Source: Membranipora membranacea (lineage: Eukaryota; Bryozoa; Gymnolaemata; Cheilostomatida; Membraniporidae). From it: a DNA stretch of 64,000 nt. Where the stretch lies: positions 2,931,501 through 2,995,500 of the forward strand of contig OU612070.1 in the NCBI GenBank assembly GCA_914767715.1. The letters are read 5' to 3'. The first letter of the stretch is position 1; every line of letters starts with the position of its first letter. A program made the translations under genes and the position numbers. Positions 1 through 64,000 of this stretch are shown here, piece by piece. A model generated the notes under the pieces. That model was given only the letters and a program-made list of their open reading frames with translations, made no database searches and was not told where the DNA came from.

Positions 1-163
1 CTGGAAAACGGTCACAGATTATCACTCCATGTGAGAACAGAACATAGGAGAACAGTATTGAACACATTTTGTGTTATATGCTTGTGCCATGTTGACTACT
101 GCCCATAGGCCTGTGAGGGTATGTATTACCAAGTTGAATAATTGGTCTATCATTTTATGACAG

Positions 164-3100
164 AGCCAACAATGCCTGAGATCAGTAATTCAGCCAAACA
201 CATCAAAGAAACTTATTATGAAGATGAAAAAGGTAGAACAAGACCGAAGCTTGACATCAGCTGGCAGGTAGGCCTATGACACATCCGTCATTTGATTTAA
301 CATTGAGGCGAAAACAGTATTTCTATGTGCACAAAAGTATACCAATTTTTTGTAAGTAAAATGTAAATTTTTCAGTCAATGTTCACACTTCTGCAATCAA
401 TGAACCAAACCACAGAGGCTTAGTTCAATGCTGCAATGATCACATATTGCAACATAAATATTTTTTCAAGAACCATCTGATCTTATAATTTTTAATCCGT
501 ACCCCGAAAGTACAGGTTTTCTCTATAAAATACTAATAAGAGCTTTTATCACCCTATGCAGGCATCAACAGTTAACTGCTATGGCATAGCAAGCTATAGT
601 CTGAAAATATACAACTCGCTATCACTTGTGGCCAGCAATGTTACAGAAGACACTCACTATATGGTGCAGGACTTGGACCCATTTACTACCTATGAGATAC
701 TTCTTCAAGCTTCAAACGAGGGCCAGGGAAAATCTAATGAAAACCGCATCATGTACACTACAAAAGAGATCGGTATGACAAACTATTCTCTATTTTGATC
801 TACAACATTATTGCCAACGCATCACCTGCGCCTCTATATAACGTGATGTCATCTCATTTCTATTTTCATGATGAATGACAGCGTGGGAAATGATGCCAAC
901 CTATGCAGTTAGCTGCTTTGTTGCTTAAGTTTGTTTGCCCTGAAGGTGAACATGTATAACATGATCACCTTTTTATGACTGTTTAGCTCCGTACACTGCA
1001 CCAAGAAACCTCACGCTGGCATCCTCAGAGCACTACTGTGTGAATCTACAATGGAGATCGCCGGAAGAACCAAATGGAATCATCACTAGCTACAATGTAT
1101 GATATTTGTTTTTTCAGATTCTTGCATAACGTGATTTACTGCATCATTTTGCCAATTGCTGCCTATATGTTTTCAATGTATTTTAGTTAATGTACGATTA
1201 ATCAAGTTATAAACGTGCGGTTTAAAAAAATTTGGGATATTAAACATAAGTCAGACTACTAGCCACGTGTCAGTGAAAGAATTTTTGAGATTGGACTAGT
1301 AGTTCCTGAGAAACTGAAAAGGCGATATATCACGTTAAGTATCACAGGTCTATGACCAATGGTCTTTCTCAAAAATTCCTAACAGGAAGGCTTGATTACT
1401 GTGTTCATAGGATATAACCATACGGCGGTTCACAAACATGTAGGACCGTGGAAAAAAGTAATAAAAGACTGATTGTTTTGGCACTGATATGATTAGCTGT
1501 TGGAGGTAACACAATGTCTAGAGGCAACCCAAAGTGGGTCTTATACATTTTAGTAATCTCAAGGAACTCTGATTATTGTAAGCTAAAAGTAGTGTATAAG
1601 TTTACCATATTTTTCCTTTAGGGTACCTGCAAGCAGCTGGGCAAAAACCAGACCATTCAGACCATTCAGACATTCGCTCAAAGTCCACATGGTTCTGGGA
1701 ATGACCTTGAGACAGTTAAGGTCTGTGAATTTGCCTCGTCTTCACAAGTGGAGTGTTATATAACAGCTAACAACTCAGCAGGGTACAGTCCTGACACCGA
1801 CACCGACACTGATTACACCAAAGATGAATGTGAGCTAATATTATATTAGTTAGTTATTGAGCCTGCTGTGTCAGATCAGGATGGGTGTGGGTGGTAGTGT
1901 ATCCCTCACCTCCACATCCCGACCATTCACATATAGTTACTAAAGTGATGTTGTCTGGCCTACCTGACCTGACCAATGCTCAAATCTACAATAACCATAG
2001 ACAGCTGTAGTACAATCAAAGAGTAGAAAGAAAAATGCAATCCTACATACATACACAGATTTACATAAATGTTAGCTGGAGTTTAGTGAGGCTATTTGGG
2101 GAGGGGACTGGTCCTTCAGTCTGGTATATGAGGGCAGTCATGATTAATGTAGCTTATCCATCTGGGAGAACCATGCATAGTACATATACACATATATACA
2201 CATATTATGTGTATATATCTTATACTGTTAACAAGTTGTTGAGCATGTTGAATAATTACTGTATAAATTATGTATATTTTTACTTTGTCAATTCTTGACA
2301 TTGTATTTTAATTTTAGTCAAGGAACCTCCAAAGGCTGGTTTACCGAATGGCAATGTAAGCTCTAGTGATGGAACATTTCCCATAGAGCTACCACAACTT
2401 TTTTTTGGTAATCCAGAAGTTACTCTTGTGTAAGTTATAATTTTACCAAGGAGAGAGATACAAAATCATATTATACTTGAAATGTATTTATTTTTGTAAA
2501 ACAATTTCTTCAACTAGGAAAACACAGTCTAACCTAGAATCATGCATCTCATGTATAAGTTTTAGCCTAGTGTTGACACTAGGGCTTGAAATAAGACAAC
2601 CCTGAGGTTTAAAAGGTGAGTATCCGTTACAGCTAGATCCGTATTTATTACAGCTACTATTGAACTGTAGTTTCAATCTGGGACTTTTTGTCTATTATAG
2701 CTCAATCACCGTCTTTGTTAAACGAACACATTCACCAGCGATTTTGGATGACAAAACACTAGCACGATCTCGCAGAGAGGTAACTCTGAACTCGGAAACA
2801 CCTGAAGATTATGTGGCAGCTGTGATACCTGAAGATAAAACTGATGAAGTGTTCAGAATTGGTGATGAAAGTCAAAGTTATGGGGACATAACTAACTACA
2901 AGCTGATCGATGGAGCTGAGTACAGTGTGAGCTTTGCCTACATGGCTAAATATGCGGTTAGTGAAATAAAAGAAATTTGCCACGCTTGCTTAAAAGTGTG
3001 CATATGCCTCAAATATATATATTTAAAATATGAAATATTATACAAGTGCCTTAGCCAGTCATTGAGGCAGGGACTGCTCTCCTATATGTGAGGATAAGCA

Positions 3101-6100
3101 TGGGAAGCAACAGAATTTTGTTGCAAAATTCAAATGACTCATTTGAACAAATTAAACTTAGTCTGTAAATTGTGTCTAAAAAAAAATCCATATGACATGT
3201 GGTGGATGTTCATCTCATTATTATTGTCAGGTCTGGCCTTCACCCTAAGCAACATTTTCATTTGCCCCTAACCCAAAAATAAAAAGCTATGTAGTATCTA
3301 ACTATATGATAAAAAACAATATAATGACAATGGATTACGTTGATTATTTTCGCTATTGTAGAATGGCGATGTAAGAAAGCATTATCTTGAATTAGAACCG
3401 ATCAGCTTTTCTGGTATGTTCTATCATATATGATACGTTGTAAGTCGCTGTCTGTAAGGCAAGGTCTTTCAATTAAACAGCCAGAATTGCAATCCAATCG
3501 CTCACTGTGCTGCTAGGGTCTTGCTCACCAATCGCTCGCACATTGATGTATCTATAGTTATTCTGAGTGAGAGATTTTGAAACGGCTTTGTTCAAAATCT
3601 AGTGAACGCTAATTTTGAGCTATATGCTAGCGATAACTTGCTTTAGTAAAGCTCAAACTTAACTAGGTAGTTTTAGAGATAGGATGGATTGTCTACAGAG
3701 TAAAATACTTTTATCTCGCATTAAGAGATTAATTACGATTAGAATTATTTTTTTTATTTTCTCAATGACAGTTCAAGTAGTGCCGGCAACAACCTCATCC
3801 TCAGTTTCTGAGACCAACATAGGAGGTGCTGTTGGAGGTGGAGTAGGAGCGGCCATCGCCGTGATTGTAGTCATCTTAATTATTGTAATCATCATGAAGC
3901 GAAGGTATGTAACACGTATAATGTATATTTTAAGCTTATCAAAATTCACTGATCAAATTAAATCCAGATTAACCATTAATGTTTGTGTGTATATGTAATA
4001 CATTTTTTCAAAATGAGTGTTTTGCGGTCAGTCAAGAAGAAATCTCAATCTTTTACTAGACCGAGCTGAAAATTGAATTGGACACTCTGTATACACAGAT
4101 AAAATCTGTGATATTATATAAGATAAAACTGAATAATAAATAGATAATATATAATAGATAAATATCATGCAGTGTTCACCACTACCTGAGTCTGAGTTTG
4201 TGCTGTGACACCTGTTACTTGATGTCATCTATGTGATTGACAGGTCAGGTTATGAAAAGAAGAAGAAGCCGAACAGTGACAGTGAGATAGGATTAGATGA
4301 GATGCCTTCTCCCTCATCCAGTGAGGCACCTGCAAAATCCCCCAAACCAGGTATTCACCCTCAAGGGATCCATATAATATGTCACAATGCAGTGGGGTAA
4401 ACCTATAAACTTGATATATATGGGTCATTAGCATCGAGGCACTGAGGCATTTCATTATGTGTGAATTTACAGCAATGAATTGAGTAGAGGCAATGATATT
4501 TTCATTGACTTGCAGTGCACATACCAGGTTTTCTTTATAAATAACTCAATCGATTTCGATCAAATTTCGAGTTGAAAAGCAATTTTCAAACTCCAGATCC
4601 TATCAAACCAGATTGAGTTATGAAAAAAAACTTGGACTGCGGGCTGCAAATCAATGATAACATTCATTGCCATTACATAATTTAATGTCGTAAGTTCACT
4701 CACAATGAAGCGCCCTCCTTTAGCTGTATATGGCTCCTGTCTAGGTTATAATAAGATCTATGAAAATACCTCAATTGATAGGTGGTGACCAGTAAATGTA
4801 AACAAAATTACCAAATTGTGAATAACACAAACTATTTTCACCTACCCTTGCTTGCTCATGTTTCAAATAGAAAAAAAAGACTTAAGCCAGTTGTTTACAT
4901 ACACTTTCTTAAGGGTCTGATGGTGGTGGCCGCTATGTTTAGAAAATAATAGATCTGTTGAAGATTTAATCACAAGCCTGGATCAGACAATAGGGTAGCC
5001 AGGTTACGAGCATCAATGAAATACTTGTGCATGAATGAAGATGGACAAATTGTAGGATTGTCCCATTAATCCCATTTTTAACTGCAGCTCAAAATGTATA
5101 CGAGAATCGTGCTATGGAGCCTGTGAGGAAATACCAGAATACTGAGCTGCATGTAGAGGAGTTTAAGGGCTTTGTGGAGTCAGGAGAGGGTGAGATGCTG
5201 AAACAATATGAGGTGTGTTGAGATGTAATACTACACTGATCATGTAATATACCAGTGAATTTATATCTATGATCGATAGAGCATGCATTGGTATATGTAG
5301 CACAGGAGTATTCAAAAGAAATCTGGCGTGATGACTCCGTAAACATATGAATATTCATATATCTTTGGGCGAACCATCGCTCTATTTCTACACTTAGCAA
5401 AGGTTAGGGTACACATAAAATACGTTTGAAATAAGTTTGAATTGGCTCTAACGATCAGATACGTATGATAATAGTGTAATATGGTGTAAGTGTATATTAT
5501 GCAATTATCCTAAAATTTGACAAAGGAACAGATAGCGTAGAGCAGTCCTAGAAAGATCGACCAGCAGATCGATCTATAAATGCTTAAGCCACACAAATAC
5601 ATTTATGTTTAAGTGAGATGCAAAGTGAAGGATATAGTCTATAATTAGTAATTATCTCACCAGATGGTTGTTTTCAGGCTATCGGTAAGGAGATCGTTTC
5701 TATTGTGCACACAAGTGCTGGTGCTGCGGAAAATAAAGGAAAAAACAGATACATCGGCATATATCCAGGTATTTTATCTCGCTAATTGTTATAGAAAAAG
5801 TTTGACCTTTCTTTTTTTGGGAGCGCAACTTCACGATTATATTTGATACTACAATTAAGGGTAAATAATAACACCACAGATATACTACTACTAAATTGAC
5901 CCCCAAGCTAAATTTGTATCTCTTGTCATGGTTCTAGAGGAGAGTTTCAGAGTTTGCCTAGACGCTAATGAATCTTCGGATGGTACTGACTACATTAACG
6001 CAAGTTTTCTCAAGGTTTGTAGATTCTACATTTCTTCATGACAACAGCAAAATAGGTTCATATATATTTACATGATTACAATTGAGCTTTTGATATGACA

Positions 6101-9100
6101 GTGATTTGGTGGCACAGAACTATAGTGCTATAATAACTCTTTGCACAGAACAACATGCTTTAAATTTTTAATATGTAAAGTGTTGCCATTTATATTACAG
6201 GGATTCAAAAAAGAAAGGAAATACATTGCTTCTCAGGGTATGTAGTTACCTGTGACAATGTTCATTTAAACAAGTTGTTTTATCATCCAGATGTTCTCTT
6301 TATTTGATGTCGGAATTACGATTGAAGAATGTTGTAAGTTGGACAGGACTGATCATTTTTGTTCTGATTACTTATTTTTGCAAATGATGCAAATAAAACA
6401 GGAAAGTGAGTAATTGTTAGGTGACTCTTGTGTCCCTACCATTTTCTAATTTTCTAACAGCATATCAATAACATTTTGACAGGACCAAATCCGAAGACGG
6501 TGATAGATTTCTGGCAGATGATCTGGGAGCAGAAGCCATCTGGTATAGTTATGGTAACCAGATGTGTGGAGAGTGGTAAGGTAGGTGTCATACAAAACGG
6601 TGAAATGTAATTCTGTAATTATGTAAGACCATTCTCTTTAAAGAGCTAGCAGTGTGATGTTTTTCTTATATTTGGTAACTTTTGCCAAATTCCTCAGCAA
6701 CCAGACACGACAGAACCTGTTAATTAACATTGTTACGTTGTATGTAGCCAAAGTTTTAATTTGTAAGGCAAGTTTTGCGAAAGTGTATTTTAGAGCTGCA
6801 AAATACCCAATCGTTTCCCATCAACTTTCAGATGATCTATGTGGTTGAACTTTTCACCTTATCCTCTAGCTGTGATTTTTATCATATCTTATCTCATAGC
6901 CAAAATGTGAGCAGTACTGGTCAGACACTGTCGGTAAAGAGAGGAAGTTTGGAGAAATATCCATCAAATTAGAGCTGAAAGACACGTGGGCAGACTATAC
7001 CCAAAGAAACATTAGAGTTTTCAAGGTAGGAAAAATAGAATGTTAAACTTAAACGCACATTTGTTTATAGTCTCGATACCCTGCGATACCGTGTGAGAAA
7101 CCTAGATGTTGTTCGGTTTATTTGTTACCGGTATTATTGATATGGGTCTACAGACTGTATACCAAAGTGGCACAGGGGCATTTGAGGTCGGATGCCCTTC
7201 CTGACACCACCGTGTTCCGCTGGGAATCGAACACAGGACCTATCGATAGAAAGGCCTGTACAATATCCATTGCATCACGGCCGCTCCCTAGAAAGTTAAA
7301 CTTAAACATCTACAAGAAATTATTACGCTTACACATTTCCCTACTGAAGAGACGTTTCATACGTATAAATTTGGCCAAAGAATGTCTGTCACAAATAACA
7401 ACACTGTTTTGTAGCATGAAAGAGATTGCCCACACATAAACACTTTTAAGACAAACCTTTTGAAAATACGATGTTTTTGTTAATTTTATTAGGGAGAAGA
7501 GAGCCGTACTATCCAACAGTTTCACTACATGTCCTGGCCTGATCACGGAGTGCCTGATGATACTGCAGGTTTTGTATCCTTCTGTGACAAGATTAGGGAC
7601 AACACCAGACACATGGACGGTCCTCTTCTAGTCCACTGCAGGTTGGTTTATTCCGAAAATATTCTCTAAGTGAGCCCTGATTTTTATTTTAATTGTAAGT
7701 CTGCAAGGGGTCATGGAAGTGGAAGTCTATAGGCATGGGTGTGTGTACATTGATCTCGTCTCTTAAGTTAAGCAGACGACGTGATCACAACATGCAGGCT
7801 TCAAAGGGGAGAATTCTTTTATGCGACAAGTAGAACCCTTGACACGTAATGGCATGTATACTTTGAGATGCATATTGGCTGACATAATATTTCCAAGCTC
7901 AAGAAATGGCTGGGGTTTCGGGAAGCCGTGCATGTTTTTAGAATCATTAAAAAAACTTTCAGCTTAGCCATACCATATAATGTTTGATTCATCAATGAAT
8001 TTCCATGTTTATAATTCAGATAATCCATTCTTACTATCCTGATTGATTTTTCAAAGTGCTGGAGTAGGAAGAACCGGGACTTACATAGCCTTGGACTACC
8101 TGAGAGAACAGGCCAAGCACACACAGAAGGTTGATGTATACGATTGTGTGTGGCAGATGAGACTTAGGCGCCCAAAAATGGTCCAGACTAAGGTAACAGG
8201 CAGTGCATAGTTACTTATGATTGAATAAACAAGGAAAATATTTTGTTGATTATTTATGGATAAAAGCGCAATAATTTGATCACATATAAAATGCCTCTAC
8301 GTTAGTTACTGGAACCATAATGACCCAACTGACCAGGGTTTGATTCTGCCATAATAAACAAGTAACTGCTATTTCATAGATAAACTAGAATCGCTAATTT
8401 GTGTTTTCATGTCCGTGAATTATGATGAAACCTAAATCTAAGGTGATATCCAACAGAGACAGCCCCGATGCCCAATATGGTTCTGCATATAAATAATGAA
8501 CACCTGAGCACTATGGTAAAAGCAGCAGAAATGTCAATTTAGTAACATCACAAACCACCCCAAGTAAAGTGTGTACTGATGAATTTCGATCAATCAACTA
8601 TGCTTGATTTTTAGGAGCAGTATCTATTCTTGCATGACGTATTACTGGAGGCATTCGAAACGGAGCAGTTCACCTGCCAACCTCCTCTGCTTCATCAAAA
8701 GCTGTCTTCTCATGTCGATGATCCTAAAGGGAAACGTGACACCATTGCACTAGAGCACCTGGTAAGGGCTGTCAATCATTGATGGGCTACCAAAGTATTT
8801 TGGTCAGTCCTCTCCCATCCACTAGCAGTGTCCATAACGAACAAATGAGATAGGAACCAATATCACTGATGACTGCTTTGTGCGGATGGTAGCAACATCT
8901 GGAACCCCATTGAGCTTTTTATTATATTCATATATTTTTTGAAAGAAATACCTTGCGGAAGCCAGCTAATATTTGGCGCAAAAATGTATTATTAAGGAGA
9001 GAAGGCTAATTCACAGTTACAACATCACATCACATGTGTATCTTTCATAGAGAGTTGAGAAGCACATAAAGAACTTGGAAATCAACACCAAGTCTGGTAA

Positions 9101-11456
9101 ACTAACTGCCAACAGGAGTAAAAACAGAGACCCCGAAATACTACCTCGTAAGGAATACCTCAGCTTTATTAACACAGGATAGCAGATACAACGAAACATC
9201 TTGATTTGTATAGGCCTTAAGCTCATATGATGATGAGAACTTTGTGAAGTTAGCGGCAACAGGTTGCAAAACTCATATGTTAGGTGATGGCAGAGATACA
9301 GATAAACTGATTTAAATTCAGAAAATCTTATTATTTATGTTTATTCTATGCCAACTATCAAATGTCAGGCTGATTTAACACTGTCTTTGTCTGCATAGTA
9401 ATTGAGACCACCTGATGTTACCCAAAGATCAAGTTTGTATCTAACAAATGTAGTCTACCTGGATCTATATCTGTAAATTAATCTGTGTATTTCAGATGAG
9501 GCTTATCGTCCCTTCATTCCTGGAGATGACGGTGACTATATCAACGCAGTCTTATTTAATGTAAGTACTCCTGTCTTAGAATGGGACAATAAAAAAACGG
9601 ATGTAGCAGTAGCACCAACAAAAGCATCAATGAAACAGATATTAATGATTTCTGAGACGGTTTTCTGTGGGGTTTAGACTACAATCGGATGCCAAAGATG
9701 GAAAAAAATATAATATGCTTTTGTTTCCAAATCAATTTTAGTATTATGATATGTAATTTGGTTCATTTAATCTTCTGCTACATTACAAAACTTTTATTCA
9801 TTCATTTGCTGTTGCAGTCCTACAGAATGAAAGGACAGCTTATAGCAACGCAGCTGCCATTGGAATCCACCGTCGAAGATTTCTGGCAGTTGATTTGGGA
9901 AAGGAAATGTTTCACCATAGCTCAGATGCAAGCCACAGATGTAAGTTTAAAACCTGCTGGTGCTGACACCTATCCATCACGTATGTCATACGTGTTTGAA
10001 AATCAAATAAAATGTATATATTATGACTTCCTTCAAACTTGCCCATATTTATATATATATATATAGTCATGTGTTGATGATTTATAGTCTTTCAAATATG
10101 AGAAATTAGATTATCTTCTCTCATGATAAGAGCAGACAATTCATATCTGACTAGCAAGTTTCATAAGATAGATCTTTTGAAGGTGCCATTCTACCCAACT
10201 GAGGCTGTGGAAAAGGATGGTCAGCCAAATGAAAAGTCAAAGCTGACTGTAAACAAGACAGATATCATATGCAGGAAAGTAGTGGAAGCCGCAGGTTGTA
10301 ACTCGTACAAACTGGAATTAATCAGAAATAAGTCCAGTGGAGCAGTAAGTCAGTTATCCATCTACCTTTTTATTCTTGTCAAAAAATATTGTGCAATTTA
10401 AACTGTCCTGTCGTACCATCGATCTTACAATATTCCTTGACAATTATAGCAGACAGTTAAACGTGCATCAAATAATCTCTCTTCATTCAAGGAGGCCAGG
10501 ATCACATCTGAAGCTGGTAGAGAAGAAAGATAACACCAATAATAATAAACCATTTCACATTTCTTTTAGCAAAAGAGAACAGTGACTGTAGTGTCATTAG
10601 CCAATGAGGAACCGGGTACAGAAACAGGCTATCCAACGACATCTTCTATACTTTCACTGCTGGATATGGTCCAAAAAGGCCAACAAAACAGTGGAGATCA
10701 AAGTATAACATTCACTTGCTTGTAAGTTTTCATTGCAGTAGCTCGTAAATTGACTGAGAATATGTGATCTCAAGGTCATCGGAAAGGCACATTAGTAATC
10801 CTTCCACAATGCAACAGTATCCAAAGTTTCACAGGGATACAAGCATACAAAAATTCAGAAATGTTAACATTTACATGCATTCATCCCTGGAAATAGATGT
10901 TTCTGTGCACAATCATAGTAATATTGCAAAGTTGATTAAACATGATGCGGTAACATTGAGAAATAGAAGCATAATTGTTAAAGAAAGTTATTGGTGGGTT
11001 ATATTCAAAATGTTTCTTTGTGCAGAAATGGAGCAAAACTCTGCGGACTTGGAATTTGTACTCTGAACGCTTTATCCAAGCTGAAAGAAGAACAGCTGGT
11101 GGATTTATATAATGCAGTGCTAGCAGCCAGAATACGCAGACCACAGCTTATTTCCAACTTGGTGGGTGTTAGATCTACTTTGCAGAATTTTGTTCACACC
11201 TCTATATCAATATCACCATTGACCCAAAATGGTGCCCATTATATTGCTGCACACAGCACTATTCTTGTGAGTGTACAGTCTAGAAGATCTTTATATGTGG
11301 CTTGGTCTCGAACTTGGGGCAAATTTGAAAAGTCATAATGATTTATAATCAACTTCTATGTTATACATTTGTCAATTGTAGGAGGATTATGGCTACTTAT
11401 ACAAGATACTAGCCAACTATCTGAATGATTTCACAGACTACGCTAACTTTCAGTAA
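164..11456 (+). CDS. Receptor-type protein tyrosine phosphatase, 5'-truncated by the window edge
   Basis: This is a membrane enzyme that removes phosphate from phosphotyrosine. Exons I can phase: 164-267, 562-772, 987-1096, 1622-1829, 2318-2429, 2701-2956, 3362-3413, 3772-3904, 4244-4350, 5088-5212, 5678-5768, 5938-6014, 6201-6237, 6483-6580, 6900-7025, 7493-7641, 8057-8192, 8615-8761, 9051-9147, 9496-9560, 9818-9940, about 10183-10344, 10570-10721, 11026-11161 and 11382-11456 (TAA). Two FN3 repeats (164-772, 987-1829) precede a membrane-proximal region with an RSRR furin-type site near 2768. A Gly/Ala/Ile/Val TM lies in 3772-3904. D1 has [19 protein letters not shown] and the Q-loop VQTK, so it should be active. 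D2 keeps the fold but lacks WPD, and its P-loop reads TCLNGAKLCG, without the essential Arg. The 10183 acceptor is uncertain (10161 is also in phase). Exons upstream of 164 could not be assigned. Confidence 0.9.
3461..3655 (+). mobile_element. MITE family F, diverged copy in phosphatase intron
   Basis: This segment starts GGTCTTTCAATTAAACAGCC. It aligns along its length, with many substitutions, to the reverse complement of the element at 24503-24733. Shared blocks include a TGCTAGGGTCT-like module, ATTCTGAGT and GATAACTTGCTTT. The far terminal repeat has decayed. It lies just upstream of the TM exon of the phosphatase. Confidence 0.6.
7042..7307 (-). mobile_element. tRNA-derived SINE (family B), antisense in phosphatase intron
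   Basis: The element 7055-7294 is in reverse orientation and is flanked by perfect 13-bp copies of GTTAAACTTAAAC (7042-7054 and 7295-7307). Read on the minus strand it has a GCAATGGAT A-box region, TCTATCGATA, a TGTTCGATTCCC B box and the same body modules as the copy at 22308-22527. It sits in the intron between exons 6900-7025 and 7493-7641 of the receptor phosphatase. The intact duplication suggests a fairly recent insertion. Confidence 0.87.
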
Positions 11457-11970
11457 CTGGCTATGCAGATGAAGAATCCTGATGCTGATGTATCGTATAC
11501 ACTTCTCTTCTAGTTTCTATAACATGATTTATGATCACTTCGATGTGCATTTGTACTATCTATCATCTTAAACCAGTTTATCAACCAATGATTTTTACTT
11601 TCTAGTCGACTGACCATGTGAAATATTTTATATTTCCTTTCAGAGAGTCATAATTTAGTAAACTTTCCAAACTGAATGACCCTCATCACAAGTAGCGACG
11701 TATCATGGCCTGTCCGCATAAGCCACGGAAAGTTTCTCTGTTGTGTGTGCAGCTTGTGCTTGGCAGGAGTGTTTTAAGGATTCGCTCACATATTTTTATC
11801 CTAAGTCTTCCAACTTGCCATGATCTTTATCAACTTACAATCTGTTTTATTTTATCATCATAATCAAAATTATTTGCTCAGATTTCTTATGCAATATTGT
11901 TCCATGTGGCTGTATTAACTGTTTCATATTTTATAAAAGAAAAGATCCTTATGTGCACATATCGACAATC

Positions 11971-11976
11971 AATAAA
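11971..11976 (+). promoter_or_regulatory. Candidate polyadenylation signal for the phosphatase gene
   Basis: AATAAA lies about 515 bases after the TAA of the receptor phosphatase and is followed by an A-rich stretch. It is the first clear canonical hexamer in that 3' region, giving a 3' UTR of roughly half a kilobase. AATAAA is common by chance in AT-rich DNA. Confidence 0.45.
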
Positions 11977-13400
11977 AAAAGTCACCAGCATGTCCTGTAC
12001 AGGCTCAGGGTATGAACATGGGAAATCAATTTTTATTTTTTTCCTGTAACTAGTGAGGCAATAACCTGAAAATATTTGGGAAGATATAAGACTGGTTCGA
12101 AAGATATCTCATGACCATGACCTTTGAGCTGCCTAGCTTAATGAAAAGCCGTGTTATCAAAATAATGCCATTTACTGTTTGATCAATTTGGGCAAACTCT
12201 TTTTACTAGTCGTGGTCAGTTGAAAAAGCGAAAGCGATATAAATGGGAGCACTGGAGATACCCATGAAGCCAGCATAATAAATCCAATAGTCTCCTATAT
12301 TGTAGCGCAGTGCGGTTGAGTTTGAGGATTGTAGGTCTCTGATGTAGACCTATTGAAGTTTTTAAGTTTACTTGCATGTAAAGCAATAGGGAAATAAATA
12401 GAAATGGCATTATCAGATGATGGACCGGCTACGAGGACTTGAATATGCCAAGTGTACCTCCTGATACTGAGAAATGGAATATATGTTATTGAGAAATACA
12501 ATCGACATATAATTACTCAAGCTATCTTCCAATAGGATGTGCCCAGTACCAACCTCGCACAAGTACTTAGTTTTCACCTCAAAATCTATTTCCATGAGAT
12601 TGGTTGGGTTCACTAATCCAACAAGCGACTTTGTCAGGTTCACATTTCAAAGTTTATTCCAGAGACGGGCGTTAGGTTTAATTCTTTTACACGATCTGAA
12701 GGAGTAATTTGTAGTTTGAACAACTATAAAAACACTTTGAAAATTATCATCTGGTATTCAATTTCGATATCATTTCAGTTATTGAAATAATGTAAAGATA
12801 TTATTTAAATATTGGTAAAATTAACGATGATAGTTTGTGCAGAAAATTTCAAAATATAAAATTGATTAAATGAATAATCAAATATAAGGAAGACAGATAT
12901 GTATACATATCGGCAGACTTCAAGATATGTTATTTAAATTTTGCATAAAGACTTTGGGTGTGAGTTGAAAATGAAAAGTTCAGTTATCATAGCAATATAA
13001 AACAATGGTCAAAATACGGAGTTGCATTTCCTTGTAACGCCGGAAGACAACTTTCAGTATTAAACTAAAAGACAATAGAAAACTTATACTTTCTTTCCAC
13101 TTTGAAATAAGTATTAAGTCCCAGATTGGGTGTGTTAAAATAATCAAAACATTATGCACAAGATTCAAAAGCTGCACCAGTATCATTGTAAGACTAAAAT
13201 ATGAAACAAAAATTCATTCCAGTATGAAACAAAATATTGTATATAATTAAGTGTATGTAATGGAAGTAAAAAATAAAATAAAATACGCAGTATTTCAAAG
13301 CATAACTAGATATGGAATAAAACTGGTGAGCAAACAAACAGGTATGGGACAAAGGGAAGGTTTTACCCTCACTTCCCCCCTCCCACTCCTCACATTGTTG
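11977..13400. other. Convergent intergenic spacer
   Basis: This AT-rich spacer lies between two genes that point toward each other. Short open frames occur (for example 12216-12660 on the minus strand), but none has convincing splice continuity, composition or family motifs. The part nearest 13400 is expected to hold the 3' UTR of the minus-strand gene. I see no RNA gene or mobile-element ends here. Confidence 0.5.
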
Positions 13401-16400
13401 TTAGCTTACGACAGGGCAGGTCCAGAAGTGAATCGTACACGAGGCTCCTTTATCTGAGCCGTCCTCAATCAGATTGTGACAGTAGCACCTGAAATAGAGA
13501 GTGGTAACATATTGAATATCCAAAGACTCATGGAAATGTATAGACTAAGTGCTCAGACAGCTTGAGTTTGTGGCATTACATTATCGTACTTTCCTTTCTG
13601 TTAATAACGGTAAGTCGTAAACTTGCACATGCACTTGATTCCATGGAAATACACAATGACTTGGGAATAAAATGTCACAAACCCCAATTTATCAAAATTA
13701 ATTTTGTCCCACTCTTTTAAGATGAGATGCATTATATTTGGTAATACATTAGTTTTATAAACAAATCATTTATTTTACTAGAGCAATTTGAGAGGATTGT
13801 TCTCCAGGTAGGAAGCGATGACATTTGAACATATGTTAAACCGATGATTCAGCCCATTATTTACCATTAGAGATGTGCCAAATCCTGTGTCATATAACAG
13901 GATCACTCCACAGGATAAAAGTATTCTTGTATATCAATTAAGCAGCCGGGTCAAAAGTTTACGGGTTGTAATAGATTATAATTATTCTGATTTTTCTTCA
14001 AGACTATCATTCAGTATGTTCCCTTAATCTTATCGTAGGCGGAATAAAATCTAATAAACTTTTTTGATAATTTTCGCTGAAGATTCAAATCTATTATAAA
14101 GTTACATCCTATTGTATGGTTTGAAGCTGAGAGGTATGTGACTTTACTAACCTATATTGATATATATCCTCTGTGTTGGCGTATTTTTCCCTCTGTAAAG
14201 CTGTATCCTTAAAGTTAACTGATGTACATGAAGCTGCTATCACTATCTGATTCTGAAAAATACGAACGAACACATCTATTAGATACAAGCAAGTTATAGG
14301 CCGCTGCAAGTAACATTCTTTTCCTGCTCAGTAAATGTCAGCTTGTTTGCCTCAGAAGAATTAAGGCCAACTATTATGTGTTTTATTTCCAATGCTTGCA
14401 TTGAGTAGCAAGCATCTAGGAATTCAATTGGATTCGGAACAAACTATTCTGTTGAGTCATAGTCACAGATGATATCTGATGCCAATGATTAATGGAACGT
14501 GAGCAACACAACTATGGCGGCATGGTTGCCTGCCTGCAATTTAGTGTGATCACATTCTTTTCACATCTGAGACAATGCCTGTTTTCTGCTAGGCTTTGCT
14601 GCGTAACTTCAATACAGAAAGGGTTAAATGAGTGAGATGTCTCCCATACCTGTAGACTTGGGGTGAGGTCATAAGAGGGGGCGTAGTTAGTGTACAGATT
14701 ATACAGATCCTGCCCAGCGGATCGTGAGTTCCCGGCGAAGTCGTATGAGCAGAGTTTGGGATTTATCCCTCCTGTTGGTATAAGTGAGGTGAGGTTTTTA
14801 ATATTTTGCTCTTGGCCTATGCTCGACTCTGATAAAGAATCAACCTGTGTAAAATACATGGAAAATTGTTATCCAATACTGCAGTAGTATACTGTATAAG
14901 AGGTACAACAACTTGAGTACAACATAATCAAGTATTAAGTGGAAGATGTTTCTGAGTACAACATTACAATATCAGAAAACTTATCATGAAGCAGGTGACT
15001 CGCTCTCAAAGTCATAAAAGAAGAAAGAAAATATTGGATTATTTATTTTTTTATCAAAAGCTTAGTGTATGAAGCACCGAAATCCGGGGGAGAGTGAAAA
15101 CCTTAAGGATTGAGGCTTACTAAAACATTCAGATACTCACCATGGCGCGGAGTTCGCTGATTCGTTCCTGTAGATCGACAAGTTCTGCTCTGGTATCATT
15201 TTGGGCTGTCAGATAAGCAGGTGCCCCCTCTCTTCCTGTGACAGCTGCTGCAGAATTAGGTAGTGCTGGGGCTTCTGCTGGACTACCTGTTGATCATCCA
15301 AAAGAGATTGTTGGAAAGAAGATGTATGTAGCAGAACAAAGCCAATTATTTTCAGTCAGATCAAGCCTTTCTACCTTGTAAACCTATGATCATATAATAG
15401 AAGTTATACTCTCATTGTTCGCGTACAGATAACTACTAAGACTTTCACAGAGCTCAGCCTACTTGCCAACAAGGAATTTGTCCTCAACTCCCTGATACCA
15501 ACCATTAATCAATTTTATTTTAAATTTTATATTGGCCCAATGATCCACTTGTTATCCATCAATCGTGATAGAATACATGGTATACTATAGATAAGTTGTT
15601 TGATATTTGCTATAATTCCATAGTATTTTTCACTACGGCTTACCGTCATGGAATATGATAATTCTTGAAGCTGTAAGTAGTGTTATAATAAGAGCTGTAC
15701 AGGAAACTATAGTAAGTAGAAGTACCGCTACACAGAGACATCTAACACCTACACAGCAGCGCCCCATATGAGACTGACTCTTAGTAGAGTACAGGGAAGA
15801 CGAATCCCTCTGTGTAGCTGGACTTCCTGTATCACTACTATCCACAAGTATCTGTGTGTCTCCATATAATGGGTTGTTTGTTCTCCTGAGATAAAAGAAA
15901 ATAGATTCATTATGTAACATTAAACTTCAATCTAGTGAAAATAAGAATGTTCATCGTAGGATTGAATATCAAATTTTATAGGTCATCAATTATACTGGCA
16001 ACATTGCATGCATTCTCAAACTGCAGTAATAAAAAAGTTATGTAATGTTTGTTTGCATGCACAATATTTCAGTCATAAGACAATCATATGTGAGAGCATC
16101 AACTCTGGTTCTAGTGTTTACCGCTTCTTCAAAAAGCAGATCAGTTGGAGGGCAAAACCACCATGTCTACACCAAAAATAACCAAATAAGATGCAAAGTT
16201 TGACTTTGTGATAAGATGGGCCACATTTGGAGATAAATATAAATTTATCAATATTGGCTAACCAATTATCAAGTAATTGAACAGCTTTGCTTGTGGTTAC
16301 TTGTTTTTGCACTGAATCTTCAAATAAGTAAGTGCCAAAATGCTCATCTCTACAGTCACAATCCAAAGGGATATCCACCACCAAATGGTTTACATATTAA

Positions 16401-19400
16401 TTGAACCAACCTCAATGACGCAATTTGGGACCATTGACTGCACTTTGGTACATATATTACATGTGATCAGCACTCTACTTTACAAACTCCGAAGGGTTAT
16501 TTTCAGAACATATTCATTCTCTCAGATTAAGTCAAAAAACGCTTACAACAACACAAATGTGCATAATAAAACAGACTGCCACGAGGAGTATGGATATCCT
16601 GAACCTTTAGTCAGAGTGTTTATCATATTAAATAAATTTAAATTGAATCAGATATATCAGATTTAGCTTAGCATTTTCATGTTGATATGTTGCTGATCTT
16701 GGTTACAAAGTTCAAAACATGTAATTTTGCATAATGCAGGGAAAACAAGGCCTTCTATATTGCCAACAAATAGTTGTCCAACAACTAACAGCTACCCACT
16801 TGATTGAATTTTATTAGTCTTTCACAAGGGGAAAATCGTGAACATGCAATATTAACTTTTGATAACTCACTGATGATTTGCACTTGCGTTGTGTGGTAAC
16901 AGTGACTCTGAGCTATGAGTCGTCCCATCTTGTGTGGGCGGTAGTGGCAGCTTGGGTAAATCTGCGTACATCTTATAGGCAGGAATCTCGTCATATATCT
17001 GAGAGTTGGTGACTTCCTGTCTGCCAGCTGAAGTGATCGGTACACGAGGGTTGGGTAGTTTAGGTCGTCTTTGTGCGACTTCTGCACTGCTCTGTGTAAA
17101 TACAGTAATCCAAAATGATAAGGAGCACATATTACTCATGCCATAACCAAACATTGAGCAATAATCAAACAGGAACACAGATTGCTTTTCAGAAAGTCTT
17201 ACGAGTTCGTTGATAGTATTACAATAACAAAATACTATGATTAGATAATGTGAAATCAAGAAAAGAGATTAATTTTGGGACAAGCTGTTCTCACACACTT
17301 TTTTGAAGATGATCTTTGAACAAATTATTTGCGGTTTCAGCTGCACTATCATATTTCATCTATATGCTGCCAAGGGTTCAAAATCCAGAGCAGCCATAAC
17401 CATGTTGTGAAGGTCATAGAACCCAAAGAATGCTAGTCAAAACACCACAAAGAGCCCATAATTGAAACCAGTGAAAATACTAGTCAGAACGCCAGAGAGC
17501 ATATAAGTACCTTATACCAGCCAAAACAAAACTTACATCATTAGTGACAGGCAGTTGAGCGATGCCTGGTGAGCTTGGAGTCAGCGGTGTAGTGACAGCG
17601 GGAGTCTGCTGCTGGTTGTTTAGCGCTGGTAAGACCATACTGGCTATCTGGTGTAAGTGCTGATAGTACTGTAGGGGTATCTGTACAGTATCGTTAGTGT
17701 AAGTATTAGCTGGTGTGAGCGGAGACTGCTGAGGCGATGTACTGTGAATATATAATAATAAGATTTAATCACAGATAGTAAGTTCAAAGAAATGACAAGT
17801 GTGTAATTTAAAACCTTCTTTAATTGACAGTTTTACTTGATTTTTATTTGGAATCAACTTTAGGTTTGCTGCTAGTTCAGAGCTTCACACAATGTGTTGT
17901 GTTATCATATTTGGTTGTGTTGTAACTGAAATTCATGAAATCGTTTAATGAAAGCGTTTCCATGAAAACAAGCAGTAATATTTATCAACAACAAGTGACA
18001 CATTGTGCATTATTACCCAAAATAACCATAATATCCTGGTGTGCTGGGCAAATACAGTACAGTATTTGTAAGCTGTGAAGTATCAACCCCTCAATGACAT
18101 AAATACATGATAATTGCATAACACATGCCGTTGACCACAAGAGCATTACCAAAACATATCATTAAGTTTGGTTGTAAAAAAGTAAAATTTTCACACTTAT
18201 TTCTCATGTATGACACCTTCATGGATGGGAAGCTTTGACCAGAACATAACATTTCTATCATAATGAAACGTAGCATTTTCTTGTCAACAAGAACTACAAG
18301 AAGGGCTTCTAGTATTGACCCATTATTAGGATTTCTGAAAGCTCGCGATTAGGGTGAATTTGAATCAACAGGCGTCTTTAGCATTGGTAGACTTTCTTAT
18401 CTTGTGTCATCGGCAAAATGCAAAAGATGACATTATATAACCAACCTTGATATAACTACTACTTGTTTTGACATTCAGTGTAAGCTAATTACCAGTTTAT
18501 TTTTATCATTTTATGAGCCTTGAGAGGATGTTTTATAGCCTTACCTTCCATTGACTGCAGTGTGTGGGGAGTTCAGTGGTAACATGTTAGGAACTGAACC
18601 GTTATTATTGGACTGTGGATGCTTGAGTTGTCCTCCTCTGGATTGTGGAGAGATGGAGAGATCATCACTGAATGAAGTCTCTAGCTCAGTTCCCACAGCT
18701 GGTTTGTTATGATTAATGGGAGACTGTACAAACCCTCCGTTAATCTGCTGGCCTGGTACTGCTGCTGGGCTAGGAATGTCTGCAACAAAAATATGAAATA
18801 TGATATATCACTCCACATGAAGAACCACAACAGGATCTTATTATTTTGAGCCTTCTTATCATAACCTTAAGGATCAGGTTTGGCAGCGTCCGTCCCTAAA
18901 TTGATTTAACAGCATGAGAAGGAAGGGTGCTAACTGAAGTGATTGAGTGAATGAAAGTTTCTCACTGAGCACTCAAAAGTTCAGATGGTAATATAGGATT
19001 CCGCTCTGGTCGATTAATCCTAATTATATGTTGTGTCAAATTCATCTCAGCTTTGAAGACGCAGACTATGCACTTCATTGTCAGAAATTAAATCACTCAC
19101 TAAGAGAGTACAATTTCATGTCAAGTCTTTTGTGCCTCAATACACAACAATAATACCTGGATCATGAATATCACTGATATTTTTGTGACAAATTTGAAGC
19201 TGTGAGCTCACAAAAGGTTGGGTTGCAGTAATATTTATTCAATATTTGCTCTGAAGGAGCTGTGCAAATTTGACATTTTCTGTGTGAATGGTTTTGAATA
19301 GGCTACCTGTTGATCAGTGCTCCCAGGTATAATCTGGCAAGAGTGATCATGGCTGTTTAGTTATAAGGGCTTTTGGTAAGATTCAACAACACTGAGTAGT

Positions 19401-20527
19401 ATACCATCAAAACAAGCAAGCAACCAACAAGATGCATCCTAGACCTGTAAAGGTACATTGCTTCCAGAAAGCATGGTAGGGGAGAGATAGGTCAATGATG
19501 TGCATTGCTACAGTTTCAGATGCCATCGTGAACTTGGCTTCCAGAGATAATACCATTAAATGCAGGATATCAAGACCACGTAGCTTTTTAATTGTTTTGA
19601 CAGTTTTGGAAAATTCCATCAGCGATATGTAAAGCTGACAACTGTATTTGACCAACTTCTACTGCTGCCACCGCTGGATAATAATATATCCTTTATCTTG
19701 GCCACTGGTTATACCCGTTATGATTGATGATAATTTGATTATTACAGGTCAGTAGTTGAAGTTACAGTCATTGTGTAAACCTCTTGGCCCTGAAAAGGAC
19801 AAGGAGACAGGATCGTTTGTCCCCCCAGTCTTGGGCCTGGTCATAGAGCAAACAACACACTGCTCTCCACATCGACAGAAGTATCAAATGAGGCATGCAA
19901 CAATGAAAGCTGAATATGGTCGAGTGTTACAGAAGCTGCAGTAGCGCTGTAGATCTTGTAACGGAAAAGAGCAGAGAGAATCCTACTGAACTATAGAAGA
20001 TCTGAGTCATTGACTAGTTACTGATAGTTTCTTAATCAGGCAGGGAGGAAATTAATAGTCATTCTGTAACCACAACCTCAGAATTATACAAAAAGCGGAA
20101 GGGTACCTGACCTATTGACTCTCCCAAGGCAAGGATAATGATCGGAGCTTTGACTGTATTACTGAGGAGGCAGGATAATCCAGATAAATTACTGTCTCGG
20201 CCCTGTTGGCTTTTAGCCGCCTATCAGTGATGATTGAGTCTTTAGTTGCAGTCTAGCTACCTACTTGTTGAACCTTTGAGTGAATAGAGGACTAGTTTAG
20301 GATTAAATTATTTAAACCCCTCATTCACACATAAAACCCTATTTACTTACGCCATAACACAGACTAATCCTTGAGAACAACATGATCTAACAGGCAGTGA
20401 TGTTGGGTGGATGTAAATACTATATAGAGCTGATAAACTTACTAGGGAACTGTGGAGGTGAGCCGAGAGGACTCTGACTGACTGATCCCATACTATTCCT
20501 AGGCTCCATGTATCCATTCTGCTCCAT
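13401..20527 (-). CDS. Single-pass membrane protein with tyrosine/proline-rich cytoplasmic domain and a novel Cys-rich C-terminal domain
   Basis: I do not recognise this family. Nine exons join in phase to 505 codons: 20443-20527 (ATG), 18545-18779, 17537-17741, 16871-17091, 15644-15885, 15141-15286, 14650-14844, 14152-14252 and 13401-13488 (TAA). Residues 1-290 are rich in Ser, Pro, Gln and Asn. They include YDEI (208-211), YADL (217-220), an SH3-ligand-like PKLPLPP (221-227) and NPLY (253-256). A hydrophobic TM at about 298-320 follows a CCVGVRCLC cluster (292-300). Beyond it come an Ala/Pro linker, a short heptad-like stretch (LVDLQERISELRAM) and about 110 residues ending in a cysteine pattern with CYCHN and HFWTCP. 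There is no signal peptide, so a type II orientation (N-terminus inside) is inferred. The motifs suggest a signalling receptor or adaptor. It is convergent with the tyrosine phosphatase gene; a functional link is only a guess. Confidence 0.75.
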
Positions 20528-22034
20528 TTTCACTCTCAGTAATCACAGCTTCCAGCTTCTCTATCTTATCCAGCACAGAGTGCTTCGGTTATCCAGCTTC
20601 TGGTTATTACAGAGTTCTGAAAAATTACATATCATAATTTAAACAGGCGCTTGCTTTACCAGACAGAGATAGTCCTACAGCTACACAACTCTTTATTATG
20701 ACGTGTAGGCAGACTACCCGATGTGCACTGCACGTGATGAATGGAGTGCTAATTTAGTAATTATATAGGTAGCAGTCAAAATCAAACAATTCCAACCCAT
20801 TAAATGATTACAGAAGATGAGATTCAGTAAAAATTCTCTCAACTTCAGCAGCAGGGATGTTAGATGGCCCTTGATTATAGTGATAGGTAACAGGCTAGTA
20901 TAATAGTGAGATTAGCAAGCTACAATGCCGACCAACTGAGATGAAATTTAATCCACAGAGTAATTCTAGGGAGGATTAACAAGGTTTTAATATAATTAGG
21001 CTCTACTATAATCGATTTTACAGTCAGTGCTTAGTGCAAAAACTGTGGCCAGGCTTATATACACACTTGACAGTTTTTCTTACTTTTGACCTAATCAGAA
21101 TCATATGGCATCTTCTGGGCACGTTTAAGAGTCAAAATATCCCAAAATTCCGGGCCACTCTCCTTTACGAAAATTTGTGTTTCTCTGTCACGGTATAATT
21201 TGTGTAGTACTTTTTATAATACGATTTGTTTGATAGGATCCTGACACACAATATTATGTACATTGTGGTTTATGAGACTAAGATATTCGTTGATTTTAGG
21301 CCACAATGATCACAATGAGCCAATAACTATGGCTCACAGGCTAACAAAAGATACTAGAAATATAAAGGACGTTTCTAAATTCAACACAGCTTGTCTTCAT
21401 AGAGTGACAGCAATTCAAAGCACAATAGGTTTACACAATTATAGAGGGGTATATAACTGAATAAAAATTCTTATTTGACTAACTACATCCACATGGCACA
21501 CATATAGATGTTTTGGTGCAAATACTCTAACATTTCAAGCTCAATCCATTTATTAGATTAGCACAGACCTTACAATTATAAGGTACAGCCCAGTCATGAG
21601 TAGTGGACAGTGGCAGTGATTAATGAATCATATCCATGAATAAAACAATATATCACCATCATTCAATAGTCTTCAATAGTGACAAATCATTTCCATGTTA
21701 GACATCCGGAAACTTTCATTAATGTTGGCGTTGTTTTGTCCAGATGTTATCCAACTTAGGACTATAGCCCTTCATTTGAGTTCAGACTCAGAGTGAACAC
21801 AAGCCTTTCCGAAACTTTCTCGAGAATGAATGCTAGGCTAGTTTTGAGAGCAAACATGCTCTAATAACTTGTATAATCATGAAGGCACGATTTAGGGTTC
21901 TACAAACTCTAAATACTCGATCAGAACTTGATTAAATGTGTTCTTTCACCTCTCACAGCTGTAAGACTGCCATGATGTTAATATTTATCACTGACCTAAT
22001 GCGTGTTCATGAGATACACTGTCACATCATATGA
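20528..22034. other. Upstream region of the minus-strand membrane-protein gene
   Basis: About 1.5 kb of AT-rich sequence immediately 5' of the ATG at 20527 (minus strand). It should contain the promoter and 5' UTR of that gene. I see no convincing TATA element, no coding exon with flanking splice sites and no mobile-element ends. The open frame at 21263-21460 is short and lacks any recognisable motif. Confidence 0.4.
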
Positions 22035-22173
22035 GACTAACCCATAGGCATCTGGAGTTACAAGCATGTCCAGTATCAACCACCCCCTTTCCCCTTTCCC
22101 TTTCCCTTTCCGAGGGAAAGGGGGTGGTTGATACTGGACATGCTTGTAACTCCAGATGCCTATGGACTAACCC
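22035..22173. mobile_element. Snap-back (foldback) MITE with flanking duplication
   Basis: A 124-bp palindrome occupies 22042-22165. The first 52 bases (starting CCATAGGCATCTGG) are matched exactly by the reverse complement of the other end, with only a short pyrimidine-rich loop of CCCTTT repeats between. The palindrome is flanked by ACTAAC on both sides (22036-22041 and 22166-22171). The duplication can be extended to GACTAACCC if overlap with the ends is allowed. This is the form expected of a foldback MITE. A hairpin sequencing artefact is the alternative, although the flanking duplication argues for transposition. Confidence 0.7.
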
Positions 22174-22296
22174 CTCAGAAAGCTTTTGCCTTGAATAATT
22201 CAATATATAACCGACTATCTAAAAGAAGCTGTATGATCCGATTTCATAAACATCAAAAGAGTATCGTTCCGGTATTCTTTTGATGACTACATAACG

Positions 22297-22538
22297 GGTA
22301 TTTGCCCAATGGAGTGACTGTGGGGCAATGGATAGGGCGTGGGTCTTTCTATCGATAAGTCCCGCGTTCGATTCCTGGTGGTGTCACATGCTCCTGTGCC
22401 ACACCAGTATAGACAGTCTGTAGACCCATACTGATGATACCGGAAACAAATAAACCGAATAACATCTAGGTTTTTCATACGGTATCACAGGGTATGAAGA
22501 CTATAAATGAATGCAAGTTTTACAACAGGTATTTGCCC
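22297..22538 (+). mobile_element. tRNA-derived SINE (family B) with 11-bp target-site duplication
   Basis: The insert 22308-22527 is flanked by perfect GGTATTTGCCC copies (22297-22307 and 22528-22538). Its head resembles a tRNA promoter, with a GGGGCAATGGATAGGGCG A-box region and a GCGTTCGATTCC B box. The tRNA-unrelated body contains ACAGTCTGTAGACCCATA and AAACCGAATAACATCTAGG. The same modules occur in the element at 7055-7294. Target-primed reverse transcription by a LINE partner explains the duplication. It is not a functional tRNA gene because the acceptor stem is not restored after the B box. Confidence 0.85.
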
Positions 22539-23496
22539 CTTCCCATAATGAGCGCACATTGCAACCAGTATCATTAAATTCTCTGGGCAAAGTGATGCAT
22601 CATACAACCTTGTCCATTCGCGTCTTATGGTGTTACTTTGACATCAGTTCTTACCTTGTTTCAGCTTGCAAGTCACCCTCGCATAAATATTGAAGGTTTA
22701 TTTATACCAAAGCAGCAGTATATCCATATGACAGGGGAGAGTAGATGAAGTATGTCCTTAGACTACCATGCCCTGAATTATCTCCTCACTTTGGTTCTGG
22801 TGTGTCTCCAACACTTTGCCTTCCACTTCTTAACTTTCAATACAAGCACATGCAAACGCTTGCCAAGTTATGTTAACATATTGGTATCAAGCCATCATTA
22901 TGTGTCGATAGCTTGATGAACTTCGTTTTGATTGGTCAATATACGATCATGAAATAACTTTGATATTGCCTGATATGAAGAGATAACTCCAAACTGAGTA
23001 AATAAAAATTCATTTTATTATGTGTAAAAACAGTAGAACTATCAAAGATGTATCTCAGATGTTGGTATGATCAGGGAGGGTGTGAGATATCCCACCCTCC
23101 CTGGTATGATGCCTCGAAACTTGAGAGTATCCGAATTTCCACCATCATATCTGGTCATTCATAGTTGGCATATAAGTCTCTCGTTATCAAAAAGAAAACA
23201 TATTTTGTTCAAGATTTGATCAATCAAATCTTGACCAAATAAAGGATGTGCCAAGTAAGGAGACACTGAGCATTTGTATAGGTGTGTGACATTCTCCTTC
23301 CTCAAGTTTGTCTTACTCGTTGCGCATTGACCACTGGCCTATGTATGCACATTACAAACCCATTTTCAGACACCTAATAGAGCATAGTAACTCCCAGCAC
23401 CCACATGTACGCTATAACACAAACCTAAACATCAGTATGAGTGGAGAACATTTACCATCTACCCAGCCCAGCTTTACAAGAGACTTGTTATCATGT

Positions 23497-26456
23497 TTAC
23501 TTGCTCTCATCATTAGAGTCTGTTACACCATCTGAGACGGCATTGTTCATAGCCGTCATGTTTCTCTCTTTAGTACCTTTGATAACCTTTTGAAGTTCTT
23601 GAGCTTCTTTCCTATCTTTATACTGACTCATGTAGCATATACAACTATAAATCACCAACAAAACATGGTTAGTAACTCAAAGAATACTAAACTTAAGAAT
23701 AATTACACAATTTTCAGCCTATGCCAGTGGGGTTATTTACTTGTTGGTACCCTTGCCTGCGATTACTGATACCATGTCTGAGACACCGCCCCCCCCCCAC
23801 GAGAGCTGTGCTTGAATTGCATACATATTCATCTACCCCCAATCAAAGGTACTGGGAGATTTGAGCTGCTAAGTGATCTTAAAGGTGGCTGATCTACTCT
23901 ATAAATAACGGTTTCATACAACTCCTTGATACAACATATAAATACTGTTAATATATTTATGGCTGCTACATATGGAGATTTCAGACATGTGTTGACAGTA
24001 GTTATGTATGTAGCTAGTGATAAGGTGCTTTGAAAAAAATTAATAATTTACCATCTGAGAGAGCTAATAAGTCTTTTTATATGGTCAGGAAAAGTGCAGC
24101 TGCACAAGAAAACACGATTCCATCTATACCAGGAATACCATAGGGGAGTAGATGTTAACTATAGCTTAGGCTTAGCTTGTTTGAGGGTTATTCTTAGGCT
24201 TAGCTTGTTTTAGGGTTATTCTTAGCCTTAGCTTGTTTGAGGGTTATTCAATGCAAGCTAGCACAAAATTCTGCTAGTGTAGTAGGGAGTTTATATTGTG
24301 ATGTTCAGGAATAGTGAGCAGGCCATGATTTTGTTAATTCCAGCCTGAGCGGAATGGGTTATGTGTTTGAATGTCGAAAAGTGAGATGTAAGCGAGACTT
24401 ACTAATAACAGCCAAATACTATACAAGGTGCCCACATGAATGCACCCATAGCTTTCCACAGATCACCTACAATAAACAATACAAATCATTATATTACAGC
24501 CTGGGGGGTCTTTCAATTAGAAGCAGTGATCCTTTACCAAAGCAAGTTATCACTATCACATCGCTCAAAATTATCACTCACTTGGTGTTTCAATTAGAGA
24601 AAATCGCTCACAAATCGCTAACTCAGAATGTATATAGTCCCATCAAGTGACTGAGCGATCTGAAAGCGAGACCCCTAGCAGGTATCGCTCACTAAGATTG
24701 CGATTTTGGCTGTTTCTAATTGAAAGACCCCCCTGGTTTGGTACATTATGTGCTATAATTTGTGGCTGTTTGCCCTTGATAAACAAATACGTGCGGACAA
24801 CTCCAAATTGTAACGGCCATTCATCTGCAACATTTTGTTTCACTCGCCCGTGGAACTTCCAATATAAAAACATTTGGGTAGTGAAGCACAAGGGGAGGTG
24901 TGAAATGAAACACATTGAGGCTCATATGTGTTGATGATCCAAATTTTTTAACAGAAAGGAGCACTCTATGAATTTGGCAAGGAGAATAGAACTCACTTGT
25001 GATGAGAAATGTAGCAACCCATGCAGTAAAACTTCCGACGATACCCATAATCACACTACTGCGCATACACGTCTTGGTGAAAGTATACTCTGCTTTGCTT
25101 TTACCACTAGTCGCCTGCAAACCAAAAAAACATCTCATGTCAAATATGTTCAGTAAAACAACTAACGAACATAGACCATAATACCTCGCCGAATAAAGGA
25201 TGCTGAAAGTGGTACAGTTAGTTGAATAAGACACGCTGAATGCAATATTCACACCAATAATGCTGTTGGAGTAGTATAGCTCAAGCTTCAAAGGAATTAC
25301 AGACACAGCTTTTTATTCTGTAACTCATTTGGTTTATCACTTTATTTGGACCCTATTCACTAACCTTTCGTCTCTCTATCATCTCCTCTTTATCGGTGTA
25401 GGTGACTGAAATATTAAATAAAACCATAAATTGCGCAATGGAATAAAGGTGAACCTAAACTGTATAATCTCATGATCACTGACACATCATGTATGCTGGT
25501 ATTATATTCATTTTTCTACACAGTCATAAGTAGGTGGAAGAGGTAGGTGATTCTAGAGGGGTGTTGGACCAAGTGGGAGTACTTTATCCCTGATATGTTT
25601 CATCGATTCACATTAGAGTAACAATATACGGCAAAGATGGTGGTTTGAGCAAGGAAAGACGATTTCTGGATAAACTGAATTTTGGGATACACCTCATCAC
25701 AAGATGACCGATGAAAATGTGAAAATTTGTCACAAACTGAGGAGATCTGAATATCAAGATAGATCATACGCTGCCAGACCAGACCCTCTGCAGACTGATG
25801 GTTATCAAATGCAAGTTAGATGCGGGTTAAAATAATGTGGGCTAAAGTCGCAAGTCTGTCTCTGTCCTCAAGGGCGTGGCCGCCATATTCGGCGCCAATT
25901 TACATGCAGGTCAGAGCACAACTGGGTGTCAATTGAGCCCAATAGCCGGTAGACTGCAGTGGTATTCGAACCCAAGGCCTCCAAAGCTTGCGCGTTAGAG
26001 GGCAGGCACTCTAACCAACTCAGCCACTTCCTACTCCTATATTTGAGTAACAAGAAATATCAGAAATTCAGGTACAAGAAAAGTAGCAAACTTACCCTCC
26101 ATGTAATATATAAGGCCTATTATCACTCCAGCAGTAATATATACCCATTTCAGTGATTTGGTAGTGAGTCCAAACACAGCCTTCTTAGGTGGGTTCTTGT
26201 CGCTTTTCTTAGAAATCTGTCGCCTTTGTTGATGATGAGGAGGAGTTATTACAGCTAACATGGGTCCAGATGAAAGTGAGTAATATCTGTGAATGTGTGA
26301 GGTGATAGCTCTAAAATGAGTTGGTTGCCATAGTTGTTTTCCTCTAAATACACTTTGTTGTGCTAGGGTCAAGGTATTGTTTGTATCTCTAATTAAAAGC
26401 GATGATATTTTACCATAGCTACATCCACACGGAGAGCGCCTTAGAAGCTGGTTCAT
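23497..26456 (-). CDS. Small mitochondrial-type membrane protein with COX20-like core (tentative)
   Basis: Five exons join in phase to 253 codons: 26096-26456 (ATG), 25365-25405, 24997-25114, 23920-24013 and 23497-23644 (TAA). The N-terminus is rich in Arg, Ser and Leu and lacks acidic residues early, as in a mitochondrial presequence. A first hydrophobic segment (about 103-118) is followed by a charged linker. After that, CMRSSVIMGIVGSFTAW begins a second segment (155-173), a third follows, and the tail QYKDRKEAQELQKVIKG is charged. The C-x-R-S...G..GS...TSL-like segment, a second TM and a basic amphipathic tail resemble COX20, the inner-membrane factor that handles COX2 during cytochrome oxidase assembly. 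The extra N-terminal TM is not typical of COX20. The donor of exon 4 is the weakest junction. A TTG-initiated extension upstream of 26456 exists, but the ATG is preferred. Confidence 0.5.
24165..24248. repeat. Three-copy 28-bp tandem repeat
   Basis: Three adjacent 28-bp units of the form CTTAGGCTTAGCTTGTTTGA plus GGGTTATT start at 24165, 24193 and 24221, with one or two differences between them. They lie in the intron between exons 3 and 4 of the COX20-like gene. No coding or regulatory function is apparent. Confidence 0.85.
24503..24733 (-). mobile_element. MITE family F with 21-bp terminal inverted repeats
   Basis: A 231-bp element begins GGGGGGTCTTTCAATTAGAA and ends with its reverse complement, TTCTAATTGAAAGACCCCCC. 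The interior is rich in ATCGCTCA-type motifs on both strands. No transposase is present, so it is non-autonomous. It lies in an intron of the COX20-like gene. A diverged second copy at 3461-3655 shows this is a dispersed family. I could not identify a clear target-site duplication. Confidence 0.75.
25843..26036 (-). mobile_element. tRNA-derived SINE (family C), next to the first donor of the COX20-like gene
   Basis: Read on the minus strand this has a tRNA-like head with GTGGCTGAGTTGGTTAGAGTG (A box) and CTTGGGTTCGAATACC (B box). The body then runs through GCAGTCTACCGGCTATTGG to GACAGAGACAGACTT. The copy at 58424-58623 shares the whole arrangement. Its head begins about 60 bases from the exon 1 donor at 26095. 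I could not define a target-site duplication. Confidence 0.75.
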
Positions 26457-26524
26457 TGTGATAGAGCTGAATCTAACTGTAATCAAAGAAAATTAACTAT
26501 ATGAGAACAATAAATATATTTGTT

Positions 26525-26705
26525 GCCAAATGGTTATGCCCCGTACCGCAGGTCTAATCCAAAACCTGGGTATCTGGCATTATGCCACCACCCCCCTTGT
26601 GTATTGGTTTTTTATTACAAAACCTTAAGGGGGGGGGGGGGGCGGTCAAACCAATGAAGTTCATTGGTCAAACATTGCCAGAGACCAATTTTTTTAGTGT
26701 AGATA
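26525..26705. repeat. Diverged interspersed repeat with G14 run
   Basis: This segment carries CCACCCCCCTT, a 14-base G run (26629-26642) and GGTCAAACATTGCCAGAGACC. The last motif recurs at 30089-30110 after a C-rich/G-rich hairpin, and in weaker form at 27099-27140. The arrangement suggests the end of an old element with C/G-rich termini. Homopolymer length is unreliable in assembled data. Confidence 0.5.
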
Positions 26706-27507
26706 TGATGTGGCCAAGTCTTTTGATGATGTTGCCCATATGCAAATTCTAATCTGAGTTTATGTTCACCATAATAATACACCTTAGCCCTTATGTCTGA
26801 AACCTTTTGTAGTCTATGAAAGCCCAGTGGACGTGGCAGAGGCCTTGGCCCTTGGATTCGCTCAGACTACAAAGGAGATGGCCTTTTTCTGGTCCTGGTT
26901 CTCTCCCTGTAATGACAGTGAGTGGGAAGCAACAATCACAATGTATAATAAAATATGTTGTTGTTGAAGCAGGCTGCCCCCCTTTGTTGGAACAATGAGC
27001 TTTGTCTCCAATAGGATGTGTAATTCATTGATACAGATGGATTCAGCCTGAGATTCTCATTTTCAGGCCTGATTTGGGAGGGTTGGAAAATGAATTAACC
27101 ATTGCCAAAGTCCCAGGCTTTGGAGTAGACCTGTCCTGTGGAATTAGTTAGATTCAGCTGTGTTGCATAAAATAGAAAGCAAATGCTATGATGTGTCAAG
27201 TAACTTGCATAGCAGACCTAAGATACTTTTTTGTTTATGGAGAAGATCTCATTGAATTTTCAAAATCTCCAAATGTTGAGTTGCTACAAAAGGTTTTGAC
27301 CTTAGTCGGTTCTCCAACTATGCTGAGGTTAGTCATTCCAAACTCATTTGGGAATACCTATTTAAATCATCTTTATGGGCTACCAAGGAGCGCCAAATGG
27401 AAAAAAGTTTATGCAAGTGACAAGGAAAACCAAAGTGTGTTAGTTAGTGAGGTATGAGGCAGCATAAACCCTGATATACTTATCAGGGTATCAGGGTTTA
27501 TCAGGAT
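26706..27507. other. Spacer with a short repeat remnant
   Basis: About 800 bases without a supportable gene. A remnant at 27099-27140 (ATTGCCAAAGTCCCAGG then TTTGGAGTAGACCTGT) matches the repeat end seen at 26667 and 30093. An open frame at 27188-27457 has ordinary-looking protein composition but no recognisable domain or bounding splice sites. It could be a transposon remnant. Confidence 0.4.
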
Positions 27508-27727
27508 CAGGGATAGCTCAGTGTCAGAGGCGTTGGACTCAGGATCATTAGTTCCTGAGTTCGAGCCCCACCGGGTGCCACTGTTTGTCTAGTACTACCT
27601 GATTTGGCTGTCGCGGGCCATTAACCCTAGCCGACCTGGAATAGAATAATGGACGATGGCTTGCCATATTGCCTAATACCTTCAAAATTGAAGTTGGCGA
27701 TTACTCATAAAAAAAAAAAATAAGAAA
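27508..27727 (+). mobile_element. tRNA-derived SINE (family A) with A-rich tail
   Basis: The head GGGATAGCTCAGTGTCAGAG matches a tRNA A box with D-arm. It is followed by an anticodon-like arm and GAGTTCGAGCCCC (B box). A tRNA-unrelated body with TCGCGGGCCATTAACCCT and GAATAATGGACGATGGC ends in a 14-base A run and A-rich tail (27708-27727). The internal pol III promoter and A tail are SINE hallmarks. It is not an intact tRNA gene because the 3' acceptor strand does not pair with the 5' end. Confidence 0.82.
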
Positions 27728-27951
27728 AATACTAACTAGAGCTATATATCTCATGCATTTGTTTGGATGTTGGGGGTTGTAGGGGCTGACAGTGGGAATG
27801 GGACAAGAAAAATATGGGCTCCCAGTGGGTAGGGCAATCCAATACTTGGCAGTACGGACGAAAAACGATCTCTGGCAGTGGAGGGTAATTGACGTAGGTA
27901 TAAAGTACTGATCCGCATGTCTCCTAGCTGATGAATCGATGGCTGTTTGGA

Positions 27952-28155
27952 TGTAGTTGTTGATGACGCCTTTGCTGGAGTGATGGTAATGACTGAAGAC
28001 TCTGATATGTCTATCACTTCTTCGTCTGTGCCACAGACTGAAGACTCTGATATGTCTATCACTTCTTCGTCTGTGCCACAGACGAAGAAGTGATAGACAT
28101 ATCAGAGTCTTCAGTCATTACCATCACTCCAGCAAAGGCGTCATCAACAACTACA
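27952..28155. repeat. Large inverted repeat with a nested 45-bp tandem duplication
   Basis: Left arm 27952-28030 and right arm 28077-28155 are exact or near-exact reverse complements over 79 bp. Between them lies a second copy of the inner 45 bp of the left arm (about 28031-28075), so the right arm can pair with either. The arms encode a protein-like stretch with DEEVIDISESSV. The structure abuts a decayed LINE on its right side. It looks like a foldback duplication of a once-coding segment. Confidence 0.8.
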
Positions 28156-28790
28156 CGGTGAGAGGGACTGGAGCCAGAGTTTCTGGAGCAAACCGGTTGT
28201 GCTGGTTTTCCTGTCAGTGTGCCTCATACCGCAGATGAACCGGGCTGCTCTTCTCTGCACAGCTTCAAGTCGGTTGGTAGCATAGTCAGCTGCTACAAAA
28301 TAAAGTACACCTATGCTGTAGTATGTTGGATAGGCCCTGGGGGCCGATGTCAGGGAGACATGCCCCAATGCACCTATGAGAGTTGTGTAACAGAAGGCCT
28401 TTTGTTTGGAGAACAAAGGAGTACAATGGCAGGCAGAGTGTGCTTGTCTGAATGCATGTTGGATTCATGTGATTGCATGCTGGGGCGCGTGTATGCTAGG
28501 CTCAGCTCTCTACTTTTGCTACACTCATTTGTGGGTATACACAATCCACCCGCTGCTACGATATGTAGGAACCACTGGTAAAGGGTATTTCACAACTGTA
28601 CTTTATTTTGTAATGCCCAGACTGCAGAGGCATGTTCTAGGACTGGCCTGACCAGCTGCTTGTTCACTATGTTCTTGATTGTCTCGCAGCCTGTCAGTAC
28701 ATTTCTACGGATGAATCCAAGAGTGAAGTTTCCCTTAGCCACCACATTGTCAATGTGGCGATTCCAACTGGTCTACCTTTGAATACCTGC
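28150..28790 (-). mobile_element. Decayed non-LTR retrotransposon, C-terminal reverse transcriptase fragment
   Basis: Minus-strand translation gives LINE reverse transcriptase thumb-region motifs: NRHIDNVVAKGN and LVRPVLEHASAVW at about 28600-28780, then RLEAVQRRAARFI and LLQKLWLQSL at about 28170-28290. In intact Jockey/CR1-type elements these two blocks are nearly adjacent. Here roughly 260 bases of unrelated sequence separate them, so the copy seems interrupted. Frameshifts and stops make it non-functional. Confidence 0.75.
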
Positions 28791-29119
28791 TGTTGAGATA
28801 TCACACACTCAGGAACTTCATAGTAAAAGAAGTGCCTCATTGGGCTAACAGTGTGTGGAGGTTTTTTGACTGCAGGGGTTACAGCACCTGTTGTTATTTA
28901 TGTATGTATTATTATTAGTGGGTGTTTGGTATTTCTCCTTCACATAGATGGGGTTGATTTACCACCCTCTGTTTCCAGTTGTGCACTTGGTTTTGTGCTT
29001 AACATCTTCCTTCCTCTGTTATCCCTTTGTTGTCATGGCCAGGTTTTCACGGTCCATCAATATTTCGTCATAGGCTTGAGCCAAGGCGTTATGTCTTTCC
29101 TCGTCCTGGATTGTCTTCA

Positions 29120-30063
29120 TCAGTATAGCGAGTCGACGATTTTTCCTCCTCTGTTTGTTCGAGACTGGAGGCCTAGTTCAGAGCCAACCGCAGTGACACT
29201 CTCACTGCCTATGATGCAGCTTATAAACCTCATTGCCTGATGTTGAATCATCTCGAGAGACTCAATGTCATTGGTTAGTGTGGGGTCCCAGATCGTGTCA
29301 GCGTACTCCAGTACGGGATGACACACTTGTATAAGCCAGTAGTCACCCCTCTCTAGGAGCATCATGCAGAATGTGTTTGATGGATCCAAGTGTTCTGGAA
29401 GCCTTCTCCCGCTTAAGCGCCATTTGTTGGTCAAACTCAGGGTCAAGTTGCATAATAACACCAAGGTACTTTTTAGCACTAACCATTTCCATACCTATGC
29501 TCCCTAGTCTATACAGAGGCCAATAATCGCGATCTCCAAAAGCTAACACGTGGTAATTGGTGTCATTTAATGGCATTTTCCGCTCAACCGGCCATCTGTG
29601 TATATCATTTATATTTGGCTGAACTCTGGTAGCATCAGCGGGAGTGGAAACTTGTTGGTAGATTAATGTGTCGTCAGTGTAGAGGCTTACACTGCAGTCT
29701 ACAGTAGCTGGGAGATCATTGATGTAGATCAAGGACAACGTTGGTTGACTCCAGATGTGACAGCCAATTCTCCAGACTCTTGACCCATGAGGACAATCCT
29801 TTGTCTCCTGTCAGTAAGAAAGTCTTGGATCAAGATTTATAAGCTGTAGATGTAAATCGGGAACTTTTCTGAGCTTTTCGATCAGGAGGGCATGTGAGAC
29901 CTTATCAAAGGCCTTCTTGAAGTCTAGTAGTACAGCATGTTTTTTACGATTCAGTCGCCTTAGCTAGTTTATGGTATGTGGCACAGAGCTGCGTCTCACA
30001 GGACTTGTCTTTTCTGAAGCCACGTTTTCTGTTGTGAAGGAAGTCAGTTTTTTGGTTCAGTTA
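29120..30063 (-). mobile_element. Decayed non-LTR retrotransposon reverse transcriptase
   Basis: Read on the minus strand from 30063, the order is: RGFRKDKSCETQL (RT motif near the fingers), VLLDFKKAFDKVSHALLIEKL (palm motif A region), SGVNQ near motif B, YINDLPATV followed by SLYTDDT (the YxDD catalytic motif), YLGVIM, ASRTLGSIKH, and finally PVLEYADTIWDP with a C-terminal region. At least two frame breaks occur, near 29740 and 29940. It belongs to the LINE class with chicken-repeat/Jockey-like RT. No endonuclease domain was found upstream. Confidence 0.85.
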
Positions 30064-30630
30064 TGACTGCCCCCCTTGAGAGGGGCAGTCAAACATTGCC
30101 AGAGACCCAGTTTTTGGAGTAGACCTGTGACATACATACAGCTCCTTTCCAAAGTTGAGGAAAAGTGTCACTGCAATATAAAAATTAAGCGTAATACTGA
30201 TCTATATTATGTGATGTAATGAAAGTTTTCAGGGTAAGACAGGTAGGGTACCAGGTAACCATCCTATTGTGGAGGCTTGTTGTGACTTACACAATTTTCT
30301 AAAAACAAGTCATCATTTCTCCCATCCTTACCACTTCGAGTTTAATGATCTTTCTTGAGTTAAGTTGACCCATAGTTATCAATTATATATGTGCCTAGTT
30401 GACATAGTTACCCATATGGTACCTGATCTGTTTGCCAGTTCATATCTGTCATAAAATGCATGACTCTCAGAAGGGTGTTTGTAGTAGACCTCTACTTGTT
30501 ACTACGGTGAATATAATCGTACAAGTCTGCACTATTTTGTATTTTACAGTCATTAAGCTGAGACAAATAGGATTTGGTTCTGAGAGCCTCTACTCACCAA
30601 TGAACTGAGTTCAGTCTGCTGACATACACA
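30064..30630. other. Spacer and presumed promoter of RTEL1
   Basis: It begins with a hairpin, GACTGCCCC...GGGGCAGTC (30066-30091), followed by CAAACATTGCCAGAGACC, the same repeat end as at 26667. The remaining 500 bases lie directly upstream of the RTEL1 ATG at 30631 and should hold its promoter and 5' UTR. No TATA box or other diagnostic element stands out. Confidence 0.45.
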
Positions 30631-33600
30631 ATGCCACAGATACACTTACAGGGAGTCCCTGTGCAGTTCCCATTTACTCCCTATGATTCTCAGCGTGATT
30701 TTATGACCAAAGTTATTCTTGCTCTACAGAATGTGAGTGCATTATGTCTTACTTGTGTACTCAACCTACTATATATTATATATGTGTTTTGGTAATGATG
30801 ATACATACATGTAGGAAATTTTATAGTGTACCTAAGTGCCCTGTTCACATGTTCTGTAAACTAAAACCTTTCAGTGTTGTATTGTCACTCACATACCATA
30901 CTAGCGCCTGTGTCGTCACATTAACAAACAATAGTATAATCATAATTCAGGTCTTGCTTGCTGCTTCTGGCACTCCATATTAAATTACCTTCTGGCTTTC
31001 AAAAATGGAATAACACTAACATTGACCTTGATCAAACTCAGCGATATATTTGCACTAGTTGTTTGGTTATTAATCGATTGATTACTTTGATAGACAGCTG
31101 AGTAAATGTGAGGACGGAAGAAATCTGAGTCTGAATAACAATATTATTCTTTGGTGCCACGCTCAGTTTGTGTGACAATAAAAATTTTTTTTTTAGACGC
31201 AAAATGTGTTGCTGGAATCTCCAACAGGTACAGGTAAGACGTTGTGTCTTCTATGCTCAGTTCTCGGCTGGCTAGAGACTCACAGAGCACAACAGGATTA
31301 CATGGTGAGACAATCATCAGCTAACACTGAAGAGATGAATCGACTGGAAGAACAGCTGAGGGCTGGAGCTGGTAATGATATGCCCGCTGGTGAGTTTGCA
31401 TTACACTTGTCATGTGACATACTACTGTGTGTTTATTTCTTAACGATACAGTATGATACACATGCCTATCTTCGACTCAGCATAGGTGAGCATTGTCCTT
31501 CATGGCACATAAAACAATGCTTATATTGAATATACCGCAGAAAACCAGCTCTATCTGAACCATCGCTCCTAATATCATTTTCACATTCCGTTTTTCGCAC
31601 TCATTTCGGTAGAATAATCTCTTATTGAAACAGCAGTCAATAACATCATATTTCTTAACTTGTTGACTACCATGTATTTTTATTAGGATTTGGTAATATG
31701 AAGATCAGAGTTATATATGCATCCAGAACACATTCACAGCTCTCTCAGGTGATGAATGAACTGAAGAGAACTTCATACACTGGGTGAGCTTTCTTTGATG
31801 TGTCAGGTCATTATTAGCCGTATTGAAGCCCCGCATATGAGACAGTGAATCTGAAATTGCAAATGAGGTTTGTAGATCAATGGCCTATGGCATCAACTGC
31901 TTAAATATTCTACACCAATGACAGCCCAAGTAACCAAGTTGTGCTTACTCTGAAAAATCTTCAAGATCATTGAAAATAAATGTTTGTATGCCACTGCGAG
32001 CTGGCTACCATACGACTATCATCACCATGCTTGTTATGTTGTTGCAGATTCAGGACAGCCATCATCGGGTCGAGGGATCAGCTGTGTGTCCATCCCACAG
32101 TATCTAAAGAAGTAGGTAATCAGGCTAAGCAGACATCATGTCGGGTCAAAGTGCAGTCACGCACATGTCACTATTACAATAACGTAGAGAGTAAGTATTA
32201 TCTACTTCTGTGTATGACACTGTGTCCTGGGTCTGATGGTTTGTGCTCGTTTGTACTTTGTAAATTATTAACACCTTTGCAAAATGTAAGTGAAGTCTAT
32301 CTCTGGCTGTCCTATAGTCATACAGGGGCTTCGTATTACAAACTGAACTGATCAAGATGCCAGATGTATCGTTAGAAAGCCGCCCACTGCATGATGGTAT
32401 TATATATCTGCTGATTCAACAATTTGGAAATGGATTGACTTCTTTGAAATATTACAAGAGCTAGGATTTTGTGTGTCCTGATTTAGATGTTTGTGCTCGT
32501 TTGAAGAGGCCCAAGGTTGGTCGATGGCTTTTGACTTAATCCCCACTGACTTATATATGATAAATAATTTCACAAAGTTGTAGATAAACTGTGTTGTCCA
32601 GCACCGTTTCTGGCATTGTACAACCCTTCAAATTTCCAGGTCTTTGTACTTGTTGTTTATGGGAAGTTTTAGTATTATCTGCTTTTAGAGAAGAAAGATT
32701 TGATGGACTTTAAGAATCCAGAAAATCCCAAGTCTAACATTTTAGACATCGAAGATCTCAAGAAACTAGGGAATAAACACAAGTGAGCTTCAAAACAGTG
32801 TCCGACTTATAAACACCATAAATATGTCATTACTACCGTCCTTATATGAATAGACATACTAAATCAGTACCAAAAAATATATAAACTGCTCTTAAAAAGG
32901 TTTATGTTGCAAGAAATTATCCTCAAGGTATTGGAATACTCAAAATCAGGTAGGCTATTTGTCACAATTGTCTTAATTCTTCTGACTGAGCGATGTATGT
33001 GTATGTTACAGGTGCTGTCCGTATTACTTCTCCAGAGCTGCAGCCAAGGAGTCTGCTGATATTATTTTCATGCCATACAACTATCTTCTTGACCCCATGG
33101 TGATTATATAACTCTTATTATATGTGTATTATAAGCATTAGTGAGCAGAACCTGTCTCTGTTCTACAGTTCTAACGGAGCATTTGATCAGTGCTGATGAT
33201 CTTTAGAGGTTTATGTAATCTAAGAGTCCTCACTGATTTTAGACCCAACATTTATCTATCTATCATGATACGCCATCCATGTAAAATACCAGACGATAAC
33301 TTCTGTAGCCCACCAGTGTGTGTTAAGTGATGACAGACAATATATGACTGTATTGAGTAAATGATTGTCCTCTTATAGATAAGAAAGAGACATGGTATAG
33401 ACCTGGATGGATCTATTATCATATTTGACGAGGCTCACAATCTGGTAAGTACTATTCCTCATTTCATTTTATTAATTAATTTCTAATAGTTAGTAGGGCT
33501 GATGTCAGAGTAGCGATCATCTCTGGGTATAATACAATTATGTGTTTGCCTTGAGCCTTTTTTATGGCATTTAAGTTTCCTCAGTATGAAATCTAGGGCA

Positions 33601-36600
33601 TCTGTCTGCCTGTCTGTCTGCCTGCTCTCTCTGTCTGCCTGTCTGCCTGCTCTCTCTGCCTGCCTGATCTCTATGTCTGCCTGCTCTCTCTGTCTGCCTG
33701 CTCTCCCTGTCTGTCTGCTCTCTCTGTCTGCCTGCTCTCCCTGTCTGTCTGCTCTCTCTGTCTGCCTGCTCTCTCTGTCTGCCTGCTCTCTATGTCTGCC
33801 TGCTCTCTCTGCCTGCCTGCTCTCTATGTCTGCCTGCTCTCTCTGTCTGCCTGCTCTCCCTGTCTGCCTGCTCTCTCTGTCTGCCTGCTCTCTCTGTCTG
33901 CCTGCTCTCCCTGTCTGCCTGCTCTCTCTGTCTGCCTGCTCTCTCTGTCTGTCTGCTCTCTCTGTCTGCCTGCTCTCTCTGTCTGCCTGCTCTCTATGTC
34001 TGCCTGCTCTCTCTGTCTGCCTGCTCTCTCTGTCTGCCTGCTCTCTCTGTCTGCCTGCTCTCTCTGTCTGCCTGCTCTCTCTGTCTGCCTGCTCTCTCTG
34101 TCTGCCTGCTCTCTCTGCCTGCCTGCTCTCTCTGTCTGCCTGCTCTCTCTGTCTGTCTGCTCTCCCTGTTTGTCTGCTCTCTCTCTGTCTGTCTGCCTGC
34201 TCTCTCTGCCTGCTCTCTCTGTCTGCTCTCTCTGTCTGCCTGCTCTCTCTGTCTGCCTGCTCTCTCTGTCTGCCTGCTCTCCCTGTCTGCCTGCTCTCTC
34301 TGTCTGCCTGCTCTCTCTGTCTGCCTGCTCTCTCTCTGTCTGCCTGCTCTCCCTGTCTGTCTGCTCTCTCTGTCGGTCTGCTCTCTCTGTCTGCCTGCTC
34401 TCTCTGTCTGCCTGCTCTCTCTGTCTGCTCTCTCTGTCTGCCTGCTCTCCCTGTCTGTCTGCTCTCTCTGTCTGCCTGCTCTCTCTAGCGCCAACTCAAA
34501 TAACCCGGTTTTTATTGTTGAGTGAAATTTCAAGAAATATATGAGAATATGCTTACTGGTGACATATGGATCAGCTTTGCAGGCAAACATGCTCATTTGA
34601 TGACATTTATGGTTATTTTCCTAAGAGATAGTTAGGGCCACAGACTATTTGTTTTTGCATTATTTTGTATTATTAGATGCTCTCATATACTGGTTTTACG
34701 ATGTAGAGTTTTCTCTCCTGTTCATTAATAAAACTCATTATCTCTGATATATCCCCTCTGTATACAGAATCAGGTTGCAGAGGACAGTTCTTCAGTAGAG
34801 ATCTCAGCTTATGATATAACATCTGCCTTAGAGGAACTGGATACAGTCATTACATTCGTCGAGAATCACGGGCAGGATTTATTAGAGGGAGACAACTTCA
34901 CTCAAAACAACCAATCAGAAGACAGTATTAATTATGAGCTGCTTACATTAGAGAATCTGATGAAGGTCAAAGGTGAGCTCGCTAACCCTTTGTTCACCTG
35001 CGTCACTTGTGCCAACTGCCAACCCTTTATTTAAAAAGACAAACATAATTTGATGGCAATGGATCGGAGATGATAGCAACATTACATATGTCTATGTTGA
35101 GGTTGGTCTTCTGAATAGTGTCGGTGAAAATGAATGAATGCCTCTTTTCTCCTCAGAATAAACTCCATGAATTGACACATCTTATTACGGCGTGTCCTAT
35201 CTAGGACAATATTTTCGGTTTGCTGAGCATTTATTGATTAATCACTACTGTCTTGCGTCTGAATTGCAGCCGTAGTGCATGATCTGGAGCTGAAGTTAAT
35301 GGCTATAGAGTTGAGTCGAGAGAAAGAACTAAAGAAGGGAGGAGAGTACCTGTATGAAATACTGAGTCAGTGTAAACTAGACTTTGATACTTACCTACCC
35401 GTATATGAGATCATTGACGCTTCTGTAGCTTATCTAACAAGTGGGGGTGAGTGCAATATATGTATGTACCGAACGTGATGAAAAGTAGGAAGGCTTTCAA
35501 AGAACTGCAATTGTTCAACTCTATCCTGATATAACATCATAATATGTTTTCATTTGTTATTAGGTATTTGATCAGGGGCCACACAATTTTTGAAAGGAGC
35601 CTAATTCGTTATAGTGTTCCGGGTTCTTTAAATCTGTATTGTCTTCATTTATCCTTATGACCAACACATGTGCATGTGGCGTAAAAGTCTTGTATGTGTA
35701 TTTGGATAAGGTCAGATGTTTAATGTTGTGTGTCTGCATACTTACTGCTGTAATGGCAGCCCTGTTATGTGAATCTGTAAATGACTATATGGGTGTGAAG
35801 TAATCCATACCTTACTGGATGAAAATATTCAGCGATTCAAATCTAGCAACTTGACCATTAGTTGTTGAGTACACTTGTTAAAATAAACACCGATTTTGGT
35901 TTATAAAGTTTTCTTCATGCAAGTCATAGCAGGGAAATTTGACTTGTGATGTACCGCTTCTTTTCTTTTTCTATCAGGATACTCAGGGACTCATAGCAAA
36001 GCTTTCGGGATGAATAAGCTGATTAACTTTCTCAAGGTTGTGTATGAGAGTGATACTTATAACAAGAGTAAATCTCCACAGCAGAGGAAGGCATTCATAT
36101 CCCAGTTCTATAAGGTATGCTGCATCTATCCTACAAGTGATTCTCCCATGCTTTTACAGCGCCGAAATAAAGTTTCCCTAGCTGGTTATTTTTGTAACAA
36201 AAGGACTTTACATTGTACCCATTACATCATACAGCTATGTATACTTGGTTTTGAGGTTTGTAGTTGTAATTTCATTTGTCTCTTTATTTTGTTAGGTTTA
36301 TATTCATGATAAGCAACCACAGAAGAAGTTCAAGAAAGAGAAAATGTTCGGTCAAGTGTCCAATGATGATGGACCAGGTATATAACCTTCAATTGGATTC
36401 ATCTCCACTGGGACTAAAGCTTATCAAACTCAGATGGAAAATGTCTACTGACTCTCAAAAACATAATAATCGAAACTAGAAGAAAATCTGGTTACTTTGC
36501 TGTTTGGCTTTAATGAGTAATATAAAATCAGAGAATTATTCCCATTAATTTGAAGCTACCTTGGTGCCAAAATTGGCAATAGTCATCGCTTATTATTTGT

Positions 36601-39600
36601 GAGTAGGAGTTCATGTTTAATATTTGTCAACAGAATGATAAGGAGTATTTTCTATCATGCTTTTATGTAGCTGTGTGAATTCTATGTTTGTAGTGCGGAC
36701 GATAGCCTTCTGGTGTTTTTCACCAGGATTCTCTATGCAGGACCTACAGAAGCAGGGAGTTAGGTGTATTCTACTGACTAGCGGTACTCTCAAACCTCTA
36801 GAATCGTTTGCTTGTGAACTTGGCATGTAAGTCTACTGTCATCATTATGATACTTGTCTTGATTGGTTGCAAATAATATTGTAGACAACGCAATTGAGGG
36901 GAATTTGTGTTGCGTACAGCCTGGGGAGTGGAATACTGGTATTACAACAATAGATTTGCCAATATCTAGGAGTTGTCTTCTTAACATCAAGGAGAAGACA
37001 ATTAATAAAAAAAAAAACCAGGATGAGTATGAATTATCCTCTCTCTGATGTTAAGGAGACAACTCCTTAATGATCTTATTCATAGTAAGGATACGGGTTT
37101 TAGACATGCCTGAGACAAAGATTCGTGCACCAAGCTTCATATTTTACTACAATAACATTATTTAGCTGTCAAGTGTAATGATAAGAGTAGCATTATAGAC
37201 AATTTTGTTCTAATTCTTGACAATGTTTAGTGACCACTTGATAGTACTGCTCGTAAGAGTTTGAGAGATTAAAGCTCCTACCAATTTCAGATTTAGTTTT
37301 TGCTGAATTTTTACTTAATTCCTTATGTCATGTTAATATAAGAAGTTCTCAATGTTGATTTTTGGGTTATTATTACAGAGAATTTGCCCAGCAGCTTGAG
37401 AATCCTCATGTGATAAGTCCTAGTCAGATATGTGTGTCTGTGGTCAAACAAGGTCCAGAAAGTGTGACTCTCAACTCTAATTATCAAAACAGGTATGTTA
37501 TTTAGTCATCTGATTTGCATACTCCACAGTTAATACATGCAAGTTTTTAAACTGTTTTTGATATCCCTGTTTTGCGCAAAGTATATATCCTTAAATTATG
37601 GCTCCCCTTATTGTCTAGCTAATTTTTCAATCACTTTCATCTCATGCGTTCAGCGAATCCAACGACTTCGAGCCATAAAGCAAATTTTGTGCATATATAC
37701 AGTAGAGTGAACTGGGTTATATCAAACCACACGCTGTGATTATAATGTCATGCCTATCATTGTGATGCCAAACTATTCACTCTGGCTCCTCCTGAAGATT
37801 AGTGCCATATCACAACCCCTAATACTACACTTTTTAAAAATACTTGACTTTTTCTGCCCATGACGCATGTTTTGTTTTGTTGTTAGGAGTGACCCGAGGT
37901 ACCACGCGTCTCTGGGCTATGCTATCATGTTTTGTTTTGTTGTTAGGAGTGACCCGAGGTACCACACATCTCTGGGATATGCTATCATGTTTTGTTTTGT
38001 TGTTAGGAGTGACCCGAGGTACCACATGTTTCTGGGATATGCTATCATGTTTTGTTTTGTTGTTAGGAGTGACCCGAGGTACCACACGTTTCTGGGATAT
38101 GCTATCATGTTTTGTTTTGTTGTTAGGAGTGACCCGAGGTACCACACGTCTCTGGGCTATGCTATCATGTTTTGTTTTGTTGTTAGGAGTGACCCGAGGT
38201 ACCACACGTCTCTGGGCTATGCTATCATGTTTTGTTTTGTTGTTAGGAGTGACCCGAGGTACCACACGTCTCTGGGCTATGCTATCATGTTTCATTTTGT
38301 TGTTAGGAGTGACCCGAGGTACCACATGTTTCTGGGATATGCTATCATGTTTTGTTTTGTTGTTAGGAGTGACCCGAGGTACCACACGTCTCTGGGATAT
38401 GCTATCATGCAGATAGCTAAGTCTGTTCCTAACGGAATGTTAGTGTTCTTCCCCTCGTATCACATCATGAAACTCATTATTGAGACATGGACTGTAAGTA
38501 CCATATCATCATCTTGCATTGAAATATACATCCTGGAAATAGTAATGTAGGGGAAAAATTCTGACAATTTTCTAGTTAACAACACCAATTACAGGTATGA
38601 AATGATTCTGTGCCTCATCTCCATACGTTACGACCTAAATTCAACTGGACATGACTTCCTTGATTCCATTATCGCTTACTTGACTGACTTACATACTTGA
38701 CTATCAGGCACCAAGAAGAGTTTCAACTAGAATTTGTTTTCATTTCACATATTTATGATGAGCAGATGATGAATGATAGGCTCTTTTACATATCTATGAC
38801 TAAAGCAATCAGCAACAAATTGCATTTCCCCATCGTGTGACTAAGCTTACAATATGTATACATACACATTTACTATGTTCAGAAAGGACACTTACTGCAG
38901 TGTATACAGAGATATAAGCAGATATTTATTGAGCCCACTAACAAGGATGAGTTTGCTCAGGCTATGGAGCAGTATTACGCCATGGTTAACGATCATACAT
39001 CTAATGGTGCTATCTTCTGTGGAGTCTGCCGAGGAAAGGTATGGCCAGTGTTATATTCCCTTACCCTCTATTTATCAGAAAGGTTTAGTTGATCAAATTG
39101 TATCATCATACTAGGCCTTTAGCTCCACCTCCTGGCACAATTATCAATACAGCCCAACAGTCTTAGCACTCATGGGCCCGCATTGTTTGTAATCTGAATC
39201 GAGGAAATATCAAGCGCTATGGTACTGGGTAAGCATGGTGACTGGTTTCGAATTGTTAAACAACATTAAGGGTCGTGATAAGCTTAAAACCTGTTATGTT
39301 CATTTACTTATAGGTTAGTGAGGGGTTAGATTTCGTTGATAAGAACGGCCGAGCTGTGGTCATCACTGGTATTCCCTACGCACCGGCTAAAGACCCAAAG
39401 GTGGTGATGAAAAAAGCTTATCTAGATGAACAACTACGCAAGCCTGGCAAGAAAAGGGTAAGTGACATACTTTCTCAAATGCATCCATATCTGTTTGGGA
39501 GAACAGCCACCATCAGGCTTTCTTTTGTCTGCTCAATGACCAGGATTTAGCGGAGGCCCCTTTAAAATCTGCTTCAGCGCATGTCTCATTACATAACCGC

Positions 39601-42600
39601 TATTCCAGCTGCATTCACAAGACTTTTCAATTAATATGTATTCTCTTTATTGTTTTTATTTTATTTTGCTGTTGGGTTTGTTTGCATGTGGAATAGACTT
39701 AACATCATTTGATGCCAACTTGAACCACTGAGCTAACCCTAGCAAGGCTGGCAAAACTAGTTTCCATTGCTTGCTTGGGCTACTATATAGATATACTTCA
39801 GCGGATCGATCTGCTTATCATCACATATCACTTTCAGTGATGTTTGGCTTGTACAAAAGGAGTCTTTTCATAAGATGAGGGCAGACAATTAGCACATGCT
39901 CTCACAATGTTTGGTGTTCAGTTCAGAATTCTGAGAAATATATGCTGTGTTTTGACACTGTCATCTCTCTCTTACATTTCGTTTTAAAATATTTCGCGAT
40001 TCACTTTCTCCTTTTGAATTGCCTATCTGGACTTGGAAGTATCTAATTGTGTGTCCAGACTCAGACCTATCTTGTATATATTTGACACAGACGCTGACAG
40101 GTACACAGTGGTATAGTCAGCAGGCATCTAGAGCTGTTAATCAAGCTATAGGCAGAGTTATCAGACATAGATTTGATTATGGTGCTATTCTACTACTAGA
40201 TACCAGGTACTGTGTAAATACTTCACTGTTTTCACACTGACCATAGGTTAATTTTCAATGTGTCTTTACCATGGGTTGTGAGTTCTGGACCCGCAAATGA
40301 ATTAAAACTCAAGGCAAGACTGTGTCTATTTTTTAATAATAATACAATTTGCTACATCGTGAATATCAATTAAGAAAGTCTTAGCTAACAATGATTGCAC
40401 CATCCTCTCACTCCACTAAGTCAGACACAGTTGCTGTGTATAAATTTCAAACTCCTGAGAGACTACTTTCCAGCTCATGTTGTTTTCTTCACATGAACTC
40501 ACTGTAGCTGATAATAACTGTTGTTGTGTTTACACAGGTTTGCTAACTCAAACACTCGTGAGGAGTTACCTGCCTGGGTTAAGTCTGAGATTAAAGTACA
40601 CGACACATTCTCTAGTGTGATAAGAATGCTCAATCAGTTCTTCACTACAGTACCCAGTTTAGTGGAGAGGAGGAAGGCTGAGGCCGGTGTGCTCGCTGAA
40701 CCAGAGAAACCAACGAGCCGACCTCAGATACAAATCAGCTACGAGTCAGGTAAGAGATAGATATACACGGAGAGTGTCTCTGATACCCCTCAATATTATT
40801 ACTAATACCGTGTCCTGAAGGCAGATTCCTGTGTTTCCCCGAGAAGATGATATCTTCTTGGGGTACTAAAGTATCGGCTGGTATCCCGGACTGACTGATT
40901 TGGATACTATTATATCCAAAAACATTTACTTTCATCATTTCTTTACCACCAAGTGAACCTCTGAACGCTGCTCTGTCTCTAGCATTGTATAATAATTACT
41001 CTTTATTTCTTTTCTAGCGAACCAAAGTTCTGGTTCGGGAGGTATGAGTGCAAGAGCTGTATACAGTGATAAATCTCTACAGATAAAACAAGAGAACCGC
41101 AGCCCTACTAACATACAGGAGGACTCAGTCTCTCAGCCTGCTAGAAAGAAAATCAAAATGCAAATGGTAAGCTAGAGGTTAACATGCCTTCATCTGGCTC
41201 ATAGTTTTATTGCAATACTCTCTGAAAAACAAACATGGTCAGGTCATACCACTGCCTTAGCACTTTGTAGGTTGATTTCGACATCATAGCGGATTATCAG
41301 ATTGCAATGTTGAGATTGCCCAATCTAATAATCAATGATTTGTGCTTTGATTACCGATCAGTTTAACGCTCATAATATACATTGGAAAACAAGACCTTTA
41401 AAATGCAGAATCTCACTCGTTATGAAAGTCGTTTGACTAACATTTTCACAACTGTACAGGTTCCAGGTTTGACAGAAAAGGCTGAACCAGTCAGAAGTGC
41501 AGAGAGTCAAACAAAGCTAAATTCTGCTACAGAGGTGCTACAAAAGGTAATCCTGAACCTGAGCTATTCCATTTTAATTGTTATCTGTTTATTTAGAAGA
41601 TCTGGCTCGACAATGATTTCATTTGAGCTGTGACTGTACTTTATTAGCATGATGTCATGATGTCTCGATGAGAGCATGTCCAAGTGTCTTTATAAAGACA
41701 CTTGGACAGGGCAGTTTGTCATAAATTGTGAGATTCCCACCCGTTTGTGCCATCCGTGTTGCATATATTTCTTCTTGTTTTCTCATTGATCTCATGTACA
41801 TGTTATTTTTCTATCTAAGATCACACATGCATTTATCCGTTGCAGTGTCGTACCCTCTTGGCCCATGACAAATGGGTCGGTATCAAACGATCATTCCTTA
41901 TCTATCACAAGACTAAAGAGATCCCCGCCCTCGAGGATTGTATCAAAGTGCTGTTAGAAAGTGAGGTCACTCATCATGTGGTTGACTGTAAGTAAACCAC
42001 GTCAGATTTTACAGAAAATATAAGAATATGTCCGCAATTATGCCGATTTTGCATATTAAATGATGCAGTTTACATGGATGCCTTTTTATCTTAAATTTCT
42101 GCTGCCACTCTTGGAAATAGGCGCTCAGTGAACTCTGTATAACTCAAGGATGAGTTATTGAGGATTTTATGTCAGAATTGTCACCTAATGGTCAATTAAT
42201 TTGCACCATCTGATTGTCAGAACCAGAATATGAAATTAATGAAGTAATATGTTGTGGGGAGCAACTCAGTATGCAGAGGGAGCAACTCAGTATGCAGGCA
42301 AATGGATCAAGCGTGGTCTACACTGAAACTATCTAATGTGTAACGAATTTTAGCTTTGTAGCTCATCGGCAGATTGTAATCATCATAATCTTTGTAGCCA
42401 TTATATTATAAGATATCAAATTATCAAGTTTTATTACATTATATTATGTTGCTTAACCGATGATATTATCAGTCAGTTTGGCGCAACACTGCGTGTATGC
42501 CACTTGACCACTTCGACTTTGACTGATCACATAGTCCCTTCGGATCAGGACTATAAATAATGGAGGTGTTCTGTATGTACAACACAATCGTGCATGCAGA

Positions 42601-45149
42601 TTAAAGAACCCTCCTGTATGGTACAGCTCTATACAGGAGGATGCTGTCATCAACCACTGCAGCTCCGGCCTTGTAGCTCTATGCTTCACACTGGGTTAAC
42701 GCTGTTTGTGGTTGAAAAGTGGCACTAACGACTCGGAAACCTAGTCGTCACTAACGTCACTATAAACCTCTTCCTATGCCGCACCTCGGTGCAGTCATCG
42801 TCTACCTAGACGGACAGCAAATATATATTATTAACCGATGATATTATATCTCTATCCAGGTTTAAGGGGATTGGTCAACCCAAAGAAATATGATGAGTTT
42901 GATTCGCTGGTCACTAAACTGAAATCTTCAATCAAACCAAACCCCACCCCTGATAGTAAACAACAAGCAGGCAGCTCCTCATCTCCTGATGGCTCACTTA
43001 ATACCTCACCGGCTGATGGCAGCTCTGAGTCAGCAAAGGCAGCGACCAACAGCAGATACAGTTCTCTACTCATCATGATGCAAACGGTTTGTGATGACAT
43101 ACTTCTGCTGCGTATGTCTGTTATTTAACAATATAATCTCTCTATTTAGAACAATGTCGCTGCATCCTTTATTTTTTTTCAAATTCCTCCTCCAGGTTTT
43201 TATTTTCCATCAAAGATTCTGCTGTATGACAATACGGTGTGCCCTTTGCACCTTAGCTTGAGAAGGGAAAAAATCAGTGTAGGCACCCAGTTTCCTTCAG
43301 CTTCAATGAAGCATCTGTGATGTTATGGTTTGAGAGATGTTTCTCCAGCTCATAAAATCTTAGGCTACGGTTGATTGCACCAGAGAAAATCTCTATAATA
43401 ATACACGCTATTAAGATCAACAATTAATTTCATCCTTTTTAGCTGAAAATACAGAAGATCAGATTTTCAATGTTACCTATACAATAGTTTTCATCGATAC
43501 TATTTTGAGTTTTTTACTTGTAGTGTAAGAAGCAGTTAAGTAAAGATCAGAATCAGATAGTGAAGTCATCTCTGAAGCTGTATCAGAGTGGGGGGAGTAT
43601 ACACGACTTATTCACTTCCCTACGGAGTATCGGTCACGAGGATAGTATGAAAATAGTCAAAAGTGAGAGTTACTCCATACATAGTATAATATAATAAATT
43701 CTAAAACTATTAATGAACTATAAAACTAAAGTTTATGTGTTCTGCACGTGGTTTGATTGTGAGAGACCATCCCATCAATAATGGGATGTTAATCTTGTAA
43801 CTGCGTTCATGGTAGTTTATTTTTTCCAAATTTGTTATTATTGCCCAGTATCACATATGCCTATCACTACATCCTGGACAGCAAATTACCGATGATGCCG
43901 TGTCTGTATTTTCTAGAGCTACGGGCAGCATTAAGGGAGGCGGATAAGCCAGTGTTTGATGATTTGTTATCTGAAGTGTCTGATTCAAAAACTATCTCAA
44001 GCAACGATAAAAATACTCAGAGCAACGCGATATCAACAGTATCAGGTGACAGGTCCGTTCCCTCGAAACCTGGTTATAAGTCACAGCTGTCAGCACCCTG
44101 TGACGCCTCACAGCTGTCGACATCATGTGACAGTATTCTGACTCCCTCCTCCTCTGATCAGAGTCGTGTTAAGGTATGTCTGTGAAGTAGAATACACAAT
44201 CATTGTTACACCATCCTGCTCTGCCTGCAACCAAATATGTCCTGTTGAAGTGTTTACTAGAAGCACTACCATCACATCCAAATCACTGACTCAATGTGTT
44301 GACCCTGTTTTAAGTATCTACACCTTGGGTTTCAGCCGTATTCCTTGTAATAATTTGAAGTCAACTTTTGTTGGTAATTGTTGATTGACTAATATGCGAG
44401 TACTGATGCAGCGGGAAGGTGTTTTACCGATATCAATCTTCACTTTTGTCATAATACTACATAGCCTCCAGTAGTCATTGACAAGGCCCAAAAATATATA
44501 GGAACATCATATTTTATTTGTGTAGGGTCATCCTGGCAAGAAGTTAGATAAAGAATCTCAACAATCTGAATCGTTATCTAGCGACTCTGAAACCGTCCAG
44601 TCATCTTGTACAGTGTATAGCATGTCTACTGAAGTAGAATCAAGTCTACCTGATGATACGGTATGTGGTATGTTCTCACACAGGGCTCACTATGAGAATC
44701 TGTATATTATTTATTTTGGGACAACTTCACGGTTACTGATAAATGGTCATTGACTGTTGTGTACATCACTACTGAGTATACTTTACCCACTTGTATGCTC
44801 GTAGTGGGAGGATCTAACGCCCTCTCTTTCTCACGTCTGTAGAGACTGTACTTTGATGTACTTTGTATCTGCCTCACACTCAGTGGTGTCCAGTCATGTT
44901 TTCAGATTTTTAAAATCTTTGTTTAGTCACGTCCACACGAGGCTGCTATTTATTGATTCTAATGGTTCATGGAATATCTCATTGTGTTCCTCACATCACA
45001 TTGATCTGCCACCTCAACTGCATTCTTATCTGCATTGAGTGGAATTCATCCTTATAATTGTTGCGTGTTGACAGGTATATAGAATCGAAAGCTGTGACAT
45101 CATCCCTGCGTCAGATAGTGAAGATGTCATACATGCCACACCTCCATAG
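30631..45149 (+). CDS. RTEL1: Regulator of telomere elongation helicase 1 (Fe-S DNA helicase)
   Basis: RTEL1 is an XPD-family 5'-3' helicase that dismantles T-loops, D-loops and G-quadruplexes. Twenty-six exons join in phase to 1,198 codons: 30631-30732, 31197-31389, 31687-31783, 32048-32190, 32689-32782, 33012-33099, 33379-33444, 34768-34972, 35270-35446, 35978-36114, 36296-36377, 36694-36826, 37379-37492, 38367-38493, 38883-39038, 39314-39457, 40091-40206, 40538-40749, 41018-41166, 41460-41546, 41846-41987, 42860-43086, 43524-43662, 43917-44173, 44526-44660 and 45075-45149. Visible: Walker [10 protein letters not shown] (41-49), Fe-S cysteines 144, 162, 171 and 211/212, DEAH (256-259), WCFSPG, LTSGTL, and QAIGRVIRH (704-712). 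Two harmonin-like helical segments follow the helicase core. The tail is Ser/Glu-rich; I saw no PIP box or RING. Length fits the family. Exon 14 sits behind a nine-copy acceptor array. Confidence 0.95.
33601..34486. repeat. 15-bp pyrimidine-rich minisatellite in RTEL1 intron 7
   Basis: About 59 units of CTCTCTGTCTGCCTG with sporadic substitutions (CCCTGTCTG, TATGTCTG) and a few length variants fill 886 bases. The unit is a multiple of three with no stop in several frames on both strands, which yields long artefactual open frames (300 residues plus, 200 residues minus). These should not be called genes. The array lies between exon 7 (DEAH) and exon 8. Confidence 0.97.
36968..37067. repeat. Hairpin element (MITE-like) in RTEL1 intron 12
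   Basis: AGGAGTTGTCTTCTTAACAT at 36968 is matched by the reverse complement of the segment ending at 37067 (ATGTTAAGGAGACAACTCCT), with one mismatch in the outer 20 bases. The 100-bp interval contains an A11 run. It has the shape of a very small MITE. No target-site duplication is evident. Confidence 0.6.
37870..38409 (+). repeat. Nine-copy 60-bp tandem array of the exon 14 3' splice site
   Basis: Each unit is 17 nt of intron (TTTTGTTTTGTTGTTAG) plus 43 nt of exon (GAGTGACCCGAGGTACCAC onward to CTATCATG). Acceptor-proximal exon starts fall at 37887, 37947, 38007, 38067, 38127, 38187, 38247, 38307 and 38367. Only the last unit continues into the rest of exon 14 (CAGATAGCTAAG). Units differ at a handful of positions, mostly within CACACGTCTCTGGGCTAT. 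Because 60 is a multiple of three and the intron part reads FCFVV without a stop, every acceptor is in frame with RTEL1. Confidence 0.97.
41678..41707. repeat. Perfect 30-bp palindrome in RTEL1 intron 20
   Basis: GTCCAAGTGTCTTTA followed immediately by its reverse complement forms a perfect spacerless palindrome centred on TTTATAAA. It may be a tiny foldback remnant. No function can be inferred. Confidence 0.7.
42091..42240 (+). mobile_element. Half copy of MITE family G in RTEL1 intron 21
   Basis: It starts TTAAATTTCTGCTGCCAC and runs through TTGTCACCTAATGGTCAAT to GAATATGAAATTAAT. It parallels the left half of the hairpin element at 63561-63935 over about 150 bp, with many substitutions and small gaps. 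The right half is missing, so this is a truncated relic. Confidence 0.6.
42453..42847 (+). mobile_element. 361-bp non-autonomous retroelement with 17-bp target-site duplication at an RTEL1 branch-point region
   Basis: The insert 42470-42830 is bounded by perfect 17-bp copies of TTAACCGATGATATTAT (42453-42469 and 42831-42847). It ends in an AT-rich ATATATATTA tail and contains an internal hairpin (CCTCCTGTAT...ATACAGGAGG). Duplication length and tail point to LINE-mediated insertion. A tRNA head is not obvious, so its SINE class is unknown. The right duplication ends 12 bases before the exon 22 acceptor at 42859. It carries a TTAAC that suits a branch point, which the insertion therefore duplicated and preserved. 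Confidence 0.85.
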
Positions 45150-47234
45150 TGAGATATGAAGACTATAATGACACTCCTTCCCGCAATAGAACATATATCA
45201 CTACTATCCTTAGTAGCAGCATAACCCCTCGTCATCTGACGAACTGATATTTCTTGTCCTGGCTTTTTCATTGTCAATAAAAAAACTCCTGTGCATGCGT
45301 AAACAGGATTCAAATTAGATAGATTAATTATTTTGATACTTTTTCTCAGCTATTTATGTAAAGGGTCTTCTTTGAGCTAACCAAAACTTTTTGTCGTCGC
45401 AAAGAGCGTGCTTTTGGGTGCTATCAGCAATAAAAGTTTAGAAACCACCAGACTTGAAATGCTTATAGTTCTGAAAGTGCTTTTCGAAATCAATCTGTTT
45501 GGTACATCCAACCATAGATTTATTAATAAGGTGTCCAACATACATTCTGCTATTGTTCAGAATAAAGCTGTTTGCTTCGAACATACGAGGCGTCGATTTA
45601 AATCAGTGAGTAAATTTATCTTTCATTTTATCTCAAGCTCTTCACAGTATTATCAATACCAAAGAAAATTCCTCACAATAACACATAAAATCTGTATTAA
45701 CGTAATGTATACTATTACCATCATAAAAAATTAATTAATAGCTCTTGAAATAATCTTGGCTATATATGAACTCATGATTTATAGAGGATTTGGAATGGCT
45801 AGACATAGATATTTTTGTTGCTGAAGGAACTAAACGCTGTGAATCAATATTTTCATCTGGCATCATTAGTTTATAAATTATTCATGGCTGATATTTGTGC
45901 TATGATCCTTTGTGACAGGGTCGATAATCAACTGGCAGGTGCTGATTTTTTAACAGAAGTGTTGATCTCATGACTGCAAGACAATTATGTGACACTCAAT
46001 ACTTTCTTTTACAAACGGCATCGTGGGTCAGCCAAAGGAGAAAAAACTAAGATTGAATAAAACACAGCCGTAGTGCTGTAAATAAGTCTGTAAATAAAGG
46101 TGAGTACATCTTATTCATTTTTGTGATTCTAGACCTAGACCTGTTTTGCACACACAATACTTGATTGCTCTCTCATGTGGCTCAAGCTTTTGATATGTTT
46201 AGTTACATGCTTATGAATAGCGGTTATTGATAGGCAGAGAAAAAATTGCCTGTTTTTTAAATGGAGTAGTTGGACAGTATTTGTGCAATTGAGTTTTCCA
46301 AAACCAGATATGAGAGAGAGAGCAGTTCAGTTTTTTTCTGATATTGTTTACCACCGGCAAACTGTAAGAAGGTATGTGTGGGTTATGATCGTACTCGCGT
46401 CTGAACAAATATTACCACAGATACTGTCACACAGGAGGCAGCGGCTTTAATTGCTGTAGACAATAGACAGATTATATATATATACTTACCTTTAGGAAGA
46501 CCTCTTTAAAAAAGTGTTATCAAACTAAATCTGAGTTCGCAGTAATAGATTTTATTTTTGATTGACATCTACACAATTTTCCAGGTGCAATTAACTCCAC
46601 GTAGCTAGTACAATATTTAATGCTCAATTATGTTCTTTATAGTATTATTATTATTAAGTCAATGTTTTTAATTGAGATTACACATAGACCTAATATACTT
46701 ATTTATATTAAATCTATAAGGGCAGCATGTTATATCCACAGAGCTGTACTGTCGGAGGCTGCGCTCTTCCAATACATTTCGAAGCCTGTAAACCTGCAAT
46801 AACGGTGATTACAGTGATCTGTAAATAGGATTCATCAGAAATTCAACCTGGGGTTATGGGAACCAGTGGTTTGAAGCACCTGATCAACACCGGTTTGTGA
46901 AGTTGTTAGGGCTGATTCACTTGGAGGATCATCCATAGATTATACTAGCACTTCCTCCCACATCGATGTAATCATTATCATTCCATAATGGCTGTAACGA
47001 TTTTACAATCCGTATTTCCTGTTGTTTGTGAATGGCAGTTGGCAGTATAGAGAGCTGATTTCCTGTTAGTAATAACAAAGGTGCAGGATATCAATAATGA
47101 TACGTGAACCGCTGACACACATCTGCATTATCTCCGTTTGCTCGATGATACAGGCATTCATTCTGTGAATGATGGCACATATAATAATATTTCCTGTTAC
47201 TGTGCAGTTGAAGAGTTATACAATATCCTGTTTT
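45150..47234. other. Intergenic region between RTEL1 and DEG/ENaC gene A
   Basis: About 2 kb of AT-rich DNA without a supportable gene. It begins with the RTEL1 3' UTR; AATAAA at 45276-45281 is the likely polyadenylation signal. Small open frames (for example 45408-45734) show no family motif or splice context. No mobile-element ends were seen. Confidence 0.5.
45276..45281 (+). promoter_or_regulatory. Candidate RTEL1 polyadenylation signal
   Basis: AATAAA occurs 127 bases after the TAG stop of RTEL1 and is followed by an A-rich run. It is the first canonical hexamer downstream of the stop codon, giving a short 3' UTR. Confidence 0.6.
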
Positions 47235-47346
47235 GATGCGTATGGGTGGTGTGATTAGGTTTGATGTGTATGGGTGGTGTGATTAGGTTTGATGTGTATG
47301 GGTGGTGTGATTAGGTTTGATGTGTATGGGTGGTGTGATTAGGTTT
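47235..47346. repeat. Four-copy 28-bp tandem repeat upstream of DEG/ENaC gene A
   Basis: Four 28-bp units (GATGTGTATGGGTGGTGTGA plus TTAGGTTT) start at 47235, 47263, 47291 and 47319. The first carries GATGCG; otherwise the units are identical. The array is about 350-460 bases 5' of the presumed ATG at 47696 and could lie in the promoter region. Confidence 0.92.
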
Positions 47347-47695
47347 TGGTCATTGGACACACTTACTCTTGTTTCTAATCAATATATTGACAGATAGGGT
47401 CATGAATTTTAAATTACACTCTTCATATTTACGCTGCCTACTCAAATATTCTAATGACCTTTCTAGAGCTTCCCTGAAAGGAAACGGGCCAGTAGCATAT
47501 TGAGTTTGTGGATTAACCCTTTCCGCTCTTGTGTTATGAAAGGTTTACCGTCATAACCCATCTTACCTTTACGTCGGGGTCGGGGCTGTACATGACTTTC
47601 GATTTATTCTGAATGGTTGGGACTGTAGTCATTTCTAATACTCATCTGTATTTTGGTTGTTAGGACTGTGAGCTTTTGCTGTCCAGCCGGTGAAG

Positions 47696-50600
47696 ATGAG
47701 TACATCTATGACGCCTGTTCATAGTTTTAATGACATGCTGGAAGGGAGTTATCAATTTAAGTGTAAGTGCAAATCTAAGGATATCAATGAACCGAATTCT
47801 GCTGGACCTCTGGAGGAAAAGTCTGCCTCGGGCTGGTCAGATTTTGCTCAGGATACAACCATGCATGGGATCAGATACGTCAACGTGTCAGGATCACCAA
47901 AAACAGCAAGGTTTGTGCATAATTATCAGATTTAATTAAGTCAAGCCGAGTCATATTCTAAAATTTACCGAATAGCACTTAACTAACATCAATCTTATGG
48001 TAAAGGTAAGTATCTACAATTGGCGTATCAAAAAATCTAGAATCGGTATAAAATGCGGGTGTAAAAAAATAGGTGTTGCTCAAGAGTAAGCCTTCGACAT
48101 TCTTTTCAGTGTATCATAACTTGACAAATATGCAATATATATATATACGATTATATCCAATAATATCTAAACATATTATATCCAATATAAAATAAAGTAA
48201 CCTGGAATCTAGAGCTTGAAGTGGTGGAACTACCTCACATTAATTCTACCTCATAACTATATCTAAAGTACAACCTTTGCTTTACTTTGCCTTGCTCACT
48301 TACCTTTGCTACCTTACATTTGGTCACCTTCAAACTAGCTGAATTAAGCTTAGCTAATATAAGTTTTCTGTATGTATGGTCATTGTTTTTATTTGATTGA
48401 GAGTCTCCATCCTCTGAGACAAGAGAGACATAATACAGTATATTTGGCATATTATTTACAGACTTGCCTGGCTGCTGGCGATATTGATCTGTATTGGGCT
48501 TGGGGTTTTGACAACTGAGAGTTTCTTCACAGCTTACTTTAGAAAAGATACGAGTACAAGATTCAAGAACATACAGGAAGATGAGCTTGTGGTGAGCAAG
48601 TCATTTACTCAGCCATTTTTGATTTCTTTTAATAGGCCAGTTAATAGAGGTTTACCAATTAACTTGATCATTCTCCTGATTATTTAGAAAGATTATAGAC
48701 TTCATTGAATGGTAAGATATGAGAACCTTGAATCTGCTGCATTTTTTTCCAGTTACCAAAGATAGTGATATGTGACCACAATCGTTTTAAGAGAAGCGCA
48801 GTTGAAGCTGCCATAGATAAATATAACCTGACTGGACTTGATATGCTTCTCCAAAGAAGATTCAGCTATACTGAGTTTCCTGCTGTGTAAGTTATTGTAG
48901 GGAATGCTTGATCTTCCAACCAAGATCTGCTTGACCCGAAATGTGTCATTTTTGTTAAGATCAACTGATCATCACACAAATCATAGCTAGATGTTGCCAT
49001 GATCCTGCTGTGCTCTATATCCCCGCTAGCTTGCCTTGACCAGACATCATTTACCCAAACTGTTAAGTACACATGACACCGACACTCATTGCTAAATCAT
49101 CAGTGCCAAGAGTGGAGGCAAAAGCCACACGGCCGTCATGGTTTATCTAGTCATGTCTTTCTCTAAAGGATAGAGTCACCAAAGTCTAGGTGTCTAATCC
49201 AAGAATACGAAACCGAATTACTATATTCCTTGTAGATGTACTTTGGCCACATAAATCATTTTATGCGCTTTCGATGCCAGCGATGTACATAAACTAGTTT
49301 TGTTATGAATTAAATATGTTCAGCGCAGACTCTTTTGTTTATCCATAAACATGTAAATACATAAATAAATAAAAAAATAGACATAGATATATAGACATAA
49401 ACATGAGGTGTTTATTTGTTTACTGCATTTTCAGAGATTGGAATGAACCACAATTTGATAACTTGAGGAACCTGACTGGTGAATCTCTGGTGGACTTAAT
49501 CTTTGAGATGGCCCCCAAACCTTCGGAGACTTTCTACTATATGTTCTTTGGAGGACAAATGTTAGATCTTGATCAGCACATCGAAATGATTATGACTGAC
49601 ATGGGTATGGTACCAGTGATATCAGTGATATGGTATCTTACACAAGCTGCTTTCTTGTTCCTTCCCCTCCTCCCTTGGATACTACAAGTGTTATCCCGCA
49701 ACATTAGTTCAGTTTCAATCGATTCAATAAATGCACACAAATATCAATTCTCTCATATCGCACAGCACTGTATATCCCCAACTTTTCTGTACACCAATTA
49801 AAACGGCATTTGGGAATGAAATATTGTTTGGCGTAAGTTTATTTACATTCTCTATGAGGCAAGACAGGAGAAGGTTGAATGTTGGATATCAGATTTCGGA
49901 GGAGGTTAACTTCAGTTGAACCTGATTGAGTGTTTGGATAATAACATAAATGTATGAATATATGTATATATATATTTATCTCGTCTTTATATCTGACGTA
50001 ATGTGACAAAAAAGCTCTGTAAATGAGGTTTCTTTTCCAGGTATTTGCTATCAAATTAACGGAAATGGTACATTTGCAACTGAAGATGCGGGGTTGGCCA
50101 ACGGGCTGTCATTCTCACTGAATGTATATCCAAAAGATTATTATATCGGATATTTTGCTCAGTCCACAGGAATGTCGGTACGTGAATTGATAATTCCTCC
50201 ATTAATTCAGATATTAAATGTCCTGCTTAATTTCTCGAATGTGTTTATTAATTTTGCTAGCCTTATGGTATACATAACCTGTGAAACTTCTTTGGCAAGA
50301 AGACTATTAAACAATGATAGAGAAACCTAAATGTGGTCGTTCGAGTTTTCATATCTCCTGAATGTTTGACATATTTTGTTTATCATCTCCTTCCAGCTCA
50401 TACTCTATGATCAGTATGATACACCGAGAGTCGCTACAGATGCTTTAACTGGTGTGAGACCCGGCACGCATGTCGATCTTAGTATATACAAATCTAAGGT
50501 AAATAACCGACCTACATAGACAGATTTCATTAATTAAAAAATCTGATATCAAATTCCCTAAAAAATATTACTTCAGATATCCGATTCATAAACATCCATT

Positions 50601-53600
50601 TACCTAGATAGCTTCCACTCTCAGAATTATGGACCTAATGAAAGCAGAACATCGAGTAAAATGATTGATATTTATTGTTGCATTATATGATCATTCCATG
50701 ATAATCTTAATACGTTATTAGTACATTAAACTGAGAAGGGTGATCAGTGTTTTAATTTTGGAGTATAAACTTTTTTAAAGATCTACAAACAACGAATTCA
50801 TTGTTACAGATAAAGCGAGCTGCTCCACCAGCAGATAATAACATGGCTGATTGTTTTGACTCCGAGAATCTGCCAAACACGCTGCAGTACTATCAGAATT
50901 ATTCCTTCAATGCGTGTGTAAATGAGGTTAGAGCTACGGCTCATCAAGATATATGTGGATGCAGAGATTTCTTTGATTCCCGTGAGTATCTTGACTGGCC
51001 CGCTCTGATTGCTCTGATTGCTCTGATCGCCAAATCGCTCTCATTGGCTCTCATTGGCTCTCATTGGCTCTCATTGGCTCTCATTGGCTCTCATTGGCTC
51101 TCATTGGCTCTCATTGGCTCTCATTGGCTCTCATTGGCTCTCATTGGCTCTCATTGGCTCTCATTGGCTCTCATTGGCTCTCATTGGCTCTCATTGGCTC
51201 TCATTGGCTCTCATTGGCTCTCATTGGCTCTCATTGGCTCTCATTGGCTCTCATTGGCTCTCATTGGCTCTCATTGGCTCTCATTGGCTCTCATTGGCTC
51301 TCATTGGCTCTCATTGGCTCTCATTGGCTCTCATTGGCTCTCATTGGCTCTCATTGGCTCTCATTGGCTCTCATTGGCTCTCATTGGCTCTCATTGGCTC
51401 TCATTGGCTCTCATTGGCTCTCATTGGCTCTCATTGGCTCTCATTGGCTCTCATTGGCCAAGCATACGATAGCTTGATTGTCTCTAGCCTTGTAGGTTGC
51501 TATTCAAAAGTAAATATCACTATGTGTAACACAACGATAAGTATACAGGACTTTAAATTGGTATTTCAAGTTACGATAGAGGTAGCCACTGATATGAATT
51601 TATGGATCAGTGGTAATATACACGGCATGGCTGTTTTTGAGGATATTCCATCAGTATATAACTTTGTGTCAGTAACTGCATCAAGCTAAAGTTCTGGCAG
51701 CTTTTTTTGTGTACATTGGATGATGTCCTAGCAACAACCTCCATAAGCACATGTGGAACCAATCAGTTCAGGTTAGTGCTCTTTGCACGTAGCGTTTGGA
51801 ACAATCTAAATGTGCTTGAGCTTTCAAGCTGAAAAGTCACCCAACATGCACTGGACAAAAGTAAACTTGTACTATCCTAGCTACGTTGCAGCGATACTTG
51901 TATCTCAGAGTCAATCAAGCAGTGTGTTAGCTCAGGCAAGCTGCTCGACAAAAATTCACAAGGGGCAGCTGTATTTCATTACTAAACTTGTAGACCAATC
52001 AAAATTGAGTAATGTATTCCAACAACCGGGTCAGGGTCAGATGTATTCCTCTAATCCATATGATATATATCAGTATTATTCAAATGTTATTTATGGCTTA
52101 ATTTTGTATATACGTTCTGCTTCACTTACAGCTATTGAGGGTATACCGTTATGTAATGCCAGTCAGCAAATCAGTTGTATGCTGAACATTGAATGTAAGT
52201 GATAATAACCTAAATTCTTCCAACTACCTCTAAGACAAGTTTTATTTGTCACTGACACTTTATGTTCTTGATACTGTGCCCATACCCATATTGTGCTCAC
52301 CCAGTACTCACACTGTGCCAGGCTGTGCCCATACTGTGCCTATCTTGTGCGATATTTCTTTCCCAGACTTCCAGGCTCAAGAGGACACATCCTCCCAACC
52401 TGCTGGGTAAAATTAGCTCCTAGGAATTCAAATTTAAATATCTTTGGAAGATTGCAAATATAAGAATTGTGATAAAACTCAGAGGTTATAAACAGGGAAT
52501 CATATTCTCATGATAATCATATCGGACGCGAATTCCCTGTTTCAAGATCTTCTTGAGATCAGCTTTCAAAAGATGGAGAATTTTTTTTATTTTTCAATTA
52601 GTCTCTCTTTTCAAAACAGCTTATTTTCCTAATTGACAGGGTCAGACTACAAAGACTATGATCTGAAGGAGCTATGTCCAATACCCTGTGCTCAAACCCA
52701 TTATAAAACACAGATGGCTTTATATGACTATCCTAATCATGCCTACTTCAGCAATGCCTATGGATTAACTAGAGGTGGGTAATACAGTCTAACTACTAAC
52801 TGGGCCCTTTGTTCTTCCCTGAGTATCTCAGGAGGCCATACATGGTAAATGTGGCTCCAACCAAATCCCGATATTGTTTGTTTTGTCTTCTCAATGGCCC
52901 AGATTAATTTAACTGCATCACTGTGACAGCAGCTGGTTCGTGTTCACTCTAGCCTGTCTTGACAAGCCTTGTTAGATGGCCTGTCTAGATTCTCTAATGT
53001 GACGATCGGCGTAGTTATTTGGTTTTTCTGCCAGAGGTAGTACTTTTGCATCTATGAATCCCACTATGCATGATCAATTCGTAAAAGCATCAATTACTGA
53101 GATGCAGCCTGGTACTCATGTTGACAGAAATGACTGATAGTATTGCCGAGGAGCAGATATCTATGATGATATTTTACTCTTCTATGAGTTACGATTATCT
53201 TGAGGAGTATATACCTTACACATGGAAGGACGTACTAGGTAAGTGGAGGAGTATATACCTTACACATGGAAGTACGTACTAGGTAAGTGGAGGAGTATAT
53301 ACCTTACACATGGAAGGACGTACTAGGTAAGTGGTGGAGTATATACCTTACACATGGAAGGACGCACTAGGTAAGTGGAGGAGTATATACCTTAAACATG
53401 GAAGGACGTACTAGGTAAGTGGAGGAGTATATACCTTACACATGGAAGGACGTACTAGGTAAGTGGAGGAGTATATACCTTACACATGGAAGGACGTACT
53501 AGGTAAGTGGAGGAGTATATACCTTAAACATGGAAGGACGTACTAGGTAAGTGGAGGAGTATATACCTTACACATGGAAGGACGTACTAGGTAAGTGGAG

Positions 53601-54231
53601 GAGTATATACCTTACACATGGAAGGACGTACTAGGTAAGTGGAGGAGTATATACCTTAAACATGGAAGGACGTACTAGGTAAGTTGTGAAGCCATCAAAA
53701 GGTCATACTAAAGGTTATAAAAAAAACCAAATATTTAAAATCAAACCTGTTACTGTCGCACCCTTGAAGAATAAAATATTAACAGAAATAAAGGTTTGCT
53801 ATATTTCACATGTGATTGGAACAGTTTTGTTTATGGCTCGGTAACGTTTCCTCACCCTCTTTGCTTCATTATAGCTCCAACCTCCCCTAGCTAGAATATC
53901 TGTTAGCTAAACTAAACTCTAGCTAATATTATGTATTCCTCTAGGGTATGATATTTCCTTCTTTTTTTGGATGCTTCACCAAAGTAACGAGAGAGGGAGG
54001 GCTAACGTTACGACATATTGACTCATTCAAACCACACAAAATGAGGCTGGTATTATCTTTATAATTGCAGCAAACTTGGGAGGTACACTTGGGTTGTGTA
54101 TCGGAGCCAGTCTGCTGACATTTGTAGAGTTTTTCCAGTTCGGGTTTGGAGCTTGTGTCAATGCATGGAACAGGAGAAGAATGCGTAAAACTAATTCTAG
54201 CACTGCCAAACTGGTGCATGCTGCCAGCTAA
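47696..54231 (+). CDS. DEG/ENaC/ASIC-family sodium channel subunit, gene A
   Basis: Subunits of this family form trimeric, amiloride-sensitive cation channels with two TMs and a large Cys-rich extracellular loop. Eleven exons join in phase to 509 codons: 47696-47910, 48462-48591, 48753-48886, 49435-49604, 50041-50177, 50397-50498, 50810-50981, 52132-52194, 52640-52774, 53128-53238 and 54071-54231. Visible: an N-terminal KCKCK cluster, the gating HG motif (57-58) in TTMHGIRYV, TM1 (73-94), the LPKIVIC entry to the loop, paired loop cysteines including DICGC and CPIPC, and TM2 with GLCIGASLLTFVEF. The latter contains the G-A-S selectivity filter at 468-470. The C-terminus is short. Ligand or stimulus cannot be inferred. 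Intron 7 holds a 10-bp minisatellite. The exon 10 donor is duplicated 11 times. Gene B is a downstream tandem copy. Confidence 0.93.
51041..51458. repeat. 10-bp minisatellite, about 42 copies, in intron 7 of DEG/ENaC gene A
   Basis: TCATTGGCTC is repeated without a visible error for 418 bases, with a degenerate lead-in (GCTCTGATT...) from about 51003. All three plus frames stay open (SHWLSLALIG repeats), creating spurious 137-223-residue open frames. Each unit holds ATTGG, the inverted CCAAT box, once per 10 bp, close to one DNA helical turn. Confidence 0.97.
53203..53678 (+). repeat. Eleven-copy 44-bp tandem array of the exon 10 5' splice site in gene A
   Basis: The last 37 nt of exon 10 (GAGGAGTATATACCTTACAC to GACGTACTAG), followed by the donor GTAAGTG, are repeated at 44-bp spacing. 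Donors fall at 53239, then every 44 bases to 53679. A C-to-A change (CCTTAAACATGG) marks copies 5, 8 and 11, so the array grew partly as 132-bp triplets. Reading through the first donor meets TAG within one unit, so only the first donor keeps the normal frame. Confidence 0.96.
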
Positions 54232-56188
54232 ACCCTGTAATGTTGATGATATCAGCAGGTACAGAGACTAATATCTTATGATGTTTAAATCCTTGAAATT
54301 GTCAAAAGATTTTCAGAAACTTTCACAGTCCCCTCGGTGAACTGAGAAAATTGTTGTTCTCACTAGCTCTCTCATTTATGACTTGCCTCTTTCTTGTCCT
54401 CGCTGGTCTTAGTGAACTTGATGAACTGATGATGAGAAGCTTTAACCAAATGGTGACTAGCTCTCATATAACATAAATCCTACCAATGAACAGCCAAGAG
54501 GCACATCATTCCCCGCTCTTTTTTCACGTTTCAGTTTACAGGCCGTATTGTTGTTATTTTATCATCTTCAAAAACTAATTACGCACTCAAATTAAAATCA
54601 AATCATCTATAAATATTGTTATTGCTACGCTAGCAAAATATTCTATGGAGATGAAATGTTTTCCTTTTCTCTCAAATAAGAATTTTTTTTTATATGTTGT
54701 AAGCTTTTTAATTCTTTCTAGTTTTTAATTTGTAATAGCACTAGACATTAAACACCCCTTATAATGATAATAGTAGAAATACTTGTATCAACGGGTCGTT
54801 ATAATGATAAATGATAGCTAGTTTTATAGCTGGAATAGGCTTTTGTGTCATGGTGAACCCAGCATCATTCCCTGTTACGTTTTTTTGTGACTAAGGTATA
54901 CTATAAGATATACTCTATATAGGATATACTCTATATAAGATATACTCTGTATAAGATATACTCTATTAATTCACACGACACCAATGATAGCAGACAGTAA
55001 GCAAATAATCAATTATTCATGGCTGTTTACTTATCCAAAGGTCTTTGGCTGTTTGATTAATCACGCAAGCCTGACTGTGACAGCACTGATAAGTCAACAT
55101 GTCCATGAAATAAAGAAATTTTAGTAGAGGCTGGTGCCAAATTGCAGAACACAATCTCATGAATAGTACAAGATTTGCAAGAAGTAATTTACAATAGTCT
55201 TGTAAGAGTCTTACCAATCCTAAGACTTTGTGGTTCACAGTTGCAGTGGTCGTGCAACTCTTAAAAATCATACAATTTTGCTGCAATTATAGGCACCAAG
55301 CTTGAGCATCATTATGAGTTGAGTATCTTCAGCTACAATGTTGTTTACTCAAAACTCAAACTATTTTGAGGGTATTGATGACGGATTGTGAGAAGGGCGC
55401 AAATGCTGGTTAGGCTTGTTCCCAAGCAGAGATGGTTAGATACTGATAAGCCAAGAGAAACGACAGCTTCTTATTCCCTCCCCTACCTCTCCCGGTCAAA
55501 CTATTTGCCCTGATCAAATTTCATCATGCGTCCCCCTCTAGCTTACATGGCAGTCTGCCTCCTGCTGTCACTCTCAAAAGTATTTGAATATTAAAGAGAA
55601 TTGGCGATGATGCTTAGATCTGGATATGAGCCTACATTTTGTCAACTGATATTACCTCGGAAAAGTATTTCCAAACAAATCAGTAACTGGCTGTATTAAT
55701 TTGAAAATATATTTCCTGTTCTTCAGCAGTCTCGATGAGCTTCCTCATATACTGTGACATGTCAAGTGTTTGATCTATAATTTATGACAGATTAAAATAA
55801 TAGTGTATGAACAATGTTATGTACATACTTATCTGGAGTCATAAGAACCCTTCAAGAATCAATATATTGATGTATATAAAACGTATGTATGTGGAATTTT
55901 AATGATTTGACATATATAAACTCTGTATCCTAGATTATTTTTGTCAATTTAGCTTTGAGGGGTGTTGAGTATTGTTGTTTTTCTCTACCTCTGATTGTCC
56001 TGTGAAAGGTAAGCCAGCAAAGTTACTTGTAGTCAATTTTTCTGTTCATTCTAAATGAATAAAGGCATATCTTCAGTTGATTTTTGGTCTACAGTTCTTT
56101 TCATTCATTTTGTTAATTCTTTTGAAGTTATCAAATGGTTTATATATCACAAAGGAAGAACCTCTTTTTTTTAAGACAATACACCTGG
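54232..56188. other. Intergenic region between the two DEG/ENaC genes
   Basis: Nearly 2 kb without a supportable gene. It should include the gene A 3' UTR and the gene B promoter. A 64-base AT-rich tandem repeat lies at 54903-54966. The minus-strand open frames near 55017-55286 have no family motif. No SINE or LINE motif was seen. Confidence 0.5.
54903..54966. repeat. Four-copy 16-bp AT-rich tandem repeat
   Basis: Four 16-bp units of ATAAGATATACTCTAT, with single changes (ATAGG in the second, CTGT in the third), lie in the spacer between the two channel genes. Confidence 0.88.
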
Positions 56189-59100
56189 ATGAAGAGCTCT
56201 ACTCCTGATTTTCCTACTCGGGATATCCATGACATGATGGATGGAAGGTGTAAGTGCAGCTGTAAATGTGGATCTGAGGATTCAGTAAGATCGGGCTCGG
56301 AAAATCTACAAGAAAAACAAGCTGCTTATAGCTGGTCAGACTTCTCCCAGGACACAACCATGCATGGAGTAAGATATGTGAATATCTCCAACTCCCCAAA
56401 ATCGACAAGGTTGGTGTAAAGTCACCTTTGCTTAGAAGTGTTTGAATCGAGATGCTTCAACAAGTACATAGCTGCATCGCCAAGTAATCCTTCTCACATA
56501 AAGCTGTGAATAGGCAGAGAGATTCGGTGCTTTCAGTATTTCAAGAAGAGATGGTGAGGGTCACGAGGAGTGCCTTCCTCTATTTTTAAAGTATTTACAC
56601 TCCTAATGCAACAAAACTTTATGTCGTTGTATTGATATAAATCCAAGTTTGAAAATAGTTACCATTTTGTTTACTCAATTATACTTGTGTGTCAATGAAA
56701 TATAGGCAATTGCTGTCAGAATCACAACAAGCCTGCGATAGAGGTTTGTAAGAAAGAGTGGGTGAGGAATTAGTGACCAAATACTTGCTATGATATCACC
56801 AGAATCTATAGCTATTCTGGTGTCTTTGAAATCATTTTTCCCCACCTGCTCAACTTGGCTGTTTCATCATCACCTTTGAAGCGGAGAGAATTATCCTCTC
56901 TTGGGTACAGGTATTGAAACCCAAAAGTACTGGTGCGGCGCCCTATACCCATGCCCGCCGGAAACCTTTATATAAAAGAGGTAGAGGGGGTCCTTTTAAC
57001 TGTGTATGGGGTGTGCAGACCCACAGTGGGCCTCCGGTATCTTTAGTCCGGTTTCGCAAAGACCCAGGTAGGATGAATGGTGTGCCAGTACTAAAACAGA
57101 CTGCCGACGCTTGAAACTAGCTGTTACAGTATTCAACATTATTTGAATTGAACAACTTCCCTCTCAAGCATCCAGATTAATATTAGACCATAGAGCCAAC
57201 ATAACCCTGTATTTACAGACTTGCCTGGCTGCTGGCAATATTGATCTGTGTTGCACTTGGTGTGTTGACAAGTGAGAGTTTCTTCACAGTTTACTTTAGA
57301 AAAGATACGAGTACCAGATTCAAGAATATACAGGAAGATGAGCTAGTGGTTAGTAGTTCATAGTCTTGCATTATATGATCATGGGATAATGAGTGATTGC
57401 GGTATTCTATGACCCCCCCCTCTCCTCTCACTCAAAGTGTAAGAACTAATATCTAATTCGTTTTTACAAACATTGAAACATGTGTACCGGACTAGAGGGA
57501 GTGACCAAAGGGCACAAATAAAAGAAACGCTTATGTTGGAGGTGTATTTGATATTTAACCACACCGTTATATTGTTTCAGCGTTCTTATATGTCATATCA
57601 AGTAACATGTAGAACATAACATATATCTCATAACAGCTTGCTAACCAAAGACTACTTTACCTGTGTACTTATTTATATTTATATAACAGTTTCCAAAGGT
57701 AGTAATATGTGATCACAATAAGTTCAAGAAGAGCGCTGTCGAAGCTGCCATAGATAAGTATAATCTGACCGGACTTGACTTACTGCTCCAGAATATGCAC
57801 ACCTTCACTCCACTAACCGTGTAAGTGACGTGACGTGTAAGTGTCTTATACAGGGGTAGATTTAACAGTACTTAGGGTTCACAAATGGAAAGAGCAAATT
57901 AACGCAGCTGCAATGTTATTTATTAATCGGCTATGGCTGTTCAAATAGTGCTCTCTCCCTTTTCTAATATATATATTCAGTTTTAATTGTGAGCGGCCTG
58001 TTTGGTTAATCATGCATTTACTTAATTCTTCGAGGGTAATTATACATTGGGACGGACCTTGTCCATGATACAACAGTACTCACCCATGGTGTTTTATCAA
58101 ATTCATCAGAACAACACTGTTCTATTTAGCGTAAACAGGTGAGGCTACTAATGTTGTGCCTGAATCCCAGCCTACTGAGCCACCCACTTCAACTTGATTT
58201 TTTTCAGAAATTGGAATGAGTCTCAGTATAGTTATTTACGGGACCTAACTGGAGATTCGCTGCTTGAGATAATTTATGAGATCACCCCTAAACCGTCAGC
58301 AATCTTTGATTTTGTTTACTGGATGGGGCAGCCCTTGGATGTGGATGTAGTCATAGAAAGAATCATGACGGATATGGGTGGGTTTGCTCCTCAAACTGCT
58401 GCAGCTAAGTTTTTAAAGCGGATAGTAGGAGGTAGCTCAGTTGGTTAGAGTGACTGCCCTCTAATGCCCAAGTGTTGAAAGCCTTGGTTTCCAATCCTGC
58501 TGCAGTCTATTGACTACTGTGCTCAATTAATGCCCCAGCAGTGTCCAGACCTGCCTGCAAACTGAGAGCAACTTGACACCTTTATTTCTGAGTCTTCAGA
58601 CAGAGACAGAACTTGTGCTTTTAACCCACATGATAAAATTTAAAGTTGTGCCCTTACATGAAGAATCCTGCTTACATAACTCCATAGTCGCACCATGATG
58701 TGCTTCAGACCGCTGTTTCAAAGTAATTCTCTTGCTGTGAGATTTACAGGAATGTTTAAACTAAAATATGTTACGCTTTCACTGTCTTCAGTTTATTGTT
58801 TAATGTTGACAGCAGGAACATGTTTGCTTGTTGTTCATCTGGAATTCCATGTAGATCATGTTTTGTATTTGTAACATGGTATGTTTTATACTGGTTCTTT
58901 TGGTCCCTCCAGGTATTTGCTATCAGTTTAACAGTAATGGATCATACACTATGTCGGATGCTGGATTAGCCTTTGCATTAATACTCCAACTTAATGTTGA
59001 CCCTGAAGAATATTATATCGGGCACTTTGCCTCTTCTACTGGTGTGTCGGTACGTGGTCCATCTCATAACTTAACACTACTGCAACGTAATTGTATCTGG

Positions 59101-62100
59101 ATCTAAATAAAAACATAAGGTTCACCAACTTGAATTTTTCATACATATGAAAATATTGTAGGCCTATGCCCTATTGGATAGCCAGAAACATCTACATGAT
59201 TTTTGTATTTTGAATTATGTATGCTTTCTTTATGCATTATACAGTCTATATGCGTTTATCTTAAATATCTCCATGGTGCATAATTTCTTTGTTCACAGCT
59301 GACCCTCTATGACCATTACGATACAGTGAGGGTAGGTACTGATGCCCTCACAGGTGTGCGTCCTAACACCAATGTTGATCTAGCTATCTCTAAATCAAAG
59401 GTACATATGCAAATCAACTCTTTGCATCATTTATTCATACAAAGCTTGTTTGGGATATGGAGTTTTTCTGGCATAATTCAGATTATCACATTAAAGATGT
59501 CCTCTTGCCTCATTAACCATTCAGCACAAATAATAATGTTTTCCTTCTGTCACATCTCAACATCACATTTTCTCAGAGGCTTTTGTTGTGCTCAACATCA
59601 CACAAAACATAGCTTGATGCCTAGGCTCTCTGTCTATTCTTAAAGAATTGTTTCCTCTTTTTTTTTATTTCCTACCCATTAATGCATTGCTGCGAAACCT
59701 CGGTTGCCCTTTAAATATACCATTGAAACCACATCTTTTGTTCAGATAAAACGACAGGCTCCTCCTGCTGACAATGGATTGGCAGATTGCTTTGACTCTG
59801 AAAATCTACCGAATCCTCTAAAACACTATCAGACTTATTCCCATAATGGCTGTGTACATGAAGGTGTAGCTACATGTCATGGCGTATTATGTGGCTGCAG
59901 AGACATATTTGATCCTCGTGAGTATGATTGCTCTCTTTCCTCAATTTCTCAGCTTGACACTGTGAACCCTGAAAAATCCGATCTAGTGTATGTGCAATAA
60001 AATGTGGCGCCCACTCTGCCTCTACATCGAATGGGATGTGTGTACTAATTTACATATATGACCTATCATCGGTTTCCTTTGTGGATCATACACTGGGCTG
60101 GTTCTGCATGCATAGAGTCATTCAGTAAACATATCGGCTACCCAATCAAAGACAGAATTTAAAGGGGGCATAATTTTTTTTTCTACTATACATACAGCTC
60201 ATGAAAATGCGTGAATATTTATCAGCCATTTTTAAAAGAAAATTCCATGGCATACAAGAAACAAATTATGTAAAAGGGGCTGTTCATTGGGCTTGAACAG
60301 TATAGAAACTCCATACCACTCATATTAATTGTTCCTAACAGGAGGGGACAACCTCTTGAGCTATCAATAGTTCTTACCAAGAAGAGCTTTTAACTATTTC
60401 ATTTAAAAATCTTGCATAAATAACACTACTTACTGCCTGCAATGAACATTAGTTCATGCTGCCTGACTTGGTCTGTATGTTAGTTTTAGGTGAGAAAACT
60501 CTCATTGACCCCAGCAGGGGAATCAGATAGCAGAAAACATCATTCCAATATAAATGCCATGAATTTTTATTTTTGCTTACAGCAATTGATGGCATACCAT
60601 TATGTAATGTCAGCCAGCAAGTCAACTGCATGCTGAATCTCGAATGTAAGTTGTGACAGACTGGCCTTTCAATCTCTGCGGCTCTGCTAATTTGATGACA
60701 TTGCTACAAAGACAAGGCCATAATTTATTGACACTGTATCGCAAACCAAAAGTTAAAATTCTTTGTGAAATTCAACTCAAATTTATATGCAAATTTTTTC
60801 CTATGTTCAGTTTGTGATGTTTTATTGTGAATAAAGGTATCTTTTTCACAGCAAAGGTTGAATGTCGAAAGGAAATTACTGTGATAATTAGACCAGCGAA
60901 AACCTCAACATTATTGAATATTTATTTATTGTTATTCATAACTTATTTTGTTTTCAGGGGCTGACTATCTCAAATGTATTAATGTGACGGATCCATGTCC
61001 TTCACCATGTGCCCAGACACAGTATAAAACACAGACGGCCACATACGATTTCCCTAACTACGCATACCTCGAACAATTATATGGATTTACAAAAAGTGAG
61101 AGCAGTCACCTCCCAGATGTTTCTATAGCCAGAAATCCTGATCTTGTCCTCCATCGTCCACTTTGTCTCAATTAAAACCACAGATGTAAAAATTCCTCCC
61201 TCTGTCCAGCTGCACTAAAATTATATTTCCTTAAAATTTCCATATTTTCATCTTCAATGAGTTAAAATTCACATCCACTTGTATATCTGTAGAACTCAGT
61301 ATTAATATAAATAATTCTTTGACTTGGTAAAATTTTGCAGCTACAACACATCGATATTTACAGCTACATTATATTTATATCTACTACTCAACCTATCTTC
61401 TCTAGAAATCAGCAATATCTTTTTAAAAACATCTGCATTTGTTACTATACATTTACACATCTGTATTCTGTTAATAGTGTTTCATGAGTACTCGGTTCCT
61501 GAATGATAACCAGTATTGAAGTGAGATGTTCAATCCCTGCATCGGAACTTTTATATCTTCTTTGGTTCACTGTCAAAAGTGAAGTTGTTAAGGAATGTCT
61601 ATAGCCGGTTTCCTTGATCATGCATTATCCGAATCAATTGATATATGTTACATATATGAAATATGATACATGATGGACATTACTTTGCTATGTTGACAGG
61701 TTTCACTGATGCTTATGTGAGTGATAAAACAGGGATGCAGATATTCTTTGCTTCTAATAGCTATGATTATCTGGAAGAATATATTCCCTACACATGGACG
61801 GATGTCGTCGGTAAGTCTACCTACAGCCAGGGATCAGTATCAGTGACCAGTGTCAGTGACCAGTGTCAGTGATCAGTGTCAGTGACCTGGCCCATGACCA
61901 GTGACCAGTGACCAGTGTCAGTGACCAGTGTCAGTGACCAGTGTCAGTGATCAGTGCCAGTGACCAGTGACAGTAATCATTGCTAGTGACAGTAATCATT
62001 GCTAGTAACGAGTCCCAGACATCCGACTTACAGTGTAGGATAGACAGTTTTCTGGGCTCTTATTTATGCCTCAATTCAGAGTTGTCCTCTCTTCAGTTTG

Positions 62101-62881
62101 GTATTTTTAACCCACGCCACATAGGAAAAACCTGCTGAAAGAGGGTTATCTTGAAAACCGCTTATGTTAGGATAAAAATGAAATTTGATTCTGAGTCTGC
62201 ACCATTGAAAACCCTATGGGACAGGGTTTCCAAAACATTGGAGGCTTGAATGTTGATATATCTTAGTCTTAGTGACGAAACTCATGAAAAATTCTGCCAA
62301 ATTGTCCGCAAAATAAGCAGAAAATGCTATAATTGACTATCCAAATACTAAAATTATTTTCCAAACTATTACCATATGAGTTTTCAATGCTGCAGATTCT
62401 GAATCAAAAATAATTTTTTTCTTATTATAAGCGGTTATCAAGATAACCCTCTTTTTAGAACGTTTTTCCTACGCGGCCTGGGTTAAAAGTACTAAACTGG
62501 AGAGAGGACAACTCCGAAAGGAGACCTAAATCAGAGCTCAGAAAACTGTCTATTAAGACAGTCATTCAGCATCCTCAACTGCTTGGGAGTGTAGTTTTAC
62601 TAGGGAAATTCACTTTATAAACTTGATTGATCAATAAAAGAATTTTCTCTTGGAATGTTAAGTGGTTTTTGAGCAAGAAAGATGTTGATCATAGTCAGCT
62701 CACATGTGCCATTTAACTTTCAGCAAACTTGGGAGGCACACTCGGCATATGTATGGGAGCCAGTCTGTTGACATTCGTAGAGTTTGTCCAGTTTGGATTT
62801 GGAGCTTGTGTCAATGCATGGAGCAGGAGAAGAGTGCGTAAAACAGTCACACATGTCACTCATGTGCATCCTGCCAGTTAA
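56189..62881 (+). CDS. DEG/ENaC/ASIC-family sodium channel subunit, gene B (tandem paralog)
   Basis: Eleven exons join in phase to 510 codons: 56189-56409, 57219-57348, 57690-57820, 58208-58377, 58913-59049, 59299-59400, 59746-59917, 60583-60645, 60958-61095, 61700-61810 and 62724-62881. Exons 2, 4-8 and 10 have exactly the same lengths as in gene A and all phases agree, so the pair arose by tandem duplication. Features: an N-terminal CKCSCKC cluster, the HG motif at 59-60, TM1, the FPKVVIC loop entry, loop cysteines (LCGC, CPSPC), and TM2 with GICMGASLLTFVEF (GAS at 470-472). An in-frame ATG at 56135 would add 18 residues; 56189 is preferred because it aligns with gene A. A and B probably form homo- or heterotrimers (inferred). 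Intron 4 holds a SINE and intron 10 a MITE. Confidence 0.92.
58424..58623 (+). mobile_element. tRNA-derived SINE (family C) in intron 4 of gene B
   Basis: The head GGTAGCTCAGTTGGTTAGAG is a near-perfect tRNA A box with D-arm. The B box (CTTGGTTTCCAATCC) is degraded. The body, through GCAGTCTATTGACTACTG to GACAGAGACAGAACTT, matches the minus-strand copy at 25843-26036. It starts 46 bases after the exon 4 donor. Confidence 0.8.
61830..62010. repeat. 13-bp degenerate tandem repeat just after the gene B exon 10 donor
   Basis: Units related to GTCAGTGACCAGT repeat about a dozen times with variants (GATCAGTGTCAGTG, GACAGTAATCATTGCTAGT). The array starts about 20 bases after the donor at 61811. This is the same intron that in gene A begins with the 44-bp donor array, but the two repeat units are unrelated. 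Confidence 0.88.
62041..62552. mobile_element. 508-bp hairpin MITE with TA flanks (Tc1/mariner-like) in intron 10 of gene B
   Basis: The element 62043-62550 begins GACAGTTTTCTG and ends CAGAAAACTGTC, flanked by TA on both sides. The inverted similarity extends inward about 180 bp per arm, through AGTTGTCCTCTC, TTTTTAACCCA, TAGGAAAAAC, GAGGGTTATCTTGA and ACCGCTTAT, with many mismatches. A TA target duplication and long terminal inverted repeats fit a Tc1/mariner-derived MITE. No transposase is present. Confidence 0.85.
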
Positions 62882-62936
62882 CTTGTGCTAGGACCATATA
62901 AATCTATACTATATATACTATGTGTGACATATTATC

Positions 62937-62942
62937 AATAAA
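62937..62942 (+). promoter_or_regulatory. Candidate polyadenylation signal of DEG/ENaC gene B
   Basis: AATAAA lies 55 bases after the TAA of gene B, followed by a T-rich stretch suitable as a downstream element. It implies a very short 3' UTR. Confidence 0.6.
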
Positions 62943-63560
62943 TTTTTATATTGTTTTTATGGTTGGTCAGACCCAGTGACATCAAGCTCGCTAGAGCACC
63001 TTATCGATGTCTTGCATCACAAAAAAAACCAATATTTTGCCACTGACGACTTATATATAACTTTCGTTTTTGATTATTTGTTTGTTCATGTCATTGTCCT
63101 CCTGAATTTATATTTTTTTGTTTTGTTTTGCCTTTATTTCACAACAGTTGGTTTACAAGAGCATTACACGATTTCGGTATTCTGGCAAGGTTGATGCTTA
63201 TTTCCATAACTCTTATATTTTTCTCTGATTAATCTCATGTAACATGTTGCCAGGTAGTATTATTCATCTGTAACTCCATCATCAACTTTTGTAAGTTGAT
63301 TGTAGAAAATACCTCAATGAAAAGACGAATAAAAATGTTGGTGGATAAAATTGATGTTTGGTTGGCAACATGCATAAAAATTAAACTTTTCCAATATGTA
63401 AAGTATAGAATGGAATCGATAGAATTAATTGATAGCTAGCATAAGATTAAACTAAATGTGCATGGCAATTTTTTCCAGCCAATTTACCCGGTGACTTTCT
63501 CCAATCGGTGCTACAGTATAACCTCCATCTTTTAACCAGAATAGTGAAAAATAACCTTAC
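62943..63560. other. Spacer downstream of DEG/ENaC gene B
   Basis: About 600 bases of AT-rich DNA with no supportable gene. The open frame at 62976-63194 is hydrophobic but lacks motifs and splice context. Nothing else is evident before the MITE at 63561. Confidence 0.45.
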
Positions 63561-63935
63561 ACTACTGCTGCCACTCAGGAAAATATGTGCTTATTGAATA
63601 CTGTAGGTTTGAAAGCTGAAAACTGACAACATTGCAGTATTGTCACCTAATGTGCAAATAATTTGCATAAACTGATCTTCAAAAACAGGGCATGAAATTA
63701 ACGCACTAGGTTACGAGCAAGACGGTGACGATGTCACTATTTCAGCTAGACAAGTAATTTCATACCCTGAATTTGACAATCGATTTGTGCAATTCGTTTG
63801 AACATTAGGTGATCAAGATACAATTAAATGTATAAATTAGATCTGACTGTACAATGCTGAGAGTGCAGCCTCATTTTGTTACCTTTAGCTCTACAGAGTT
63901 CAATAAGCACACATTGTCCTTTGTGGCAGCAGAAG
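63561..63935. mobile_element. MITE family G, near-complete hairpin copy
   Basis: The left end (ACTACTGCTGCCACTCAGGA) and the reverse complement of the right end (ACTTCTGCTGCCACAAAGGA) match. Inverted similarity continues inward through GTGCTTATTGAA, CTGTAG, TCACCTAATG and GGGTATGAAATT. TTAC or TTAA borders both ends, so a TTA-type target duplication is possible. A left-half relic occurs at 42091-42240, showing that it is a dispersed family. Confidence 0.75.
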
Positions 63936-64000
63936 TTTAAGTCATCTTAAAAGGGAAATGTCAAATTCAATTGAGAGCAAATTTAGGATTTTCAGTCGCT

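What the first reader, a model, noticed from the sequence alone, without database searches (positions are those of the whole stretch)
37870..38409. Nine in-frame tandem 3' splice sites feeding one RTEL1 exon
A 60-bp unit with its own polypyrimidine tract, TTAG acceptor and the first 43 nt of exon 14 is repeated nine times. Sixty is a multiple of three and the 17-nt intron part translates as FCFVV without a stop, so the array is one continuous open frame joined to the helicase core. Using an acceptor further upstream would insert 1-8 copies of a 20-residue block near residue 544, between the helicase motifs around LTSGTL and VFFPSY. This could be a stochastic length-variation switch or neutral duplication kept harmless by in-frame size. 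Conservation of all nine AGs and of the exon part is directly visible.
Basis: partly seen in the sequence, partly recalled or inferred. Interest (0 to 1): 0.92.

Follow-up and report, generated by a model that had tools for sequence, protein, structure and literature searches.

The report
Bryozoan minisatellite copies a splice site
In a sea-mat (bryozoan) gene for the DNA helicase RTEL1, a short piece of DNA straddling an intron-exon border has been copied nine times in a row; it is one of many such border-copying repeats in this genome, a kind described before in lancelets, and probably does little harm because the outermost copy is the one used.

Summary
In detail: nine 60-bp units at 37870-38409, each with 17 nt of intron end, an acceptor AG and 43 nt of exon 14 of an RTEL1 gene, in one open frame. 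The assembly is Membranipora membranacea (Bryozoa). The array is best explained as a "mirage", a minisatellite over an exon-intron border, as described in lancelet genes. It is not alone: the window holds a second (53202-53684, 11 x 44 bp, 5' splice sites of an ENaC-type gene). In chromosomes 1-3, 18 array families repeat AGGTAAGT, against 1 locus for the reversed word, though both words are equally common. Of the 18, I judge that 10 span the 5' splice site of a coding exon. In nine 5' arrays with both exons readable, only the first of 3-12 donors keeps the frame. By analogy, and because the single-copy product aligns gaplessly to FANCJ and CHL1, the last RTEL1 acceptor (38367) is probably the working one; upstream copies are tolerated decoys. 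The in-frame size looks like chance (at most 3 of 12 units are multiples of three). A length switch is not excluded, but no positive evidence supports it. No RNA was examined; further 3' arrays could not be counted.

The parts
30631..37492 (+). RTEL1-like gene, exons 1-13 (102, 193, 97, 143, 94, 88, 66, 205, 177, 137, 82, 100, 114 nt), ending in phase 2 at 37492
   Evidence: joined in frame, 532 codons and 2 nt; Pfam DEAD_2 5.3e-52 and ARCH_RTEL1 3.4e-25
37870..38409 (+). nine-copy 60-bp array over the intron 13 / exon 14 border (3' splice site mirage); first exonic bases 37887, 37947, 38007, 38067, 38127, 38187, 38247, 38307, 38367
38367..38493 (+). exon 14 as inferred (last acceptor, 127 nt, helicase motif VFFPSY); 607 nt if the first acceptor is used
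   Evidence: acceptor choice inferred, no RNA seen
37866..37869 (+). CATG, also present at the unit's end (38406-38409): 4-bp microhomology, suited to a founding duplication
   Evidence: flanks; reading inferred
53202..53684 (+). eleven-copy 44-bp array over an exon end of an ENaC/ASC-type gene (5' splice site mirage): first donor GT at 53239, then every 44 nt
   Evidence: Pfam ASC 6.6e-13 across the junction spliced at the first donor
54071..54231 (+). next ENaC-type exon, starting after ATTGCAG; reads to a TAA at 54229-54231 (end read by eye)

Best explanation
A tandem duplication, probably at a 4-bp CATG microhomology, copied the last 17 nt of intron 13 and the first 43 nt of exon 14 of RTEL1, and slippage or unequal exchange grew it to nine units: a 'mirage' minisatellite. 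(Shown: anatomy, three identical inner copies. Inferred: the founding event.) It is one of many arrays in this bryozoan genome whose unit carries a splice site. (Shown for 5' sites; RTEL1 is the only 3' case shown.) Splicing most likely pairs the sites that make the shortest exon: the last acceptor in a 3' array, the first donor in a 5' array. The other copies stay inside the intron and the protein is unchanged. (Inferred from reading frames and homology.) Some use of upstream acceptors, adding 20 residues per copy, is possible here because unit and frame allow it.
For: Nine-fold array and near-equal acceptors. Copies 5, 6 and 7 are identical and copies 3 and 8 share their exonic variants; ENaC copies 5, 8 and 11 share one change: usual minisatellite turnover. 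The single-copy splice product aligns to FANCJ and CHL1 with no gap across exon 13/14. The last acceptor gives a 127-nt exon, within the 66-205 nt of the other 13 exons; the first gives 607 nt. Second junction array in the same window. Genome-wide: 442 matches for three tandem AGGTAAGT against 81 for the reversed word, the 81 being 6 loci, while single words number 18,399 and 17,609; AGGTGAGT 287 against 9. The 18 families listed up to C3:34.6 Mb were each read in one place: 10 span a coding exon's 5' site in sense, judged by eye. Frame test: nine arrays, 69 AGGTRAG donors, only the 9 first donors open. Lancelet mirages are reported not to disturb splicing (PMC3087553, section 16 read; PMC3902484, passages).
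Against: No transcript was examined. A scan for the branch motif YTNAY finds a match 40 nt upstream of the first acceptor (TTGAC), one too close to copy 8 (-13), and none within 60 nt of the last: this favours the first acceptor if the motif matters here. All nine acceptors keep the frame, so the frame argument that works for the 5' arrays cannot decide here. The search for further 3' arrays did not complete, so 3' arrays may be rare. In the frame test I chose exons and frame by eye from the first-donor reading; homology across the junction backs ENaC and BLTP1, the FANCJ/CHL1 alignment backs RTEL1, and the rest lean on open frames or recalled names: Pfam gave nothing above cut-off for L026, L028, L029 and L031.
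Confidence: 0.78

Rival explanations
1. Stochastic or regulated length switch: several acceptors are used, giving RTEL1 with 0-8 extra 20-residue blocks between the SGTL and FFPSY motifs.
For: Unit is 60 nt, no stop in the retained intron part; eight acceptors score alike.
Against: FANCJ and CHL1 align across the site without any insertion. Units of accepted arrays are multiples of three in at most 3 of 12 cases. Copies differ by amino-acid-changing substitutions (A/T/M, S/F), so no constraint on the block is visible.
Confidence: 0.08
2. First-acceptor use: scanning from the branch point picks 37887 and the mature protein carries a 160-residue insert.
For: The best-placed YTNAY match lies upstream of the first copy, and 37887 follows the first of the nine acceptor AGs.
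Against: It needs a 607-nt exon and a 160-residue insert in the helicase core; FANCJ and CHL1 lack it; the mirror-image 5' arrays fit the outermost site only.
Confidence: 0.1
3. Assembly or library artefact.
For: Tandem arrays can be mis-sized.
Against: 66-fold HiFi assembly; 540 bp fits in one such read; copies carry distinct variants; many independent arrays.
Confidence: 0.02
4. Arrays as seeds of new introns (duplicated AG|GT sites becoming donor and acceptor, the Rogers model).
For: The model and its mirage version are in print (PMC3087553 section 16; PMC4974935 passages); the ENaC unit CTAG|GTAAGT has both signals.
Against: No gained intron was seen in the genes read; their frames fit the old intron position. 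No systematic search for gained introns was made.
Confidence: 0.05

Closest known systems
'Mirage' minisatellites of lancelets (Adh3, globins BflGb6 and BflGb9, PGBD5, troponin C)
   Same: Tandem copies of a short piece spanning an intron-exon border, at 5' or 3' sites; 60 bp lies within the reported unit lengths (10-72 bp in Adh3, 150-160 bp in globins, 60 and 108 bp in PGBD5); partial homogenisation of copies; gene apparently intact
   Different: A bryozoan, not a lancelet; nine copies of a 3' site in one in-frame block; counted genome-wide (5' sites only) with a control; length instability and RNA not tested here; end copies not set apart as reported for BflGb6
[quoted passage not shown] ATP2A1, potato RdRp)
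   Same: Tandem duplication that includes splice signals
   Different: No new intron is seen; the old intron is only enlarged
Alternative tandem 3' splice sites (NAGNAG and the like; recalled, no call)
   Same: Several in-frame acceptors for one exon
   Different: 60 nt apart, each with its own pyrimidine tract, made by minisatellite growth

Membership tests
Mirage minisatellite | tandem repeat unit spans an exon-intron border | tested here: met
   17 nt intron + 43 nt exon per unit; border supported by homology
Mirage minisatellite | both 5' and 3' borders of genes are affected in the genome | tested here: met
   3': RTEL1, the only case shown; 5': ENaC-type gene and 10 of 18 AGGTAAGT families in C1-C3, judged by eye
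Mirage minisatellite | concerted evolution inside the array with ends excluded (reported for BflGb6) | tested here: inconclusive
   copies 5-7 identical, but end copies 1 and 9 differ from them by only 1 base each; copy 8 is the most distinct
Mirage minisatellite | regular splicing is not disturbed | tested here: inconclusive
   frames fit outermost-site use in 9 of 9 readable 5' arrays; the RTEL1 frame is open for all nine acceptors; no RNA
Mirage minisatellite | copy number varies between or within individuals | not testable with these tools
   second haplotype and reads not held
Regulated tandem acceptor switch | more than one acceptor used in mRNA | not testable with these tools
   no RNA data
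Regulated tandem acceptor switch | in-frame unit size (multiple of three, no stop) | tested here: met
   met for RTEL1, but not a property of the set: at most 3 of 12 units are multiples of three
Intron gain by tandem duplication | a new intron between duplicated copies | tested here: not met
   frames of the nine readable 5' arrays and the RTEL1 homology fit the single old intron

The most novel reading that the evidence does not exclude
In this bryozoan, tandem duplication is drawn to, or kept at, splice sites: a process acting at 5' splice sites yields minisatellites there far more often than word frequency predicts (18 families against 1 locus in C1-C3; about nine-fold if scaled to the 6 control loci of the whole genome), so the genome is rich in side-by-side near-identical splice sites, which are natural experiments on how the spliceosome chooses between equal sites and raw material for new introns.
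Probability: 0.35. Interest if true: 0.75.

Novelty: new member of a known kind. Interest (0 to 1): 0.52.

Why it matters
Arrays of several near-identical donors or acceptors at one intron test directly whether splicing pairs sites across the exon or across the intron: the two models predict opposite ends of the array. The arrays also offer young cases for the old idea that tandem duplication of splice signals makes new introns. They show that the lancelet 'mirage' is not a lancelet peculiarity, and that its frequency can be counted against a control.

Tried and rejected
Sponge origin (my first guess from GC and intron size) was rejected: a Hox cluster with a Lox5-like gene (label recalled) and scaffold sizes give Membranipora membranacea; the same data speak against a lancelet. 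RNA folding of the array: 20 of 20 shuffles fold at least as well (z +6.0), so no hairpin role is indicated. Excess of the word AGGTAAGT itself as cause of the array excess: rejected, the counts are about equal (12 and 13 in 264 kb outside the ENaC array). A megablast of 37800-38500 against E. coli genomes gave nothing, as expected. Other repeats of the window: 24165-24249 and 47232-47346 lie in no frame that I could read as an exon. In the frame scripts some settings were wrong and were corrected: ENaC and L028, L029b and a false eleventh donor of L028, L046; right versions. A search for 3' splice-site arrays (TTTTCAGG three times) was sent many times and never answered, so the 3' side has no genome-wide count. 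The structure of the insert was not modelled.

Full report
What is there. The window holds nine 60-bp units at 37870-38409 (period 60, 9.1 copies, 96% matches). Each unit is TTTTGTTTTGTTGTTAG (TTTCATTTTG.. in copy 8) plus 43 nt that begin GAGTGACCC; 7 of 60 columns vary and all nine AGs are intact. Thirteen exons upstream join in frame (30631-37492) and encode an RTEL1 helicase (ARCH_RTEL1 3.4e-25, DEAD_2 5.3e-52). Exon 13 ends with AG of a split codon; each acceptor supplies G, so all nine acceptors give an open frame into exon 14. With the last acceptor exon 14 has 127 nt, with the first 607 nt; the other 13 exons have 66-205 nt. The single-copy product aligns with no gap across the junction to FANCJ (9ej9) and CHL1 (8rev).

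Where it comes from. The window lies at G000:C6:2931501-2995500 of a 339,339,785-base assembly held in 18 contigs. C1 has 41,072,641 bases, C2 39.53, C3 35.04 and C6 29.39 Mb. The genome note of the sea mat Membranipora membranacea (PMC10290214; passages read) gives a longest scaffold of 41,072,641 bp, the same chromosome sizes, 66-fold HiFi coverage, an alternate haplotype and RNA reads; it counts 21 scaffolds and 339,374,674 bp, slightly more than is held here. A Hox cluster at C1:21.40-21.47 Mb with a Lox5-like gene followed by KLTGPNQKL agrees with a spiralian (the Lox5 label is recalled).

It is not alone. The same window has a mirror-image case: 53202-53684, eleven 44-bp units, each ending an exon with GACGTACTAG|GTAAGT or a near variant in an ENaC-type gene. 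Pfam ASC matches across the junction spliced at the first donor (6.6e-13). A pattern of three AGGTAAGT spaced 22-52 nt finds 442 matches in the genome, the reversed pattern 81. The 81 lie at 6 loci. Only the first 100 rows for AGGTAAGT are listed, reaching C3:34.6 Mb; counted by eye they form 26 loci or 18 families (one 31-bp family is scattered over nine loci). The control has 1 locus in C1-C3. C1-C3 are 34% of the genome, so scaling gives about 53 families against 6 control loci. The single words are about equally frequent, 18,399 and 17,609. AGGTGAGT shows 287 matches against 9. One reversed word per donor is a thin control, and several listed AGGTGAGT arrays are short-period repeats of 9-18 bp.

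What these arrays sit on. I fetched one place of each of the 18 families, in 17 stretches. By eye, ten span the end of a coding exon in sense: L026, L027 (BLTP1-type, Pfam 5.1e-22, under the curated cut-off for the whole model), L028, two unrelated arrays in one gene in L029, L031 (DUF4149 3.4e-4, below cut-off; TMEM205-like is recalled), L040 (IP3 receptor, recalled), L043, L046 and L047 (EGF-like, recalled). For L031 and L047 the next exon was not found in the stretch. Two more are probable: L042 starts at the donor with an intron-only unit, and L044 has its donor on the other strand. Six I do not accept: L030, L032, L039, L041, L045, L048.

How splicing probably copes. In nine 5' arrays with both exons in hand (ENaC, L026, L027, L028, L029 twice, L040, L043, L046) I joined the exon at each AGGTRAG donor: 69 donors (11, 5, 6, 10, 7, 12, 11, 4, 3), 9 open frames, in every case the first donor. 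The frame was chosen from the first-donor reading, so the informative part is that no other donor also works. Unit lengths are multiples of three in 3 of 12 (2 of 12 if L046 is taken as 31 bp), so frame is not what keeps them. First donor in 5' arrays and last acceptor in 3' arrays both make the shortest exon, as exon definition would predict; intron definition predicts the opposite ends (both recalled concepts). This is inference. Against it for RTEL1: the only well-placed YTNAY branch motif lies upstream of the first copy.

How it arose. CATG stands both before the first unit and at the end of each unit, a 4-bp microhomology suited to a founding duplication. Copies 5-7 are identical, and copies 3 and 8 share their exonic variants; ENaC copies 5, 8 and 11 share one change. 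These are marks of ordinary minisatellite turnover. The end copies 1 and 9 are not set apart, unlike the report for lancelet BflGb6. Three of the five variable exonic columns are CpG-to-TpG or CpA changes, which suits methylated DNA but was not tested.

Known kind. Lancelet 'mirages' are tandem duplications of intron-exon borders in Adh3 (units 10-72 bp), BflGb6 (3' border of the intron, 6 and 3 repeat units in two haplotypes) and BflGb9 (end of exon 2), with no interference in regular splicing (PMC3087553, section 16 read in full). The PGBD5 paper reports 60- and 108-bp repeats at splice sites in lancelet and cites Adh and troponin C (PMC3902484, passages). The original Adh paper is not held. 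A search for 'bryozoa', 'tandem repeat' and 'splice site' found 0 papers and one with 'sponge' found 1 unrelated listing; broader searches listed the lancelet papers, a human study of repeats at exon-intron borders (PMC2812944, passages), intron-gain papers (PMC4974935, passages) and unrelated papers. Most subscription journals are missing from the library, so absence from print is not shown.

Verdict. The wider result, splice-site arrays several times commoner than a matched control word in a phylum far from lancelets, is the more interesting part and needs a proper genome-wide scan with gene models and RNA.

Noticed in passing
window 53202-53684: Eleven 44-bp copies of a 5' splice site in an ENaC-type gene; only the first donor keeps the frame.
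   Followed up: yes
L029 (G000:C3:1358900-1362000): Two unrelated 5' splice-site arrays (26 bp x 10.9 and 40 bp x 14.6) at two exons of one gene.
   Followed up: yes
L019:5906-5971 (G000:C6:3031406-3031471), minus strand: Two-copy 32-bp repeat with AGGTAAGT then AGGTGAGT at the end of an open exon-like stretch: a possible newborn array.
   Followed up: partly
window 33601-34486: 17-bp pyrimidine-rich array, 52 copies, inside RTEL1 intron 7.
   Followed up: no
window 51037-51458: GCTCTCATTG repeated 42 times at 100% matches, starting about 55 nt after an apparent donor of the ENaC-type gene.
   Followed up: no
window 27991-28088: 45-bp repeat, 2.2 copies, open on the minus strand as a 15-residue repeat (CGTDEEVIDISESSV).
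   Followed up: no
window 29120-29810, minus strand: Open pieces resembling a reverse transcriptase of a retroelement (recalled motif, not searched).
   Followed up: no
G000:C1:33.57-34.38 Mb: A 31-bp AGGTAAGT repeat family at nine places within about 0.8 Mb; the one place read (L041) shows no recognisable exon.
   Followed up: partly
G000:C1:1.89 Mb, C1:10.37 Mb, C3:6.93 Mb, C5:12.36 Mb: Similar 17-bp AGGTGAGT-bearing repeats at four distant places.
   Followed up: no
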